A DNA stretch of 64,000 nucleotides, from positions 1 to 64,000 of the forward strand of contig JAKUOW010000004.1 in the NCBI GenBank assembly GCA_022451045.1, read 5' to 3'. The translations under genes were made by a program, and so were the position numbers. Positions 1 through 64,000 of the stretch are shown piece by piece. The DNA comes from Pirellulales bacterium. Its GTDB lineage: Bacteria > Planctomycetota > Planctomycetia > Pirellulales > Pirellulaceae. Each line of letters begins with the position of its first letter. Position 1 is the first letter of the stretch. Below the pieces are notes generated by a model. The model was not told where the DNA came from and ran no database searches. It saw only the letters and a list, made by a program, of their open reading frames with translations.

Positions 1-159
1 GGTCAAAGAAGTCAGGAACTTCCGATCCGAATCGTTCCAGTCAGCTTCAGGGCAATCGGCATAGTCAAACAGAATGACATTTCGGGCGTTAAACGAAGAT
101 AATTGGGAAGAGGTCAATCGAGTTGGAATACCGATGAACAAATAATCAGCGGACTCCAT
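1..159 (-). CDS. Partial CDS cut by the left window edge, unknown function
   Basis: An open minus-strand frame starts at ATG 159 and runs without a stop to base 1 (53 codons), so it is absent from the ORF track. The translation begins MESADYLFIGIPTRL and continues with NVILFDYADCPEADW. The hydrophobic beta-strand followed by a loop resembles the start of a Rossmann-like or glycosyltransferase-like fold, but I do not recognise the family. The frame also stays open upstream of 159 as far as about base 240 (LKCFAGQRNVRDLKSANLSRRR), so the true start could lie further upstream. No clear ribosome binding site precedes ATG 159. The call rests on the open frame and protein-like composition only. Confidence 0.4.
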   Translation of the reverse strand, partial: MESADYLFIGIPTRLTSSQLSSFNARNVILFDYADCPEADWNDSDRKFLTSLT

Positions 160-801
160 TCTCCGCCGGCTCAAATTCGCAGACTTTAGGTCACGAACAT
201 TTCTCTGTCCCGCAAAACACTTCAGAAACAAGGATAGAGTTCGCCCACGGCACCCACGGCCCACGGATGGTTTATCTGCGTGAATAACGGTGAATCGAGG
301 CATCTTGACTGATTATCCCCTGATTGATGACGTCTGCTGCCGATGTGTTCTACTCGTCGAACCGGAAAGTAGCAAAATACGAATGGTCGTGTCAACCGAG
401 CATCGGCAAGCAGCATCGATATCCTCGATGCCGTATTCTAATTTTTCTCTACTGCCATCAAGGATTATGATTTCGCCAAGACTAACCCGTAATTCTACTT
501 CTACGCAGAACGCCAATCCAGCAATTGAGTGTTTGGTTGTTTTTCCCGTCGTTTTACTCATCTTTGTTTTTTTATTCTCGTATCTTCTGTTCGTCGTCAG
601 GAAACTGAAGCGAAGCTGTTCGAAGAAAGCATTACGCATCGGAAGAAGACCACTCTGTGAGGTGTAAAAGACTTGCTGGTGGGCAAATTTCGGATGCTGT
701 TGGGCAACGAAGAAGCACGTACAAGCCCGCAGGAGCATCTTTGAAAACATAGTAGAAAAGCTCCTGCAAGCCGGTGAGGGTCGTAGGAGCCTTTAGGGGA
801 G
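160..801. other. Gene-poor stretch without a convincing gene
   Basis: About 640 bases lie between the partial left-edge ORF and the tRNA. The track ORFs here (290-667 plus, 313-750 and 222-416 minus) overlap each other, have no good ribosome binding sites and carry no recognisable motif. Around 243-265 the minus strand reads CCGTGGGCCGTGGGTGCCG, a short CCGTGGG direct repeat. The stretch may hold decayed coding sequence or the leader of the left-edge gene. I see no terminator or promoter I would defend. Confidence 0.4.
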
Positions 802-875
<74 letters not shown>

Positions 876-1092
876 GTGTCTTGAATTGAAGATATTCCCG
901 AAGCCTTGCTTTTGCAACTCCCACAAGCTTAAGAATCTTCATTCTTGACGTTGTCTGTTTTATCACCGACCATTAATCAATGCGGCGTAGTGAATCTTTC
1001 GCTGTTCGAGATGATTCGTTTATAAGTCGATTTCTTCTCAAAACTTATCACTGTATCCATCTATCTAATCTCACACCATTTAAGGAAAGGTA

Positions 1093-1749
1093 ATGTCAGA
1101 CACTTCGTCAAAAATCACCTTACGCATCCTTGATGGTAGTGATCGTGGAAAAACCTTTTCCGAAATCGAGGCTCCGATCACTATCGGCAGAGAAGATGGT
1201 AACACCATCCAACTAAACGATGAACGCGTAAGCCGCTTTCATGCGAAGATCCAGCAAGACCATGAACAGATCGTGCTGACCGATCTTGAAAGCACCAACG
1301 GCACCAAAGTAAACGGCGAAGAAATCCAACTTCGCATCCTGCGATTCGGTGACCTTTTGAGTATCGGAAGAAGTGTCCTGCTTTTCGGATCACGTGAACA
1401 AATCAATGATCGATTGGCAACGCTCAGGGAGAATCAAAAGGACGATCCAACCGGTAGCAGTATCCCCGGTGCCGATGGTAGCAGCTACGACATGGTTATG
1501 AGCGATGCAGAGTTGCAGGCTGCCATGTTTGACCTTGATCCGCCAACGATCCCCGAACGACTGACACCAGGTCAGGCTGCCCAACTTTCAGAATTAATGG
1601 AATTCCTCCACATTCGCATGCGATCTCTTGTACGGGGTGCTGAACCACTTGGGGAAAGTGTTTCCTTCAAAATTGAAAAGTGGCAAGAGTTACTCGATTT
1701 ACACGCACGGATCTCCGAGTACATCTCACAAATTGGGAATCCGGAGTGA
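1093..1749 (+). CDS. FHA domain protein
   Basis: The protein has 218 residues. Residues about 8-100 form a forkhead-associated domain, with the hallmark GR at TIGRED, then VSRFHA and LTDLESTNGTKVNG. These are the conserved phosphothreonine-binding residues of the family. The rest (about 110-218) is polar and helical with no motif I recognise. There is no signal peptide or membrane segment, so it should be cytoplasmic. The start ATG follows AAGGAAAGGTA, a good ribosome binding site. FHA proteins read phosphorylation by Hanks-type kinases, and two such kinases lie elsewhere in this window (17667 and 29563). A link to them is only inference. Confidence 0.9.
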   Translation: MSDTSSKITLRILDGSDRGKTFSEIEAPITIGREDGNTIQLNDERVSRFHAKIQQDHEQIVLTDLESTNGTKVNGEEIQLRILRFGDLLSIGRSVLLFGSREQINDRLATLRENQKDDPTGSSIPGADGSSYDMVMSDAELQAAMFDLDPPTIPERLTPGQAAQLSELMEFLHIRMRSLVRGAEPLGESVSFKIEKWQELLDLHARISEYISQIGNPE

Positions 1750-1849
1750 AACCGATAACACTCTTATCCTTGCTGCCCATGGATAGGATTTTCTTTCCGC
1801 CATACAATGCGGGCTTGTTCTTGCTGAGAACCGAAGAGAGTCCGTATTC

Positions 1850-4800
1850 ATGCCCGTTTCCGATATCGTTGTCAAAGGTGCCAGGGAGCATAACCTGTGT
1901 GATGTAAGCGTCACGCTCCCTCGCAACCAGTTGATATGCATGACCGGTGTTAGCGGCAGCGGTAAAAGTTCCCTCGCGTTTGATACTGTCTTTGCCGAAG
2001 GCCAGCGCCGCTACATTGAAAGCCTCAGCAGCTTTGCCCGTCAATTCCTTGGGCAAATGCCAAAGCCGGACGTCGATTTGATCAGTGGCCTAAGCCCAAC
2101 CATTTCAATTTCACAAAAGACAGCGGGTCGAAACCCTCGCAGTACAGTCGGCACCATCACGGAAATCTACGACTTCCTGCGAGTTTTGTATTCGAGAGTC
2201 GGAACCGGTTACTGTCCTCAATGCGATCGAAAAATCACAGCACAAAGCCTCGAGCAAATTGTCTCCGGTATTTTGATCCTCGAGTCAGGCACACGTTTCA
2301 GCCTCCTGGCACCTCTGATACGTGGTCAAAAAGGTGAACATAAGGATCTGTTCGAAGACCTCCTCCGGCAGGGTTACATTCGGATCCGTGCGGACGGGCA
2401 GATATTCCCACTGAGCGACCCTCCGTCTCTCGATCGACGGCGCCGACACGATATCGAAGTGGTGGTGGATCGGTTGCAGATTAAATCCGACATCCGCTCC
2501 CGACTCACAGAGTCTGTCGAGCAAGCCTTAAAAATTGGTGATGGCACGCTGTTCGTCGCATTGGAAACGGATAAAGATGTCGCCGACAAAATCTATTCAA
2601 GTGAATATGCTTGTACCGAATGTGGAATTAGCTTCCCAACACCCAGCCCACAACTATTTAGCTTTAACAGCCCACGAGGGATGTGTCAGAAGTGCGACGG
2701 TCTGGGCACACTGTATTCATTCGATGAAAACCTGCTAATCCCAGATACTTCACTGAGTTTTATGCAAGGTTGTATCGACACAACCGACACGTGGAAAAAA
2801 ATGGGCCGTTGGCGACGTCACATCTATAAGGGTGTGGCTGAAACGATGGAACGTATTCACGACTTCCCTGAAGGTCTGATGCTTGAAACACCGTGGGCTG
2901 ACCTGCCACAACAAGCGAGAGATATTTGGCTTTGGGGAGCCGGTGATCATCACATCACATTTACCTGGCGAGGTGGAAATGCGCCTCTAAAATATGGCGG
3001 CACCTTTGACGGGATCATACCTGAGCTCAAGTCCAAGTACACGGGCAGCAAAAGCAAGGTGCAATTGCGTCAGCTCGAAAAATATATGCGGACAATCGAG
3101 TGTCCCACATGTGACGGCCAGCGATTAGTAGCTCAGGCTCGGTCTGTAAAACTAGAGTCGTCTCATCCTCAGTTTGAACAGTCGCCGTGGCAAAGTCTGC
3201 CAGATGTATGTGCCCTTAGTGTGAAAGATGCGGCGGACTTTTTTGACCAGATCAAGTTAGGCCCAACCTCAGCAATTATTGCTGAAGAAGCTCTTAAAGA
3301 AATCCGTGGACGACTTGGATTCCTACTAAACGTTGGGCTGGACTATCTGGCACTGGATCGGACGGCACCAACACTTTCTGGTGGCGAAGCACAGCGGATC
3401 CGACTTGCTGCACAAATCGGATCAGGTCTTGTCGGCGTCCTATATATTCTGGATGAACCGTCGATCGGATTGCATCCGAGAGATAACGACCGGCTGCTGC
3501 AAACGCTGAAGCACTTGCGAGATATCGGAAACACCGTCGTCGTTGTTGAGCATGATGAAGACACTATGCGGACGGCAGATTACCTGGTGGACTTCGGCCC
3601 TGGCGCTGGCATCTGTGGAGGAGAAATTGTAGCCCGCGGATCAATCGACGAAATTGAAATGCAGGATCGAAGCGTGACCGGTCAGTTTCTTGCCGGTAAA
3701 CGTGAAATTGAAATCCCGTCAACGCGACGACCGCAAAACGGAGAATCGGTTACGGTACGAGAAGCTGCTCACAATAATCTCAAATCGGTGGATGTCGAGA
3801 TTCCCACAGGCAATCTGGTGGGTATTACAGGAGTATCCGGCAGCGGCAAAAGCTCACTGGTCAACGATATTCTTGTCGAAGCACTTCGACGCGACTTGAA
3901 TAACGGCCTTGGTACGCCCGGAGATCATGCGGGTATCGATGGCATGGAATATCTGGACAAGATGATTGCCATCGATCAATCACCCATCGGACGTACACCA
4001 CGATCGAATCCGGCTACATATATAAAAGTCTTCGATGATATTCGAAACCTGTTTTCACAACTTCCTGACGCAAAACGCCGTGGGTATAAACCGGGACGAT
4101 TTAGTTTCAACGTCAAAGGTGGTCGTTGCGAGGCATGTGAAGGCAACGGTACAAATCGTCTTGAAATGGACTTCTTGGCTGATGTCTGGGTGACCTGCCC
4201 GGTATGTAACAGTAATCGCTTCAATCGTGAAACGTTGCAGGTGCAGTTCAAAGGGCATTCCATCGCCGACGTACTCGAAATGGAAATTGGTGAAGCATTA
4301 GAGTTATTTGAGAACATCCCGAAGATTCACCACAAGTTGTCGACGCTCAAAGATGTGGGGCTAGAGTACATCAAACTCGGGCAGCCATCTCCTCCCCTTT
4401 CAGGCGGCGAAGCACAACGTATCAAGTTAGCGAAAGAGCTGGTGAAGAAGAGTACCGGTCAAACATTGTACTTGCTTGACGAGCCGACAACCGGACTGCA
4501 TTTCGCTGACATCCAGATGCTCCTGAAAGTGCTCCATGCGTTCGTGGACAACGGAAACACGGTCTTAATCGTTGAACATAATCTGGATGTTATTAAGACA
4601 GCGGACTGGGTGATGGATCTCGGCCCCGAAGGTGGTGAAGACGGAGGTGAGATCGTCTGCCAGGGCACGCCTGAACAGGTTGCCGATTGCGAAGCATCCT
4701 TTACAGGACGAGCATTAGCACGTGTCTTACGCGGAGAAGCAAACCCCGCGGCTGAAAGAAAACGTGACCAGGAACTCGCGGCCAAGGCGGATCGGGAGCT

Positions 4801-7800
4801 TAAGCGAATCAAGGTGACTGGTGCCCGCCAACACAACTTGAAAATGGTGGATACGGAAATTGCCCGTGATCACATGACGGTATTTTCCGGTCCTAGTGGG
4901 TCTGGCAAAACATCGCTGGCAATGGACACAATCTATGCCGAAGGTCAGCGCCGTTACGTTGAGAGTTTAAGTAGCTATGCCCGGCAGTTCATAAATCAAA
5001 TGCAAAAGCCACAGCTCGACTATATCGAAGGGCTCTCTCCGGCTATTGCCATTGAACAAAAGAATCTCGGCCATACTCCCCGTTCCACGGTTGGTACTGT
5101 CACAGAGATTTATGATTACCTGCGAATCCTGATGGCTCGGTGTGGAGTGCCACATTGCCCTGACTGTGACATTGAAGTCGGAACACAGGCTGCGGATCAG
5201 ATTATCGATAAGGTACTGGATTGTGAAGAAGGGACTCGGATGTTCCTAATGGCGCCGGTGGAGCTGGATCCGGGTCAGGAGTACGAACAGTTATGGGATG
5301 AGATTCGCACGTCCGGCTTCCAGCGTGTGCGTATCGATCGTACGACGTATCGCGTCGACGAAATACCGGAGCTTGACCGCCGCAGTGTTCATCATGTTAC
5401 CGTCGTCGTGGATCGAATTACCGCGAGGGAAGGCGATCGGTCGAGAATTGCCGAGAGTATTGAGTTGGCACTCCAGCTTGGTAAGGGCGAAATGGAAGTG
5501 GCCCTGGTAAATGAATCCCAAGATGAAACGCAATGGGAAGTCATACCACACAGTCAGCATCTTGCCTGTAATTCCTGCGGACGCAGCTTTGAGCATCTCA
5601 CGCCACATCACTTTTCCTTCAACAGTAATCTTGGCTGGTGCTCATCGTGTGAAGGAATCGGTATTCAAACGGGTGCAAATCTCAGCCTTATGATCCCTGA
5701 TACCCGACTTACGTTGGCTGAAGGCGTGCTCAAACTGTGGCCCGACCTTGAGAATCGAATCAGCCGCGCGATGCTCGAGGCACTTGGCGCAAGACTCGGA
5801 GTGCCGACCGATTTGCCATTCGAGAAGCTTACACCTCGCCAGCGACGAATCATGCTTCATGGCGGACCTCCTCAATGGATCGAGGTGCAGATACCGGCTG
5901 ATGGCAGCGATCCGGCGAGGAAATTCAGTTTTCAATTCAAAGGACTGTATCCCGCTCTCGCTGAAGCATCACGGTTGTCCGCTTCACTGAGAAGCAGATT
6001 AGAACATTTGATTGACGAAGTCGAATGCTCAACGTGTGGAGGCAGTCGAATACGTGATGACGCAGGTGCATATCGATTTAGGAATGAAACGGTTGAAACG
6101 CTTTGCCGCACACCGCTTGGTGATCTGCTTTCACTGGTGAATAAGTGGGAGCTGGACGACCGGGAACAGCTGATTGCTGGCGAGTTACTGCGTGAGATTA
6201 AAGCACGATTGGAATTTCTCAATGAAATTGGACTGTTCTATCTCAGCCTGAATCGGCCATCTGCCACGTTGTCTAACGGGGAAGCACAACGGATTCGACT
6301 TGCCAGCCAACTTGGCAGCGGGCTGTGTGGAGTACTGTATGTGCTCGACGAGCCGACGATTGGTTTGCACCCAAGAGATAACGGCCGCTTGCTGCGAGCA
6401 TTGCACAAACTTCGTGATCTCGGAAATACACTGCTTGTTGTTGAGCATGATCGCGAAGTGATTGAAGGCAGCGATTACCTGTATGACTTTGGTCCAGGTA
6501 GCGGAAGTCATGGTGGACAGATTGTGGCCCATGGCAGTATTGATGAAGTCAGCAAACACAAAGGCAGCGTGACCGGACCGTACCTGAAGGGAAAAAAATC
6601 GATCCCAATACCGGAAAACCGCAGGCGAGTTATTAATAGTGCAAAATCTGGCAGTCAGTGGCTCGAAGTAATTGAAGCGTCACACAATAATCTCAAACAT
6701 GTGAATTTACGTATCCCGCTTGGAACCCTAACGGCAATCACCGGCCCCAGTGGTAGCGGAAAGAGTTCTCTGATCGATGATACGCTGTATCCAGCACTTG
6801 CCCGCCGACTTCATCGTGCATCGCTGATTCCCGGAGCTCATGAGCGCATTGATGGACTCGAATACATTAACAAGGTGATTCGAGTAGACCAAAATCCACT
6901 GGGTAACTCGCCGTCGTCAAACCCGGCAACCTATACAGGAATGTTCGACTTAATTCGCGAACTGTTCTCAAAGTTGCCGGATGCTAAGATTCGCGGATAC
7001 ACGGCTCGACGTTTCAGCTTCAATGTCCCAGGTGGTCGCTGCGATGATTGTGATGGACAAGGACAAAAGTGCATTGAAATGCATTTCCTGCCGGACGTGT
7101 GGGTCCCGTGTGAAACCTGTGAAGGTAAACGCTACAACGATGAGACGCTGACCGTCCAATTCCGTGGTCACTCTATTAGTGATGTTCTTGCAATGACCTG
7201 CAAAGAAGCTCTGGAGTTGTTTGATAGCATTCCAAAAATTCGGAAGATTCTCCAGACGCTTTGTGATGTGGGCCTTGATTACCTGACGTTAGGCCAATCT
7301 GCTCCGACACTTTCAGGTGGTGAGGCACAACGAGTTAAGTTAGCGGCAGAATTGTCTCGCCCGGATACAGGACAGACGCTGTACCTGTTAGACGAACCAA
7401 CCACCGGATTACATTTTGATGACTTGCGCAAGCTACTGGACGTCCTGCAACGACTCGTTGATCTGGGAAATACCGTTGTGGTGATTGAACACAATCTGGA
7501 TCTGATCAAGTCCGCTGACTGGATTATCGATATTGGACCGGAAGCTGGCGAGGCAGGTGGACAAATCGTCGGACAAGGTACTCCCGAAGCTCTATCAAAG
7601 AAATTTGCCGGTAAGACGAAACGAAAAGTACCGAGTCACACTGCACAAGCGTTGGCGCCGGTGCTTGATGAAGGCCCTTATGAAAAACGTGTGTCGTTTG
7701 ATCCTTCAGTAACTGACGCAGAGCAAGAAGGCGACCTATCGATAAGTGATATTGGTGATCAGGCCAGTATGCCGTGGGAAGTTGACGGTCTTAAGTGGCA

Positions 7801-8692
7801 CACAGTCGATCGTGTTGGACGACGCGGCGAGCCGTGCCGGTGGGATGGAAAAATACTGGCCGAGGTTATCCAGCGAATTGAAAAGCATGGCAGCTTTAGC
7901 GAAACCGATTACAGTAGCCGAACCGTTGTTGAAATCGCTGCTCAAAAGAAGAGTCAGGGGTGGTTCTTTCACGCGATTACCGCCGAAGCGTGGTTGCTGA
8001 AAATGAAATTCCGTACAGCAACAGGCACCTTTAGGCGTGAACAGCTCGTGCCAGCCATGGGACTGAAGACTCTTAATCAAATGGATGAGTTACCGGTTTA
8101 TGGCAACGAACCCAGGGTGAAAGTAAAGTCACTGAGAGGCCCATGGCAAGAAGTGGAAATCAGAGCACATAGTTGGGAAGAAATCGATAACCCGGTGTTT
8201 TGGGAGTTTATTGAAACGGCCGCGAAAGGGTTTGCCAAAGTTACAGATTCAACGGCCAGGGATCCGAACAAACACACGCCCTGGAAAAAAGCGGGTCAGC
8301 AGTGGCACTTTTCGAGAAAGGGCTTTACTGGTGGGCGAAATATCCAATGGCCTGCAGAAGTTTGGGAAGACCTATACGGATTGTTACAGAGCCTTGTACC
8401 GGATGGTCAGTTCCTATGGAACAACAAAGTTTTGGTACACCTGTATCAAAAAGGTGGTCGTATGCCATGGGTAACGATCAATACCAAGAAAGCTGAAGAT
8501 CTGGTGTTGATCGTTAATACGCCCACCGGCCAAACGACAACTGGTCGAATTGCAGACCTAGGGCGTAAGCGCGAAGTCGGCAGTGGTAAAGCAGAGCGTG
8601 ATCACGTGAAGATTTACTTTCGCAGTGTGGAAGATATTTATAGCGGTGACCTTGAGAGCTTCCTGCGTGAACAACTGGAATTAGAGCAATAG
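1850..8692 (+). CDS. uvrA: Tandem double UvrA (excinuclease ABC subunit A fusion)
   Basis: This 2280-residue protein is two complete UvrA copies in one chain, against about 940 residues for ordinary UvrA. UvrA is the DNA damage-sensing ATPase of nucleotide excision repair. Copy 1 covers about residues 1-960 and copy 2 about 985-1940. Each copy has two Walker A motifs: GVSGSGKSS at about 33 and 660, GPSGSGKTS at about 1013 and GPSGSGKSS at about 1632. Each also has CxxC zinc modules (CTECG/CQKC, CEAC/CPVC, CNSCG/CSSC, CDDC/CETC) and LDEP Walker B motifs. Three signatures read LSGGEAQR, while the one at about 1474 reads LSNGEAQR. Residues about 1955-2280 are not UvrA. They are Trp-rich and look like an internal duplication. 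The start ATG follows GAAGAGAG. A CBM9-like gene follows 11 bases downstream. A link to repair of planctomycete DNA is inferred from family. Confidence 0.95.
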   Translation: MPVSDIVVKGAREHNLCDVSVTLPRNQLICMTGVSGSGKSSLAFDTVFAEGQRRYIESLSSFARQFLGQMPKPDVDLISGLSPTISISQKTAGRNPRSTVGTITEIYDFLRVLYSRVGTGYCPQCDRKITAQSLEQIVSGILILESGTRFSLLAPLIRGQKGEHKDLFEDLLRQGYIRIRADGQIFPLSDPPSLDRRRRHDIEVVVDRLQIKSDIRSRLTESVEQALKIGDGTLFVALETDKDVADKIYSSEYACTECGISFPTPSPQLFSFNSPRGMCQKCDGLGTLYSFDENLLIPDTSLSFMQGCIDTTDTWKKMGRWRRHIYKGVAETMERIHDFPEGLMLETPWADLPQQARDIWLWGAGDHHITFTWRGGNAPLKYGGTFDGIIPELKSKYTGSKSKVQLRQLEKYMRTIECPTCDGQRLVAQARSVKLESSHPQFEQSPWQSLPDVCALSVKDAADFFDQIKLGPTSAIIAEEALKEIRGRLGFLLNVGLDYLALDRTAPTLSGGEAQRIRLAAQIGSGLVGVLYILDEPSIGLHPRDNDRLLQTLKHLRDIGNTVVVVEHDEDTMRTADYLVDFGPGAGICGGEIVARGSIDEIEMQDRSVTGQFLAGKREIEIPSTRRPQNGESVTVREAAHNNLKSVDVEIPTGNLVGITGVSGSGKSSLVNDILVEALRRDLNNGLGTPGDHAGIDGMEYLDKMIAIDQSPIGRTPRSNPATYIKVFDDIRNLFSQLPDAKRRGYKPGRFSFNVKGGRCEACEGNGTNRLEMDFLADVWVTCPVCNSNRFNRETLQVQFKGHSIADVLEMEIGEALELFENIPKIHHKLSTLKDVGLEYIKLGQPSPPLSGGEAQRIKLAKELVKKSTGQTLYLLDEPTTGLHFADIQMLLKVLHAFVDNGNTVLIVEHNLDVIKTADWVMDLGPEGGEDGGEIVCQGTPEQVADCEASFTGRALARVLRGEANPAAERKRDQELAAKADRELKRIKVTGARQHNLKMVDTEIARDHMTVFSGPSGSGKTSLAMDTIYAEGQRRYVESLSSYARQFINQMQKPQLDYIEGLSPAIAIEQKNLGHTPRSTVGTVTEIYDYLRILMARCGVPHCPDCDIEVGTQAADQIIDKVLDCEEGTRMFLMAPVELDPGQEYEQLWDEIRTSGFQRVRIDRTTYRVDEIPELDRRSVHHVTVVVDRITAREGDRSRIAESIELALQLGKGEMEVALVNESQDETQWEVIPHSQHLACNSCGRSFEHLTPHHFSFNSNLGWCSSCEGIGIQTGANLSLMIPDTRLTLAEGVLKLWPDLENRISRAMLEALGARLGVPTDLPFEKLTPRQRRIMLHGGPPQWIEVQIPADGSDPARKFSFQFKGLYPALAEASRLSASLRSRLEHLIDEVECSTCGGSRIRDDAGAYRFRNETVETLCRTPLGDLLSLVNKWELDDREQLIAGELLREIKARLEFLNEIGLFYLSLNRPSATLSNGEAQRIRLASQLGSGLCGVLYVLDEPTIGLHPRDNGRLLRALHKLRDLGNTLLVVEHDREVIEGSDYLYDFGPGSGSHGGQIVAHGSIDEVSKHKGSVTGPYLKGKKSIPIPENRRRVINSAKSGSQWLEVIEASHNNLKHVNLRIPLGTLTAITGPSGSGKSSLIDDTLYPALARRLHRASLIPGAHERIDGLEYINKVIRVDQNPLGNSPSSNPATYTGMFDLIRELFSKLPDAKIRGYTARRFSFNVPGGRCDDCDGQGQKCIEMHFLPDVWVPCETCEGKRYNDETLTVQFRGHSISDVLAMTCKEALELFDSIPKIRKILQTLCDVGLDYLTLGQSAPTLSGGEAQRVKLAAELSRPDTGQTLYLLDEPTTGLHFDDLRKLLDVLQRLVDLGNTVVVIEHNLDLIKSADWIIDIGPEAGEAGGQIVGQGTPEALSKKFAGKTKRKVPSHTAQALAPVLDEGPYEKRVSFDPSVTDAEQEGDLSISDIGDQASMPWEVDGLKWHTVDRVGRRGEPCRWDGKILAEVIQRIEKHGSFSETDYSSRTVVEIAAQKKSQGWFFHAITAEAWLLKMKFRTATGTFRREQLVPAMGLKTLNQMDELPVYGNEPRVKVKSLRGPWQEVEIRAHSWEEIDNPVFWEFIETAAKGFAKVTDSTARDPNKHTPWKKAGQQWHFSRKGFTGGRNIQWPAEVWEDLYGLLQSLVPDGQFLWNNKVLVHLYQKGGRMPWVTINTKKAEDLVLIVNTPTGQTTTGRIADLGRKREVGSGKAERDHVKIYFRSVEDIYSGDLESFLREQLELEQ

Positions 8693-8703
8693 GAGAGCAA
8701 ATC

Positions 8704-9372
8704 ATGGCAGAAACACAGAGCCCACAATTGATTGACCCCACATTGCTGTTCCAGTTTTCACAGTCGTTAGAGAAGACACGTAGCAAATGGTCAGATGAAA
8801 CAGGAATTAAGCTTACCGAGCGTCATGATTTAGGGACGTTTAATGACTTAACAGGTAAGAAGCAATTCGCTGATCTAAAAATGGGTTGGAATGCGAACGG
8901 AATTTATGTGCATTTACGTGTCCGCGGCAAAACTCAGTCGATTTGGGCTCGAACACAAAAGCCAGAAGATAGTGATGGACTACAGATCTGGATTGATACT
9001 CGCGATACACACATGATTCACAGGGCGACACAGTATTGCCATTGGTTTGTGCTCTTACCAGTTGGTGCTGGCAAAGGCTTCACGCAACCATCGGCGAGGA
9101 TGCTGCCGATCAACCGTGCAAAGCAACATCCGAATCCGATTATCCCGGATTCTATTCGCGTCAAAAGTGCCATCAAGCGGGATGGTTATGAACTTCAGGC
9201 ATTCATCCCTTCTGATGCACTAACGGGGTTTAACCCGGATGAGTACCAGCGATTAGGATTCTTTTATAAAGTTACCGATCGGGAATTAGGGACACAGCAC
9301 TTTAGTCTTGGAAATGACTATCCGGTTACCGAAGATCCAAGTCTGTGGGGGTCGCTGACGCTGGACAAATAG
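8704..9372 (+). CDS. CBM9/DOMON-like domain protein
   Basis: The protein has 222 residues. The middle resembles the carbohydrate-binding family 9-like (DOMON-related) beta-sandwich. The pattern is a W-x-x-N-G-I-Y-V strand (MGWNANGIYVHLRV), then a D-G-L-Q-I-W-I-D-T-R-D strand typical of the fold, and a final strand ending in SLWGSLTLDK. There is no signal peptide, which is unusual for a sugar-binding module and suggests a cytoplasmic role. The start follows AGGAGAGCAAATC. It lies 11 bases after the double uvrA and is probably co-transcribed with it. Its ligand and any repair role are unknown. Confidence 0.7.
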   Translation: MAETQSPQLIDPTLLFQFSQSLEKTRSKWSDETGIKLTERHDLGTFNDLTGKKQFADLKMGWNANGIYVHLRVRGKTQSIWARTQKPEDSDGLQIWIDTRDTHMIHRATQYCHWFVLLPVGAGKGFTQPSARMLPINRAKQHPNPIIPDSIRVKSAIKRDGYELQAFIPSDALTGFNPDEYQRLGFFYKVTDRELGTQHFSLGNDYPVTEDPSLWGSLTLDK

Positions 9373-9396
9373 AGGTAATCCGAAGTCTTAAATCGA

Positions 9397-10320
9397 TTAC
9401 TCTGCCATATCACGCGCGTGATAACTGCTGCGAACAAACGGACCGCTTGCTACTTTTTCAAATCCCATTTCTTTCGCTATTTCACCAAGCTCATCAAATT
9501 CGTCGGGTGGAATGAACCGTTGCACGCCAAGGTAACCCGGTCCAGGCTGCAGATACTGACCAAGAGTGAGGAAGTCACACTGATATTCTCGAAGGTCCGC
9601 TAGTACATCGAGGATTTCATCTCGGGTTTCACCAAGTCCAAGCATCAATCCGCTCTTCGTCTTGATATTTGAATCCTGTTGTTTGATATGCCCTAGCATA
9701 CCGAGCGTCCACTTGTATCGACTCTTGGGGCCACGTACACGACGGTACAATCTTGGGACCGTTTCTGTGTTGTGATTGAACACTTCCGGCGCCGCTTCGA
9801 TGACACGGTCCAATGCCGGCAAATTGTCTATGAAGTCTGGTGTCAGAACTTCGATGGTCGCATCACATCGATCGCGAACAGCCAGAATACACTGGCGGTA
9901 ATGCTCAGCACCGCCATCTGGTAAGTCATCACGCGTGACAGAAGTGATCACGACATGCTTTAGCCCCAGTCGAACGGCCGCCTCGGCTAAACGTTCCGGT
10001 TCGTCCGCTTCTAATTCATCTGGTACACCGCGACCCACAGCACAAAAACCACAAGGTCTCGTGCAGACATTCCCAAGAATCATAAATGTTGCGGTGAGCT
10101 GCGAGTAACATTCCATTCGATTTGGACATTTTGCGTTATCGCAAACAGTCTCCAATCCGAGTTCATCCAGCAATCCTTCAGTGAAGTGATTAGCATTTCC
10201 CTTGGGCACTTCGCGCTTTAGCCATTTGGGCAGCCGCTCTCTCTCAGTAGTACGAGAAGGCAGCTGTTCAGGCATTGCTTGAACAATGGGTAATTCGAAT
10301 TGTGAAGAGGATTCGGTCAT
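9397..10320 (-). CDS. lipA: Lipoyl synthase
   Basis: LipA is a radical SAM enzyme that inserts two sulfurs into protein-bound octanoate to make lipoyl groups. The 307-residue length is normal. The auxiliary cluster motif is C-x4-C-x5-C (CDNAKCPNRMEC) and the radical SAM motif is C-x3-C-x2-C (CTRPCGFC). The C-terminal RSSYHA supplies the conserved Arg-Ser-Ser-Tyr that holds the auxiliary cluster. Both Fe-S sites are therefore complete. It starts 3 bases after the lipB-like stop, so the pair is translationally coupled. It acts in the cytoplasm on pyruvate or 2-oxoglutarate dehydrogenase E2 and on GcvH. Confidence 0.97.
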   Translation of the reverse strand: MTESSSQFELPIVQAMPEQLPSRTTERERLPKWLKREVPKGNANHFTEGLLDELGLETVCDNAKCPNRMECYSQLTATFMILGNVCTRPCGFCAVGRGVPDELEADEPERLAEAAVRLGLKHVVITSVTRDDLPDGGAEHYRQCILAVRDRCDATIEVLTPDFIDNLPALDRVIEAAPEVFNHNTETVPRLYRRVRGPKSRYKWTLGMLGHIKQQDSNIKTKSGLMLGLGETRDEILDVLADLREYQCDFLTLGQYLQPGPGYLGVQRFIPPDEFDELGEIAKEMGFEKVASGPFVRSSYHARDMAE

Positions 10321-10323
10321 AGC

Positions 10324-11061
10324 TTAATGCTCTGTTGAGACCATCCTTCTCAGTTCGGGGTGTCCGGTTGTTATGTGATAATCTTCACAACCAAAGGCAT
10401 GACCAACACTTTCAATTAGCGCAGATCTTACTTGCGACATTCTAACAGCACGACGTCTTTCGGCCAGCAGACATGACAATGTCTGCCGGGCTTGACCCTC
10501 TGGTAATTTTGTCACGCTATCGATATATCCAAAGTGCTTCATCTGCGGATTCACATTGATATATGCTCCATGAGTGCTCATATCTTCGTGTTTGCCCACT
10601 CCAACCGTAGCAATAGCTCCGGTTCGTCCCCAAACAGCTCTATTAGATTTGTACGTGGTCGTTTGATAGTCGATTTCTTCAAGGCCGGAACGTACTGCAT
10701 CACGTAGCATTCGCGTAATGGCTTTGGTTGATACGGAGAATGTGCTGAGTGGCACAAGCGGGTAAACACAAAGTTGTCCTTCACCATGTAGGAAGCAGCC
10801 CCCACCACGGTTTACCCACTTCGTTGTTAAGTTCTGCTTTTGGAGTTGTTCTGCTTTAAGACGAATGTGCGATCGTGATCCGGAGTAGCCAACAGTTACA
10901 ACGGGATCATGTTCACAAAGAAGCACGGTTATTTGACGAGGATTAATGGCAGTCGAAAACGTCGAGAGATTAACAATCTGTTTTTGAAGTTGGTTAACCA
11001 GATCGTATTTGATTGTTCCAAGCAGGTGAAACATTACACGGCTATCTTTGAAATTCCGCAT
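10324..11061 (-). CDS. LipB-like octanoyltransferase family protein, catalytic residues apparently missing
   Basis: This is a homologue of LipB, which moves octanoate from acyl carrier protein to lipoyl domains. The family block RGGxxxxHGxGQ is visible as RGGGCFLHGEGQ, followed by a YPLVPL strand and a THGAYINVN strand. In known LipB enzymes a Lys precedes IAxxG (KIAxLG) and a Cys sits in NPCGY. Here the matching stretches read GAIATVG and GYIDSV, so both Lys and Cys appear absent. The start is set at ATG 11061, since the track start is a TTG nine bases upstream, and MFHLLGT a little further in is also possible. Its place directly before lipA supports a role in lipoylation. The chemistry is uncertain, and it may be inactive, divergent or non-catalytic. 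Confidence 0.75.
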   Translation of the reverse strand: MRNFKDSRVMFHLLGTIKYDLVNQLQKQIVNLSTFSTAINPRQITVLLCEHDPVVTVGYSGSRSHIRLKAEQLQKQNLTTKWVNRGGGCFLHGEGQLCVYPLVPLSTFSVSTKAITRMLRDAVRSGLEEIDYQTTTYKSNRAVWGRTGAIATVGVGKHEDMSTHGAYINVNPQMKHFGYIDSVTKLPEGQARQTLSCLLAERRRAVRMSQVRSALIESVGHAFGCEDYHITTGHPELRRMVSTEH

Positions 11062-11081
11062 AGGTCTCAATCGCTTTCAGA

Positions 11082-11582
11082 CTATCTTCTACGCATCGCC
11101 CGCTGAAGGCCACGTTGTGTGTCGGCTTTCTTCAGCGCTTCACGTTTATCATGAGTTTTCTTACCACGGCAGAGGCCAACGAGGCATTTGGCGATTCCAC
11201 GGTGGTTGAAATACATTTTTAGAGGGACGAGAGTCAGGCCATTTTCATGAGCCTTTCCAGCGAATTTACGGATTTCACTTTGATGCATCAGTAGCTTGCG
11301 TGGTCGCTTCGGAGCATGGTTCATTTGGCTTGCTTGCTTGTATTCAGGAATATCGCAACCGACCAGCCAAACTTCGCGGTTTTGGACTCGGGCATAAGCT
11401 TCGTCCAGCGAAACACGATTGAGGCGCAAGCTTTTCACTTCGCTGCCGATAAGTGCCAGACCGCACTCGAGCGTATCGAGTACCTGATACTTGTGCCGCG
11501 CTTTACGGTTCTCGGCAATGGGCTTGTAGTTCGGATTCTCCGACTGCCCGGCTGCCTTTTTCTTTTTGTTCTTCTTGCCCAT
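11082..11582 (-). CDS. smpB: SsrA-binding protein SmpB
   Basis: SmpB binds tmRNA and brings it to stalled ribosomes for trans-translation. The core shows ENRKARHKY, then LECGLALIGSEVKSLR (the SmpB signature), a NHAPKRPRKLL segment and a basic C-terminal tail (GKKTHDKREALKKAD) that occupies the mRNA channel. The start is placed at ATG 11582 (MGKKNKKKKA) because the track ORF begins at an upstream TTG. The N-terminus is Lys-rich. The 166-residue length fits the family. The gene lies 20 bases before lipB-like on the same strand and after the ABC permease. Confidence 0.97.
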   Translation of the reverse strand: MGKKNKKKKAAGQSENPNYKPIAENRKARHKYQVLDTLECGLALIGSEVKSLRLNRVSLDEAYARVQNREVWLVGCDIPEYKQASQMNHAPKRPRKLLMHQSEIRKFAGKAHENGLTLVPLKMYFNHRGIAKCLVGLCRGKKTHDKREALKKADTQRGLQRAMRRR

Positions 11583-11708
11583 GAGTAAATCGTAAAACAA
11601 ATGGCTTTTCGTTGTTAGATGTCAGGTTCGACATCAAGGAACACTCCAACGTAGCTTTGAAAGCTCAGGATTCGTACCGTGCAATGAGTTGCGCCACTTT
11701 CTCAGTGT

Positions 11709-13220
11709 CTAGAGACTTTGCGAGACGTCTGTACGGTAAGCGGAGATTGCAGGCAGAATACCTGCAACGACGCTCAGTAGGATCATGCCTGGGATGATCA
11801 TCAATTCCGGGCTGACGCTACCCATTATCGTTTCAGGATTCATGCCCAGTGGTGGAGCAAATTCAAAGAACCCGATGGAGATGCCAGTTCGACCTTCAAT
11901 TGCATCACTACCAAGTGTTATGAGACCGTGTCCGCAAATGAATCCCAGGATGCCACCAAACGCCGAGAGGATGAATGACTCGATCATAATGATGAACATT
12001 ACCGTATTTCGACGTGCACCCAGTGATCTCAAAATAGCAATTTCCTTGCGTCGCTCACTCATTGTGTTGTAGATGCTGACCAAGATGCTCACCGCTGAAA
12101 CAAGACATACAAGGATAGTAATTACCAGCAATAAATCACGAGCCGGATCGACGAAGCTATCGAACAATATCGAAATTTCCTTGATTGGGAATACAGCCTG
12201 GGCAGTATTCGCTTCGTTTATCGTGTTCTCAAGGCTTGGGGCAAAAATTGGGTTATCTGTTAACAACAGCATCGAGGTGATTTCACGATTTTCCAGCGTC
12301 AACCCACTCGGTGCTGTCTTGTCGACTTCGACACCTTGAAAATCTTCTTCCTGATCGACCGGCTTGGCATGGTCCTCCATCAGGTAGAAGCCTTCCATGT
12401 TGATGAATACGCCGCGGTCGTTTGGAGTACCCGTGGAGTCGAGGATGCCGACAACGGTAAAGGCTGTCGCGTGGACTTCACCGCTCTGTGCACCGTGGGA
12501 TGGTTGAATCTCAGATCCGAGCGTCAGGTTCATTTCCCGAGCAACGGTTGCACCAACGACGGCTTCATAAAATCCATGTTCATCGCTATGGGTTACAAAG
12601 TTGCGTCCCTCGGTAAAGGTATACTGTCGGTCGGCTTGAGGGCCGTATTTGAGTTCGTTAAATAATGCTGGAGTGGTTCCGATCACTCGGAAGGTCCCGA
12701 AATAATCTCCTAGGCAAAGTGGAATTACCAATCCGGTGAATGCGGAGAACTTACCTTGCCGTTTCCATGGCAGTACTTGTTCTAGTTGTTGGTCGAGATG
12801 GTCGTTTAGTATTTCCTGAGTAATGGACGATGCTAGGCCACCGGTTGCGGCGGTCGTTGAAATGACGACGTTGCGTAACTCGTCTTGTTGAGAAACTGCC
12901 TGATATTTATACGAGTTTTCATATGCGGCTTGTCGTTGTTCCAGAGGTAGAAACTCGAGGTAATATTCATACGGAATATTCTCAATCGGCTCGCTCAGGT
13001 AGAACACCGAGTTCATCGTTAGTTGAAGAGCACCACCTTTGGCGCCGACGACCATGTTGTAACCAAGCGATGTGCTCGTCTCGAATGACGTCTTCACGAC
13101 ACCGGAAATGGTCAAGACAGCTACTACAAGGGTTACGCCAAGCGCCATCGAGATGCTTGTAAGCATCGAAGCCAATCGTCGTTGCTTTACACTGCGGTAT
13201 GCAATGTTCCAGAGGTTCAT
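11709..13220 (-). CDS. ABC transporter permease, FtsX/MacB-like
   Basis: The 503-residue inner-membrane protein has the FtsX/MacB layout. One N-terminal membrane segment lies at about 18-40 (TSISMALGVTLVVAVL). A large extracytoplasmic domain of about 300 residues follows. Three C-terminal segments follow around LLLVITILVCLVSAVSILV, SFILSAFGGILGFICG and LMIIPGMILLSVVAGILPA. The motif MSERRKEIAILRSLGA between segments is characteristic of the family. Its start overlaps the stop of the ATPase gene by four bases, so the two form a transporter. The family includes lipoprotein-releasing and drug-exporting systems. The substrate here cannot be told from sequence. Confidence 0.92.
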   Translation of the reverse strand: MNLWNIAYRSVKQRRLASMLTSISMALGVTLVVAVLTISGVVKTSFETSTSLGYNMVVGAKGGALQLTMNSVFYLSEPIENIPYEYYLEFLPLEQRQAAYENSYKYQAVSQQDELRNVVISTTAATGGLASSITQEILNDHLDQQLEQVLPWKRQGKFSAFTGLVIPLCLGDYFGTFRVIGTTPALFNELKYGPQADRQYTFTEGRNFVTHSDEHGFYEAVVGATVAREMNLTLGSEIQPSHGAQSGEVHATAFTVVGILDSTGTPNDRGVFINMEGFYLMEDHAKPVDQEEDFQGVEVDKTAPSGLTLENREITSMLLLTDNPIFAPSLENTINEANTAQAVFPIKEISILFDSFVDPARDLLLVITILVCLVSAVSILVSIYNTMSERRKEIAILRSLGARRNTVMFIIMIESFILSAFGGILGFICGHGLITLGSDAIEGRTGISIGFFEFAPPLGMNPETIMGSVSPELMIIPGMILLSVVAGILPAISAYRTDVSQSL

Positions 13221-13918
13221 GCGTGCGATCCTCCGGTAGCTGCAGTGACGGCTGGCGCCAACTCATTGATATCATCCAATTTGTCGAGCCGGTCGAATTG
13301 GTCAGCAACTTCCATTGAATGGGTGACCATGATTAGCGCCACGTCATTCTCATTGCACGTTTCACGAATCAGATCGATGATACTTTGTTGATTTGCCGGG
13401 TCAATGTTTGCTGTAGGTTCATCAGCAAGAAGTAGTTTTGGTTTATTTGCCAGTGCGCGGGCTACAGCAACGCGTTGTTGTTCGCCGACACTTAGTGCAT
13501 CCGGCTTATGCGTTAATCGGTGACTTAGGCCTACCCGTTCGAGCAGCCAATTGGCGTATTCCTTGTCCGCCTTCCCTTTGGAAAACGTCATACCCAATAA
13601 GACGTTTTCTAATGCTGTGAATGGACTAAGCAGGTTAAAGGTTTGATAAACGTATCCGATATTATCTGCTCGGAATCTGTCCCGTGCCTCTTCAGGTAGA
13701 TTTTGGATTGGATTTGAATCAAACAGGATTTGTCCACTATCAACAGTTGTGATTCCAGCAACGGAGTGAAGGAAAGTAGTTTTTCCGCCTCCGCTTCTTC
13801 CAATCAATACAACCTGTTCCCCCTTATCGACCTCGTAAGAAGGGATGTCCAGAATAGGCAACACTTCGCCATCCGGCTGGAGATATGCCTTCTTTAAATC
13901 ATCAATCTGTAGGAGCAT
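13217..13918 (-). CDS. ABC transporter ATP-binding protein, LolD/MacB-like
   Basis: This is an ATPase subunit of an FtsX-type exporter. It shows Walker A GRSGGGKTT, Q-loop QTFNLLSPFTALENVL, signature LSVGEQQRVAVARAL, Walker B LLLADEPTANID and switch His in MVTHS. The signature is LSVGE rather than LSGGE. The track ORF starts at GTG 13981. I chose ATG 13918 (MLLQIDDLKKAY) because homology to the ABC fold begins there, but neither start has a strong ribosome binding site. Its end overlaps the permease start (ATGA). It seems to be the first gene of a minus-strand run that continues through permease, smpB, lipB-like and lipA. Confidence 0.93.
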   Translation of the reverse strand: MLLQIDDLKKAYLQPDGEVLPILDIPSYEVDKGEQVVLIGRSGGGKTTFLHSVAGITTVDSGQILFDSNPIQNLPEEARDRFRADNIGYVYQTFNLLSPFTALENVLLGMTFSKGKADKEYANWLLERVGLSHRLTHKPDALSVGEQQRVAVARALANKPKLLLADEPTANIDPANQQSIIDLIRETCNENDVALIMVTHSMEVADQFDRLDKLDDINELAPAVTAATGGSHA

Positions 13919-14336
13919 TTCGGAGAGCTTTGCAGGTGCGGAAGACTTCTGATACGGTCTGCTGTCACCCCATAATAGCACGTAGCGGGGATGAGCTTGT
14001 AGTCCTTGAATCAGGTTAGTTTGCGTAAATAAAAATAAATATGTTCGAAAAAACTATATATGTGATTTACGGGCTAAGTGATGCAGTAGTTGGGTTTTAC
14101 ATGCTTTTTCTTCCATAAAAGCCAGTTTATTGCAGTTAGAAAAGTGTATTGAATATGATAAATCGAGTGGATAATGTTAGGTTAAATATTGCCTTACCGA
14201 TGCATTCTTAACTAAAAATAAAGTATGTTACGTAAGTTATGTGTCCGTACTGGCGGTGATTAAACTGCCAGCGGCTCTAATCTTTTCATAATTATACAGA
14301 CGCGTTATTCGAATTTGCGTGTTGAGGGTTTCCAAG
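13919..14336. promoter_or_regulatory. AT-rich divergent intergenic region
   Basis: About 420 bases separate the minus-strand ABC operon from the plus-strand secreted protein, so both promoters should lie here. It is distinctly AT-rich. A 7-base inverted repeat, CGTAAAT at 14024-14030 and ATTTACG at 14065-14071, could be a protein-binding site or weak hairpin. CATAATTATACAG near 14287-14299 could hold a -10 element, but I find no convincing -35. I see no ORF or RNA gene here. Confidence 0.4.
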
Positions 14337-15854
14337 ATGAAACGACTTGTCGATGCAACGTTAGCGTTTTCATTGATCGCCGGACTTTGTTTTGTTCAGC
14401 GTGCTGCAATTGCGTGTCCGTTTTGCCAGGCAACTTCACAGACCTTTGCCGAGAGCATTGAAGCGATGGATGTCGCTGTTTATGCAAGATTGGTAAAGCC
14501 AGCACCGCCTATTAAGCCTGGAACGCGTCTTTCTGAAGGTCAGGAGATTCCCAAGGCGGAATTTGAAATCACAGAGGTCATTAAAGGTGGTCAGGCTTTT
14601 ACGTCCAAAGTAGTTCGCGCTATTTTCTTTGGCGAAGCTAAGATTGGCAGTGAGTTTCTCGTGCTTGGCGTTGATCCTCCAAACGTAATGTGGTCGACAC
14701 CACTTAAGATTTCAGATCGCACAAAGGACTATCTAAAACTGGTTCTGGCCTTACCTAAAGATCCAAAACAGAGACTACTCTTCTTCCAGAAACATCTGGA
14801 AGATGACGAAGAAGCACTCGCAATGGATGCATATGACGAGTTTGCCAAGTCACCATACAGCGCTGTCAAGGCGATCAAAGGCGAAATGGACAAAGCACAA
14901 TTGATAGAGTGGATCGCAGATGTAGAGATTCCTGCAAGTAGACGTCGATTGTACTTAACGATGCTCGGCGTGTGTGGCGACAAGAATGATGTCGGAATGC
15001 TTGAAGACATGATTCGCTCAACAGACCGGAAGCAGAAACGTGGTCTGGATGCATTGATTGGTTGCTATCTTACACTGAAGGGTTCAGAAGGTTTGCCTCT
15101 GATCGAAGAGCAATTCCTTAAGAACAGGAAATCTGAATACGCTGACACGTATGCCGCAATCATGGCACTCCGATTCCACGGAACTGAAGCGGACATTATT
15201 CCACGCAAACGGATACTGGTAGCGATGTCATATATGCTGGATCGTCCACAGCTAGCAGATTTGGTTATTCCGGATCTTGCTCGTTGGGAAGACTGGTCAC
15301 ATGTTGATCGGCTGGTAAAGCTGTTCAAGGACGCGGATGAAGAAACTAGCTGGGTGCGCGTACCCGTTGTGAATTATCTGAGACATTGCCCACTTCCGAT
15401 TGCAGAGAAACAGATCAAGGCATTGGAGAAAATTGATCCAGCAGCTGTGCGACGTGCCAACACTTTCTTCCCGTTTGGTGCTGCTGGCGGTGTACCTGGC
15501 CCCGGAGCAACATCCGAAGGTCGCAAGACTTCAGCTTCAGACACAAGCGTAAGTGATGAGTCCACATCCACCGTGCCAACGGTTGATGCAACAACGACAC
15601 AGACGAGTGTAGATTTGTCAGGTGTTGTTGAGGAAGTTGAAGTGGTCGAATCGCCGGAAATAAGTAATCTTGTTGCAAGTACAGGTGCGAAGTCGACGGA
15701 TAATGCACTTTCAGACCAGACGGGTACGGGCGTTCCCACGCAGCAAGTGACGGATAATTCGAACCTGTGGACAACGGTTGGCGTACCACTGTTAGTAGCT
15801 GCCGGTATTCTTCTTCTGCAATGGCGAATTCTTGCTGGACCATCCAACGTGTAA
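14337..15854 (+). CDS. Secreted, C-terminally anchored protein of unknown function
   Basis: The 505-residue protein begins with a signal peptide (MKRLVDATLAFSLIAGLCFV, ending near AAIA), followed at once by CPFCQ, a CxxC pair exposed after cleavage. An N-terminal beta-rich region (about 25-135) precedes a helical middle (about 140-370). The middle looks like HEAT-type repeats. A low-complexity Thr/Ser/Val linker (about 390-475) leads to a C-terminal membrane helix (VGVPLLVAAGILLLQW) and a short tail. The topology suggests a protein held outside the cytoplasmic membrane. The track start is a GTG at 14319. ATG 14337 gives a proper signal peptide. I do not recognise the family. The stand-alone CxxC might bind metal or act in redox. 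Confidence 0.8.
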   Translation: MKRLVDATLAFSLIAGLCFVQRAAIACPFCQATSQTFAESIEAMDVAVYARLVKPAPPIKPGTRLSEGQEIPKAEFEITEVIKGGQAFTSKVVRAIFFGEAKIGSEFLVLGVDPPNVMWSTPLKISDRTKDYLKLVLALPKDPKQRLLFFQKHLEDDEEALAMDAYDEFAKSPYSAVKAIKGEMDKAQLIEWIADVEIPASRRRLYLTMLGVCGDKNDVGMLEDMIRSTDRKQKRGLDALIGCYLTLKGSEGLPLIEEQFLKNRKSEYADTYAAIMALRFHGTEADIIPRKRILVAMSYMLDRPQLADLVIPDLARWEDWSHVDRLVKLFKDADEETSWVRVPVVNYLRHCPLPIAEKQIKALEKIDPAAVRRANTFFPFGAAGGVPGPGATSEGRKTSASDTSVSDESTSTVPTVDATTTQTSVDLSGVVEEVEVVESPEISNLVASTGAKSTDNALSDQTGTGVPTQQVTDNSNLWTTVGVPLLVAAGILLLQWRILAGPSNV

Positions 15855-16081
15855 GCCAATTCGTCTTGTAACAATCATGCCGGCTCTACGGCGATAAATT
15901 TTGCACAGATCTACTTTGTAAAGCTGTAATTGAATTCCATGTATGGAAATGTCGTAGTGTTTTATAGGCAATCGGAAAGTGTGGCTCATGGTTTCATGGC
16001 GAAACGGTGCCCTGGCAGAACAACTAAATAAACAGCCATAAGAGTGCAGAGTAGATAAATTACCCTTGGAAATATGTAGTA

Positions 16082-16855
16082 ATGTCGACTGAAGATTTAC
16101 AAGACGAGTCATTTATCGAAGACGAGCAATTGCAGGAGGATCTTATATCTGAGAGCGACGAGCCACTTGATCCGCGTCAGGCAGAATTCCTAAAGCAATA
16201 TCGTGTTGTCAGTCGCATCGCGTTGTGCGCCTTAGCTACATCCATCATTGGTTTGTTGTCAGTTTTGGATTTCTCCACCTTTTGGTTAATTGCTGCTGTG
16301 GCTCTGATAATCTCATGGCTCGCTATTTATCAAGTCAATACAAGTGATGGCAGCGTTGTTGGAAAGCTGCCAGCAAGAGTTGCATTGGTTTTTTCACTCG
16401 TTGGTTTGATTGGTGGATATGCTTGGGAAGAGTATTCCTTTTATCTACGAGTGCCGGAGAATCACATTCCACTGAAGTGGAGTCATTTGGAGCCGGAAGA
16501 CTTCGGTTCGCGTGGGGGAATTCCTAAGCGAGCTGGAATAGCGGACGGGAAAGATGTGTATATCGAAGGCTATGTCCACCCGGGTGTGTCGGGCATGGGT
16601 AACATTGCTCAATTCGTATTGGTTGGTGACTTTGATACATGCTGTTATGGAGGACAGCCAAAGGCTTGGGATATGATCGAAGTACAATTGCCTGAAAACG
16701 TCACGATTCAGTACAACCGTGAACGCCGTGAAATCTGGGGTAAGCTTCTTGTGAATCAATCACGACGAATAGCGGTGGGTACAACAGGCACCGTAATGGG
16801 CGATGAGCAGCTTCAGGGTGGATATTACCAACTTGTAGCGGTGGGGATTCGCTAA
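16082..16855 (+). CDS. Membrane protein with DUF3299-like C-terminal domain
   Basis: The 257-residue protein has an acidic N-terminus (about 1-35), then three hydrophobic segments (about 45-110; SRIALCALATSIIGLLSVL, FWLIAAVALIISWLAIY, VALVFSLVGLIGGYAW). A soluble domain of about 130 residues follows. The soluble part shows YIEGYVHP, then QFVLVGDFDTCCYGGQP, close to the DUF3299 pattern (GYMxP, QFxLVRDxxxCCFG). The neighbouring minus-strand gene encodes a secreted protein of the same family, placed tail to tail 22 bases away. The paired cysteines (CC) suggest metal or redox chemistry, which is unproven. Function is unknown. Confidence 0.8.
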   Translation: MSTEDLQDESFIEDEQLQEDLISESDEPLDPRQAEFLKQYRVVSRIALCALATSIIGLLSVLDFSTFWLIAAVALIISWLAIYQVNTSDGSVVGKLPARVALVFSLVGLIGGYAWEEYSFYLRVPENHIPLKWSHLEPEDFGSRGGIPKRAGIADGKDVYIEGYVHPGVSGMGNIAQFVLVGDFDTCCYGGQPKAWDMIEVQLPENVTIQYNRERREIWGKLLVNQSRRIAVGTTGTVMGDEQLQGGYYQLVAVGIR

Positions 16856-16877
16856 AGGAATCCGATGGCACCGGTAG

Positions 16878-17336
16878 TTATTGCTTAACCGCAGTACCGG
16901 ATAGATGGTAAATCGCCAAATGTCTTCCGTCCGGACCTTTGAATGGTTTAACGGTGAACTTTCCTTCCACGGCGATTGGTCGAATGGTGTAGCTGGCTGA
17001 AGTTGTACCGGTCATTTCCACGATAACACAATCGTAGATAGCAGCTCCCGGTCCGAAACAGCATTCCATGTTGTCACGTACGAGCACAAACTGCGTGATT
17101 CCGTTTTGCTTGAAACTTGGAAGCATATAACCGCGGATCCGAATGGACTGGTTTTCCAGCTTCTCAATTTCGGGAGTCAGCATTTCACGTTTCCATGCTG
17201 TGCCCTTCTTCATTTCGAATTTGATCGAATCGAAAGTAATATCTTTGATCCGCTTGGAAGGATCTTGAGCATCAGCAATCGAGGTCGCTGTAAAAATGAG
17301 CAACGATGCAACGAGTATTTTGCAAATGTGTCGCAT
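16878..17336 (-). CDS. Secreted DUF3299-like protein
   Basis: The start is set at ATG 17336 rather than the track's 17453. This gives a clean signal peptide (MRHICKILVASLLIFTATSIADAQ), and GGGAAGTAAAACTC lies just upstream as a ribosome binding site. The mature protein of about 128 residues shows IRIRGYMLPSFKQNG, then QFVLVRDNMECCFGPG and YDCVIVEM, the core DUF3299 pattern with its CC pair. It ends in a compact beta region. It should be periplasmic or outside the cytoplasm. It converges with the membrane-bound family member at 16082. The biochemical role of DUF3299 is not known to me. Confidence 0.85.
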   Translation of the reverse strand: MRHICKILVASLLIFTATSIADAQDPSKRIKDITFDSIKFEMKKGTAWKREMLTPEIEKLENQSIRIRGYMLPSFKQNGITQFVLVRDNMECCFGPGAAIYDCVIVEMTGTTSASYTIRPIAVEGKFTVKPFKGPDGRHLAIYHLSGTAVKQ

Positions 17337-17666
17337 GAGTTTTACTTCCCGATAGGAGAATATGAACAAAGGTATGTCCTTCCTATATCTTAGTGACGAA
17401 ACCCTACCGGCGGCAACATGGAACCGCCAGTAACCGGACGTCGAGATGTACAATATCGTGCAACCGTGGGTGTCGGCGCAGCTGAACCCTCAGGGCTTAC
17501 CGCCAATACATATGGGTTACCGGGCCCTAGGTTCGCCGCAGCACCTCACTCATCAACCCGAATTTATGCGCGTAATTATCAAGGGGTTGCATTTACAGCA
17601 ATGTTCTATTGAGAATGAGACCTAGCAGCAGAGAGTTCCTTCTAGACACAAAAGGCTTACAGACAA
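17337..17666. other. Divergent intergenic region
   Basis: This 330-base stretch lies between the secreted DUF3299 gene (minus) and the propeller kinase (plus), so both promoters should be here. A short hairpin, GGCGG at 17409-17413 with CCGCC at 17424-17428, is visible. The track ORF 17418-17612 (64 aa) has no ribosome binding site or recognisable motif, and I do not accept it. No clear sigma-type boxes stand out. Confidence 0.35.
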
Positions 17667-20387
17667 ATGCCAACGCAGGACGATCAACCCGAATTTAATT
17701 CAGGTGTATATGACGAGACGATGGCTCCAGGTGAGTCGTCTGACGAGGTAGTTTCACAAGAATTGGGTTCATATCAGCTGAGCCGCATTATTGGCAAGGG
17801 TGCGATGGGGGTTGTATATGAGGCGGTCGATTCAAAACTGGGTCGTACCGTCGCCATTAAGACATTGCCATTGGAATTTGCGCAGGATTCACACAGAGTT
17901 TCCAGGTTTAGCCGTGAGGCATCGCTCTTAGCTTCATTGAGTCATCCTCACATTGCAACGGTATTCAGCCATGAGGAGTTTGACGGCAAGCACTGTTTAG
18001 TAATGGAATATGTGGAAGGTCAGGGCTTGGATGAACTAATTCAATCTTCAAGCCTGACAGCAAATGAAACGATTCGATTTGCTACTCAAGTAGCGTCTGC
18101 ATTGGAGTCCGCACATAACCATGGAGTAATTCACCGCGATTTGAAACCTGCAAACATTCGAATCACCGGTGGCTCCAATGTAAAAGTCCTTGATTTCGGC
18201 TTGGCTAAGAATGTACGCGTTGGAGATTCAGAGTCCTCAATCGACGAAGTGGCGAAGACGGCTGCTGGTCAGATACTAGGCACGCCGGCATACATGAGTC
18301 CTGAGCAGGCGCGAGGCCGTGTCGTTGATAAACGCACTGATATTTGGGCGTTGGGATGCATTATCTTTGAAATGCTTACCGGAGAACGGGCATACGGCGG
18401 AGATAACCTATCCGACACATTAGTAAACATTTTGGAACGAGAACCGAATTGGAATGCGATACCCAGTGACACACCGCCGGCCATTCTCAGATTACTTGAA
18501 CGATGCTTGCAAAAAGATGTTGAGCTGCGTCTTACAGATGCAGGCTTAGTTCGACTTGATCTCGAAGAGATTTCAATTGGTGGCGGAGCGAGTAGCATTT
18601 CTACCAGTCGTCTTTCAACCTTAGCAAAACCAAATTCCTTTCGTTGGATTGGTTGGAGCACAGCGCTTATTGCTGCAGTGATGCTTGGAATGTTTTTTGG
18701 TGGATCAAGTAGCCCATCAAATGAAAATGTACAAGAACAAGACTTTACACGACCTACGTTTCTCTCACTACATCTGGAACAACCGGCAGTTTTAACAGCC
18801 GGTTCATCTATAAGGCTTGTTTCCCATGTCGCGATATCGCCAGATGGTCGGCAGATTGCCACTTCAGCTGGAGATGTCGATTCACCGCTAATACTGAGAT
18901 CGCTTGATGGATACGACACGATAGTTGTGGAGGGAAGCGAAGGAGCACGTGGCCCATTTTTTTCTCCGGATGGTGACCGGATAGGATTCGTAAAGGATTC
19001 CATCATTTATGTGATGTCAGCGGATGGCACTGGCATGACGATGCTCACAGATGTTACAGCAGACACTTGTGCTACTTGGAATTCAGATGGGTGGATTTAT
19101 TACTCCAACAGTTTTGGAGCAGTGTTTTGGCGCATCCCGGATACAGGTGGTGATCGTGAACTTCTTGGCAAGCGATGGGTTGGTGAGTATCGGAGCCCGT
19201 CGTGTTTACCAGATGGACGTCTGCTGTTTACGCGGCAACATAGTAGCATTCATGAAGATTACTCCAATGCTTACGTATATGATCCAAAAACAAAAGAAGA
19301 GTTACTCATCGGAAGAATCGGTTGTCAGTTGCGTTATGTGAATACTGGACACATCGTATATAGCAGAGGTGGTGACTTAAATGCCATTAGATTTGATCTC
19401 GATGCGTCTGAGGTTATTGGTAAACCAAATACGATTGTGGCGAATGTTGTTTCAACCGGCGTCTTCGGCAATGCTCAATTTGATGTTACCTCTTCAGGTA
19501 CGTTGGTGTATCTGCCAGGACCGCGCCTAGATTACGGTCAGGTTTCAATTGTCAGTAGAGATGGGACAGTCGCGCCGCTTGAGAACTTCCCGCTCGGGTC
19601 ATTTTCACATTTTGAGATCTCACCGGATGAACGATATTTGGCTATCTCCATTGTGGCCGAGAGGGATGATATTTGGATTTATGACTTCAAACAGAAAACA
19701 AATAAGCGACTAACCGTCAAAGGTGTAAATGTTGCGCCGTCCTGGTCGGATGATGGTAAGTCGCTCTATTACTCATCCCTGCGGGATCTAGACGGTATTG
19801 CCGCAGTTTTCAAGACAACGTTAACCGGTTCCGAGGAAGAGAAGATCATTGAATTGCCCGACTGGGGGATAATGTCCGAGCCAAATAAAGACGAGGATTT
19901 CTTTGTGTTTACAGCGGACAGCAACATCTACACTCTCGATCTGAAGACAAATGATGGGGTCAGTGAACCGTTTGACTTCGGTGGATGGGACTGGAATCCA
20001 GCGATCTCACCGGACCAGAGACGAATGATATTTGGTTCAGACGTTACCGGACGCAATGAAGTCTACATAGCACCGTTTCCCTTTGATGCAACTGGCATTC
20101 GACAACTCTCCACAGCAGGTGGAACCGAAGGGATTTGGAGTGCTGATGGGAAAAAAGTTTGGTATGTGATGGGTGATACTTTCTACTCGGTCTCAATTGC
20201 TGAAGAACTGGATTTTGAGATTCCAAACGCGGTAAAAGAGTTCTCAATTGATCACATCGAAATTCCCGGCGTCCGATACAGGCCGATTGGTAAAGAGGGT
20301 GACATGGTTATGGTGATGCCTTTAAGTAGTCGTGAGCCGATTGACCGGTTACACCTAATCCAGAATTCAACCGCAGGAGTAAAATAG
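17667..20387 (+). CDS. Ser/Thr protein kinase with C-terminal beta-propeller
   Basis: This 906-residue protein is a Hanks-type kinase joined to a sensor domain. Residues about 36-300 hold the kinase: IIGKGAMGVVYE (glycine loop), VAIK (Lys), HRDLKPANI (catalytic loop, about 155), DFGLAK and GTPAYMSPEQARG (activation loop). All catalytic residues are present. A single membrane helix sits at about 325-346 (WSTALIAAVMLGMFFGG). The rest is a run of WD40/PD40-like (TolB-type) blades marked by repeated ISPDGRQIA, FSPDGDRIG, ISPDERYLA, WSDDGKSLYY and WSADGKKVWY. The kinase is therefore cytoplasmic and the propeller outside, a likely ligand or envelope sensor. Its substrate is unknown. The acyltransferase gene follows 38 bases later. 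Confidence 0.95.
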   Translation: MPTQDDQPEFNSGVYDETMAPGESSDEVVSQELGSYQLSRIIGKGAMGVVYEAVDSKLGRTVAIKTLPLEFAQDSHRVSRFSREASLLASLSHPHIATVFSHEEFDGKHCLVMEYVEGQGLDELIQSSSLTANETIRFATQVASALESAHNHGVIHRDLKPANIRITGGSNVKVLDFGLAKNVRVGDSESSIDEVAKTAAGQILGTPAYMSPEQARGRVVDKRTDIWALGCIIFEMLTGERAYGGDNLSDTLVNILEREPNWNAIPSDTPPAILRLLERCLQKDVELRLTDAGLVRLDLEEISIGGGASSISTSRLSTLAKPNSFRWIGWSTALIAAVMLGMFFGGSSSPSNENVQEQDFTRPTFLSLHLEQPAVLTAGSSIRLVSHVAISPDGRQIATSAGDVDSPLILRSLDGYDTIVVEGSEGARGPFFSPDGDRIGFVKDSIIYVMSADGTGMTMLTDVTADTCATWNSDGWIYYSNSFGAVFWRIPDTGGDRELLGKRWVGEYRSPSCLPDGRLLFTRQHSSIHEDYSNAYVYDPKTKEELLIGRIGCQLRYVNTGHIVYSRGGDLNAIRFDLDASEVIGKPNTIVANVVSTGVFGNAQFDVTSSGTLVYLPGPRLDYGQVSIVSRDGTVAPLENFPLGSFSHFEISPDERYLAISIVAERDDIWIYDFKQKTNKRLTVKGVNVAPSWSDDGKSLYYSSLRDLDGIAAVFKTTLTGSEEEKIIELPDWGIMSEPNKDEDFFVFTADSNIYTLDLKTNDGVSEPFDFGGWDWNPAISPDQRRMIFGSDVTGRNEVYIAPFPFDATGIRQLSTAGGTEGIWSADGKKVWYVMGDTFYSVSIAEELDFEIPNAVKEFSIDHIEIPGVRYRPIGKEGDMVMVMPLSSREPIDRLHLIQNSTAGVK

Positions 20388-20425
20388 TAAGACGGGCCAT
20401 ATAACCTGTGTTGCAATTGCGATCA

Positions 20426-21739
20426 ATGACATCACTTATCAAGCGAAACACCAAGGTCTTATTCTGTCGTCAGCACGAGCGGCTTCCGGCGCTAGATGGA
20501 ATTCGAGCGATTGCTATTATTGTGGTGGTCGGTGTGCATCTAGTCTTCATGCAGGGCAGTCTCAGCGAAGTCAGCGTAAGCACTTATGACACCGACTCAT
20601 ATATTGAAGAGATCTTTAGCTCACGTGTTGGTCGCATTTTTGCCAGAGGTGAATTTGGTGTAGATCTGTTTTTTGTTCTCAGCGGTTTCTTGATTGGTTC
20701 CATATTGCTGAAAGAACTTTATGAAACGCAGACACTAAACCTAAAACGATTCTATCTTCGCCGATTTATTCGCCTGTTACCCGTGTACTTTTTTGTATTG
20801 CTGGCTGGATTGGCGGTCTACGCTATTTTCTTGCCGACACAAATAGAGGGGCTAACGGTTTGGACCTTCATGGCGAACGTGTTCTATGTAAACAACTTCG
20901 TCTCAATTGCAGATGCCTATATGATTTGGTGCTGGTCTCTGGCTATAGAAGAGCAGTTCTATACATTTTGTCCGCTACTATTACTGCTAATATTCTGCTG
21001 CGCTAAATCTACTCGAACAAAGATCATCTGGTTTGTTTCCATAATTTCGTTGATGGTTGTGGTCAGGGCCATAACGATTTTCTACTACGATCTAAGTATT
21101 CCGTTTCCAGATCTGGATGTGAGCAATCCAGACACGCTGTTGCCGTGGGATACGGTGTATACGATGCCACATACAAGAATGAATCAGTTAATAATTGGTG
21201 TGTTCTGCGCACTTATTCACATGCGTTTTGCTGACCAGATTAAACGCATCTGCCACAAGTGGTGGTTTCAGAGTATGGAATTGTTTGCATTGTTAATAAT
21301 AGGCTGGTTAGCCACGGATTGGATTTATAGCAACTGCAAAACCTATATCTTTGACTTGCCAGAGTGGGCTAAATTGACCTATTACATCGGATATCACGAT
21401 CTATTTTCAATTGCTACCGCCATAGTCATTCTCGGCGTATTGTCGGGGGGAGGTATTGTGAACAGAGCCGTTGGCGGTTTTCTGTCGATGAAATTCTGGT
21501 ATCCAATCGCGCAATTGTCGTATTCGTGGTATTTAGTGCACATGCTTGTCATGCAGGTTACGTTTCCATACACATCCACTTGGTTTTATGACCAATTCGG
21601 ATTGAAAACAGGTTTTTGGCTCAACGGTATCTCTGTATCTCTAATTGGGCTCTTCATTTCATACTTACTGTTTGTATTTATCGAAAAGCCATCGATGGAC
21701 GTACGCAAAACAGAGTGGGTAAAACGTCTGCACGGCTAA
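20426..21739 (+). CDS. Membrane acyltransferase (acyltransferase 3 / OafA-like family)
   Basis: This is an integral membrane protein of about 437 residues with some ten hydrophobic segments. Near the N-terminus, RLPALDGIRAIAIIVVVGVH carries the family motif and its conserved His. GEFGVDLFFVLSGFLIG follows and is also diagnostic. The family transfers acetyl or other acyl groups to sugars of surface polysaccharides or peptidoglycan. The track start is GTG 20408. ATG 20426 is preferred, although no strong ribosome binding site precedes either. The closeness to the propeller kinase gene suggests co-transcription, but the acceptor is unknown. Confidence 0.9.
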   Translation: MTSLIKRNTKVLFCRQHERLPALDGIRAIAIIVVVGVHLVFMQGSLSEVSVSTYDTDSYIEEIFSSRVGRIFARGEFGVDLFFVLSGFLIGSILLKELYETQTLNLKRFYLRRFIRLLPVYFFVLLAGLAVYAIFLPTQIEGLTVWTFMANVFYVNNFVSIADAYMIWCWSLAIEEQFYTFCPLLLLLIFCCAKSTRTKIIWFVSIISLMVVVRAITIFYYDLSIPFPDLDVSNPDTLLPWDTVYTMPHTRMNQLIIGVFCALIHMRFADQIKRICHKWWFQSMELFALLIIGWLATDWIYSNCKTYIFDLPEWAKLTYYIGYHDLFSIATAIVILGVLSGGGIVNRAVGGFLSMKFWYPIAQLSYSWYLVHMLVMQVTFPYTSTWFYDQFGLKTGFWLNGISVSLIGLFISYLLFVFIEKPSMDVRKTEWVKRLHG

Positions 21740-21746
21740 TACATGG

Positions 21747-21786
21747 GTAACCGCGGGGCTCGGCGTAGTCGGACCCGCTGGGTTAC
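21747..21786 (+). terminator. Strong GC-rich hairpin, possible terminator or repeat element
   Basis: GTAACC GCGGG (21747-21757) pairs with CCCGC TG GGTTAC (21774-21786). This gives 11 base pairs with a two-base bulge and a 16-base loop that contains CGGCGTAGTCGG. It begins seven bases after the acyltransferase stop. There is no U-run, so it is not a standard rho-independent terminator. It is much richer in G+C than its surroundings and could be a copy of a dispersed palindromic element. Confidence 0.5.
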
Positions 21787-21870
21787 GTGAGCAGCCCAAT
21801 CCCCCACGAGAGTTGTTATCATGGGTACATATAAATTATTACAGGTTCACCAACCCGTCGGAGTTTGCAA

Positions 21871-23040
21871 ATGGCAGCCAAGTCTTGGAATGTTGTCGAC
21901 GCATCAAGCAGTTCATCGGTCGAAGAGTCCACCATTGTGTCAGCTAAAGATATACAGGGGGCACCTGAGTCGATGGCTGTTACCAAACGAGTCTATTCCG
22001 GTGGCCTTAGCGGCGGTGTCGAAATCATCCGTGTTAACAACGGTCGTCTGGTGTTTGACATTCTCGTTAACCGCGGCCTGAGCCTCTGGAATGCCTGGAT
22101 CGGTGACTTTAAGTATGGCTGGCAATCACCGGTGAAAGGCCCAGTTAATCCCGAACATGTTCACGTCGGTGAATCTAGCGGACTCGGTTGGCTTGATGGT
22201 TTTGATGAACTAATGGTGCGTTGCGGATTGGAAAGTAACGGTGCTCCAGAGTTTGATGACGATGGTCGCGTGCTTTATCCACTTCACGGACGGATCGCCA
22301 ACAAGCCTGCTTCAAAAGTCGACGTAAGCGTGGATGAAGACGCCGGTACTATTACAGTGTCAGGCGAAGTACTGGAAACCCGCTTTCATTTCGCAAAACT
22401 AAAACTGACAGCATCAGTCACAACCAGTTTCGGTTCAAATTCATTGAGAATCGATGATACCGTTAAAAATCTCTCAGCAAGCGCATCCGCAACTCAGATG
22501 CTCTATCACGTTAACTTTGGCGTGCCGCTGTTGGATGCAGGTAGCCAAGTGATTGCTCCGTGTAAGACGATCGTTCCGCGAAATGACCACGCGGCATCCG
22601 GTATCGATAACTGGAATAGCTACGGTGCACCAGAAGCCGGGTTTGAAGAACAGGTTTATTTCACCGACCTGCATGGTGATAAAGATGGTGAAACGACTGT
22701 GCTACTTAAGAATGCTCACGGGACCCGCGGGGCGAGTCTGCACTACAACGTGAATCAACTGCCATGTTTTAGTATGTGGAAAAACACAACCGCGGTCGAA
22801 GATGGATATGTAACCGGAATTGAACCGGGGACTAATTATCCGAATCCGCGAACGTATGAAGGCGAACATGGAAGGGAAACGTCACTGGATCCACTCGCAT
22901 CAACGACGTTTTCACTTGGCATCGGTTTTCTGGAAAATGAGGCGGAAGTGACTCAGCAGGAGTCAGCAGTTGCCAAACTTCTGGAAGGCAAAGATACACA
23001 CGTATATCGAAAACCACGCAAAGGCTGGTGTGCACCTTAA
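21871..23040 (+). CDS. DUF4432-type aldose epimerase-like protein
   Basis: The protein of about 389 residues has the galactose mutarotase-like beta-sandwich pattern of DUF4432. The features are an early NNGRLVFDILVNRGLSLW segment (the family's 'rg' start), then PLHGRIAN, a central IDDTVKNLS, MLYHVNFGVPLL (conserved His) and a late GIEPGTNYPNPR. The family is thought to act on sugar anomers or related sugar acids. Start ATG 21871 follows CGGAGTTTGCAA, which provides a ribosome binding site. The track start is an upstream TTG. It opens a plus-strand run of sugar genes ending at 26816, so it probably conditions the sugar used by the isomerase and dehydrogenase downstream. Confidence 0.85.
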   Translation: MAAKSWNVVDASSSSSVEESTIVSAKDIQGAPESMAVTKRVYSGGLSGGVEIIRVNNGRLVFDILVNRGLSLWNAWIGDFKYGWQSPVKGPVNPEHVHVGESSGLGWLDGFDELMVRCGLESNGAPEFDDDGRVLYPLHGRIANKPASKVDVSVDEDAGTITVSGEVLETRFHFAKLKLTASVTTSFGSNSLRIDDTVKNLSASASATQMLYHVNFGVPLLDAGSQVIAPCKTIVPRNDHAASGIDNWNSYGAPEAGFEEQVYFTDLHGDKDGETTVLLKNAHGTRGASLHYNVNQLPCFSMWKNTTAVEDGYVTGIEPGTNYPNPRTYEGEHGRETSLDPLASTTFSLGIGFLENEAEVTQQESAVAKLLEGKDTHVYRKPRKGWCAP

Positions 23041-23268
23041 TTGAACACCTTTACCGGTTCTTGTCATCGGAAAATAAAAGACCTAAAAAGTAGCTAAAGA
23101 GGCCGCGCGGCACTTCGTTATGCATTTGGCTTTTCACGCATGATGCCGCAAAAGCTCAATAATCGCTTTAGCGTTTAAATACTTCAGTAGAGAGTCGAAA
23201 TTCCCCGTTGCTGTTTTATCAACCTAAACAACGGGTGACGCCATTTGTTAGTGATCAAAGGAATGTAA

Positions 23269-23550
23269 ATGTCAGCAGATAACATGATTTCCAAGAGTAC
23301 GTTGCAGGATCCGGGATCCAGCAGCTGGATTACAACACAAGGTAAAGGGCGAATGGGCAAACTCAATATGCAAACACCAGCCTTGATTCGTTTTGGCGAA
23401 GAAACTGGAGATGAAATGTTCATCAGTCACGAAGCAGCCGCAGCCGGCCTTGAAATAAAAAACACAGATAGCGAAGCACTCGGCGGCTTACGTTACTTCG
23501 GCCCGGATGTGCATGACAATCTTCCAGAGATGGGTGCTTACAAGAACTAA
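23269..23550 (+). CDS. Small conserved-looking hypothetical protein (93 aa)
   Basis: This short protein begins MSADNMISKSTLQDPGSSSW and ends LPEMGAYKN. It has no signal peptide, membrane segment or motif that I recognise. It is accepted as real for three reasons. A ribosome binding site (AAAGGAATGTAA) precedes the ATG. The frame is clean and protein-like. A rho-independent terminator sits right after the stop. It lies inside a sugar-metabolism run between a DUF4432 epimerase and a TIM-barrel isomerase, so a role there is plausible but unproven. Confidence 0.65.
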   Translation: MSADNMISKSTLQDPGSSSWITTQGKGRMGKLNMQTPALIRFGEETGDEMFISHEAAAAGLEIKNTDSEALGGLRYFGPDVHDNLPEMGAYKN

Positions 23551-23552
23551 CC

Positions 23553-23583
23553 AAACAGGCGGTCATTTGAGATCGCCTGTTTT
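23553..23583 (+). terminator. Rho-independent terminator
   Basis: AAACAGGCG (23553-23561) pairs perfectly with CGCCTGTTT (23574-23582) around a loop that can pair further, and the 3' arm ends in TTTT. It lies three bases after the 93-aa gene and about 45 bases before the isomerase, so it may separate or attenuate the two parts of the sugar run. The A-run on the 5' side would also allow it to work on the minus strand. Confidence 0.75.
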
Positions 23584-23627
23584 GAATCACAGACGTTCAT
23601 CCAATGAATATCAGGAGTGAATGACAC

Positions 23628-24659
23628 ATGACAAATCTATTTCCAAAACTTCACAATGCAATGTGGCCCGGCTTGGTCGGTAAAGGCGACGAAGAAGGTC
23701 AAGAACCGCCAATCAGCTTAGAACGAATGCTAGAGTTGACCGCTGCTGCTGAAGTAGACGGGCAGAAATTCGAAGGTGTTGACTACTTCCTGTTCCATCC
23801 GCACACCGACCCAGATGCCAGCGATGATGAGCTGAAGGAAATCGCGGATTTGATCGGCAGCTACGACCTCAAGGTTGGCTCGGTCGTTGCTCCAGTTTGG
23901 CCAGGTACCGTTGGCGATTCGGCGATGGGTGACGACGAGCAACAGGCCAAATTCCTCGATGCTATCGAGAAGGCTTGTAGAATTGCCGGCGTTTTCAACG
24001 ACCACGGTATCAGGGAATACGGCGTTATTCGAATCGACTCGGCAGAGTTTGGCGTAGAAAAGTGGCGTGAAGATCAAGCGGCAAACACAGCACGCATTGT
24101 TGATACGTTTACCAAGGCAGCAGACATTGCCGAAGGATATGGTGAGCGATTGGCATGTGAAGGAGAGATCTGCTGGGCCGGAATGCACAGTTGGAAAGAT
24201 ATGCTGGATATCCTCGAAGCGGTTGGCAGGCCAGAGTCGTTTGGTTTCCAGTCCGATCAGGCTCACACTTATCTGTACTTAATGGGTTACAACGCTCCGG
24301 AACATGCATTGCTGCATGATGGTTATTCAGAAGAAGAATTTTACACAGCTTACAAGTCTATGACTGACAAGCTGCGCCCGTGGACTATCGACTTCCATGT
24401 GGCACAGAATGACGGTACCGTTCACGGAGCTGGTTCGCATGATAAAACCGGCAAGCACTGTCGTGCCGATGATCCCAACGGCAAACTTGATATTACTGAA
24501 ACTGCCGGTTACTGGCTAAAAGACGCTCCGTCGCGAGGTATTCAGCACATTTGTTGGGACGGATGTATGTTCCCGAATGAAGTTCTGGAAACCCCCGATA
24601 CATGGAATGTTATCCTGAAAGCGATGGTCGACGTCCGCGATGCTCATGGCTGGAACTAA
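23628..24659 (+). CDS. Xylose isomerase-like TIM-barrel protein (sugar isomerase/epimerase family)
   Basis: The 343-residue protein belongs to the AP endonuclease 2/xylose isomerase-like barrel superfamily. Metal-site residues recur at strand ends: an E in LACEGEICW, a D and H in [10 protein letters not shown], and H/D/E positions in [16 protein letters not shown] and [12 protein letters not shown]. The start [20 protein letters not shown] follows CAGGAGTGAATGAC, a strong ribosome binding site. It is followed by a Gfo/Idh/MocA dehydrogenase and another isomerase, the usual company of polyol or inositol-like sugar pathways. The exact substrate cannot be read from sequence. Confidence 0.88.
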
Positions 24660-24745
24660 CTTCACACTCTTAATGAGTACTAAGTAAATTCAATCACAAA
24701 CCAGGCTGAATAGTCTGAACCTCAGGTTTTCGAAAAGAGAGAGAT

Positions 24746-25885
24746 ATGTCAAAGAAGCCTCTGAATATTGGAATGATCGGTTACGGCTTTATGGGTCGTG
24801 CTCATACAAATGGTTACTGCAAGGTTTCAAACTTCTTTGATCTGGAATATGAGCCGGTACTGAAAGCGGCATGTGCCCGCAACGCTGAAAACGTGCAGGC
24901 CTTTGCCGATAACTGGGGTTATGAATCGATCGAAACAGATTGGCGCGCTCTTATTGCCCGTGATGATATCGATGCGGTTGATATTTGTGTTCCAAATAAC
25001 CTCCATAAAGAAATCGCGTTAGCATGTGCCGAAGCCGGCAAGATGATCCTCTGTGAAAAGCCACTGTCAATGGATACAGCTGAGGGTGAGGAAATGTGTC
25101 AGGCTGTGGAGGCAGCCGGAGTAAGGAACATGGTTTGGTACAACTATCGACGTGTACCAGCAGTGACCCTTGCCAAGCAACTGATCGATGAAGGTCGCCT
25201 CGGGCGAATCTTCCACTATCGTGCTCAATTCCTGCAGGATTGGACGATCTCGTCGGACTTGCCGCAAGGTGGTGAAGCTCTCTGGCGTTTGGATGCAGAA
25301 GCAGCAGGTAGTGGTGTGACTGGGGACTTGCTGGCTCACTGTATTGATACTGCACTTTGGCTCAACGGTAGCATCGATACTGTTTCAGCAATGACTGAGA
25401 CTTTTATCAAGGAACGTGTGCATCAGGAAACGGGCGAAGTGATGCCGGTCAATATTGATGATGCCTGTACTTTTATGGGCAAGTTCAGTAACGGCTCGTT
25501 GGCACTATTTGAGTCCACTCGTTACGCTCGTGGCCACAAGGCTCTGTACACACTGGAAATTAACGGTGAGCATGCATCGATACGTTGGGACCTGCATGAC
25601 TTGCACCGGCTAGAGTACTTCGATCACCGAGATGATTCCATCGTCCGTGGTTGGCGAAGCGTGCACGTGACGGATGGCGATATGCCTTATATGGATAAAT
25701 GGTGGGTTCCGGGACTGCAAATTGGTTATGAGCACTCATTTGTTCATCAGGTAGCTGACTTCCTCAAGAGCCTTGAGGAAGGCGAGGCGCCTGCTGAGCC
25801 CACCTTCCGCACCGCGCTTGAAACGCAAAAAGTCTGCGATGCCGTTTTGAAATCTGCTGCAAGTGGTAGTTGGGAAGACGTCTAG
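24746..25885 (+). CDS. Gfo/Idh/MocA family NAD(P)-dependent oxidoreductase
   Basis: The 379-residue protein has an N-terminal Rossmann domain with [13 protein letters not shown] (GxGxxG type). It also has the family motif CEKPLSMD (about residue 110), where the Lys takes part in catalysis. The C-terminal half is the beta-sheet substrate domain, with a [13 protein letters not shown] segment that supplies a conserved Asp and His. The family oxidises or reduces sugars, inositols and related compounds. AGAGAGAGAT precedes the ATG. It sits between two isomerase-like genes, which suggests a dehydrogenase-isomerase pathway for one sugar. Confidence 0.93.
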
Positions 25886-25964
25886 GATTGCCAGTCAAAT
25901 AAACACTGTCATTAAATGTGACGCTTGGTAATCAAACGCCAAGTTCAAACGAGGAGTTGTTGTA

Positions 25965-26816
25965 ATGAAGTTTGGAATGAACCTGTTACTTTGGAGCGGT
26001 GAAATGCATGACGGGCTGATGCCTGTGCTCGAATCGATCAAGGAAATGGGATATGACGGTGTTGAGATCCCGGTTTTTGAAATGGATGTCGAGAAGTACG
26101 CCGAGTGGGGTCGGCGGCTGGATGAGCTGGAATTGGAGCGGACTGCCGTAACCGTACGTGGAGAAGAAGATAATCCAATTAGTCCCGATGCCACAGTGAG
26201 GGCCGCCGGTGTTGCTAATAACAAGGCAACTCTGGATTGCTGTGCAGCAGCGGGTGCGACCACGCTTGTAGGCCCATATCACAGCGCTTTGGGTGTATTC
26301 TCTGGACAAGGCCCAACACAGGACGAATGGAATTGGGGCGTGGACAGTATGCGTCAGGTTTCAGAGTACGCTGGTGAACTTGGAATCACGCTGGGAGTTG
26401 AATGCTTAAATCGATTTGAGACTTACTTGCTCAATGTTCATGCTGACTCTGCCAGATTCGTACGTGAAGTTGATCACCCAAATTGTCGGATGATGTATGA
26501 CACCTTCCACGCGAACATTGAAGAAAAGGATATTGCGGAGGCTATTCGTAGTTGTGCGGATGTTTGCTGCCATGTCCACATTTCTGAAAACGATAGAAGT
26601 ACACCTGGTTCCGGAAACGTAGATTGGGCTACTAACTTTGATGCGCTCCACGAAGTTGGTTACGACGGCTGGATGACTGTTGAAGCATTTGGGCTGGCGC
26701 TGCCTGAACTAGTTGCTGCCACGAAGATCTGGAGACGCATGTACGAAAGCGAAGAACAGTTGGCATCTGATGCCCTAGCATTTATGAAGGCTGAAGTTGC
26801 CAAACGCTGGTCGTAA
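25965..26816 (+). CDS. Sugar phosphate isomerase/epimerase (ketose 3-epimerase-like)
   Basis: The 283-residue TIM-barrel protein resembles tagatose/psicose 3-epimerases. The barrel metal site is visible as GVECLNRFETY (Glu), MYDTFHANIEE (Asp, His), HVHISENDRSTPGSG (His, Arg) and MTVEAFG (Glu). The N-terminus MKFGMNLLLWSG is typical of the group. GAGGAGTTGTTGTA precedes the ATG. It is the last gene of the sugar run, and its TAA abuts the scpB stop on the other strand with no spacer. It probably interconverts a keto-sugar made by the dehydrogenase upstream. Confidence 0.9.
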   Translation: MKFGMNLLLWSGEMHDGLMPVLESIKEMGYDGVEIPVFEMDVEKYAEWGRRLDELELERTAVTVRGEEDNPISPDATVRAAGVANNKATLDCCAAAGATTLVGPYHSALGVFSGQGPTQDEWNWGVDSMRQVSEYAGELGITLGVECLNRFETYLLNVHADSARFVREVDHPNCRMMYDTFHANIEEKDIAEAIRSCADVCCHVHISENDRSTPGSGNVDWATNFDALHEVGYDGWMTVEAFGLALPELVAATKIWRRMYESEEQLASDALAFMKAEVAKRWS

Positions 26817-27629
26817 TTACCACTGTTGCTCAACGATATGAGCCTGAGGTAAGTCTTCAACAGATTCGATTCCAAAGATTTCCAGAAATCGCTCCGTTGT
26901 GAAATACTTTGGCTTGCGTTTGTTTCCTTCTTCCCGTTCGATCCGCAATAATTGGCGGCGGACTAGTTGAGATAGCATTGAACCACTGTTTTGGTCTCTG
27001 AGCTTGTCGATTTCGTCACGGCGGATGCCCTGATGGTAAGCGACAATTGCCAAAACATCGACCGTTGCCTGTGATAGCCGTGCGTCGCGTGTGCGCCCGT
27101 AAAACTTCTCGCGAATGGAATGGAATTCCTCTCGAAGGGTCATCACGTAACCAGCACCTTGGCTCTTGATTTGAAATACTGCCCCTTCTGAATCGTATTG
27201 TTCATTGAGTTCCACTACGAGGTCATCTATTTCTCGAGGGGACACACCACGCATTAAGCTTGCAACGTAACGGCTTGTTAGCGGTTGATTTGCAGGATGT
27301 CCAACAAATAACATCGCTTCGAGAATGCTTGTCGGTGAAATTTCGGTTGAGGAGTCGACATGTTGCTGGTCTTGTAACAGCAATTCTGAGTCACGTTTTG
27401 CATCCGGATCATCTTCGTCAGATGCAGTCGCGACGTACGGGTTTTCTCCGTCGTTAAGGAGTTGCGAATATGCATTGCTCAGTTGATCAAGTGAGAGTCC
27501 ACCGTCATCGTCGGCATCAGCGAATCCATCTAGCCCAAGATTATTACCACCATCGACTTCGGGATCGCGTATTTCCTCAGCGCCTTCATGAGGGCGATGG
27601 TTCTCAGGTTGTGGCAATGCACTGGCCAT
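26817..27629 (-). CDS. scpB: Segregation and condensation protein B
   Basis: ScpB is the winged-helix kleisin partner of the SMC condensin complex. The conserved part is in the C-terminal two thirds: LEAMLFVGHPANQPLTSRYV, then VDVLAIVAYHQGIRRDEIDKLR and YFTTERFLEIFGIESVEDLP, which matches the family signature. The N-terminal 95 residues are acidic, low in complexity and longer than in most ScpB proteins. Start ATG 27629 (MASALPQ) is preferred over the track's upstream 27641. ScpA is encoded on the same strand about 5.6 kb upstream of it, not next to it as is common. Confidence 0.93.
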   Translation of the reverse strand: MASALPQPENHRPHEGAEEIRDPEVDGGNNLGLDGFADADDDGGLSLDQLSNAYSQLLNDGENPYVATASDEDDPDAKRDSELLLQDQQHVDSSTEISPTSILEAMLFVGHPANQPLTSRYVASLMRGVSPREIDDLVVELNEQYDSEGAVFQIKSQGAGYVMTLREEFHSIREKFYGRTRDARLSQATVDVLAIVAYHQGIRRDEIDKLRDQNSGSMLSQLVRRQLLRIEREEGNKRKPKYFTTERFLEIFGIESVEDLPQAHIVEQQW

Positions 27630-27803
27630 AACTGACACCAATAACTAATGATTGACAGGTAATTTTGTCGTATAAGGTTTGCTTCAATAGAGGGAGTAAT
27701 GTTCTTCAATTTTTTGGACTGAGGCAATACCAAACGACTTTTCATGCATGTCGTGCAGGTTGATGACTTGCACATTACAATCGCTGGTCAATACTAGTGA
27801 TAT

Positions 27804-28490
27804 ATGAGCTTTAGATTAGAGAATATTCGTGGACAGCGACCTGTCATCCTCCCATCACTATTACTATGTGATTTTGGCAATTTGGCTGCTGAGGTCAGTC
27901 GGTTACAGGATGCAGGCATAAATGCACTGCACCTTGATGTAATGGACGGACATTTTGTGCCAAATCTAAGTTACGGTATGCCGATCGTTGAAGGCTTGAG
28001 AAACCTCACTGACATGCCGCTAGATGTACATCTGATGATCTCCAATCCAACAAGTTATGTGCAGCAGTTTGTGGATGCAGGAAGTGATTTGCTAACGGTG
28101 CATGTTGAAGCGTGCGAGGATCCGGTTTCTGTAATTAAGCAGATCAATGAATCGGGAATAGCAAGTGGAATAGCATTAAATCCGGCAACAGAAATCGACG
28201 CTATCGATGCTGTGCTTGCCGATGTTGATGTGGTCCTTGTCATGAGCGTGCAGGCTGGATTTGGTGGACAGTCATTTCAACCGGTGGCGTTGGAGAAACT
28301 GAGACAACTCGCGGCATTAAGGGAAGCAAACGGCTATTCATGGTCTCTGGAAGTTGATGGTGGAATCAATACGAGTACCGTCAGAGACTGTTTTCAGGCT
28401 GGCGCGGATTGGTTTGTAGCTGGTTCAGCCATTTTTAAGCAGGAGTGCTATCAAGCTGCCACTAGGAATTTAGTGGAATTATGCACTTAG
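27804..28490 (+). CDS. rpe: Ribulose-phosphate 3-epimerase
   Basis: Rpe interconverts ribulose 5-phosphate and xylulose 5-phosphate in the pentose phosphate pathway. The 228-residue TIM barrel shows LPSLLLCDFGNLAAEV (start of the active site), LHLDVMDGHFVPNLSYG (metal-binding His, Asp, Met), DVHLMISNP (His), VLVMSVQAGFGGQSF and LEVDGGIN (catalytic Asp). All are family hallmarks. The first loop has Cys after Leu where many enzymes have SILSADF. No strong ribosome binding site is visible before the ATG. The enzyme could feed the neighbouring sugar genes, though it is a standard housekeeping gene. Confidence 0.96.
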   Translation: MSFRLENIRGQRPVILPSLLLCDFGNLAAEVSRLQDAGINALHLDVMDGHFVPNLSYGMPIVEGLRNLTDMPLDVHLMISNPTSYVQQFVDAGSDLLTVHVEACEDPVSVIKQINESGIASGIALNPATEIDAIDAVLADVDVVLVMSVQAGFGGQSFQPVALEKLRQLAALREANGYSWSLEVDGGINTSTVRDCFQAGADWFVAGSAIFKQECYQAATRNLVELCT

Positions 28491-28709
28491 TGTGCTGAAA
28501 GATTGAGTGGTCAACACAAAATTGCCGGTTGTCAGAGTCATCAATCAAGCGTAAAACGATATATCTATTGAGAAACACAAGCAATTTGTACTATCCTTCC
28601 CCCCTAATGGTGAATTCGCACCAAGTACATATGGCGTCATGCGAGGACTGCTTCAGGCAGTAGCAACGTCAGTAGTTTTGGTAAATCCAAGCCATATAAG
28701 AAGTAACGG

Positions 28710-29534
28710 ATGAGCACAGAGACCACAAAACGAGCAAAACGCGGCGTCCCAGAAGGGCTGTGGAAGAAATGCCCAGGGTGTAACGAGACGATTTACACCA
28801 AGACTGCGGATGAATTGCTTGGTTGTTGCCCTGAATGTAACCATCACTTCTATGTATCAGGTAAGGAACGCATTCGTCAGGTGCTCGATGAAGGCACATT
28901 TGAGGAGTGGGATGCGGACCTGATGCCGACGGATCCACTGCAATTCAAAGACAAAAAAGCATACGCCGATCGAATTGTAAGTGAACAGCAGCGAACCGGC
29001 TTAAATGACGCTGCCATTACCGGCACAGGCATGATTCGAGCTCGTCGTGTTGCACTGGGTTTAACGGACTCAGCTTTCATCATGGGAAGTATGGGTTCCG
29101 TAGTTGGTGAAAGGCTAACTCGGCTAATCGAGAGGGCCACCGAACAGAATCTACCGCTGATTATTATTAGCGGATCCGGAGGTGGTGCCAGAATGCATGA
29201 AGGGATTCTCTCCTTGATGCAAATGGCTAAAGTCTCTGCGGCATTGGCTCGATACGACAATGCCGGTGGTTTGTTCATTTCAGTATTGACGAATCCGACG
29301 ATGGGTGGTGTTGCAGCTAGTTTTGCGTCCCTTGGAGATGTCGTATTTGCTGAACCACGAGCACTCGTTGGCTTTGCTGGACCACGTACGATCAAGGCCA
29401 CGATTCGGATTGAACTTCCGGAAGGATTTCAAACGAGTGAATTCCTGTTAGAGCATGGATATGTCGACCGTATCGTGCCTCGCGATCGTCTCAAGAGTGA
29501 GATCGCCAGAACCATTGACTACTGTGGTAAGTAG
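28710..29534 (+). CDS. accD: Acetyl-CoA carboxylase carboxyltransferase subunit beta
   Basis: AccD forms the carboxyltransferase with AccA for malonyl-CoA synthesis. The N-terminal zinc ribbon is intact ([10 protein letters not shown] and [10 protein letters not shown], about residues 23-52). The crotonase-type core shows [65 protein letters not shown] and FAGPRTI. The 274-residue length is normal. AGAAGTAACGG precedes the ATG. A kinase gene follows 28 bases later, which suggests shared transcription. AccA is not in this window. Confidence 0.97.
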
Positions 29535-29562
29535 CAAGTTTGATAAAGAGGTCTGATTGCTG

Positions 29563-30468
29563 ATGGGCTTGTTAGACAAGTTTAAGCGTCGTAGTGCCGA
29601 GTCACCGGCGGAGTCAAAAAAGAAGCCACGCAAAAAAGTAAACGTATCTAAGCGTTTTGAATTGATGCGGCGTGGTGTTTCCGGAACAATGTCTCAGTTC
29701 TTCATGGCTAAGGACAGAGATTCCGATAAAGTTGTTGGGTTAAAAGTTGCAGACTCGGAAAAGACTGCACCGTTTGAAGACCGTTTCCGAGAGTTGAAGA
29801 AGCCACCGGAAGGTCGCATTGCTGTTGAAATCGAGCATCCAAACGTGGTTACCACGTACGAGTACGGCACTACAACCGATGGTAAGTCCTACGTGGTTAT
29901 GGAGTACATCAAGGGTAAAGGGCTTCATAAATTACTTTATGATCGCGAGAGCATTCTTGAAGGCAGGCGAGTGAAGCTTGTCAGGCAGATGGCTGAGTCG
30001 ATCCGCGCTGTGCATCGCGCTGGATTTGTTCATCGAGATATTTGTCCGCGGAATTTTATTTGTGCACCGGACTGTGAATCACTCAAATTAATTGACTTTG
30101 GACTTACATTACCGAACCAGGAAGTCTACCACCAACCGGGAAATCGCACGGGCACTCCACTGTATATGGCTCCGGAAATTATTCGCAGACGCCATACAGA
30201 TCACCGAGTAGATATTTTTGCATTTGGTGTTACGGCTTATCAAACATGTACATATGAATTTCCATGGCCCGTAACAGATACAACGGGACTTGCCGCTTTG
30301 AGCCATGACACGCAAAAGCCGGAAGACATACTTTATCATCGGCCAAGGCTAAATAAGAAAGTTGCAGCAGCCATCATGAAGTGTATCGAAGCAAATCCAA
30401 AGGATCGCTTTCGTACTATGGATGATTTTCTATTGGAAATCAAAGATTGTGACTCAGATGATGAGTGA
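29563..30468 (+). CDS. Ser/Thr protein kinase (soluble)
   Basis: This Hanks-type kinase of about 301 residues has no membrane helix or extra domain. The glycine loop is weak (RRGVSGTMSQFFMA). The other motifs are present: GLKV (ATP Lys), IEHPNVVTTYEYG, FVHRDICPRNFI (catalytic HRD and Asn), LIDFGLT (DFG) and GTPLYMAPEII. The RDICPRN loop with Ile-Cys instead of Leu-Lys-Pro is uncommon. A Lys/Arg-rich N-terminus (DKFKRRSAE, SKKKPRKK) precedes it. Start ATG 29563 (MGLLDKF) is used instead of the track's upstream TTG. It sits 28 bases after accD and may regulate lipid synthesis or be simply co-located. The substrate is unknown. Confidence 0.9.
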   Translation: MGLLDKFKRRSAESPAESKKKPRKKVNVSKRFELMRRGVSGTMSQFFMAKDRDSDKVVGLKVADSEKTAPFEDRFRELKKPPEGRIAVEIEHPNVVTTYEYGTTTDGKSYVVMEYIKGKGLHKLLYDRESILEGRRVKLVRQMAESIRAVHRAGFVHRDICPRNFICAPDCESLKLIDFGLTLPNQEVYHQPGNRTGTPLYMAPEIIRRRHTDHRVDIFAFGVTAYQTCTYEFPWPVTDTTGLAALSHDTQKPEDILYHRPRLNKKVAAAIMKCIEANPKDRFRTMDDFLLEIKDCDSDDE

Positions 30469-30664
30469 TGTTCGTTCACACAACGGGAATGTTGGTTAGC
30501 GTGGCCAAATAGATGAGGTCTAACAGGACTAAATTACCCCGTTGATGACTTCTGAATCCACACATATACTGAGGGTTTCCACATGGGAAATGTAGACAAG
30601 CACTACAGAGTTAAAAGCTAAAACCGCATTACGAAATTTGCGAACCAGACAAGAGAGAAGTCAG

Positions 30665-30937
30665 ATGACGATCGACAGAAGTTTACGTATTCGCCGTGGC
30701 TCGATGGGAAACCGAAACGTGCTAACGCGAATTGAACGTCTTAAAAAACTAGCGGAAATGGACCGCTGGGAAGAAGGAGATTCCGTCTTTGGTCTGGCTA
30801 AGGTTCGTGTCGAAAAGGTTTCTATGAAGCGTAAGAAGAAGTCCAAAGTGGAAGAAGGTGAAGAAGAACTTCTCACAGCAGAAGGCGCCGAAGGTGCAGA
30901 AGGTGCTGATAACGCTTCGAACGCAGCTGAAGAGTAA
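30665..30937 (+). CDS. PVC-type small basic protein with acidic tail
   Basis: From ATG 30665 the protein reads MTIDRSLRIRRGSMGNRNVLTR, then RWEEGDSVFGLAKVRVEK and MKRKKKSK. This matches the small basic protein family of Planctomycetes, Verrucomicrobia and Chlamydiae that I know as TIGR04137. Its function is unproven, with a ribosome link suggested by its size and charge. Residues about 63-90 form an acidic, repetitive extension (EEGEEEL, EGAEGAEGA) that is not part of the basic core. GAGAGAAGTCAG precedes the ATG. The track start 27 bases upstream is not needed. LarA follows 7 bases after the stop. Confidence 0.85.
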   Translation: MTIDRSLRIRRGSMGNRNVLTRIERLKKLAEMDRWEEGDSVFGLAKVRVEKVSMKRKKKSKVEEGEEELLTAEGAEGAEGADNASNAAEE

Positions 30938-30944
30938 ATAACAA

Positions 30945-32231
30945 ATGCAAATTCAACTGGAATACGGCCGAATTGGCCTTTCCGTTGATATTCCGGACGA
31001 CCGACTGTCTGCAACTCTCAGCTACAAGGATGCAGTGCCGCTTGAGTCACCAATAAATGAACTGCGTGAAGTGCTGCGCGAACCACTTGGTACCCTTCCA
31101 CTTCGGCACGTCGCATCCGGATGTGAAAACGCATGCATTGTCATTTGTGATATCACGCGACCGGTACCCAACCAGCTTATTCTAGATCAGGCTCTCGCTG
31201 AATTATCGGCAGCGGGTGTGCCAGAGGAATCCATCACGATTCTCATTGCCACCGGTTTACATAGAGCAAGCACACAGAGTGAGATCGTAGAAATGCTTGG
31301 CGAAGATATCGCCGATACATACAACGTAATCAGCCACGACGGACATGATGAGACACAGCTAGTGTTTCTCGGGATGAGCCCACGCCAGGTGCCCATTTGG
31401 GTGAATAAACACTTTATTGAATCAGACGTAAAGATTACCGTTGGCTTGATTGAGCCACACTTCATGGCAGGTTTTTCGGGTGGAAGAAAGCTGATTTGCC
31501 CGGGGATTTGTGGTGTCGAGACGATCAGAGAGTGGCATAGTCCACGCTTTCTGGAACATCCCAATGCTCGTTCAGGAGTATTAAAAGGGAATCCCGTCCA
31601 TGAGGAAAACAGCTGGATTGCGGAACGCATCGGTTGTGATTTTATTATTAACGTCGTGATTGACGATCAACGACGACCGCTAAAATTTGTTGCGGGCGAT
31701 ATGAAGGAAGCGTTTTACGAGGGCGCTGCGTTTTGCAAAGATGTAGTCACCGCTATTGCTGATGAACCAGCAGATATCGTTGTGACATCTTCAGCCGGTT
31801 ACCCGCTCGATATCACCTTCTACCAATCGGTTAAAGGGATGAGTGCTGCTTTGCCAGTGATCAAGCAAGGTGGCACAATTATTCTGGCTGCAAGCATGAC
31901 CGAAGGAATTGGAAGTGAACCGTTCCAGCAATTATTCCAGGATCATGATGACATCGAGTCATTCATGCGGGCGATTCACGATCCTGAATATTTCGTGATG
32001 GACCAGTGGCAAATGGAAAAGCTGGCAGAAGTACTGCGTAAGGCAAATGTCATTGTGGTGACAGATGGAATTAAGCCGGAAGTGTTAAGCGGTCTGTACG
32101 TCGAATCAGCTGAATCCGTTGAAGCGGCGATTGAACAGGCTCTAAAGCGGCACGGTGATGACGCAACGATTGCCGTGATTCCCAAGGGGCCATATGTGCT
32201 GGCTGGTCTGGGCAGTGCAGAAGAGGACTGA
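30945..32231 (+). CDS. larA: Nickel-dependent lactate racemase family protein (LarA)
   Basis: LarA racemases use a nickel-pincer cofactor fixed to a Lys. The 428-residue length is normal. The family residues are in place: DITRPVP (Arg), ATGLHRAS (His), EPHFMAGFSGGRKLICPG (His and the cofactor-binding Lys, about residue 182), WHSPRFLEHPNA (His) and YQSVKGMSAA (Lys). The cofactor needs LarB, LarC and LarE, none of which is in this window. LarA homologues act on several 2-hydroxy acids, so lactate is not certain. It follows the small basic protein by 7 bases. Confidence 0.9.
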   Translation: MQIQLEYGRIGLSVDIPDDRLSATLSYKDAVPLESPINELREVLREPLGTLPLRHVASGCENACIVICDITRPVPNQLILDQALAELSAAGVPEESITILIATGLHRASTQSEIVEMLGEDIADTYNVISHDGHDETQLVFLGMSPRQVPIWVNKHFIESDVKITVGLIEPHFMAGFSGGRKLICPGICGVETIREWHSPRFLEHPNARSGVLKGNPVHEENSWIAERIGCDFIINVVIDDQRRPLKFVAGDMKEAFYEGAAFCKDVVTAIADEPADIVVTSSAGYPLDITFYQSVKGMSAALPVIKQGGTIILAASMTEGIGSEPFQQLFQDHDDIESFMRAIHDPEYFVMDQWQMEKLAEVLRKANVIVVTDGIKPEVLSGLYVESAESVEAAIEQALKRHGDDATIAVIPKGPYVLAGLGSAEED

Positions 32232-32267
32232 TCAGACTGATCAAGGCGAATCAAGTCGAGTAGTCAT

Positions 32268-33107
32268 CTATAGCCACAGTTTTAGACGCCCGTCAATCAT
32301 ATCGGGCAGTGCCTTTTTGACCATCGACTTGATTTGTTGGTCATGGTAGCGCGTGCTGAAGTGCGATGCGATAATACACTCGTTATTAAACTGGTCTTTG
32401 CGTGAAACAATGTCATCCAGGTGCATGTGACCGTGTTTGTGGATTTTCTCTTTACGATGATCCGGTGCCACGAATGTCATTTCAGTTATCAGGATTTTTG
32501 CTTCAAAGAATTCTGGATTGTTATCCAGTCCGGATGGAGCTGAATCACCAACGTATCCAATCAGTGGTGCTCGGAGCTCTTCTGATACCTCTGTGCCGGA
32601 ATTTCGCAAATCTCGGATTTCGTCACCACTTAAGTCACTGAATTCTGTCTTTAGTTTGTTGCGCCTCTGCCAAACGATGTAACCGACTGATGGAACCGTG
32701 TGCTTGGTTGGGACAACGGTTACCACTAATTCACGGGATAACTCGAATTCATCTCCCGGCATGACTCCAACTAGTTCACATGGCATGCGTCCACGATCGA
32801 GCTTTACAAAAGCATCAAGCATGGCGTTTACATCGTCGACGTTTTTTTCTGGTAAATAAATGACCGGTGGTTCCATCTTCATCATTCGTCGCCGTGCGAT
32901 GTACACGGGTAAGGCGACCAGATGATCAAGATGCGAGTGTGAAATGAACCAGTTGGGCGTTCCCATGAAGGACCATGGCTGTGCTCCCAAATCAAACCCC
33001 AGACGCAGTTCCGGTATCCGCCAGTATGATTGTACGGCGGCACGGGAATAGCCTTCGATCGTAAGGCCATCATGCTCATGAGTGATGACAGGTAGGTTGT
33101 TAACCAT
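32268..33107 (-). CDS. Metallo-beta-lactamase fold nuclease, ribonuclease Z-like
   Basis: The 279-residue protein resembles ribonuclease Z, the tRNA 3'-processing endonuclease. The metal motif HSHLDH (about residues 57-62) is followed by a conserved His in PTKHTVPS, an Asp in YVGDSAP, and a late His in [18 protein letters not shown] resembles the substrate-binding region. It is shorter than E. coli RNase Z (about 305 residues) and somewhat divergent, so a role in other RNA or phosphodiester cleavage is possible. No CCA is encoded on the one tRNA here, and such organisms need RNase Z, which fits. Confidence 0.8.
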
Positions 33108-33187
33108 TGGTGCTTAACGACGGTGTGGGAAAAACGCTTGCTGGAAACCGTATTGGTATTATGATTACGATGCTCAGCTTGAAAAGG

Positions 33188-34000
33188 TCATCGCATTTGA
33201 TGCGGCATATCGTTTTGATCAGGAGTTTTGGCATCGTACTCTTCGACATTGGTCACATCAAGCGATTGATCAAACCCCTCGGCGGCGTTTAGCCAGATAT
33301 CACCGTGAACACCGTCTTGTTCCGCTGTTACGTTGTGATGCCTCACAAGTTCTAGAATGGCAAGGAAGACTCCAATGATTGCGGACTTGTGCATTCCGGG
33401 CACGAACATTGAAGTAAACGATGTCCTGCCGTTATGAAGGATCCGACGATGAATCTCTTTCATATACACGTGTATTGGAGTGTCGTCGCTGATCTCAACA
33501 GTAGTGTTGATTTGTTCGGAATCTTTTAGGATTCGGCCAATTGCACTAACCAGATCCCAAAGTTCTACATCCTGAATGGGCTGCTCTGCTACGTTTACTC
33601 GTCGTGGTGGCAGATCATTTGCTAATCGGATATTGCGTTGTTGCCATTCTCGGGCTTGCATCTCCAGTTGCAATGAAACATCACGGTATTGTTTGTATTC
33701 AAGTAAACGGTGGACCAATTCTTCCCGCGGGTCTTCAATGGCGTCTCCGTCTTCAATTACCCGCGGTAGAACCATGCGAGATTTGATTTCGGTAAGTGTA
33801 CTGGCGATGTCCAGAAAGTCACCAACCGCATTAATATCTAGCTGTTGAAGAACTTCCAGATACTCAAGGTATTGTTCAGAAATAATTGCGACGGGTATGT
33901 CGGTGACTTCCAACTCGTGTTTGCGAACCAGATAAAGCAGCAGATCTAACGGACCCCGAAATAAATCGAGATTCACTTGAAAATCACCTTGCTGAACCAT
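33188..34000 (-). CDS. scpA: Segregation and condensation protein A (kleisin)
   Basis: ScpA is the kleisin that bridges SMC heads with ScpB in chromosome condensation. The N-terminal block is characteristic: FRGPLDLLLYLVRKHELEV, then DIPVAIISEQYLEYL, FLDIASTLTEIKSRMVLPR and REELVHRLLEYKQYRD. The C-terminal winged helix region follows (FLAILELVRHHNVTAEQDGV). The 270-residue length is normal. The gene is on the same strand as scpB but about 5.6 kb away. The last residues (DAKTPDQNDMPHQMR) are variable. Confidence 0.94.
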   Translation of the reverse strand: MVQQGDFQVNLDLFRGPLDLLLYLVRKHELEVTDIPVAIISEQYLEYLEVLQQLDINAVGDFLDIASTLTEIKSRMVLPRVIEDGDAIEDPREELVHRLLEYKQYRDVSLQLEMQAREWQQRNIRLANDLPPRRVNVAEQPIQDVELWDLVSAIGRILKDSEQINTTVEISDDTPIHVYMKEIHRRILHNGRTSFTSMFVPGMHKSAIIGVFLAILELVRHHNVTAEQDGVHGDIWLNAAEGFDQSLDVTNVEEYDAKTPDQNDMPHQMR

Positions 34001-34446
34001 TTTCAGGGATCTCTGCTTTCATTTGTATTACTAAATAACAGCGGAATAATAATGGCATCGTTCAATTCACGCGATAGCAGAATAAAGCCACAACGCATAA
34101 GTGGTGATCGATTAATACCTCCTTAGAAGTGACTATTTCAAATAAATTGATATTGATCCAATCGGAAATGCCTTATATTGTCCGTACACCGGTGAGTTTT
34201 GAATAACCAAAAACACTCTAGCACCATTTCACCGGAGCACGAGTAGCGACGCGCAATACGTTTATTAGCTCTCCATTTAGCGTGGCAATTCTGCGACTGA
34301 TGATTCAGTTGCTTTTTGATATTCAACTTGTTTGATTTGTCGGGCAGTGGGCAACGATCTCAAGTGGCTGAAGCCATTCTGAGTGCTATATCGTGATCAG
34401 TTGGGTGATTCCTCGTTTAGCTCTTAGAGAGCCTGGAGTGTATGTC
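34001..34446. other. Intergenic region without recognised features
   Basis: This stretch of about 446 bases lies between scpA (minus) and the pentapeptide protein (plus), so it should hold promoters for both. The only track ORF (34138-34326, minus, 62 aa) lacks a ribosome binding site and a motif. I see no RNA gene, terminator or repeat that I can defend. Confidence 0.35.
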
Positions 34447-35088
34447 ATGATTCCAATACGTCACTCGGAAACAAATGATCTTCTCATGGAAGTAGATCAG
34501 GAAACTCTGCAGGGATGCCATTTAGGTGGAACGCAACTCAGTGGCGCGAACTTTGAAGGCCAGAACTTACAAGGTGCAGATTTCAATAATGCAGATTTGC
34601 GAAACGCGAATTTTGCAGGTGCTAATCTTGAAAATGCAAACTTTAAGTCGAGCAATCTAAAGGGTGCCATATTTGACGGTGCGTTTTGTCAGCACGTGGA
34701 TCTTACTGATGCATTTCTCGAAGAGTGCAGTATGCGAGACGCTGATCTGTCACACTCGATACTGCGTTATGCACGGTTAACCGATGCTGATTGCAGTGGC
34801 GCGTCGATGACACGTTGCGATATGAGCCTTGCGGACATGCGTTCGAATTTCAACGAAGCAAATCTAGCTCATGCAGATCTTCGAGGATCGAATCTTACAG
34901 GAGCCAACTTGAACGGCGTTAATCTTACCGGCGCGAATATGCTCGACGCGTTGATGGTTGATGTACGTATGGCTCGTGCCAAGATGGATGATGCAATCGG
35001 CCCGCACGGAAGACGAATAGAACGCGCGTCTTCCAGGAGTAAATCGAGTAGCCTCAAACGACCGTGGTGGCAATTCTGGCGGAGCTAA
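34447..35088 (+). CDS. Pentapeptide repeat protein
   Basis: The 213-residue protein (from ATG 34447) is mostly pentapeptide repeats of the A(D/N)Lxx type, about residues 25-190. Examples are NLQGADFNNADLRNANFAGA, NLENANFKSSNL and LRGSNLTGANLNGVNL. Such repeats form a right-handed four-sided beta-helix. In some proteins this mimics DNA, as in Qnr, which guards gyrase, but many have unknown roles. The C-terminus is basic (SRSKSSSLKRPWW). The start was moved from the track's GTG 34393 because TGGAGTGTATGTC lies just before this ATG. Its stop abuts the hemW stop on the other strand. Confidence 0.9.
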   Translation: MIPIRHSETNDLLMEVDQETLQGCHLGGTQLSGANFEGQNLQGADFNNADLRNANFAGANLENANFKSSNLKGAIFDGAFCQHVDLTDAFLEECSMRDADLSHSILRYARLTDADCSGASMTRCDMSLADMRSNFNEANLAHADLRGSNLTGANLNGVNLTGANMLDALMVDVRMARAKMDDAIGPHGRRIERASSRSKSSSLKRPWWQFWRS

Positions 35089-36252
35089 TCATCCATCATT
35101 GGGAACTAAAATCCGCGGCCAAATTGAATCACTAACAAGTAGCCCAGATCGGGTGAGCTTTATGTGGCCTGCTTGGTTTTGTAGCAATCCTCGCGACTCT
35201 AATTGATCGATTTCGTTTCCACAGATTTCAGATACGGTGAACCCGACTTCCTCTTCCAGCGTTTCGATACAGACACCCTCTAATCGCCTCAGTCCAAACA
35301 CCAGACGTTCACGGGCACGATCAATCGGACTAAGTTCTTCACGTTCGCCAACGGCTGATTTTCCTGCCAAAACATCATTTAGATATTTGGTGGTACTTCG
35401 GTGATTTACTTCGCGAACACCGTTCACAAACCGCGCGGCACCCGGGCCGAACGCGTGAAATGCCTTACCGGTCCAATAGATCTGATTATGGACACATCTA
35501 AATCCCGGTCTAGCAAAGTTAGATACTTCGTAATGCTCAAACCCGACACCAGTCAAATGGTCGATAGCATGTTCATACATGTTTCGCTCGACTTCTTCAT
35601 CCGTTAGTTCCAGAGCTCCAGATTGTAGGCTCTTCCAATACGCTGTGCCTTTTTCATATGTCAGCCCGTATGTGGACAAGTGCTGCGGTTTCAGATCGAT
35701 GGCTTGATTCAAATCGGCATGCCATGTTTCCAATGATTCCCCATGTGTACCAAAGATCAGGTCGAGTGATACCGAGTCTACCTTCGGTACGAGTAACTCC
35801 ATGGCTTGGTGAATATGAATAGCCTGATGGTCTCGCCCAAGCACCTTCAGCTTTTGGTTGTCAAACGATTGAGCACCCAGACTGACTCGATTTACACCGT
35901 GACGCTTAATGACTTCCAGTAAGCCAGAGGTGATGTCTTTCGGATTCGCTTCGATCGAAAACTCGGCGCCGTCAATCAACTGGAATTTTTTTTGAAAAAT
36001 TGAGAACAGCCGGTCTAACTGCTGACAGTTTAGTTCCGTTGGAGTTCCGCCACCGAAGAACAGTGTATCGATTTCCAAAACGTCGGGGAGCCTAGAGAGC
36101 TCCAGCTCAATTGCATCGAGATAGGCTTCATGTAAGTCCGGCCGTCCGGCAATCAATGTGAAATTACAGTACGGACAGCGATGTGCGCAAAATGGCACAT
36201 GCACATAGACGCTTCGAGTTTCTGTCGCGTTTGAATGCATGACGTTTAGCAT
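35089..36252 (-). CDS. hemW: Radical SAM family heme chaperone HemW
   Basis: HemW is related to coproporphyrinogen oxidase HemN but acts as a heme chaperone. The N-terminus has YVHVPFCAHRCPYCNFTL, the C-x3-C-x2-C radical SAM site followed by N-F. HemN has a fourth Cys here, and its absence points to HemW. Further family motifs are TLFFGGGTPTEL, EFSIEANP, VNRVSLGAQSFDNQKLKVLGR, SLDLIFGTHGE and YEVSNFARPG. The 387-residue length is normal. A protoporphyrinogen oxidase gene at the right edge is separate. Confidence 0.93.
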   Translation of the reverse strand: MLNVMHSNATETRSVYVHVPFCAHRCPYCNFTLIAGRPDLHEAYLDAIELELSRLPDVLEIDTLFFGGGTPTELNCQQLDRLFSIFQKKFQLIDGAEFSIEANPKDITSGLLEVIKRHGVNRVSLGAQSFDNQKLKVLGRDHQAIHIHQAMELLVPKVDSVSLDLIFGTHGESLETWHADLNQAIDLKPQHLSTYGLTYEKGTAYWKSLQSGALELTDEEVERNMYEHAIDHLTGVGFEHYEVSNFARPGFRCVHNQIYWTGKAFHAFGPGAARFVNGVREVNHRSTTKYLNDVLAGKSAVGEREELSPIDRARERLVFGLRRLEGVCIETLEEEVGFTVSEICGNEIDQLESRGLLQNQAGHIKLTRSGLLVSDSIWPRILVPNDG

Positions 36253-36328
36253 TGGTTTAGAGCTGCTGACATGCCGTATAGCGATGTCAGTCTGTTGCCC
36301 ACTGATTATACGTTGCAGACGACTTGAG

Positions 36329-39300
36329 TTAGTTTTGTTCGTCGGCCCAGTTATCTAGTTGGGTGCAGATGTCATCAAAACTAATGAATTGCGGTGGAAC
36401 GGCACTCTTTAAATCCAGTTCTCCGAGCCGCCATCCGAATGGGCTTCGAAGTATCTCGACTTCCTCTTCTAAGGCGAGGAGCCATTCAGGGACATCGACA
36501 CCAGAGCCACTGGGTGATTGCAGGAATTTTTCGGTTTCAGTTTTGAGTTTTTCAAATGCAGCTTTAACTGTTTCCGGATCCGATTCTGCATCGTTGATAG
36601 ATGGTTTAACCAGTGACCTCATGAAATCAATGGCCATCGGTTGGACAAATCTTTCACTAAGTCTATCGCAAACGGACTGCATGCGCATTGAATAACGAGA
36701 TTGGAGATCGTTTAACTTGTTCTCGAACGAGTCAGCTTCATCGCTGATTCGATCTGCTAAGCCGTTTCTCCATGTTTCAGCAGCATGTTCACGTTCGTGT
36801 GAAACGAGAATCTTATGGGCAAGAATTACTGGGCGGAGATTCCAACAAATGCGGTCGTACTTCGCACGTAGTCGAATGAAGTCCAGCAGCATATATAGCT
36901 TGTCACCCTGATCACTTTGCGTTGTCGTCCCGTTGTAGTCGCGGTACTCATGATAGTTTTCAACGATCGACTCGAGAATCAAGTCGAGGTATTTCGCAGC
37001 ATCCGCGACATTGATTGTTCCGTTTTCCAAATCATCCAGCAGCTTCAGGGATACGTAACCATCAGCCTGAAGTGAGTCGAGCCATTGCGGCACACCCTGA
37101 AGCAAGATACCGCGTATATTGCCCATCGCGAGAAAGTGTTGGGTGAACAACTCCTCGCCATAGTCTTTGATGAATTGAATGATTGAGTCCCAATTGTTTG
37201 GGTCGGATACGATTTCAAGTCGCGATAACTGCAACGTCTGGCTATGAGAAAGCCAGCTTACCAATAGCGCCTCAGTGACTTTCTCAAGCGTACGGACGAG
37301 TTCTTCTTCAATGACATCGAGAGTCTCTTCGTCGGTGGAATTGCTGATCATGTCAGCTGAATTCTCGATAAGATATTCAACAAGTGACTGATAGCCGATC
37401 GAAAAGAGAGTATCAAATTCTGTTACCGCACCCGGGCCCACCGGGTGGTTTCGTTCCATATCTCTGGCGATTTCAATCAAATCGCATGTTTCCCAAACTA
37501 GGCCAAGACGTGGCAGCCAACGCAACAGGTCGGTAATAACATGTTGCCTGATTCTACTGGTCGCGATTTTTTGCGGACTTCCGCCCCGATTTAGTCGGAC
37601 GTAAAGTAACGGGCATTGTAATAGCCCGTTCTTAAAAAGTGACCAATGTTCGCGAACGGCATTTGTGTCTCCGGCGAGCACGGCGGCAAACACCCTTTGA
37701 GTTAGCCCATCTAATTCGAGGATCGCCCCAGCCGGCGGTTGTTCCTTACCCAAAAGATGGTCCAGAAACAGTGAGGTGGCCTGCAATAGACGGCTGGTGT
37801 TTCCGATTTCGACCATACTGGAAATAATTCTTTCCAGTAGAGAGTCGAGTGTCACTCGGAGTCGATCGTATTCGATCATGGACTCATGATCGGCTTGTGG
37901 CTCAGCGACTTCATAGGATCGGACAAATTGAACCAGATCGTTCAGTTGGGTTTCAAATGAAGCTGTATGAGCAGTCCACTGGCGAACGGAATTCACCGTA
38001 TCTTCTATCAAGTCAGTTGGTGCATCATCCAGTTTATGGATCACCTTACATTGGTTAAGAACAGCGTTAGACCAGAGATTGGCGACCGTATCCAAAAAAG
38101 TCAGGCGAGCGTCAATGAAGTCGCCGGCACGTATCAACTCATCCTGATCGGAGTTGTTGTTTTCAAAAATACTGCCATCGATTCCGTCATCTGTCGTGTC
38201 ACGATAAGTGAAGTGTTCATATGCGGCGCCGTACAAGTCGTCGTCGAGAGTGTCATCTTGATTCTCGACTTCTTCCTGAACCCACTCATGCTCAATTAGG
38301 AATTCCGGCACACGCCAGAGCTCTTCAGCATTCGCTTCAAGAAAATCAAAGAATTTACGAATTCGCGTCCATTGTTTTGACGCCAATTCGGCATCTAGTT
38401 TTTCATCCGAGACGTTTCTCGCTTCGTCGAGCCATCGCCTTGCCAACAGATAGAAAGAGCTCTCACTTTGTTCCAACGGGATATCTTCAGAGCGGCTGAG
38501 CCAGTGTACAAGCAACGCCATTGAGGCGATGAGGTCTTTCTTTCTGATCAACGTGTGGATGACAAGTGAATAGGCTTTCGGGGAGTCAAACGAGTCAGCA
38601 AATGGAGCCCAAAAACCGATATTTCCAGCAGCAGCCCCATCCTGTTGCCAGGCATTGAGGGCAGCTGCCACTCGGCTTGATGCCGTATAAAGCTGTTGTG
38701 GATCTGACGCTGAAACACTTGAAACAGTATGTGCAGCAAACTGTCTCCACCACTTGGAAGTTTTCTGAAAGGCACTTTCTGTGGATGCCACTAGTTCATG
38801 ATTGTTTGTTGCAGATGCCTCACTCCAAATCCTGGCGAGAAGTGCAAATAGCTGTTCGACCATGACGATCAACTCATCTGCACGATGATCATGAGAGCTG
38901 TTCTCTAATGCAGGGAAGAGGCTAAAGTTTGCATCAAAGCCCAGGATGTTCCATGGGTCAATGAGGCTACCATGCTCTATACCATCAAGAATTAACTGGT
39001 AGATCTGTTTTGCATTTTCAGATGCGCGTTCCAATTCGTCTGTTTCGAGACATTTTGCGGAGTCGTCCAGCAGACACGCGATTTTACAACGCGTGCGAGC
39101 GGAAGAAACTTTGACGAATTCAACTTGCTTCTGTGCAGCATCGTGTTGGCCGATGAACGCGAAGACCTGAGCTAGATGGACATGTTCAAGTTGCTGGGCC
39201 TTGGTCTTGGTTAGACATGCATTCAACTCCTGCCGTGCAGCGCCAAATGGTTGCAATCTCTCGGCGGCCTCTCGTTTAAGACGGTCGACATGTGGTGACG

Positions 39301-40300
39301 ACAAACGTTCGATGAGTGAATGATAAAAATCGTCACGGTAGCTCGCGATGTATGGCATCAGTTTGGAGAGCGTCGTTTCAGAAGCATGGCAGTCAGGGCT
39401 GTTTCCGCTAATTCCGCTTGCCATCAGAATCGTGCCCGCTAAAACCGCTGCGCCTTCTAATAGCGCTTCCTGGTACTCCATGTCGCGCGATTCGTTGACT
39501 CGCTTTAGGACGGCATCAAGCGTTACTTTTTGGATAACGAATCGATCATAGAATCCACCGGAATTAATCTGGTTTGGATCCCACATTCCGAATTGATGAT
39601 TGGGCCGCTTGTTGGACGGATGATCAAAGTCGTAGCTTCTTGGATCGTATGCCAGTTCATCCAGTGTATTAATGTCGAAAAACGCTCTACGTAAAATCGA
39701 CTCATTGGTATCTTTCAACAAGTCAATGGTGAGTTCAATCAGTTCCTGAAATGGACCGCTGCACACACCGGCGTTCGCAATGTACAACGGTACAGGCCTG
39801 ATTTTTTCATGTGGATATGGTTCGTGCCTATGAGTTTCAAGAGTCGCAATTGGTCGATAACCAACAAAGTCATTCAGGTAGTGAACCGCCTGATCCGCAA
39901 CGACCGGATTTTCCCATTCATCTTGTAGCTTCAATACCACATCAAACACGCGTCCAATAAAAAACGTGTTTATAGTTTCGTTCACGTCGTGAGCGTTGAG
40001 CACTTGCTGATGAAATGTCAGAAAGCTGGGAATCACGTGTGAGAAAACAAGTTCGACTGCTGTTCTCGCCTGATTAGAGCTCGACAGTACGCCACTGCTG
40101 CCGTTGAGTTCATCTAAGGCAGACAACATCGCACTTTGCATCGATATGTAAAGTAGATCACCGTCTTGTTTAATGGATTCATCGACGGTTCTTAGATTGC
40201 TATAGAACGCCGCATCATGGCTGCCCGATGAGAAATTGATATATCCTAACACCTGTTCAAAGGCGTTTTTTTCTCCAGAACTTAGTTCCGAGAACTTCAT
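36329..40300 (-). CDS. Large orphan protein of 1323 residues, unknown function
   Basis: This is a very long, apparently soluble protein. No signal peptide, membrane helix, nucleotide-binding motif or protease motif is visible. Composition suggests almost all-helical structure, with many Leu/Glu/Ala-rich stretches and few Gly or Pro. The most distinctive block is near residues 150-260: RPVPLYIANAGVCSGPFQEL, then DFDHPSNKRPNHQFG and WDPNQINSGGFYDRFVI. This block has the look of a strongly conserved motif. An acidic stretch (EEVENQDDTLDDDLYGAAYE) lies in the middle. I believe similar large proteins occur in other planctomycetes, but no function is known to me. It may be a scaffold. It is encoded divergently from the PQQ-propeller protein. 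Confidence 0.85.
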   Translation of the reverse strand: MKFSELSSGEKNAFEQVLGYINFSSGSHDAAFYSNLRTVDESIKQDGDLLYISMQSAMLSALDELNGSSGVLSSSNQARTAVELVFSHVIPSFLTFHQQVLNAHDVNETINTFFIGRVFDVVLKLQDEWENPVVADQAVHYLNDFVGYRPIATLETHRHEPYPHEKIRPVPLYIANAGVCSGPFQELIELTIDLLKDTNESILRRAFFDINTLDELAYDPRSYDFDHPSNKRPNHQFGMWDPNQINSGGFYDRFVIQKVTLDAVLKRVNESRDMEYQEALLEGAAVLAGTILMASGISGNSPDCHASETTLSKLMPYIASYRDDFYHSLIERLSSPHVDRLKREAAERLQPFGAARQELNACLTKTKAQQLEHVHLAQVFAFIGQHDAAQKQVEFVKVSSARTRCKIACLLDDSAKCLETDELERASENAKQIYQLILDGIEHGSLIDPWNILGFDANFSLFPALENSSHDHRADELIVMVEQLFALLARIWSEASATNNHELVASTESAFQKTSKWWRQFAAHTVSSVSASDPQQLYTASSRVAAALNAWQQDGAAAGNIGFWAPFADSFDSPKAYSLVIHTLIRKKDLIASMALLVHWLSRSEDIPLEQSESSFYLLARRWLDEARNVSDEKLDAELASKQWTRIRKFFDFLEANAEELWRVPEFLIEHEWVQEEVENQDDTLDDDLYGAAYEHFTYRDTTDDGIDGSIFENNNSDQDELIRAGDFIDARLTFLDTVANLWSNAVLNQCKVIHKLDDAPTDLIEDTVNSVRQWTAHTASFETQLNDLVQFVRSYEVAEPQADHESMIEYDRLRVTLDSLLERIISSMVEIGNTSRLLQATSLFLDHLLGKEQPPAGAILELDGLTQRVFAAVLAGDTNAVREHWSLFKNGLLQCPLLYVRLNRGGSPQKIATSRIRQHVITDLLRWLPRLGLVWETCDLIEIARDMERNHPVGPGAVTEFDTLFSIGYQSLVEYLIENSADMISNSTDEETLDVIEEELVRTLEKVTEALLVSWLSHSQTLQLSRLEIVSDPNNWDSIIQFIKDYGEELFTQHFLAMGNIRGILLQGVPQWLDSLQADGYVSLKLLDDLENGTINVADAAKYLDLILESIVENYHEYRDYNGTTTQSDQGDKLYMLLDFIRLRAKYDRICWNLRPVILAHKILVSHEREHAAETWRNGLADRISDEADSFENKLNDLQSRYSMRMQSVCDRLSERFVQPMAIDFMRSLVKPSINDAESDPETVKAAFEKLKTETEKFLQSPSGSGVDVPEWLLALEEEVEILRSPFGWRLGELDLKSAVPPQFISFDDICTQLDNWADEQN

Positions 40301-40742
40301 AGGACAGTATCACTCGGTAATGTCGATTTCCACCTGCTGGGCGACACATCAGCATTGAGATATTTCAACGGTGTCTGACGCTTGCTCGTAACGTGCAATC
40401 CTCACAGGTCATTCATTCGGTTTTGGCTGCACAACCTGTTTTTAATGTATTACTGGAATTAGTTACGGTCTACGGGGGGCAGCCGGAGTGTGGAGATGCA
40501 TTTGCTCTTATATAAGTCGGATTTAGTGTTCATTAAAAAACGAGATTAAACCCTCACTTCTCCATGCATACGTCATAATTTCTGGTGTTATGCCCGTTTA
40601 GAGTCTCATGATTCTATGGCACTTAGTGACACACAACTTTGTTTGTCTTTGCGAGTCTAAGGTATATGATGACCTTATGTGGATCATGTACTTTTGGTAT
40701 TTACATACTTCCGCCACTTCAAAATAAGTCGTAGGCAAAATC
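40301..40742. other. Divergent intergenic region
   Basis: About 440 bases separate the 1323-residue orphan (minus) from the PQQ-propeller gene (plus). A plausible promoter for the plus gene lies at 40643-40670 and is listed separately. A short GC-rich patch (GGTCTACGGGGGGCAGCCGG, near 40469) stands out from AT-rich surroundings. No ORF or RNA gene is supported. Confidence 0.4.
40643..40670 (+). promoter_or_regulatory. Putative sigma70-type promoter
   Basis: TTGTCT (40643-40648) and TATGAT (40665-40670) are spaced by 16 bases, close to TTGACA-17-TATAAT. The site is 72 bases upstream of the start of the PQQ-propeller gene. It was found by eye in an AT-rich region, where chance matches are common, so the call is weak. 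Confidence 0.4.
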
Positions 40743-42419
40743 ATGCGAAAGCTCTTTATTGTTGCCCTGTTTCTCGTTGCCCAGATCTTGGTCGCGACAT
40801 CCGCCGCAAATGCACAGTTTGCACGTAAAGGGCTGATTGATCGTAATGCAGCACGTAATGTTGGATTGGAACGTACCTGGCATTTGCAGGTACCTATGAA
40901 TCCATATGCAAGTGAGATAAAGGATGTCTATGTGCACGTAAGTACGCAGCAGGCTCGCTGGGTTTATGAGGTTCAGCAAGGTCCCAAATCATGGTTCTTT
41001 GCAGACGATCAACTTGATCGGTTTGGGCGGCCCATCGGTAAGAAAGCAGCTGAGATTCTGGCTGCTAATAAGAAAGCCGAGTTAGGCGACGCAGAGATTG
41101 TTGAACATGGTGTACCGACCGTACGTATCGCGCTGCTCACTAATCGAGGCGATGTCACACTAGTTGATGGCGAGACTGGTGCTGTTTTGTGGACGAAAAC
41201 GGTTGGTAACCCGCGACACGCAGCTGTAGGTGTTTGCACGAATGATGAACTGACCGTCGTGCTTACAGGGCTGCGCATGTATGTGATTCGCAATTCAGAT
41301 GGTCATGTAATTACCGAGAAGATTACCAAGGGAGTTGCAGGTGCTAGCCCAGTGATCACCGAGCGTCGAACAGCACTAACATTTAACTACGAAGCAAACC
41401 GGGATGGCGAGAATTCCTATTCAATGATTTATGTTCCAACGATTGAAAATCGGATGGATCTATACGATCTGGATAAGGAAATTAAAACCGGTGGACCCGA
41501 CGCATTGGCTTCCTATCCAAAAGGTCTACCTGGATTTGGCCGTGGTCTGATGCAACCAACGCTTGGCTCTACGTCGGTTGCATGGCCTACCGATCAAGGC
41601 ATCGTATATGTCGCAAATCTTGTAACAAATAATGTGGATCGTCAGCTTAGGACGCTCGGTACTATCACTTCACCGGTGGCTTATATCCCAGGCGTAAGAA
41701 GGTTCTTAACGGCTTCAAGTGATGGTTACGTATATTGCTTTAGAGAAGATGATCCCGATGACATGTGGCGAAGTAGCATTGGTGAACCAATTTATCGCGA
41801 ACCAATTCTTGTAGATGGTAATGCGTATGTAGTTACACGTGGTCACAAGTTGCATCAACTGGATCTGTCGACAGGCGCTGAAAAGTGGATCGTACCAAAT
41901 GTAGAACGGGTAATCTCAATCAGCGACAACCGCATTTACTGCGTTCAGGTTGGCGGTAATCTGATGGTACTGGATGAAAATCAGGGTACACCTCTGCGTA
42001 CAGTTCCGATGCAGTCTGTCGACTTTACTTTTCTGAATACGATGACTGATCGGATGTATATCGGAACCAAAGATGGATTGCTTCAGTGTGTACGTGAACT
42101 GAATCAGACTTTTCCGGTTGTTCATACCAAGGCATCAGAATCTGCTGTCGCCGACGCCGCTGCGGCTGATGCCAATGCAGCAGATGATCAGCCAAAAGAA
42201 AATCCATTTGCACCGAAGCCAGCCCCAATGCCAAACGCTGGTAATGCAAATCCATTTGGAAAGCCTGCCAACAATAATAACGGCGGCGGTAATGCCAATC
42301 CGTTCGGGCCGCCTGCTAATGGCGGCGGCAATGCAGGTGGCAATAACGCAAATCCGTTTGGGCAACCTGCGAACGGTGGTGCTAAACCAGGTGCCAACCC
42401 ATTTGCTCCTCCTAAATAG
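40743..42419 (+). CDS. Secreted PQQ-type beta-propeller protein with NPF-repeat tail
   Basis: The 558-residue protein starts with a signal peptide (MRKLFIVALFLVAQILVATSAANA). Residues about 90-450 form a PQQ/WD40-like propeller, seen in repeated blades such as DGETGAVLWTKTVG, SSDGYVYCFREDDPDDMWR, STGAEKWIVPN and YIGTKDGLLQCVREL. No catalytic dehydrogenase residues are evident, so it is likely a binding or scaffold propeller. The tail (about 470-558) is low complexity, rich in Asn, Gly, Pro and Ala, with the tripeptide NPF five times (ENPFAPKP, ANPFGKPA, ANPFGPPA, ANPFGQPA, ANPFAPPK). It should lie outside the cytoplasmic membrane. A plausible promoter is upstream. Function is unknown. Confidence 0.85.
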   Translation: MRKLFIVALFLVAQILVATSAANAQFARKGLIDRNAARNVGLERTWHLQVPMNPYASEIKDVYVHVSTQQARWVYEVQQGPKSWFFADDQLDRFGRPIGKKAAEILAANKKAELGDAEIVEHGVPTVRIALLTNRGDVTLVDGETGAVLWTKTVGNPRHAAVGVCTNDELTVVLTGLRMYVIRNSDGHVITEKITKGVAGASPVITERRTALTFNYEANRDGENSYSMIYVPTIENRMDLYDLDKEIKTGGPDALASYPKGLPGFGRGLMQPTLGSTSVAWPTDQGIVYVANLVTNNVDRQLRTLGTITSPVAYIPGVRRFLTASSDGYVYCFREDDPDDMWRSSIGEPIYREPILVDGNAYVVTRGHKLHQLDLSTGAEKWIVPNVERVISISDNRIYCVQVGGNLMVLDENQGTPLRTVPMQSVDFTFLNTMTDRMYIGTKDGLLQCVRELNQTFPVVHTKASESAVADAAAADANAADDQPKENPFAPKPAPMPNAGNANPFGKPANNNNGGGNANPFGPPANGGGNAGGNNANPFGQPANGGAKPGANPFAPPK

Positions 42420-42619
42420 TGCACGCGTCTAAATACCAGTGACAAAACAATTCTGCTAGATGCGGAATTGCTCTATTTGATTGATGCCGTCTGATTAACA
42501 GACCTCGTGAAAACCGTTATTCTGTTAGCTGTTTACGGCAGGTGTTAGTAGTTTACTTATTCACTAATAACCAGCTTGCGATCAATGCAGGATTTTAAGA
42601 GCAAGGGTTTGTCACAACC

Positions 42620-44215
42620 ATGAGTTCACCACCAGTTAAACGAGCACTGATTAGTGTTAGCGACAAAGAAGGACTTTCAGAATTCGCAGCCGGATTGGTA
42701 GAGGTTGGCGTGGAAATCTATAGCACCGGTGGTACGCGACGCCATCTGGAAGAATCCGGGCTTTCCATCAAGGATGTTGCGGAGTACACCGGGTTTCCCG
42801 AAATGATGGATGGTCGCGTTAAGACACTCCACCCGCGAATATTTGCTGGGCTACTTTGCAGATTTGATCGAGAAGACGATATGCAGTCGCTCGCTGAACA
42901 TGACATCAGTACATTCGAGTTAATCGTTGTGAATCTGTATCCTTTCCAGCAGACTATCGCACGCGAAGGTGTAACCCAGGCTGAAGCGATCGAGCAAATT
43001 GATATCGGTGGCCCTAGCCTTGTACGTGCTGCCGCAAAGAATCATAAGTTTGTAAATATCGTGACCGACAAAGGCCAGTACGACCGCGTGCTCTCAGAGA
43101 TCAAGGACAATGGCACTACTTCGTTTGAAACACGTTTTGCATTGGCCAGCGATGCTTTTGCAATGACGGCTGATTACGATGCTGCTATCTCGAATTACTT
43201 CATTAGTAAAAGCGGTACTGCGGAGTCATCGGTAGAGAGTAGTGATGATGCTTTTGCTGATACGATTTCTGTTGAACTGAAACGATCCGCGGTCTTACGA
43301 TACGGAGAGAACCCACATCAAAAAGCAGCTGTGTACGAACAGCTTGGTATTTCAGGACCAAGTCTTGTGCGAGCTAAACAGCTTAATGGTAAGGAACTTT
43401 CATATAACAATTTGTTGGATTTGGACGCTGCATATAACATTGCGCAATCTTACACCGACCCCGCCGTCTCGGTCATTAAACATAATAATCCTTGCGGAGC
43501 AGCGGTCGCTGACAACATTGCTGAGGCCACCAAAAATGCAATGGCAGGTGATCCGCTTAGCGCATTTGGCTCAGTGCTTGGGTTTAATCAGCAAGTAGAT
43601 GAAGCAGCGGCTGAAGTGCTGGCAGAACCAGGTTTGTTCATCGAAGCGATCGCAGCCCCTTCCTTTAGTAGTGCTGCGGTAGAGATTCTTACCACGCGTC
43701 CAAAATGGAAAGCAAATGTACGATTAATGGAAATGGGAGATGGCCGACTGTCTGCTGGTGATGGGCAATTGAGGCAAATTGCCGGCGCACTGCTGCTACA
43801 GGACGGTGATACACTTGCCGATGCTTATGACGAATGGCAAGTTGTTACGGAAGCACAACTGGATGAATCTCTCGAGGGTGAACTACGCTTTGCCTGGCAA
43901 ATCGTCCGGCACATTAAGTCCAATGCCATTGCAATCTGTCGCAATCGATCTCTTGTGGGCGCAGGGGCTGGCCAAATGAGCCGGGTGGATTCGGTTGAAA
44001 TCTCCATTCGTAAGGCCGGCGATCGGGTGCAAGGTGCCGTGTTGTCGTCAGATGCATTCTTTCCCTTTCCCGATTCCATCCATGCCGCAGCCGATGCTGG
44101 TATTGCAGCAATCATCCAGCCCGGTGGTTCGAGAAGAGATGATGAAGTGATTGCAGCTTGTAACGAACGTGGTATTCCAATGGTATTCACCGGACGACGC
44201 CACTTTAAACACTAG
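42620..44215 (+). CDS. purH: Bifunctional AICAR formyltransferase / IMP cyclohydrolase
   Basis: PurH performs the last two steps of IMP synthesis. Residues about 1-195 are the cyclohydrolase (MGS-like) domain, with ALISVSDKEGL, STGGTRRHLEESG, FPEMMDGRVKTLHPRI and IDIGGPSLVRAAAKNH. The formyltransferase part shows LRYGENPHQKAAVYEQ, KELSYNNLLDLDAAYN, VIKHNNPCGAA (catalytic Lys-His) and IQPGGSRRDDEVI. The 531-residue length is normal. It may be transcribed with the Cys-rich orphan and trpC, which follow closely on the same strand. Confidence 0.98.
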   Translation: MSSPPVKRALISVSDKEGLSEFAAGLVEVGVEIYSTGGTRRHLEESGLSIKDVAEYTGFPEMMDGRVKTLHPRIFAGLLCRFDREDDMQSLAEHDISTFELIVVNLYPFQQTIAREGVTQAEAIEQIDIGGPSLVRAAAKNHKFVNIVTDKGQYDRVLSEIKDNGTTSFETRFALASDAFAMTADYDAAISNYFISKSGTAESSVESSDDAFADTISVELKRSAVLRYGENPHQKAAVYEQLGISGPSLVRAKQLNGKELSYNNLLDLDAAYNIAQSYTDPAVSVIKHNNPCGAAVADNIAEATKNAMAGDPLSAFGSVLGFNQQVDEAAAEVLAEPGLFIEAIAAPSFSSAAVEILTTRPKWKANVRLMEMGDGRLSAGDGQLRQIAGALLLQDGDTLADAYDEWQVVTEAQLDESLEGELRFAWQIVRHIKSNAIAICRNRSLVGAGAGQMSRVDSVEISIRKAGDRVQGAVLSSDAFFPFPDSIHAAADAGIAAIIQPGGSRRDDEVIAACNERGIPMVFTGRRHFKH

Positions 44216-44243
44216 TCAATCTTCAGTTGAGTGACCGCGAATC

Positions 44244-45191
44244 ATGCCGGATAGAACACCTGGGTTTCTGGCGTGGAGTCTTCAGCGGCAATGTGAGTTG
44301 CGGGAATTTGATGGCTGGGATGATCCGCTGCAAATAGAGCGAGCGTTGCGTCCCGTGAGGGCGATCCGTAGGGCTCAGCTTGAATCGCGCATTGATGGTG
44401 ACATTTGCATCCAACCATTTTCTGAATTGGAATCTATCCAAATTACGGATGTGATGGGATTTCGAGTGAGTGAAGCCCTTGAGTTTTATGGTGGCGACGT
44501 ATCAGCGTCTTGTAACGCTTGTCCGGCCAATGCTTTTCTGTCTACCGATCCCGGAGCAATGGCAGGTTGTTATGGCTTTGTAACGGAAAACGGAATTGAT
44601 CCAGATGATTGGAGCGGGTCATCACCGATCGTGAAAAAAAGCATCTCAGAGCTCGCCCAGCCGTTCTTAGATCAACATTCACTAGAACGGTCAGAATTGG
44701 GGTTTTTCGAAACAGAACCATCTTGGCATGGACTCTGGATGAAACCCATTGGATCACATAAGCAATTGATGTTCCTTCGATTGGTACTGGAATCTGTACT
44801 TGAGTGTCAGCACCAGTTAGTTGGGTTTGTTCCTTCGTGTTGGCAGTATTTTCATCAGGCAATTAGCAATGCAATAAAGAACGACCTGATGTTACGCGTG
44901 GATGTGTATCCGTCTGGAGAAGTCGTCGAAAACAATTGGTTTGTAGATAGCCATTGTCCGCGATGTAAGATCTCAGATGGCAAATCAGAGGGCTCCCCAT
45001 TAAAGAACTGCACCGTGTGTGGGTATGATGGCACTAAGGAACCGAGGCGTAAGCGATTTGTAAGGGGTAAGAGACCCTATTGGGAGATCGTGAGGTTTCT
45101 TGGGATCGAGCAAACCAGAGAACTACTTAGTAGGTATAAAACGGAACGTGGTCTAATGACCGAATTCGTCGAATCAGAAGATGACAGCTGA
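44244..45191 (+). CDS. Cys-rich orphan with C-terminal zinc ribbon
   Basis: I do not recognise this 315-residue protein. Two Cys clusters are visible. One is near residues 92-111 (SCNACPANAF and then AGCYGF), which might bind metal or an Fe-S cluster. The other, near residues 238-262 (CPRC then CTVCGYDG), is a zinc-ribbon pair. A basic stretch EPRRKRFVRGKRPYWE follows it and might contact nucleic acid. There is no signal peptide or membrane helix. It starts 28 bases after purH and overlaps the trpC start by 11 bases, so it belongs to that transcript. The overlap with trpC suggests coupled translation. Confidence 0.75.
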   Translation: MPDRTPGFLAWSLQRQCELREFDGWDDPLQIERALRPVRAIRRAQLESRIDGDICIQPFSELESIQITDVMGFRVSEALEFYGGDVSASCNACPANAFLSTDPGAMAGCYGFVTENGIDPDDWSGSSPIVKKSISELAQPFLDQHSLERSELGFFETEPSWHGLWMKPIGSHKQLMFLRLVLESVLECQHQLVGFVPSCWQYFHQAISNAIKNDLMLRVDVYPSGEVVENNWFVDSHCPRCKISDGKSEGSPLKNCTVCGYDGTKEPRRKRFVRGKRPYWEIVRFLGIEQTRELLSRYKTERGLMTEFVESEDDS

Positions 45192-45975
45192 AACAAACAT
45201 TTTGGATAAGATAGTTCAGAGGAAGCGACAGGAAATCGCTGAAGCGAAGGAGGCGATTTCCGAGGCGTACTTAGAGGAACGAATTCCCGATGCTCCGGCT
45301 CCACGTGATTTTTTCGAAGCCCTGGACCACTCCGGTGAAATTAGCCTGATAGCGGAAGTAAAGAAAGCTAGCCCATCGGCGGGGATTATTCGAGCAGACT
45401 TTGATCCGGTTAATATTGCACAGTGTTATGAGGCCAATGGGGCGCGATGTATAAGTGTCCTGACAGACCAATATTTTTTTCAAGGCAGCCTGGAGTTTCT
45501 GACTAGCGTCCGATCAAACGTTTCGATTCCAGTACTACGTAAAGATTTTATTCTGGATTCATACCAACTACTCGAAGCCCGTTGTGCTGGTGCTGATGCT
45601 GTTTTGTTGATTGCCGAATGCCTCACCGATTGTGATCTTCGAAAGTTGCACAATGAAACGTTGGAGTTGGGGATGACGCCATTGGTGGAGTTTTACGAAC
45701 CTGACAACTTGAGTCGTGTCCTCGAAGCAGGTGCCACGTTGGTTGGTGTTAATAATCGGGACCTCAAGACCTTCGTAACAGATTTAGAGCATACCGTACG
45801 CATGCGGCATCAAATCCCTGACGATGTATTACTGGTCGGCGAAAGTGGAATTCATGGGTACGATGACGCCGAGATGCTCCGATCCAATGGTGTAAATGCA
45901 ATGCTCGTCGGCGAACATTTAATGAGGCCAACAGATATCGGCGCGGCTGTACGCAGTTTGCTCGGTAAGGACTAA
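45181..45975 (+). CDS. trpC: Indole-3-glycerol phosphate synthase
   Basis: TrpC closes the indole ring in tryptophan synthesis. The 264-residue TIM barrel shows ILDKIVQRKRQEIAEAK at the start, then LIAEVKKASPSAGIIR (catalytic Lys), CISVLTDQYFFQGSLEFL, PVLRKDFILDSYQL (catalytic Lys), ADAVLLIAECL, GVNNRDLKTF (Asn) and VGESGIHGYDD (Glu, Ser). All are family marks. Its start lies inside the end of the Cys-rich orphan (11-base overlap). No other trp gene is in this window. Confidence 0.97.
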   Translation: MTAETNILDKIVQRKRQEIAEAKEAISEAYLEERIPDAPAPRDFFEALDHSGEISLIAEVKKASPSAGIIRADFDPVNIAQCYEANGARCISVLTDQYFFQGSLEFLTSVRSNVSIPVLRKDFILDSYQLLEARCAGADAVLLIAECLTDCDLRKLHNETLELGMTPLVEFYEPDNLSRVLEAGATLVGVNNRDLKTFVTDLEHTVRMRHQIPDDVLLVGESGIHGYDDAEMLRSNGVNAMLVGEHLMRPTDIGAAVRSLLGKD

Positions 45976-45983
45976 GCGGTAGA

Positions 45984-46880
45984 TCAGATGATGAGCCGTG
46001 CACAGCACCCGGATGGTAATCCACGACCATCACTCGCGATAATCTCCATGTCATGCGCTTGAGTGTTACCACCACAATGGCCAACCATGATTTGCGAGAG
46101 ATATGCTTGTAACTCTGCCGGGCCGACTCCCGGTGAATGGCAAGACAGCAATATGAAATGTGATTCAGGGATCAGAATCTGTTTACACAACTCAAGAAGT
46201 TCAGGTAATTGCTGAATCTTCCACACCTGCCCCTTAGGGCCATGACCATATGATGGCGGATCAAGGATGATACCGTGATAAGTATTTCCTCTCTTCGCTT
46301 CCCGTTGGCAGAATAACATCGCGTCTTCAGCGATCCATCGAATGGGTGCATCATCCAGGCTGGAGTAATCAGCGTTGTTTCTTGCCCACTGCACAACATT
46401 TTTTGCAGAGTCGATATGTACCACGCTCGCTCCGGCTTTGGCAGCCGCCATCGTACTCCCACCCGTGTAGGCGAATAGATTCAGTACACGAATTTCGCCG
46501 GAGTCGCGTCTTGCCTGACGAGCCACCTGCTCCGCGATCCACAACCAGTTTTGAGATTGTTCGACAAATACTCCCACGTGACCAAACGGTGTGACCTTCA
46601 ACTGAAAACTGAACTGAGCATTGAACGAAAGCGGCCATTCCGAAAGGCCGGATCCATCTGGATTAAGATTTTCAGCAAGCGAAGGGTTTATTGCTTTCCA
46701 TTCACCCGCTTGATCGTTGATTCGTTGATAAATCAGATCAGCATCGCTCCAGCGATCGGGGTTAGTGGGAGAAGTAAATTCTGCGGGTGGAGATGGGCGA
46801 TTGATAATCAAATCCCCAAAGCGTTCGAGCTTTCTCCCTTCGCCAAAGTCGAGAAGTTCGTACTGGTCAGGACTAAACAT
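45984..46880 (-). CDS. SAM-dependent methyltransferase, RlmI-like
   Basis: The 298-residue protein resembles the catalytic part of RlmI-type 23S rRNA cytosine-C5 methyltransferases. The SAM site is VLNLFAYTGGSTMAAAKAGA (motif I), followed by VVHIDSAKNVVQWARNNA and ILDPPSYGHGPKGQVW (motif IV, with DPPSYG). The N-terminal PUA domain of full RlmI is absent. No Cys follows the DPPS motif as in C5 methyltransferases with a Cys nucleophile, so the target base is uncertain. It converges with trpC, 8 bases away. Confidence 0.85.
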   Translation of the reverse strand: MFSPDQYELLDFGEGRKLERFGDLIINRPSPPAEFTSPTNPDRWSDADLIYQRINDQAGEWKAINPSLAENLNPDGSGLSEWPLSFNAQFSFQLKVTPFGHVGVFVEQSQNWLWIAEQVARQARRDSGEIRVLNLFAYTGGSTMAAAKAGASVVHIDSAKNVVQWARNNADYSSLDDAPIRWIAEDAMLFCQREAKRGNTYHGIILDPPSYGHGPKGQVWKIQQLPELLELCKQILIPESHFILLSCHSPGVGPAELQAYLSQIMVGHCGGNTQAHDMEIIASDGRGLPSGCCARLII

Positions 46881-46915
46881 CGATCATCCGATACAGAGAC
46901 AGGCAACTGAAAGAA

Positions 46916-47980
46916 TTATGCTGCGTGTGATTTTTTAGGTAAGTGCAGGCGATTGGAGAGCACTTCGTCACATGCGTTGGTCACCATTTCCACCGTGATT
47001 GCACACATGGCTGTATTGGGACCTCGTCTTCGCTCCTTACCTGTTCCATCTTGATAGAAAGCCTGTACGCTCACGTGTTGCTCGCCGTACGGACCACAAT
47101 CACTAGGCATCGTTGGTCCATACATGCCAATGCACGGAGTGCCAACCGCTGCAGCCATGTGTAGCGGGCCAGTATCACTGCCGACAAACAAACATCCTTT
47201 TCGCAGCATAGCTGCCAGCTGAGGAAGAGTTGTGGACGGCGCAAGCTCACAGTGACCGTCTGATTTGCTGCTGATCAGTTCGGCCCACTCTTTTTCCTCG
47301 CCACCAGCCCAAACGACGACGGACGGTAGATTGAATTGCGTTCCGATGAACTTTGCCACGTCAGTATACCGTTCTGCGGGCCAGACTTTGGATGGCCAAC
47401 CAGCCCCGGGATTGAGAACCACAAATGGTTCGCGAACTCCAGCGGACAATAGATAGTCTGCAACAAACTGCTCTGCATCGGCATCACGTGGGAAGCTGAA
47501 TTGAGCCGTTGGAGATGTGATTCCGAGAGGCTTGAGCAACTGCAGGTATGCGTCGACAACGTGATCAGCCGTCCGTTTAATGCGTATGTTATTCAAGACA
47601 GGTGCAAGTTCTCGTCCCTGACCACGTGCAAAACCAACGCGACTCTTACATCCAGATAACCAGCCACCCATTGCACTCTTTGTTAGGCTTTGTGCATCGA
47701 TCGTCCAGTCAAAGTTCTTTTGGCGTAATTGCTTTCTCAGCTTAAGAACCTCCCTGGGTGACTTCAGCCAACCTTTGGGTACTTTTATTACTTCATCAAC
47801 TGCGGGATGGTTATGTAGAAACGGCGCTCCCGCACCTTGTGTCATCCATGCGATGTAGGCATTTGGAAAAGCCTCACGAATGGCGCAAGCTACAGGCATT
47901 GTCAAAATGCAATCGCCGATGGCACTGAGCCGCGTAATTAGAATTCTGGGAGATTGGTTAGCATCCATGCCTTGAGCCAT
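46916..47980 (-). CDS. Glycosyltransferase family 9 (heptosyltransferase-like)
   Basis: The 354-residue GT-B protein resembles LPS heptosyltransferases (WaaC/WaaF/RfaF). It has RLSAIGDCILTMPVACAIRE at the N-terminus, PFVVLNPGAGWPSKVWP in the linker and FVGSDTGPLHMAAAVGTPCIGMYG at the C-terminal nucleotide-sugar site. All match the family. It presumably adds a sugar to a lipopolysaccharide core or a similar surface glycan in the cytoplasm. It lies 35 bases upstream of the RlmI-like gene on the same strand, and the two are probably co-transcribed. Confidence 0.92.
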   Translation of the reverse strand: MAQGMDANQSPRILITRLSAIGDCILTMPVACAIREAFPNAYIAWMTQGAGAPFLHNHPAVDEVIKVPKGWLKSPREVLKLRKQLRQKNFDWTIDAQSLTKSAMGGWLSGCKSRVGFARGQGRELAPVLNNIRIKRTADHVVDAYLQLLKPLGITSPTAQFSFPRDADAEQFVADYLLSAGVREPFVVLNPGAGWPSKVWPAERYTDVAKFIGTQFNLPSVVVWAGGEEKEWAELISSKSDGHCELAPSTTLPQLAAMLRKGCLFVGSDTGPLHMAAAVGTPCIGMYGPTMPSDCGPYGEQHVSVQAFYQDGTGKERRRGPNTAMCAITVEMVTNACDEVLSNRLHLPKKSHAA

Positions 47981-48027
47981 TCTCGTCTTACCTCAAACTC
48001 TGACGATAGTAGTACCAGATTAGGTCT

Positions 48028-48888
48028 CTATTTAATTGGCTTCGCATCCGGGTTTTCGGGTAACGTTCCAGGTTCACCATCGACAGGTGCTTCCGTGGTA
48101 TGTCCCGCTGGAATCACGGATTGCGAATGTGGTTCCGGTGGGTTGATAAAGGTGAATTCATCCTGAATCTTGATTTCTTCATCTTCATCTTTACTTGATT
48201 TTGGCCTAAACCACTCTGCTATGGGAATAGAGATTCGTGAACCAGCGAATCTGGTACCCTCATGGATCGTACCCCACTGGAATGGACCGGCTCCGAATAC
48301 CCATGCATCGTTAGCAGTACTTCGGGCAAATTCGACGCCGGACTGCCAGACAGGTTCTTTTTCATCCTTGCCGTATATGAACACGGCGATCTTAGCTACA
48401 CCGGATTGACCATGACGTTTAGCAAAGGAGATCTCAGGGATCGCCGGTAGGCTCGGTGTTGATGTGATAATGGATGCAGCCGTTGTGATCGCATTATTAG
48501 CGGGTATACCGTAGGTGACATCGTGGCTGTCACTACCAAGAGCACCGACACGTGCTTCTATGATATACGTGGCATCATCCTTAGCCTCTTGAACTTGACA
48601 ACCGTGTGCGAAGAGCTGCTGACGAATAGAACTAACAATGTAATTGGCGTTTACAAAGCCGAATCCTTTGACAGCCGTGATGTACTGGGTGTCCAAAAAT
48701 ACTGGCTCACCGGCGATGACCGAAAAATCCATTTTTCCAATAGTCATGTCAACAGCATTGGATATCAGCAATTGTTCGGTTGCCGTCTTAACCTTGGTCG
48801 TACCACAACCAGTCAAAGATACCATGTAACAGCAGATTAAGGCTGTCATGGTCATTCTGCGGGCAGGCGAATTGCAGAGCTTATGCAT
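48028..48888 (-). CDS. Lipoprotein of unknown function
   Basis: A lipobox LTGC follows a hydrophobic stretch (MTALICCYMVS), so the protein is a predicted lipoprotein with Cys at about residue 28. The mature part begins GTTKVKTATEQLLISNAVD and includes a long region resembling a DUF6655-type planctomycete domain, which I mention with low certainty. A Pro-rich tail (PPEPHSQS) ends it. Start ATG 48888 is used instead of the track's TTG 48891. It is on the same strand as the GT9 gene, 47 bases upstream. The function is not known. Confidence 0.82.
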   Translation of the reverse strand: MHKLCNSPARRMTMTALICCYMVSLTGCGTTKVKTATEQLLISNAVDMTIGKMDFSVIAGEPVFLDTQYITAVKGFGFVNANYIVSSIRQQLFAHGCQVQEAKDDATYIIEARVGALGSDSHDVTYGIPANNAITTAASIITSTPSLPAIPEISFAKRHGQSGVAKIAVFIYGKDEKEPVWQSGVEFARSTANDAWVFGAGPFQWGTIHEGTRFAGSRISIPIAEWFRPKSSKDEDEEIKIQDEFTFINPPEPHSQSVIPAGHTTEAPVDGEPGTLPENPDAKPIK

Positions 48889-49140
48889 CAAAGCACTTAC
48901 TCACTCATTACGGATTGACCCCCCCGTAGTTAACTCTATTGAAAACCCTGCAAGAAATGGCTGCGATCAGCGCATACCCCTTACTGAGAATTCGGGTGGG
49001 GAGTATAGCAAAATCAGGAATAACCGTCCTATATCAAATAGCAGGGAATTCAGGTTAAGACTGTTGACCCATGACACATGTGCGGTCGTCGGATAAAATG
49101 CAGCAGCAAACCAGCATAACGAACTTCGGGGGAAGTATTT

Positions 49141-50022
49141 GTGTCTGCAGAAATCATGGATGGCAAAGCGATCGCTTCTGAGATCCAGAAAGAAATAGCG
49201 CAGGAAGTCGAACAGTTTACTTCAGAAACTGGAGTTACACCGTGTCTGGCAGCTGTGCTTGTCGGAGATGACCCGGCCAGTCAGGTTTACGTTCGTAATA
49301 AGGAGCGTGCCTGTGAACGCGTTGGTATCGCGAGTCAACTTCACCGTTTGTCACCGGAAACGACTCAACAAGAACTGCTTTCTCTGGTAAACGACTTGAA
49401 TAATGACACGTCAGTTCACGGGATACTTGTGCAACTGCCATTGCCATCACATCTGGATGAAACGAGTGTGTTGGACACCGTTAATCCTCTAAAAGATGTT
49501 GATGCGTTTCATCCTGAAAACGTAGGGCTGATTTCACAAGGGCGGCCAAGGTTTTTGCCGTGCACACCACACGGTGTTCAACAGATCATTGATCGTTGTG
49601 GTATAGAGCTTTCCGGCAAACACGTTGTCGTTGTGGGGCGAAGTGAAATTGTGGGTAAGCCGATGGCGATGATCCTTCTAAACCGCGACAGTTCACGCGG
49701 ACCGCAGGCGGCAAATGCTACAGTAACTGTGTGCCATTCACGGACAGCTAATCTTACTGAAGTTGCCAGAACTGCAGACGTACTGGTAGCCGCTATAGGT
49801 AAACCACAATTTATTACCGCTGACATGATCAAACCTGGTGCCGTTGTAGTTGATGTTGGGATTAACCGAGTCGAATCGGGATTGGTCGGAGACGTCGATT
49901 TTGGGCCGGTTAGTGAGGTGGCCTCTAACATTACGCCAGTGCCCGGTGGTGTTGGCCCATTAACGGTCACTATGTTGCTATACAACACTCTTACGGGTGC
50001 ACGCCTAGCGCTGGAAACCTAG
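49141..50022 (+). CDS. folD: Methylenetetrahydrofolate dehydrogenase / cyclohydrolase
   Basis: FolD converts 5,10-methylene-THF to 10-formyl-THF, the one-carbon donor used by PurH encoded nearby. It starts with GTG (SAEIMDGKAIASEI follows), preceded by CGGGGGAAGTATTT, a good ribosome binding site. Motifs are LVGDDPASQVYVRNKERACE (with catalytic Lys), GILVQLPLPSH, PCTPHGV, VVVVGRSEIVGKPMA (NADP site) and TPVPGGVGPLTVTMLL. The 293-residue length is normal. The SpoU methyltransferase gene follows 18 bases later. Confidence 0.98.
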   Translation: MSAEIMDGKAIASEIQKEIAQEVEQFTSETGVTPCLAAVLVGDDPASQVYVRNKERACERVGIASQLHRLSPETTQQELLSLVNDLNNDTSVHGILVQLPLPSHLDETSVLDTVNPLKDVDAFHPENVGLISQGRPRFLPCTPHGVQQIIDRCGIELSGKHVVVVGRSEIVGKPMAMILLNRDSSRGPQAANATVTVCHSRTANLTEVARTADVLVAAIGKPQFITADMIKPGAVVVDVGINRVESGLVGDVDFGPVSEVASNITPVPGGVGPLTVTMLLYNTLTGARLALET

Positions 50023-50040
50023 ATCCCAATGGCAGGTTAA

Positions 50041-50841
50041 ATGGAAATCTCCAGCACGCAAAACCAACGAATCAAAGATGCGGCCAGACTGCGAGAAAAA
50101 CGTGGTCGTCAGACTCAATCTCGATTCATTATTGATGGCGGCAGAGAAATCCTGCGCGCAATCAATTCGGGGTGGGAAATTGAAGAGTTATTTGTCTGTC
50201 CAGACTGGTGCGAGCGTGATGATCGGCAGGAGTTTCTTCAACAACTCGGCGAGATTAGCCAGCGAATAGACGTTTCAACGGACGTCATGGAGAAACTGAG
50301 CTTTGGCCAGCGTCAGGAAGGCATGGTGGCAACAGCTTGTTATAAACCGATACCGAGCATAACCGACCTGTCCTCATCCAGTACGTTGGTGGCCGTCCTG
50401 GAAGGAATTGAAAAGCCTGGGAATCTCGGTGCTCTTATGCGATCAGCTGATGCAACAGGCGTCGATGCAATTATTCTGGCTGACGCGCACACGGATATAT
50501 TTAATCCGAATGCTATTAGGGCAAGTGCCGGCACGGTGTTTTCAGTACCGATCTATAGCGGCACGTCTACCGATGTGCTCGATGAGTTGGAGAAACGTAA
50601 CTTTCAAATACTGGCGACTCACGTGACAGCGACTGTTACCTATACAGATGCAGATCTAACGAAGCCAACAGCCATTGCATTAGGTACTGAGGCAACAGGG
50701 TTGTCGGACCACTGGATTGACGATCGTGTCGAGTCCATAAAGCTACCGATGCATGGAATTGCTGATAGCCTTAATGTGTCGGCAACAGCTACCGTCCTGT
50801 TTTACGAAGCCCTGCGTCAAAGACGTTGTTCGACTACATAG
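50041..50841 (+). CDS. TrmH/SpoU family RNA 2'-O-ribose methyltransferase
   Basis: The 266-residue protein has the full SpoU pattern. An N-terminal L30e-like substrate-binding region (IKDAARLREKRGRQTQSRFI, about 1-90) precedes the knotted SPOUT domain. Motif 1 is EKPGNLGALMRSADATG, motif 2 is IALGTEATGLSDHW and motif 3 is PMHGIADSLNVSATATVLFYE. Conserved Asn, Arg, Glu and Ser-Leu-Asn are all present. The target (23S rRNA or tRNA) cannot be fixed from sequence. It lies in a short operon with folD. Confidence 0.93.
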   Translation: MEISSTQNQRIKDAARLREKRGRQTQSRFIIDGGREILRAINSGWEIEELFVCPDWCERDDRQEFLQQLGEISQRIDVSTDVMEKLSFGQRQEGMVATACYKPIPSITDLSSSSTLVAVLEGIEKPGNLGALMRSADATGVDAIILADAHTDIFNPNAIRASAGTVFSVPIYSGTSTDVLDELEKRNFQILATHVTATVTYTDADLTKPTAIALGTEATGLSDHWIDDRVESIKLPMHGIADSLNVSATATVLFYEALRQRRCSTT

Positions 50842-50847
50842 CCGGGA

Positions 50848-52593
50848 CTATACGGCTTGCCCATCTACATGCGCGAGCAAATTGTCGTTTCCTTGACGAT
50901 GGCAGAAATCCCCGAATGATTCGCCGTCCTGCCGGTCACTCTTAAAGTACTCAAACAGTTTGACGAGGCCCGGGACAACTTCGTCCGACGGTACAAGATC
51001 TTTGTGGATAAATGACAACCGATTTCCAATGGCTGTCCCACCGACAAATACGGTGTACTTATCTTTCGCGCGACCAACTAGACCGATATCTGGGTTATAA
51101 GGACGGGCACAACCATTTGGGCACCCTGTCATACGTAATGTAAATCTCTCGTCACTTAAGCCAAGATCATCCAATGCAGATTCTAGCTCGTCGATCATAG
51201 ATGGTAGTGCTCGTTCACTCTCGGTGATGGACAATCCGCAGGTCGGCCAGGCGACACAGGCCATCGACCAGCGTCGAGCATTTGAAATATCTTCACTTAA
51301 AGGAATTCCATTAACCCTCAGGATCTGTTCAATTGCATCCCGATTCTCCGGTGCCACATCGCTGAAAATGATGCTCTGATGTGCTGTAAGACGAATGCCG
51401 GGATTAAATTGTGTGCAGATCTCTCTCAGTGCTGTTTTCAGCTTAAATGTGTCCGTATCCTTGATGCGACCATTTTCGACGTTCAAGCCATAAAACAGGT
51501 TCCCGTCACCCTGCTCGTGCCATCCCATATGGTCATCTACTTCGTGTGCGACGTCAGGTTCAGGATCTGGAAGCGAGCTACCGTAATACTCCTCAACCTT
51601 TGACTTAAACTTCTCGATGCCCCAGTTATGAATCAGGTATTTCATACGAGCGACTTTTCGATCACTTCGATTTCCATGATCCCTTTGAACTTTGACGATA
51701 GCCGCAGCCACGTCGAGTACCTGTTCAAGCGTCACGAATGTCAGCGGGTCACCAAGTCTCGGAAAGGTTTTTTCGGCACTCGGTGTACGTCCTTGTCCGC
51801 CGCCTACGATTAGGTTGTAACCAACTAATTTCCCGTCACGTACAATTCCAAGTAAACCTAAATCGTGAGTGTACAGGTCGATGCAATTATCTTCCGGCAG
51901 GGCAATTCCCATTTTGAATTTTCGAGGCAGGTACTGCTTTCCGTATATCGGCTCAACGTCGTCACCTGTGTATCCGGAGAGCGTTGCTTCTGAATCGCAT
52001 GCTGCGAGTTGTTTTTCACCTGTATCTGTGTCGGTTAGCCAGATGTCATGGTAGGCACCGGTCTTTGGCGCAAAGTGCTCTGCGAGATCCATTGCCGTTT
52101 TTTGCATTTGAACATGAGGTTGATCCTTGTATGGTGCCGGACAGCACATCACGTTTCGGTTGATGTCACCGCAGGCACCCCATGTGGTTAGCTGGGTTTC
52201 ATTAATGCGTTGTATGGATATTGCGAGATCGCTCTTTAAGACACCATGTAGTTGGAGTCCCTGACGAGATGTGATTCTTAATGTCGAATTACCGATTTCA
52301 TCGCACAGATCCAATTGTGCTAACAATTGTTCACTGGTGACGATGCCACTTGGGATTTTGCTGCGAACCATGAAAATAAACCGCTTAATGCGTTTACCAT
52401 CTTCGTCGCGCGTGCCACGTACGTCACGATCATCCTGCTGATATGTGCCGTGGTGCTTAAGTAGCTGAATGCTGCCTTTTCCAAAGAAGTCATTTTCATC
52501 CACTAGCTCGCCCGCGATTTCACCGCGTAAATGTAAGCTATCGTGCTTGAAGACTTCGACGGCGCTAGGTTGTGGAGTTTTCTCAGATGCCAT
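50848..52593 (-). CDS. cysI: Sulfite reductase hemoprotein subunit (siroheme, 4Fe-4S)
   Basis: The protein reduces sulfite to sulfide in assimilatory sulfur metabolism. The 581-residue length matches CysI-like proteins. The siroheme/4Fe-4S Cys set is intact: CVAWPTC (C-x5-C) and TGCPNGCARPYN (C-x3-C), with the second pair holding the siroheme iron. An upstream segment (LRITSRQGLQLHGVL and TWGACGDINRNVMCCPAP) is the usual substrate-site region. The reductant (NADPH flavoprotein or ferredoxin) is not clear because no cysJ lies here. It converges with the SpoU gene, 6 bases away. Confidence 0.94.
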   Translation of the reverse strand: MASEKTPQPSAVEVFKHDSLHLRGEIAGELVDENDFFGKGSIQLLKHHGTYQQDDRDVRGTRDEDGKRIKRFIFMVRSKIPSGIVTSEQLLAQLDLCDEIGNSTLRITSRQGLQLHGVLKSDLAISIQRINETQLTTWGACGDINRNVMCCPAPYKDQPHVQMQKTAMDLAEHFAPKTGAYHDIWLTDTDTGEKQLAACDSEATLSGYTGDDVEPIYGKQYLPRKFKMGIALPEDNCIDLYTHDLGLLGIVRDGKLVGYNLIVGGGQGRTPSAEKTFPRLGDPLTFVTLEQVLDVAAAIVKVQRDHGNRSDRKVARMKYLIHNWGIEKFKSKVEEYYGSSLPDPEPDVAHEVDDHMGWHEQGDGNLFYGLNVENGRIKDTDTFKLKTALREICTQFNPGIRLTAHQSIIFSDVAPENRDAIEQILRVNGIPLSEDISNARRWSMACVAWPTCGLSITESERALPSMIDELESALDDLGLSDERFTLRMTGCPNGCARPYNPDIGLVGRAKDKYTVFVGGTAIGNRLSFIHKDLVPSDEVVPGLVKLFEYFKSDRQDGESFGDFCHRQGNDNLLAHVDGQAV

Positions 52594-52827
52594 GATTCAG
52601 ACTGTTCTGACCCTTGAGGTAAAAAGGCCTTGGGTATGTGTTTTGGCGAAGGTTAATGATTCGCCAACGCAACCAGTATTATAGTCGGGCATCGAATCTG
52701 CCACTATGACACAACCTCGACGGTTGCTCTTTGTAGATAACTTTGTTGGGTCAGTTGCGGCGCAGTTACTTGAGGACGTAAAATTAGCTGTTTGTAGCTG
52801 GAATTCTTATTTCACAAGGAGCTGTAA

Positions 52828-53163
52828 ATGGCTTCCGATTTAGATCGCGATCAGTATTCAAGCGAACCGGATCCGACATTTGTGAATTCACGACGTGAAG
52901 CAATTGTCATCTTTTGTACCTGGTTTGTAGCACTCATCTGGGCAGTAACTTACTGCAAGATCAATGGTTATGACATCGAGGATCCAGCCAATATTCCAAC
53001 AACGCTTGGAATGCCATCATGGGTCGTTTGGGGAATTGCCGCTCCATGGCTCGCGGCAGATCTTTTCACCACATGGTTTTGCTTTTGCTTTATGAAGGAC
53101 GATGAACTTGGAATCGCAGGCGACGAAGAGCATCTGGAACACGCAGTGGAGGTAGACGGCTAA
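52828..53163 (+). CDS. Small membrane subunit beside symporter (DUF997-like)
   Basis: The 111-residue protein has two membrane segments: IVIFCTWFVALIWAVTYC (about 27-45) and SWVVWGIAAPWLAADLFTTWF (about 70-90). The tail is acidic. This size and layout fit the YhdT/DUF997 group, small partners found with sodium/solute symporters such as PanF. CACAAGGAGCTGTAA gives a strong ribosome binding site. Its stop overlaps the next start (TAATG), so it is translated with the symporter. It is the first gene of a five-gene catabolic operon. Confidence 0.8.
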   Translation: MASDLDRDQYSSEPDPTFVNSRREAIVIFCTWFVALIWAVTYCKINGYDIEDPANIPTTLGMPSWVVWGIAAPWLAADLFTTWFCFCFMKDDELGIAGDEEHLEHAVEVDG

Positions 53164-55466
53164 TGGCGCATCATACGTTTATCTCATCGATGAAAGAGAA
53201 CTTCTTACTGGCAGCTGCCGAGTCCGGGAATTCGGTGCTGTTTACTTTTCTGATTTATATCCTTGGCGTATTTGTCATTGCATGGCTGTCGAACAAGCTG
53301 TTGCAAAACAGGAATTTCTTAAGTGAATATTTCCTGGGCAGTCGCGGATTAGGTGTCTGGGCTTTTGCTTTGACACTCGCTGCAACAAGTTCATCCGGCG
53401 GCAGCTTTATGGGATTTCCGGCGAAGATCTATAGCCATGGCTGGGTGTTGGCGCTGTGGATTGGTAGTTACATGGTTGTACCGATCTGTATCATGGGTTT
53501 GCTCGGTAAACGAATCAATCAAGTAGCTCGTATCTCGGGTGCTATCACGGTTCCGGATATCCTGCGAGATCGTTTCAATAACGTTTCGTTTGGCCTAGTA
53601 AGCGTTGCACTCATAATCTTTTTTATGACCTTCAACCTTGTTGCGCAGTTTAAGGCTGGTAGCGAAATCCTCAGAACGCTACTCGGACCGATTGATGCCT
53701 TTAACAGTGCCGTTGCAGCACTTCCGGAGTGGTTTGGAAATTTCTCCGGTCTCGGTGCTGATTACATGCTCTGCCTCGTGGTGTTTGGGGTCGCGGTGAT
53801 TGTGTACACCACTTACGGCGGATTCCATGCTGTCGTCTGGACGGACGTGATGCAGGGAATCGTAATGCTGGTCGGAGTGATCATCATGTTACCCCTTGCC
53901 ATTGATCAGGCTACGGATGCAATCGATTCATCCGATTCTTCTAAAACGGGTATGGCAGCCGTAACTGAGGAAATGGCAAAGATGGTGCCGCCTCGATATG
54001 TAACTATTGGGCTATCGCTGCCAAAATCACCTACCGAGGATGTTCAGATTCCGCCGGGCACATGGGTTTCATCACAGGGCAAGGTACTACACGGAAAGTC
54101 TGGTCGTGTATTTCGAACTAAACAGCGAAATGTGTTTAGCGCCGGTGCGCCAGTTTCATTGGTTCAAGCCATCGAAATTATTTCTCCCAGTGATAAGAGG
54201 AGATCGTTCGAGGCGATGGAATCGCAAAACAAAAATGATACTGGCGGAGTGGCTTCCAATTTGGAAGTAAGACTTGTACTAAATAACGCGAAGGTCAGAA
54301 TTCCGAGTGATTATGCCGGAGATTTGAGTAAAGTTGAACTCAAAACTGGAATTTTGCTCCCATGGGAAGATCAGGGAACGCAACGGATTGCAAATCTCTA
54401 TGCGATCACGTCGGAAGTTGAATCACTCAAGGCTGGGGATGAACTGGATGCGTATGTTTTTGACTTCATAAGAACGGAAGACAGTTTTCTTAAGATGGAG
54501 CATAACGTCTACCGAAGCTCGTTGACCGAGTTTCCTCAACTCGAAGGCATTGAAATTTCTAGCCTCGATGACGGTTATTACGCATACGGTGCAGCGGATG
54601 AAGAAATCGGTTCCTTTGTGACCGCACCTGGGCCTCATAGAGATAGCACGAGCGGATTCCTGCCGCTGAGCCTCGCGATTTCCTTCTTCTTTATGTGGGC
54701 TATATCCGGTACCGGACAGCCTAGCAACATGGTGCGTTTGATGGCCTTCAAGGACACCATGACGTTACGGCGGTCCATTTTCACCGTCGCGATGTACTAC
54801 ACGATGATTTATTTCCCTCTCGTGATCATCTTTTGTTGTGCCAGGATACTTCTGCCGGGAATGGAGGCAGAAGCAGATCGAATCATGCCGCAAATGGCAG
54901 TGACGCTGACAACCAATGTTGGCATGGGATGGCTTGCGGGGTTGTTGATTGCCGCACCTTTTGCAGCGGTGATGAGTACGGTCGACAGCTTCCTGTTGAT
55001 GATCTCGTCAGCGCTTGTGCGCGATATTTACCAACGGAATATGAATCCTGATGCAACTGAGAAACAGATTAAGAAGCTCAGCTATATCTTCACATTAGTT
55101 GTGGGGCTTGGTGCTCTCATCGGAGCAATGAACCCTCCGGAATTCCTTCAGGATATTATCGTCTATACGGGAAGTGGTCTGGCAGCAGCATTCTTAGCAC
55201 CAGTTGTATACGCTCTGTACTGGCCGCGTTCAAATCACCAAGGCTGCATTGCAGCAATGATCGGTGGTTTCGGTGCTCACCTGTCGCTTTACATTATTGG
55301 ATTTATCAACGGCGAGGGATTCACACCGTATCGACCTCTCGAATTAGATCCAATCATTATTGGTCTTTTTGGGTCATTTATTATTGGGTTCATTGTTACT
55401 TTGAAAACGGCACCGCCGTCAGACAAAGTTGTTAAGAAGTACTTTTATAAGAAACTGGAAGGTTAG
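53163..55466 (+). CDS. Sodium/solute symporter family transporter with large soluble insertion
   Basis: This is a membrane protein of the SSS family. Typical marks include RNFLSEYFLGSRGLGVWAFALTLAATSSSGGSF, GLLGKRINQVARISGAITVPDILRDRF and a late FMWAISGTGQPSNMVRLMAF. At 767 residues it is about 250 longer than usual (about 500). The excess is a soluble block at about residues 248-496 (from IDQATDAIDSSDSS to HRDSTSGFL), beta-rich and without a recognised domain, placed between two membrane segments. The substrate is unknown. The operon context (dipeptidase, FAH-family dehydratase, semialdehyde dehydrogenase) suggests uptake of a sugar acid, amino acid or small peptide. Confidence 0.92.
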   Translation: MAHHTFISSMKENFLLAAAESGNSVLFTFLIYILGVFVIAWLSNKLLQNRNFLSEYFLGSRGLGVWAFALTLAATSSSGGSFMGFPAKIYSHGWVLALWIGSYMVVPICIMGLLGKRINQVARISGAITVPDILRDRFNNVSFGLVSVALIIFFMTFNLVAQFKAGSEILRTLLGPIDAFNSAVAALPEWFGNFSGLGADYMLCLVVFGVAVIVYTTYGGFHAVVWTDVMQGIVMLVGVIIMLPLAIDQATDAIDSSDSSKTGMAAVTEEMAKMVPPRYVTIGLSLPKSPTEDVQIPPGTWVSSQGKVLHGKSGRVFRTKQRNVFSAGAPVSLVQAIEIISPSDKRRSFEAMESQNKNDTGGVASNLEVRLVLNNAKVRIPSDYAGDLSKVELKTGILLPWEDQGTQRIANLYAITSEVESLKAGDELDAYVFDFIRTEDSFLKMEHNVYRSSLTEFPQLEGIEISSLDDGYYAYGAADEEIGSFVTAPGPHRDSTSGFLPLSLAISFFFMWAISGTGQPSNMVRLMAFKDTMTLRRSIFTVAMYYTMIYFPLVIIFCCARILLPGMEAEADRIMPQMAVTLTTNVGMGWLAGLLIAAPFAAVMSTVDSFLLMISSALVRDIYQRNMNPDATEKQIKKLSYIFTLVVGLGALIGAMNPPEFLQDIIVYTGSGLAAAFLAPVVYALYWPRSNHQGCIAAMIGGFGAHLSLYIIGFINGEGFTPYRPLELDPIIIGLFGSFIIGFIVTLKTAPPSDKVVKKYFYKKLEG

Positions 55467-55472
55467 TCCCTG

Positions 55473-56549
55473 ATGTTAATTTTTGATGCCCACCTGGACA
55501 TCTCGATGAACGCCGTTGAGTGGAATCGCGACCTTACGAAGAGCTTGAAAGAAGTTCGAGACCGAGAAGCCGGAAAGACGGATTATCTCGATCGAGGTAA
55601 GGGTGTACTAACGCTGGATGAAATGCGCAAGGGTGAAATTGGGATTTGTGTAGGAACCCAAATCGGTCGATACGTTGCGCCGGATAAGAACTTGCCAGGC
55701 TGGCATAGTCCGGAAATCGCCTGGTCTATCACTCAGGCACAACTCGCTTGGTACCGGGTGATGGAAGCACAAGGCCAGATGGTACAGATCCGAAATCGCG
55801 ATCAATTAAACAGCCATGTGGATTTGTGGCAATCAACGGAAGACAAAAGTAATCTGCCGATCGGCTATATCCTAAGCCTCGAAGGTGCAGATTCAATGGT
55901 TACGATCGACTTTGTTGAAAAGGCCTATGAATACGGACTGCGCGCAATTGGCCCGGCTCATTATGGTCCTGGAAGATATGCACCTGGCACCGGTAGTCGC
56001 GGCGGGCTTGAGACCGGTTGTAAAGAGTTGCTGGAGGAGATGGAGCGACTTGGAATTGTCTTGGATTGCACCCACTTAACGGATCAGTCTTTTTGGGAGG
56101 CCCTCGAGATTTACTCAGGACCTGTCTGGGCTAGTCACCAAAACTGTCGGGCGATTGTTGATCACCAACGCCAATTCAGTGACGAACAACTCAAGGCTCT
56201 CATCGATAGGGATGCTGTTATCGGAATGGCTTTTGATGCCTGGATGATGTATCCGGGTGGTTGGCAGCGAGGCGTTACGATGCCATACACCGCGGGCGTT
56301 TCGATTGAGACGATCGTTGATCACGTAGACCATATCTGCCAACTCGCCGGAAATACTGACCACGTAGGTATCGGTTCAGATCTGGATGGTGGGTACGGCC
56401 GTGAACAGTGCCCGTATGATATGGAGACGATTGCAGACTTGCAGTCACTAGTGGGCATTTTAGGCAGTCGCGGTTACAGTGAAGCTGATGTTGAGAAAAT
56501 CATGCACGGCAACTGGATTCGCCGGCTAAACGAAATATGGAGCGATTAA
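55473..56549 (+). CDS. Membrane dipeptidase family protein (peptidase M19)
   Basis: The 358-residue zinc hydrolase is of the renal dipeptidase family. Metal residues are present: FDAHLDIS (HxD), LSLEGAD (bridging Glu), CTHLTDQ (His) and SHQNCRAIVDHQRQ (His, Arg). A late GIGSDLDGGYG supplies Asp. There is no signal peptide, so it would act in the cytoplasm. It begins 6 bases after the symporter. Family members cleave dipeptides and some related amides, including D-amino acid conjugates. Its substrate could be what the symporter brings in. Confidence 0.9.
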   Translation: MLIFDAHLDISMNAVEWNRDLTKSLKEVRDREAGKTDYLDRGKGVLTLDEMRKGEIGICVGTQIGRYVAPDKNLPGWHSPEIAWSITQAQLAWYRVMEAQGQMVQIRNRDQLNSHVDLWQSTEDKSNLPIGYILSLEGADSMVTIDFVEKAYEYGLRAIGPAHYGPGRYAPGTGSRGGLETGCKELLEEMERLGIVLDCTHLTDQSFWEALEIYSGPVWASHQNCRAIVDHQRQFSDEQLKALIDRDAVIGMAFDAWMMYPGGWQRGVTMPYTAGVSIETIVDHVDHICQLAGNTDHVGIGSDLDGGYGREQCPYDMETIADLQSLVGILGSRGYSEADVEKIMHGNWIRRLNEIWSD

Positions 56550-56553
56550 GTAA

Positions 56554-57408
56554 ATGAAGCTTGTAAAGTGTCAGATTGCCGATGGTGGAGTTGCTGTCGG
56601 TTTGCTTGAAGACGATTCCATCAGATTATTGAATCTGGATGGATCCGCTTACGGAAGCCTACAGGACATCCTAAACTCAAGTGACCCAGTTGCTGCCGTT
56701 AATGAAACGCTCGGCGAAACAGTGGTGGCAGCAAGTGATGTGTCATTACTCGCACCGATTGATTGTCAGGAAGTCTGGGCGGCTGGCGTTACTTATAAAC
56801 GTAGCCAAACCGCTCGCATGGAAGAGTCCGAAACATCGGCTTCATGTTATGACCTCGTATATACCGCGGATCGGCCAGAGTTGTTTCTTAAAGCGACACC
56901 GAATCGAGTGTCGGGACCCGGCCAGCCGGTGCGAATTCGTTTTGACGCAACGTGGAATGTACCAGAGCCGGAGATTACCTGTGTCGTAAACGATCGTGGC
57001 GACCTCGTTGGGTTTACATGCGGTAATGATGTTAGCTCCCGGGATATTGAAGGTGAAAACCCCCTTTATCTTCCACAGGCCAAAGTCTATCGACAATGTG
57101 CCGGGCTTGGTCCGTGCATTACCCTCGTCTCAGCGATGCCCGCTCGTGATGATACGGGAATTAAACTGGAAATTGTGCGGGATGGAGTGACGGCTTTCGA
57201 GGGTACAAGTGGTGTCGATCAAATGGCACGCACCTTTGAGGATCTAATCGGATACTTGTGTCGTGAACAGGAATTCCCCAATGGCGTATTCCTAATGACA
57301 GGTACCGGAATTGTGCCTGACAGCGACTTTACACTGACGCGCGGTGATGTTGTCAACATTACGATCGACGGTATTGGTACACTCACCAATCCGGTTATTC
57401 AGGATTAA
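56554..57408 (+). CDS. FAH-family sugar-acid dehydratase, XylX-like
   Basis: The 284-residue protein belongs to the fumarylacetoacetate hydrolase fold. Its pattern matches the XylX type: WAAGVTYKRSQTARMEES, ELFLKATPNRVSGPGQPV, WNVPEPEITCVVND and CGNDVSSRDIEGENPLYLP. These hold the metal-binding Glu and Asp residues. In Caulobacter, XylX dehydrates 2-keto-3-deoxy-xylonate to 2-oxoglutarate semialdehyde (Weimberg pathway). The next gene fits the following step. A related sugar acid (arabinonate, fuconate) is also possible. It starts 4 bases after the dipeptidase gene. Confidence 0.82.
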   Translation: MKLVKCQIADGGVAVGLLEDDSIRLLNLDGSAYGSLQDILNSSDPVAAVNETLGETVVAASDVSLLAPIDCQEVWAAGVTYKRSQTARMEESETSASCYDLVYTADRPELFLKATPNRVSGPGQPVRIRFDATWNVPEPEITCVVNDRGDLVGFTCGNDVSSRDIEGENPLYLPQAKVYRQCAGLGPCITLVSAMPARDDTGIKLEIVRDGVTAFEGTSGVDQMARTFEDLIGYLCREQEFPNGVFLMTGTGIVPDSDFTLTRGDVVNITIDGIGTLTNPVIQD

Positions 57409-57493
57409 ATGCTGATCTGTGACCAACGTATGTACTGTGTGGATATCGATCACCTATTAGAAGAACAAGAGTTTTTAGAGAACAAGAGAAAAG

Positions 57494-59065
57494 ATGCAAA
57501 AAGTACTCATAGCAGGAGAATGGCGTGACGCCGATGCAGCGTCTACATTCCAGGCACATAACCCAAACACACGCGAAGCTCTTCCAGAGGTATACCCAGT
57601 TAGTAGCTGGAGTGACTGCGAAGCGGCAATCGCTTCGGCAGCTGAGGCAAGTATTGCACTACGGACCACTTCTGGTGCTGAAGTTGCGGCGTTCCTTGAA
57701 GCGTATGCAGACGGTATTGAAGCCAGGAAGGATGACCTAGTCGAAATGGCACACGCTGAAACAGCGCTCCCTGTTTCTCCAAGACTTGCCGATGGTGAAT
57801 TGCCCAGAACAACAGGGCAGCTACGTCAAGCTGCAGCTGCCGCTCGTGACGGTAGCTGGGCCATGCCGATCATCGATACTGCAACGGATATCCGAACGAT
57901 GTTTGGTGCCATAGGCCCGGTGTGTGTATTTGGCCCAAATAACTTCCCCTTCGCTTTTGGTTCGATCTCAGGTGGCGACTTCGCAGCTGCAATCGCTGCA
58001 GGCAATCCCGTGATTGCTAAGGCAAATAGCTCGCATCCGGGGACAACACGTATTTTTGCGGAAGTGGCCAAGGAAGCGGCGGATGCCACAGGCATGCCAG
58101 CCGGGATGGTCCAACTACTTTATAGAACGAGCCATTCCGACGGTGAAAGACTTGTCGCCGATGAGCGCATCGGCGCAATTGGCTATACTGGTGCACGCAA
58201 TGCTGGATTGAAACTGAAGTCAGCAGCAGATGCGGCCGGCAATCCAATTTATCTTGAGTTGTCGAGTGTGAATCCGGTAGTTATCTTGCCCGGCGCACTT
58301 GCAGAACGAGGTGCAGAGCTTGTCGATGAGTTCTCCGGCAGTTGCCTTATGGGTACAGGTCAGTTTTGCACCAATCCCGGATTAGTGCTTTTACTTGAAG
58401 GCGATGATACCAATGCATTTATAAATGGTGTCGTAGCTAAGTTTGGAGAGGCGCCAGTAGGCACGCTGCTTTCAGAAGGTGTCGAATCATCACTGCGGAC
58501 AAATCTTGGTACATTGATTTCCGCCGGAGCTGAATTGCTCGTCGGTAACACTGAATCAGATGACTCGCGTTATTGCTATGCAAACACAATCGTGAAAGTA
58601 TCGGCTCAGCAATTCATTGATGATCCGGAAACGATGCAAACAGAGGCATTCGGTAATTCATCACTCTTTGTTGTGGCTTCAAGTATTGAACAGGTTAAAG
58701 CTGTGATTGAATCGCTCGAAGGCAATTTGACTGGTTGTGTGTATTCTCATAACGGTGGCGATGATGACGCAGCATATGATGCAATCGCTCCATCATTACG
58801 GACCAAAGTGGGTCGGTTGCTCAATGATAAAATGCCAACCGGCGTTGCAGTGAGTCCGGCAATGAACCACGGAGGTCCATTTCCCGCTACTGGTCATCCA
58901 GGCTTTACGGCCGTTGGTATTCCAGGCGCCATGGTTCGATTTGCGGCACTGCACTGCTACGACAATATTCGCCCACACCGACTACCTGTAGCACTGCAGG
59001 ATGCCAACCCAAATGGCACACTTTGGCGTAGCGTTGATGGAAACTGGACACAAGCAGATCTCTAA
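57494..59065 (+). CDS. Aldehyde dehydrogenase, 2-oxoglutarate semialdehyde dehydrogenase-like
   Basis: The 523-residue protein oxidises an aldehyde with NAD(P). The NAD site shows FGPNNFPFAFGSISGGDFAA and VIAKANSSHPGTT. The catalytic Glu is in LELSSVNP and the catalytic Cys is in TGQFCTNPGL. The N-terminus KVLIAGEWRDADAASTFQ is typical of the 2-ketoglutarate semialdehyde dehydrogenase group. It follows the XylX-like gene by 85 bases and would turn that enzyme's product into 2-oxoglutarate for the TCA cycle. AAGAGAAAAG precedes the ATG. Confidence 0.92.
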   Translation: MQKVLIAGEWRDADAASTFQAHNPNTREALPEVYPVSSWSDCEAAIASAAEASIALRTTSGAEVAAFLEAYADGIEARKDDLVEMAHAETALPVSPRLADGELPRTTGQLRQAAAAARDGSWAMPIIDTATDIRTMFGAIGPVCVFGPNNFPFAFGSISGGDFAAAIAAGNPVIAKANSSHPGTTRIFAEVAKEAADATGMPAGMVQLLYRTSHSDGERLVADERIGAIGYTGARNAGLKLKSAADAAGNPIYLELSSVNPVVILPGALAERGAELVDEFSGSCLMGTGQFCTNPGLVLLLEGDDTNAFINGVVAKFGEAPVGTLLSEGVESSLRTNLGTLISAGAELLVGNTESDDSRYCYANTIVKVSAQQFIDDPETMQTEAFGNSSLFVVASSIEQVKAVIESLEGNLTGCVYSHNGGDDDAAYDAIAPSLRTKVGRLLNDKMPTGVAVSPAMNHGGPFPATGHPGFTAVGIPGAMVRFAALHCYDNIRPHRLPVALQDANPNGTLWRSVDGNWTQADL

Positions 59066-59200
59066 TTCGAGTACTTGCAGATGGCGTTATCCATCGTGCA
59101 TAGATTGCACTTTCGCGCCATAATGAAGGTATAGGATGCGCGACCGGCATTGTGACCCAAGTATCACTTCACACTATTAGTAGCAAAGACGAGGAATCGG

Positions 59201-60847
59201 ATGAACTACGGAATACTGAACAGACCCATGATTGTTGTGTTGGTCGCGTTCTATGGTTTGATGACGGCCCCAGTTGTTTCTCTTGCAGCTGAAGGTGACG
59301 CCTTAATTGATAAAGCGACAGACCTGAAACTGGAAGCAAAGAACTTTGATGACTTGGAGCAGGTAGCCAAGTTGTGTGAAGAGGCTTTGGCAAAAGGTGT
59401 CTCGGATGACAATAAAGAATTTGCTATTCAGTTGTTAGCTGGTACTTTGCTGGAACGAGCAAATCAAATGGCGCGCGCAATTCTGGGTGAACGCCCTGAT
59501 AGTCGTTGGCCGTCGATTCGAAAGCTGATTATGGAGGATATGGGTCGTATCCTGAAACACGATGCGAAGCACGTCGATGCGTTGTTGCTACAAGCCAGGT
59601 TGCAACTATTGCCGGGTGGACAAGCCCAACTGGCACTGGATTCTGTCGAAATTATCTTTAATGAATTGGAAGATGATGACCCTAGGTTAGCCGAGGCATA
59701 TCTGGTAAATGCATCATTACAAAAAGAGCCTGAACAGAAACTTGCTTCCCTCAATAAAGCACTGGATGTAGACCCTGAGCATTCAGATGCTCGCCAGCAA
59801 CGTGCATTTATCAACTTAGGACTCAAGAATTTTGAAGATGCAATCAAGGATTTGGAGACAATTCTTGAAACAGATACAGAGAATATGACTGTGGCAGTTG
59901 CTCTGGCCGAAGCATTGGTTCAAAGCGATAAGTTTGATGATGCGATCGCGGTAGTTGATGGCATTATCAAGGTTCGTCCTAAGAACTCCGCCGGTTATGA
60001 GTTGAAAGCCGAACTCTACTTAACCGCTGAGAAGTTCGATGAAGCAATTGAGCAGCTAAACAAAGCGATTGAGATTAACCCCAAGTCCGTAAGTGGCCTC
60101 TTAACCCGAGCACGCCTGTCGATTATCAAAGGCGAAACGAAAGATGCTAAGGAGGACATCGGGCGAGTACAGCAACTTCAACCAAATTCACCTCAGGCGC
60201 TGCTACTTTTATCCGCGGTCTATGAACAAGAAGAGAAATACGGCGATGCCGCTCGATTGCTGGAACAGCTACTCGAGTTTAATCCGGCTAATACACAATT
60301 ACGAATGCAGCTGGCAATGAATTACTCGATGGGTGACTTTCACGATGCAGCAATCGACGAATTTAGTAAGGTCATTCGTCAGGAGCCAAAAAACTGGTTG
60401 GCTAAATACTCGCGCGCTGACACTTATCTAAATGTTGGTAAGCACAAAGAAGCTATTGCTGACTACGAAGCTGCTCTGGAGATTAACCAAGAATATGACA
60501 ACTTGTTGAATAACCTTGCCTGGGTGCTCTCAACATCGCCTGTGGATGATGTTCGCGATGGAAAACGCGCAGTCGAATTGGCGCTCAAAGCATGTGAAGT
60601 CAGCAATTATGAAAAGCCGCACATCTTGAGCACACTTGCAGCAGCATATGCAGAGAGCGGTGACTTCAAGAATGCAGTGAAGTGGGCGAATAAAGCTGTC
60701 GAGATTGGTCGCGAGGACATACAGGAACAACTCGAGCATGAGCTGAAATCGTACTCAAAGAAAAAGCCATGGAGAGAGAATAAAGGGGATGATGCCGAAT
60801 CCAAGGAAAAGCCTAAGATCGATCGCTCCAAACTGAAAACCCTGTAA
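59201..60847 (+). CDS. Secreted TPR-repeat protein
   Basis: The 548-residue protein begins with a signal peptide (RPMIVVLVAFYGLMTAPVVSLAAEG). Most of the rest is helical tetratricopeptide repeats, about eight, with the pattern AIxxxxxAIEINP. Examples are KLASLNKALDVDPEHSDA, FDEAIEQLNKAIEINPKSV, YGDAARLLEQLLEFNPAN, FHDAAIDEFSKVIRQEP and HKEAIADYEAALEINQ. The C-terminus is Lys/Glu-rich. TPRs bind other proteins. Export suggests a periplasmic scaffold role, but the partner is unknown. The gene is preceded by a GAGGAATCGG ribosome binding site. Confidence 0.9.
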   Translation: MNYGILNRPMIVVLVAFYGLMTAPVVSLAAEGDALIDKATDLKLEAKNFDDLEQVAKLCEEALAKGVSDDNKEFAIQLLAGTLLERANQMARAILGERPDSRWPSIRKLIMEDMGRILKHDAKHVDALLLQARLQLLPGGQAQLALDSVEIIFNELEDDDPRLAEAYLVNASLQKEPEQKLASLNKALDVDPEHSDARQQRAFINLGLKNFEDAIKDLETILETDTENMTVAVALAEALVQSDKFDDAIAVVDGIIKVRPKNSAGYELKAELYLTAEKFDEAIEQLNKAIEINPKSVSGLLTRARLSIIKGETKDAKEDIGRVQQLQPNSPQALLLLSAVYEQEEKYGDAARLLEQLLEFNPANTQLRMQLAMNYSMGDFHDAAIDEFSKVIRQEPKNWLAKYSRADTYLNVGKHKEAIADYEAALEINQEYDNLLNNLAWVLSTSPVDDVRDGKRAVELALKACEVSNYEKPHILSTLAAAYAESGDFKNAVKWANKAVEIGREDIQEQLEHELKSYSKKKPWRENKGDDAESKEKPKIDRSKLKTL

Positions 60848-60895
60848 CTCACTCTCATCGAGACTTCCATTTAGCTTTATTTGCGGTGAATTCCA

Positions 60896-61456
60896 TTGAT
60901 TCGACAGGATGCCTTTGACCTCGTCTGTGAGTACACAGATGGTATCAGCCTTCGTCAGCACATGATGGCTGTTGAGGTGGCGATGCGGTGGTATGCAGAT
61001 CTGTACGGTGAAGATGTCGAAAAGTGGGGAATCGTAGGCCTACTGCATGACTTTGATTACGAACGCTGGCCTGATCCTCCTGACCATCCGTTAAAAGGAT
61101 CAGAAATCCTTAGCGAGCTCGGTTATCCTGATGACGTAATCTATGCCATCAAGTCGCACGCGGACTATTTGCCGGACTGCCCTCGTGTATCACTAATGGA
61201 TAAGTCACTCTACGCATGTGACGAACTTGCCGGGTTCATTTCTGCGGTCGCCAAAGTGCGACCGACTGGCATCCATGGTATGAAACCCAAAAGTGTCCGT
61301 AAGAAAATGAAACAGAAGAGCTTCGCTGCGGCTGTCAGTAGAGATGATATGCTGAACGGAGCAGAGGATCTTGGAGTGGAATTCTCTGATCACGTACAAA
61401 ACGTCATCAATGCAATGACTACGATAGCGACAGAGCTTGGATTAGACGGATCTTAA
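60896..61456 (+). CDS. HD domain protein
   Basis: The 186-residue HD-superfamily phosphohydrolase-like protein has the motif parts LRQHMMAVEVAMRWY (His), GIVGLLHDFDYERWPDP (HD pair) and AIKSHADYLPD. A helical tail follows with LYACDELAGFISAVA and KSVRKKMKQKSFAAAVSRDDM. The start is TTG (MIRQDAFDLVCEYT). The residues after it fit the family's usual N-terminus, and no in-frame ATG is found upstream. Proteins of this type hydrolyse nucleotides or small phosphates, but the substrate is unknown. It follows the TPR gene by 48 bases. Confidence 0.85.
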   Translation: MIRQDAFDLVCEYTDGISLRQHMMAVEVAMRWYADLYGEDVEKWGIVGLLHDFDYERWPDPPDHPLKGSEILSELGYPDDVIYAIKSHADYLPDCPRVSLMDKSLYACDELAGFISAVAKVRPTGIHGMKPKSVRKKMKQKSFAAAVSRDDMLNGAEDLGVEFSDHVQNVINAMTTIATELGLDGS

Positions 61457-61486
61457 GGCGTCACATTTTATAACTAGAGGAATTAC

Positions 61487-61849
61487 ATGGAAATACAAGC
61501 AGCATGCGATCTCGTTGGCAAAAAATGTAAGCCATGTGAAGGCGGCGTGGAACCATGTACGCTTGACGAAGCAAACTTGCAGCTTCAACAGCTCACCGGC
61601 TGGTATTTAACAAACGATGGACAGCGTATTCGCAAAGATTGGACCGTCAAGCACTTCATGGCCGGTATGAGTTTTTTTAATGCCGTAGCAGAAGTCGCAG
61701 AGGATGATGGCCATCACCCGGATTTACATATTGCGGGTTATCGAAACGTGTCGATCGAGTTATGGACACATGCGATTGGCGGATTAAGTGAAAATGACTT
61801 CATACTTGCTGCGAAGATCGACGAGATTCCGATCGAGTTGCAATCTTAA
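61487..61849 (+). CDS. phhB: 4a-hydroxytetrahydrobiopterin dehydratase (pterin-4a-carbinolamine dehydratase)
   Basis: The 120-residue protein matches the PCD/DCoH family. GWYLTNDGQRIRKDW leads to FFNAVAEVAEDDGHHPDLHI, which carries the conserved Glu and HHP of the active site. VSIELWTHAIGGLSENDF completes the fold. It regenerates the pterin cofactor of aromatic amino acid hydroxylases, or acts in molybdopterin-related pterin chemistry. No hydroxylase gene is in the window. AGAGGAATTAC gives a good ribosome binding site. It follows the HD gene by 30 bases. The N-terminal 30 residues contain four Cys (CDLVGKKCKPCEGG, PCTL), a common feature of bacterial members. Confidence 0.93.
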   Translation: MEIQAACDLVGKKCKPCEGGVEPCTLDEANLQLQQLTGWYLTNDGQRIRKDWTVKHFMAGMSFFNAVAEVAEDDGHHPDLHIAGYRNVSIELWTHAIGGLSENDFILAAKIDEIPIELQS

Positions 61850-61858
61850 TCAGCGTAT

Positions 61859-62959
61859 CTAAGCTAGCAGTTTCAGTGGGTTCTTCCGACTCTCAAGCGG
61901 CATGGAGACAGGTTTCTGTTGTCGATGTGATTCAAATACTGCAGCAATCATCTCGATTGTCGTGCGTGCTTCGTGCACATTGCACTCCGGTTCGCGATCT
62001 TCTTCAATCGCATTGACCAAATCGGCACAAGCAGCAATGTTTCCAGCTTGTAGCCCACCGTCCTTCATGGGCTCCGGCTTATCAATTCCGGCAGTGGTGA
62101 TTGGTTTCCATTTACCACCACTTCTGCCTGGCGACCACATCGGATCTTCAAGGATGAAAGCGTTTGGAATGTAACCGGTGACAACTTCAATTACTCCGTT
62201 GCTACCGAAGATTTGTAAGCCAAAACGCCGGCCGTGCGCTGCGCGATTGGTTGCGAAAAATCCTTGTACACTATCATTCATTCCGTAGGTTGCCGTGATG
62301 CTGTCGCCAGCGAGTGGTCCGATTCCCTCATTTCCGTCGATAACATTTTGCGCGGTAACTGGTTTGTGATTCTCCAGCACATTTCCAAAACACCAATTCG
62401 GCTCACCACCGAAGTAATGCATGAGGTTAAAGATGTGGCTACCGAGTACCCAAAGGTCTTCTCCTCCGCCACGGTGGTCTTCTTTTCCGCGACCTCTCAA
62501 TTCCAGAAGCCTGCCAATTCGACCGTCATCGATGAGCCCCTTGATGACTTGAATGATCGGGCTATATCGTGTTTGATGCGCGATTGCGAGCTTGATGTTT
62601 TTCTCTTCGCAAGCCTTCACGATTTCATCAGCTTCTTCTAAATCCCGGCAAAACGGCTTTTCGGTATATACGTGGATTCCCCGGTTTACGCATGCCATGA
62701 TCATGTCTCGATGCTGATCTACCCATCGAGGACAAACGCTGACAATGTCCAACTGCTCCTTGGCGAGCATGGTGTTGTAGTCCTTGTATGTACGTTCTGC
62801 ACCAAGGCGTTCTTTGGCAGCGGCACGCCCGTCATCATTTGCATCGCTTACCGCGATAATCTTGCAACCGGCGATATTATTCCATACGGAATCTACACCG
62901 TGACCATAGTTACCTTTTCCCGTGTGTCCGATGATGCCTATGCGGTATTGCTTTTCCAT
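61859..62959 (-). CDS. Gfo/Idh/MocA family NAD(P)-dependent oxidoreductase
   Basis: The 366-residue protein has the Gfo/Idh/MocA pattern. The nucleotide loop reads IGIIGHTGKGNYGHG, longer and more divergent than the usual GxGxxG. The motif TEKPFCRDLEEAD (about residue 98) holds the catalytic Lys. The C-terminal domain shows LRGRGKEDHRGGGEDLWVLGSHIFNLMHYF, with a conserved His. A similar dehydrogenase lies at 24746 but is only a distant match. It converges with phhB, 9 bases away. The substrate is unknown. Confidence 0.9.
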   Translation of the reverse strand: MEKQYRIGIIGHTGKGNYGHGVDSVWNNIAGCKIIAVSDANDDGRAAAKERLGAERTYKDYNTMLAKEQLDIVSVCPRWVDQHRDMIMACVNRGIHVYTEKPFCRDLEEADEIVKACEEKNIKLAIAHQTRYSPIIQVIKGLIDDGRIGRLLELRGRGKEDHRGGGEDLWVLGSHIFNLMHYFGGEPNWCFGNVLENHKPVTAQNVIDGNEGIGPLAGDSITATYGMNDSVQGFFATNRAAHGRRFGLQIFGSNGVIEVVTGYIPNAFILEDPMWSPGRSGGKWKPITTAGIDKPEPMKDGGLQAGNIAACADLVNAIEEDREPECNVHEARTTIEMIAAVFESHRQQKPVSMPLESRKNPLKLLA

Positions 62960-63148
62960 TTTTGAGTTCTCAATTGGTGAGGGGCTAATAAGAAATCTGC
63001 ATCTGGTTCTTTTACTTGCACGCTTCTGCGAGTACTACAAAAGCCTGATAATTAAACAGCGAACAAACAACGCTGTGTTTCCGGTATCATACTGCTTGTC
63101 GCCCACACATTCCAATCATCAACAGCAAAACAAAAGGCTACCACCGAT

Positions 63149-64000
63149 ATGGCTTCGCAGATGAAGACAACTCGCTCTGTAGCAGTGATAGGCGGTGGAA
63201 TCACGGGATTGGCTGCGGCTCACCATATTCGAGAGCTGGATGATTCGTGTAATGTCGTCGTTTATGAATCCAGTGATTCACTCGGTGGCGTTCTTCAGAC
63301 GACATCGATAGATGGCTATTTGATTGAGCGCAGCGCGGATATGTTCACGACACGTGATGCTTCCGCGATAGATCTTTGCCAACGCCTTGGTTTCCAAGAG
63401 CAGCTAATCGGCACTAACAAACAACATCGTCGGCCGCTGATCGTTCGCGATGGACAACTGTATCCGATGCCGACCGGATGGTCGATGCTCGTGCCGGGTT
63501 CTATTAGTTCGGTACTGAAAAGTCCGCTACTTGGTTTCGGCGGTCGAATCCGCGTGCTGTTCGAGCGGTTTGTGAAATCAAGGGAATCTACCGAAGACGA
63601 GAGTCTTGCCGACTTTGCACGTCGGCGGTTTGGTGAGCAAGGATACCAGAGGATTATCCAACCACTGATAGGTGGTATCTATACCGCGGATCCGGAAAAG
63701 CTCAGTATGAAGGCAACGCTGGAGGTATACCGGGAATTAGAAAGAAAGCATGGTAGCTTATGGCGGAGCCGAAAACGTAGACAACCACGCGATGTATCGT
63801 CAGACAAATCAAGCGGTGCAAGATACGATATGTTTCTGACGCCTGAAGAAGGTATGCAGTCATTAGTGAAGTGCATTGCTGACTCGCTACCCGAAGGGTC
63901 TATTCGCTTAAATTCCCCAGTACAGTCTCTGGAATCGATTGCAGGCAATCGATGGAAAGTATTTAGTGACGACTCCGAGACGGAGCATGACGGTGTGATC
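63149..64000 (+). CDS. hemY: Protoporphyrinogen oxidase (partial, cut by right edge)
   Basis: The frame runs from ATG 63149 to base 64000 with no stop (284 codons), so the ORF track omits it. The N-terminus is an FAD-binding dinucleotide fold: SVAVIGGGITGLAAAHHI, then VYESSDSLGGVLQT. LYPMPTGWSMLVPGS and FARRRFGEQGYQRIIQPLIGGIYTADPEKLSM match the HemY/PPOX group. It makes protoporphyrin IX from protoporphyrinogen IX, a heme step. HemW at 35089 also serves heme enzymes. The rest of the gene lies beyond the window. The bacterial HemY type is often also called hemG. Confidence 0.93.
   Translation, partial: MASQMKTTRSVAVIGGGITGLAAAHHIRELDDSCNVVVYESSDSLGGVLQTTSIDGYLIERSADMFTTRDASAIDLCQRLGFQEQLIGTNKQHRRPLIVRDGQLYPMPTGWSMLVPGSISSVLKSPLLGFGGRIRVLFERFVKSRESTEDESLADFARRRFGEQGYQRIIQPLIGGIYTADPEKLSMKATLEVYRELERKHGSLWRSRKRRQPRDVSSDKSSGARYDMFLTPEEGMQSLVKCIADSLPEGSIRLNSPVQSLESIAGNRWKVFSDDSETEHDGVI

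Follow-up and report, generated by a model that had tools for sequence, protein, structure and literature searches.

LipB-like proteins without the catalytic Lys/Cys dyad, encoded beside lipA in Planctomycetia

The octanoyltransferase LipB reportedly acts through a Cys/Lys dyad, the work being ascribed to Ma et al. in 2006. Besides the dyad, positions V41, T48, R71, T76, H78 and H150 are part of the lipoyl pocket of E. coli LipB (PMC9307952). LipB and LipM, the Firmicutes-type enzyme, are built on one scaffold but differ in the loop that bears the Cys (PMC7253636). The joint presence of both in one genome was called very rare, and the same source asked for an amidotransferase yet to be identified in genomes that have LipM but not LipL (PMC10332631). 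Catalytically dead relatives that were retained as partners of active enzymes are referred to as pseudoenzymes (PMC10211241). Neither a dyad-less LipB family nor a planctomycete LipB was found described in open-licence full texts.

The window, i.e. the whole stretch of 64,000 nucleotides considered here, originates from a marine planctomycete. Its near relative was a Rhodopirellula MAG, and it was therefore assigned to class Planctomycetia. On the minus strand it displayed the gene order smpB, LipB-like, lipA, the intergenic gaps measuring about 20 bases and, from the LipB-like stop codon to lipA, 3 bases:

10324..11061, minus strand: LipB-like protein (pseudo-LipB) without the Lys/Cys dyad, 245 aa, ATG start
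9397..10320, minus strand: lipA, lipoyl synthase, intact (RSSY motif present; TIGR00510, 351.6 bits, cut-off 310.25)
11082..11600, minus strand: smpB, directly upstream of the LipB-like gene (PF01668, E 4.4e-56)

The statement of the earlier note that the gene directly precedes an intact lipA was thus borne out, since the TIGR00510 cut-off was passed. An alternative start is offered by an in-frame TTG at 11070 (10324-11070, 248 aa). No sigma-70-like promoter was encountered between the genes in 9300-11800, which is weak evidence for an operon.

The LipB-like protein matched PF21948 (LplA-B_cat, E 4.7e-20) and scored 61 bits with NCBIfam lipB (TIGR00214), below the curated cut-off of 83.55. Solved structures found by sequence were LipBs only, namely those of T. 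thermophilus (2QHS/2QHT, 3e-13) and M. tuberculosis (1W66, 6e-6). The structural comparison proposed in the earlier note was run on an AlphaFold model (30 homologues in the input; pLDDT 92.9, pTM 0.91), whose best solved matches were again LipBs (2QHS, TM 0.89 by target; 1W66, TM 0.82). According to this model, the protein has the LplA/LipB catalytic-domain fold and is nearest LipB. It shares with LipB the fold, length, RGG...H.PGQ loop, lipA adjacency and common descent. With LipM it shares the scaffold, but it lacks the LCF.RR and GSAQRR motifs and groups with LipB. Scaffold and pathway are also common to the lipoyl-relay amidotransferases LipL and LIPT1; the protein nevertheless matches LipB models rather than those of LplA or LipL.

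The phmmer alignment with T. thermophilus LipB (2QHT) contained no gap between the Lys and Cys sites (window segment VWGRTGAIATVGVGKHEDMSTHGAYINVN). The conserved His lies 15 positions after the Lys site and 19 before the Cys site, as in E. coli LipB. The active-site features are the following:

10615..10617, minus strand: A149 codon, replacing the catalytic Lys (E. coli K135; T. thermophilus GED-K-LCAIG), by ungapped alignment
10513..10515, minus strand: V183 codon, replacing the catalytic Cys (E. coli C169), with SVT instead of PCG, by ungapped alignment
10774..10809, minus strand: RGGGCFLHGEGQ, gating/lipoate-binding loop, residues 85-96, retained with R, GG, H and GQ
10915..10917, minus strand: C49 codon, corresponding to E. 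coli V41 in the pocket wall, by alignment and with the pocket position taken from PMC9307952
10357..10362, minus strand: H234-P235 codons, C-terminal GHP motif common to the family and not found in intact LipB

Codon positions of A149 and V183 were counted from the ATG at 11061. Within the RGGGCFLHGEGQ loop, Phe occupied the site of E. coli T76. Residue numbers follow the E. coli LipB sequence; conclusions remained unchanged with only the T. thermophilus sequence and 42 intact planctomycete LipBs as references. The segments GAIATVG and GYIDSV, singled out previously as devoid of Lys and Cys, were the correct sites in this ungapped register. The suspicion that a divergent enzyme had been misaligned was refuted: spacing was identical, three alignments (phmmer, MAFFT and HMM) were used, the dyad was lost throughout the family and all 44 intact references kept it. 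A sequencing error or a pseudogene was ruled out by a relative's protein of 96 % identity and by about 70 diverse homologues with open frames. The Cys of RGGGC was rejected as a new nucleophile, as it is common in Pirellulales but replaced by A, S or T in others.

In a profile search, 250 of 294 Planctomycetota genomes contained LipB-like or LipB proteins. Conservation of the changed sites among planctomycete homologues, another check suggested beforehand, was also examined. The dyad-less family, found in class Planctomycetia, was represented by 74 rows or 73 distinct genes (L005 and L007 being the same contig); the 44 reference LipBs consisted of 42 planctomycete sequences, one of them from Pirellulales (L169), and those of E. 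coli and T. thermophilus. None of the 74 rows displayed both dyad residues, against all 44 references. Lys was encountered at the K135 site in a single row and Cys at the C169 site in two, neither of which had the Lys; Thr was never found at the T76 site and His occurred at the H150 site in 36 rows, while all these residues were invariant in the 44 intact LipBs. No Lys was conserved anywhere in the 74-row alignment, and the single catalytic Lys that serves LplA in both adenylation and transfer has no counterpart. Positions R71, GG, H78, GQ and N155 (E. coli numbering) were kept, the RGG...H.PGQ loop displaying R in 97 %, G87 in 100 %, H in 99 % and GQ in 100 % of rows. The family also displayed residues of its own: Gly at K134 (G148 in the window, 95 %), Arg at G132 (84 %), Ser62 (95 %) and a C-terminal His-Pro (H 93 %, P 99 %), the His of which was present in 0 % of intact LipBs. 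Loss of LipB chemistry in this family is well supported, and the loss of the dyad, which the earlier note had considered for a single gene, is, by these alignments, a character shared by the whole class.

Retention of the RGG...H.PGQ loop would also suit a ligand sensor or regulator, whose pocket would bind octanoyl-ACP, octanoate or lipoate and signal supply to LipA or LipM. Structure comparison placed biotin ligases in the same fold, and one of them, BirA, acts as a repressor as well as an enzyme. No DNA-binding domain is visible in the LipB-like protein, however, and the carbonyl-binding residues of the pocket are gone; a sensor is considered highly improbable.

A maximum-likelihood tree was built from 93 rows after four trait columns had been taken out. 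All dyad-less proteins fell on one side of a single branch, which corresponds to one change (support 100/99), and the order inside the family tracked taxonomy codes (f23 and f22, then f21, then Pirellulales). This topology reflects one ancestral loss of the dyad from an ordinary LipB, in the ancestor of Planctomycetia, followed by mostly vertical descent. The Pirellulales LipB with both Lys and Cys (L169; G056:C5:1494-6024) was located apart from lipA on a 7-kb contig and displayed a very long tree branch; it probably reflects either transfer or contamination.

Linkage to lipA was almost general. The LipB-like gene preceded lipA on the same strand in all same-contig relatives, generally ~50-220 bases apart and in one case 1.85 kb. 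Of 71 testable family members, 69 had lipA as the next gene downstream in the same orientation; two further members that run off a contig end were left out. The exceptions were L019, with lipA 1.85 kb further on, and L032, with none adjoining. Intact planctomycete LipB genes adjoined lipA in at least 16 out of 42 cases, a lower bound as divergent lipA may be missed. In genomes without the LipB-like gene, smpB was a position-conserved neighbor of lipA (loci read by eye). An SmpB-like gene was often located beside lipA on the opposite strand in such loci (L037, L041, L045, L047, L049, L051, L053 and L056); smpB and lipA of the window share a strand, and an inversion may have accompanied loss of the LipB-like gene. 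Elsewhere in the window, an ABC ATPase gene (13217-13981, minus strand) aligned with gaps and displayed a dN/dS above 1 against a close relative, possibly because one assembly or the other has a local frameshift. A single 2280-aa ORF (1850-8692, plus strand) read like two tandem UvrA proteins followed by a further C-terminal stretch, an unusually long UvrA-like fusion.

Other LipB, LipM or LplA genes, the search for which had equally been proposed, were looked for in the genome of the window (G000, 91 % complete). It harbored two further members of the scaffold family and no second LipB, which leaves no compensating LipB elsewhere in this assembly. One member (L002, contig C338) was of LipM type, possessed the invariant Cys and Lys of the LipM-type motif LCF.RR....K..GSAQRR and adjoined gcvPB. 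The other (L001, C85) was an LplA-like protein of 242 aa that kept its Lys but lacked the C-terminal accessory domain. Four lipoyl/biotinyl-type domains represent possible targets. A LipM-type octanoyltransferase was present in all 52 sampled Planctomycetia genomes, 46 of which also had the LipB-like gene, and Cys and Lys were intact in 51 out of 51 LipM sequences checked. In-frame stops in G238 and G258 did not indicate a broken LipM, as the frames were intact through the active site and the stops lay at the match end. From these residues, the Pirellulales LipM-type protein is presumed to be a working LipM, and LipM is the likely octanoyltransferase of Planctomycetia. In relatives without the LipB-like gene, the usual pair of hits was explained by LipM and the LplA-like protein in the part of the sequences that was read. 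The accessory domain was also missing from the LplA-like proteins of other Pirellulales (L066-L094), that of the window's genome measuring ~240 aa; this group is a candidate for the missing LipL-type amidotransferase. Several planctomycetes outside Planctomycetia hold both an intact LipB and a LipM, e.g. L147, L150 and L166.

The earlier note had envisaged a non-catalytic carrier or chaperone, and this reading proved the best supported one, given LipM in every sampled genome, near-universal lipA linkage and the missing conserved Lys. The LipB-like protein is regarded, with moderate confidence, as a catalytically dead LipB that was kept as a non-catalytic partner of LipA or the carrier after LipM took over octanoyl transfer. 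LipM would have assumed the transfer from ACP to the carrier protein, and LipB, freed from chemistry, would have been kept for a second property, binding. Its binding partner would most likely be LipA, the octanoylated carrier (GcvH or an E2 lipoyl domain) or both, and the protein would hold or dock the substrate during sulfur insertion by LipA. Its help would be dispensable, because many Pirellulales have lost the gene. This helper role is suggested by linkage to lipA and by analogy with E. coli, where LipB is said to form a tight non-covalent complex with LipA, a finding attributed to Hassan and Cronan in JBC (2011). The E. coli mutant K135A/C169A still binds octanoyl-ACP with a KD of 36 uM (PMC9307952). 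This double mutant is the laboratory counterpart of the window protein. Binding by the mutant, together with the reported complex, put most weight on a non-catalytic LipA/carrier partner. Like pseudoenzymes in general, the family lost its catalytic motif while fold and pathway linkage were retained. Against a partner role, the lipB-lipA order may simply be inherited from an old operon, and no co-evolution with LipA was seen: comparison of LipA from genomes with and without the gene uncovered no convincing signature tracking its presence, only one weak column, which is why confidence is only moderate.

Relocation of the nucleophile and slow decay are the main rivals of this partner role. The former would retain an enzyme, in which C49 forms the acyl-thioester while H92, R85 or the carrier lysine itself acts as the base. 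Its reaction could be octanoyl transfer or, as in the LipL/LIPT1 amidotransferases, a lipoyl relay from GcvH to E2. Cys occupied the E. coli V41 site, in the pocket, in 65 of 74 family rows (88 %) compared with four of the 44 intact LipBs. The scaffold moved its Cys before, as the LipB and LipM loops attest, and the amidotransferase sought for LipM genomes without LipL would offer such an enzyme a function. The remaining nine rows, however, displayed A, Y, V, G or T at C49, and the family has no conserved Lys, has lost T76 and K135 and displays a variable H150. L001, in the same genome, is moreover the better relay candidate, because its Lys is kept and because it accounts, together with LipM, for the hits in relatives without the gene. 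The new and conserved pocket-wall Cys leaves some probability to the different transferase chemistry suggested earlier. The non-catalytic reading is better supported, and a relocated nucleophile is judged quite unlikely.

Slow decay would imply that LipM made LipB redundant, that the catalytic residues drifted and that the gene persists only owing to its place upstream of lipA in an operon, its frame carrying translation on into lipA. Losses of the gene speak for such a relic. A detectable homologue was present in only 35 of 79 relatives, many Pirellulales genomes being without it; the lipA tree required seven presence/absence changes by parsimony, at least four of them forced by well-supported branches, and the gene has been lost repeatedly. 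These losses were clean, as a profile search of upstream ORFs at 15 lipA loci lacking the gene found no diverged remnant (E above 0.3). Compared with the 96 %-identical relative, the LipB-like gene had a dN/dS of 0.24, as opposed to 0.035 in lipA and 0.044 in smpB; these values are rough, being based on few changes. Where retained, the gene thus seems to be under purifying but relaxed selection; selection weaker than on lipA is expected for a helper and equally for slow decay. Frames were nonetheless intact in all of the first 30 homologues, and the gene was kept since the root of the whole class. Decay builds no conserved positions, whereas H234-P235, S62, G148 and C49 are new and conserved. 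A decaying relic is considered unlikely.

The window protein thus differs from LipB by the absence of the dyad and of T76 in a family where H150 is variable, by a new pocket Cys and a C-terminal HP motif, and by a score under the lipB cut-off. The class may, with doubt slightly prevailing, possess a third, non-catalytic component of the lipoate pathway, derived from LipB, for docking the octanoylated carrier on the radical-SAM lipoyl synthase or presenting it there, or else a LipB whose nucleophile has moved to C49, a third Cys position on the scaffold. Under annotation by similarity, these genes would be labelled lipB and Planctomycetia would be assigned the pathway of E. coli, while sequence evidence favours LipM as the octanoyltransferase. 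This pseudo-LipB was clade-wide in Planctomycetia; the scan covered Planctomycetota, and the trait may exist in other phyla. Such a change could plausibly have started from the co-occurrence of LipM and intact LipB seen in several other planctomycetes. The family represents a natural separation-of-function mutant, with about 70 diverse dyad-less LipBs, most of them still tied to lipA, and allows a test of a non-enzymatic role of LipB with LipA, e.g. in docking the substrate, a role difficult to isolate in E. coli.

Follow-up and report, generated by a model that had tools for sequence, protein, structure and literature searches.

The window analysed here, a 64,000-nucleotide stretch of a Pirellulales bacterium genome, contains a long orphan gene and, transcribed divergently from it, a gene for a secreted beta-propeller protein. 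The two genes and the segments of the orphan product lie at the following positions.

36329..40300, minus strand: orphan gene, 1323 aa, a single uninterrupted open reading frame with an ATG start
38741..40300, minus strand: N-terminal module of the orphan, residues 1–520 (AlphaFold2 pLDDT 92.5, pTM 0.91; no PDB fold match)
39539..39658, minus strand: core motif, residues 215–254 (ELAYDPRSYDFDHPSNKRPNHQFGMWDPNQINSGGFYDRF), with nine invariant columns in 73 homologues and short strands in the model
38153..38287, minus strand: acidic, length-variable linker, predicted to be disordered, residues 672–716 (pLDDT ~42–57)
38177..38227, minus strand: short motif of the linker, residues 692–708 (AAYE..xYRDSTDDG in homologues), with D701 and D705 invariant
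37616..38152, minus strand: long helices, residues 717–895, the least conserved part of the protein
36815..36937, minus strand: C-terminal conserved patch, residues 1122–1162 (YN.TTTQSD.G...R..W...P....H)
40743..42419, plus strand: secreted PQQ/BamB-like beta-propeller with a C-terminal [N/D]PF-repeat tail, divergent from the orphan, with synteny at the level of the order

The orphan frame is a genuine, intact gene and not a chance reading frame. The 1323-residue frame described in the original prediction, which was made from the DNA letters alone, was confirmed by a full-length counterpart with 98% protein identity in a sister species, and about 150 full-length homologues were recovered. Between the window gene and that of the sister species, 21, 7, and 88 substitutions were counted at codon positions 1, 2, and 3, respectively, and the low dN relative to dS (0.0085 vs. 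0.110; dN/dS ~0.08) indicated strong purifying selection. The protein had also been described as soluble, and this description was borne out: its most hydrophobic 19-residue window reached a mean of only 1.74, and neither a signal peptide nor a transmembrane helix was evident in the 1323-residue sequence. In addition, every homologue is strongly acidic, with a pI of 4.5–5.7 and a net charge of −32 to −118.

The orphan could be assigned to no curated family and to no solved fold. Its best matches in Pfam (E = 0.11), NCBIfam (E = 0.17), and a PDB sequence search (E = 0.13) were all far below the cut-offs, the PHROG scan returned nothing near its cut-off (best E = 0.072), and a profile built from 73 sequences found nothing in the PDB. 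When 30 homologues were each scanned against Pfam, no consistent match was obtained. The earlier description of a protein with no recognised domain therefore stands, and no clear match to a characterised family over most of its length was found. No TPR or HEAT family of Pfam matched the window protein, and TPR_19 was reported in only 2 of the 30 homologues (best E = 0.16). Moreover, profile self-comparison with hhalign detected neither tandem repeats nor internal similarity, and an internal duplication was rejected on this basis. Assignment to a defence system was likewise rejected, as the PADLOC scan gave zero matches for the orphan and the gene belongs to the class-wide core.

The orphan gene belongs to the Planctomycetia, in which it occurs in single copy and is inherited vertically. 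It was present in 58 of 60 near relatives and in 111 of 149 genomes across the class, as full-length orthologues that are almost always single copy; named carriers include Blastopirellula marina DSM 3645, Roseimaritima sediminicola, Aeoliella straminimaris, and Candidatus Laterigemmans baculatus. In two phylum-wide draws (199 and 246 genomes), matches were confined to members of the Planctomycetia. Families f21, f101, and f103 each formed a single clade in the orphan tree, and no well-supported branch contradicted a single origin of the Pirellulales or of family f100. These family clades, together with the single copy, fit vertical descent. A mobile or viral origin was rejected, as no relatives were found on plasmids or viral contigs. 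All of the orphan-negative class genomes among those listed (20 of 38) belong to family f99, which is probably the Isosphaeraceae. When 26 f99 genomes were searched with the profile, chance matches alone were obtained (E ~0.5), and hidden orthologues in this family were rejected, since the frames concerned were a TPR protein and its antisense frame, plus unrelated frames.

Conservation was evaluated over residues 1–1200 using 73 sequences with 32–51% identity to the window protein, and 45 invariant columns were identified. Nine of them (D219, R221, D224, P228, R232, G238, W240, D241, and R253) fall within the 35 residues from 219 to 253, where about 1.3 would be expected under an even spread. 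The conserved core motif recognised by the original prediction is thus the conservation peak of the orphan, and it may mark a binding site, as was proposed at the time. Further invariant residues are R322, Y326, Q350, R356, N360, D448, D471, and R473 in the N-lobe and S1129, D1130, G1132, R1150, W1153, P1157, and H1162 in the C-lobe. Among columns conserved at 97% or more, tryptophan was enriched sixfold and glycine, proline, and arginine were also enriched, with lysine and isoleucine absent. In family f102 (locus L190, G259), a full-length copy has diverged extremely and sits on a branch longer than six changes per column. This copy shows 21% identity in the alignment, so that residue correspondences are approximate, and by this approximate alignment it retains about half of the residues that are nearly invariant elsewhere. 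The residues kept are E215, D224, H227, R232, D241, R253, R322, Y326, Q350, R356, N360, D471, and R473 in the N-lobe and S1129, D1130, and R1150 in the C-lobe; D219, R221, and W240 appear, in an uncertain alignment, as E, D, and Y, respectively.

The AlphaFold2 model of residues 1–1200 (mean pLDDT 89.4, pTM 0.81) is mostly helical and two-lobed. It is helical from residue 3 and has short strands only, with a small strand-containing core exactly at the motif. The protein had been expected to be all-helical, which agrees with most of the model but not with this core. The N-terminal module was folded alone (residues 1–520) and compared with 350,542 PDB chains using Foldseek, and no match was obtained at E ≤ 0.001. 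Among the matches listed, the best query-normalised TM was 0.20, and the sole target TM above 0.5 belonged to a designed helical binder of 103–104 residues. The confident prediction of this motif-bearing module and the lack of a solved fold matching it agree with the earlier suggestion of a specific fold, and the module is predicted to represent a new fold, in the sense of one absent from the PDB by Foldseek. A search of the viral fold library with the orphan gave nothing at E < 0.1. The predicted disordered linker varies in both length and sequence among homologues, yet terminates in the conserved short motif.

The 1–1200 model matched only generic TPR/HEAT-type structures in the PDB (E down to 9e-5, TM ~0.1; TM ≤ 0.24 among the matches listed), and these weak solenoid matches appear to indicate stacked helices only. 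TPR/HEAT hubs such as Ski3, IFT-A subunits, Ctr9, and importins (PDB 4buj, 8fgw, and 7dkh) are long, helical, and soluble like the orphan, and the local stacking of helix pairs is shared with the model. The orphan differs from them in its overall TM, in the lack of sequence similarity and of tandem repeats, and in its core, which contains strands and bears the invariant polar motif; in none of the matches listed did the TM to a solved solenoid exceed about 0.5.

The divergent PQQ-propeller gene reported beside the orphan is present and matches Pfam PQQ_2 (E = 2.9e-14), whereas its score against BamB (42.9 bits) is far below the NCBIfam equivalog cut-off of 285. Unlike BamB/PQQ_2 propellers, it carries a Pirellulales-specific [N/D]PF tail. 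The gene is a conserved neighbour within the Pirellulales, where it was divergently adjacent to the orphan in 21 of the 26 genomes whose positions were compared, but not beyond this order, as no such adjacency was seen outside the Pirellulales among the positions listed. Among the 61 named loci whose flanks were long enough, 33 show this divergent adjacency. PQQ relatives occur in family f99, where the orphan is missing; most Gemmata-like f100 genomes carry the orphan but no PQQ relative at E ≤ 1e-25, and their MotA matches are weak or generic. A role of the PQQ gene as a functional or obligate partner was therefore rejected: the synteny in Pirellulales is real, but the genes dissociate across families, and the neighbour is not to be read as a functional partner for this reason.

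In the window, the tail of the propeller protein (42198–42416, plus strand) is of low complexity and comprises five [N/D]PF repeats ending near the C-terminus. Pirellulales orthologues carry up to nine such repeats, and relatives tested outside the Pirellulales have at most one copy. Within the last 20 residues of the neighbourhood set, DPF occurred 37 times and NPF 34 times, vs. 0–3 occurrences for control tripeptides. This tail could serve in secretion, anchoring, or docking. The same DPFG-rich tail was observed in Pirellula-like genomes on another secreted family (L105 6926–7645, L113 3–821, L115 3940–4632, and L127 3547–4407), which is unrelated to the first and by eye TPR-like, and the presence of this tail in two unrelated secreted families suggests a shared tail signal.

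In the Planctomycetaceae-like genomes (f21), a MotA/TolQ-like channel is instead encoded divergently next to the orphan, and the two genes after it specify proteins with one predicted membrane segment each; the MotA/TolQ-like gene adjoins the orphan in 13 genomes of five genera. The MotA/TolQ/ExbB-like cassette was observed at L155 (12473–17476), L156, L160, L163, and L164. Its channel protein has a long coiled extension and is weakly ZorA-like, with relatives elsewhere in Pirellulales genomes, and the trio has the look of a chromosomal proton-motor cassette not described before. The trio was rejected as a universal partner because it is adjacent in part of f21 only and its matches are generic in many orphan-bearing genomes. 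A search for a partner gene that travels with the orphan across the class found none, and the neighbours hint at an envelope context without establishing a partnership. Downstream of the orphan in one Pirellulales genome, a protein of 559 residues that matches nothing in Pfam was also observed (L177 12103–13779, plus strand), in which a repeated helical unit (...LSRLVKNVTT... / ...LARLVQELTT...) is followed by a domain that is nuclease-like by eye.

The reading that we favour, at a probability of roughly 0.4, is that the orphan is a cytosolic hub whose new-fold core binds a specific ligand or partner. It would be a Planctomycetia-specific housekeeping protein, large, helical, and built of two lobes. 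The N-terminal core (residue 1 to about 520) would hold a fixed charged and aromatic set (D219, R221, D224, H227, R232, W240, D241, R253, R322, Y326, Q350, R356, N360, D448, D471, and R473), which most likely lines one putative pocket for the ligand or partner. The middle helical array would lead into the flexible acidic linker, whose invariant short motif would dock onto the orphan's own lobes or onto a partner; conservation of this motif amid variable disorder is what a docking motif would predict. The C-lobe would carry the second conserved patch (TTTQSD.G ... R..W...P....H). In favour of the hub are the full-length conservation with its concentration of invariant columns at the motif, the confident 1–1200 model and its generic hub-type matches, the single copy that follows the family grouping of the tree, and the residues retained in the diverged f102 copy. 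The analysis establishes the conservation, the distribution, the predicted helical two-lobed architecture with its disordered linker, and the lack of a known fold; we infer the single pocket, the binding role, the hub function, and the cytosolic location. Against the hub stand the local and weak character of the solenoid resemblance in a protein that has no sequence repeats, the lack of a partner gene accompanying the orphan class-wide, and the fact that invariant polar residues of this kind would suit an active site just as well.

The main rival is an enzyme of new fold, in which the D/R/H/E/W set of residues 215–253, together with R322–N360 and D448–R473, would form the active site and the rest of the chain would be structural. 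Invariant polar residues are typical of active sites, most of the N-lobe set survives in the diverged f102 copy, and the model places a small alpha/beta core at the motif. However, neither the sequence nor the structure searches matched a catalytic fold or family, the orphan does not lie within a conserved cluster of metabolic genes, and three residues of the set (D219, R221, and W240) are changed in the f102 copy, as far as the uncertain alignment can be followed. We consider an enzyme possible but rather doubtful.

An envelope machine in which the orphan supplies the cytosolic part and works with its divergent neighbours is an unlikely reading; these neighbours would be the PQQ-propeller in the Pirellulales and the MotA/TolQ-like proton channel with its two single-TM proteins in Planctomycetaceae-like genomes. 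Both neighbour sets relate to the cell envelope, and the adjacency counts given above for each argue for such a machine. Nevertheless, the neighbours differ between orders, the dissociation seen in f99 and in most f100 genomes applies to this machine as well, and the PQQ protein is secreted, whereas no export signal is evident in the orphan. Binding of nucleic acid or ribosomes, as by an RNA- or DNA-processing scaffold comparable to Ski3 or Ctr9, is still less probable. The top generic Foldseek matches are RNA or transcription scaffolds, and arginine and tryptophan are conserved, but these matches reach a TM of only ~0.1, no nucleic-acid-binding domain was found, and the acidity of all homologues disfavours general nucleic-acid binding.

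PVC membrane-coat-like proteins, for example Gemmata gp4978, combine an N-terminal beta-propeller and stacked helix pairs in one polypeptide (PMC2799638). Like the orphan they are planctomycete proteins of more than 1000 residues with helical stacks, and in the Pirellulales a propeller gene lies next door, but the 1–1200 model contains no propeller in the orphan's own chain and the neighbouring propeller is of the secreted PQQ/BamB type and not an obligate companion. That the orphan and its neighbour form a split version of such a protein, with the propeller supplied by the adjacent gene, is suggested by a solenoid-like protein beside a propeller gene in a phylum known for these coats (PMC2799638), but is highly improbable, because the defining architecture has both domains in one chain, one product is exported and the other is not, and the genes dissociate in evolution.

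The orphan might also form the cytosolic centre of an envelope or division machine specific to planctomycetes, in which the new-fold core with its putative pocket would be connected through the docking-motif linker to complexes of the envelope, for example the TolQ-like motor encoded divergently in Planctomycetaceae-like genomes; we regard this as a long shot. The novelty lies in the family and the fold and not in a mechanism, and the confidently predicted fold, new with respect to the PDB, makes the protein a useful structural target. With about 1,300 residues maintained in one copy across nearly the whole class, and with dozens of invariant residues, the orphan must serve some need of these cells. 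Planctomycetes display an unusual cell biology, including budding and internal membranes, for which, to our knowledge, few molecular players have been identified, and the class-wide orphan is for these reasons a good candidate for such a player.
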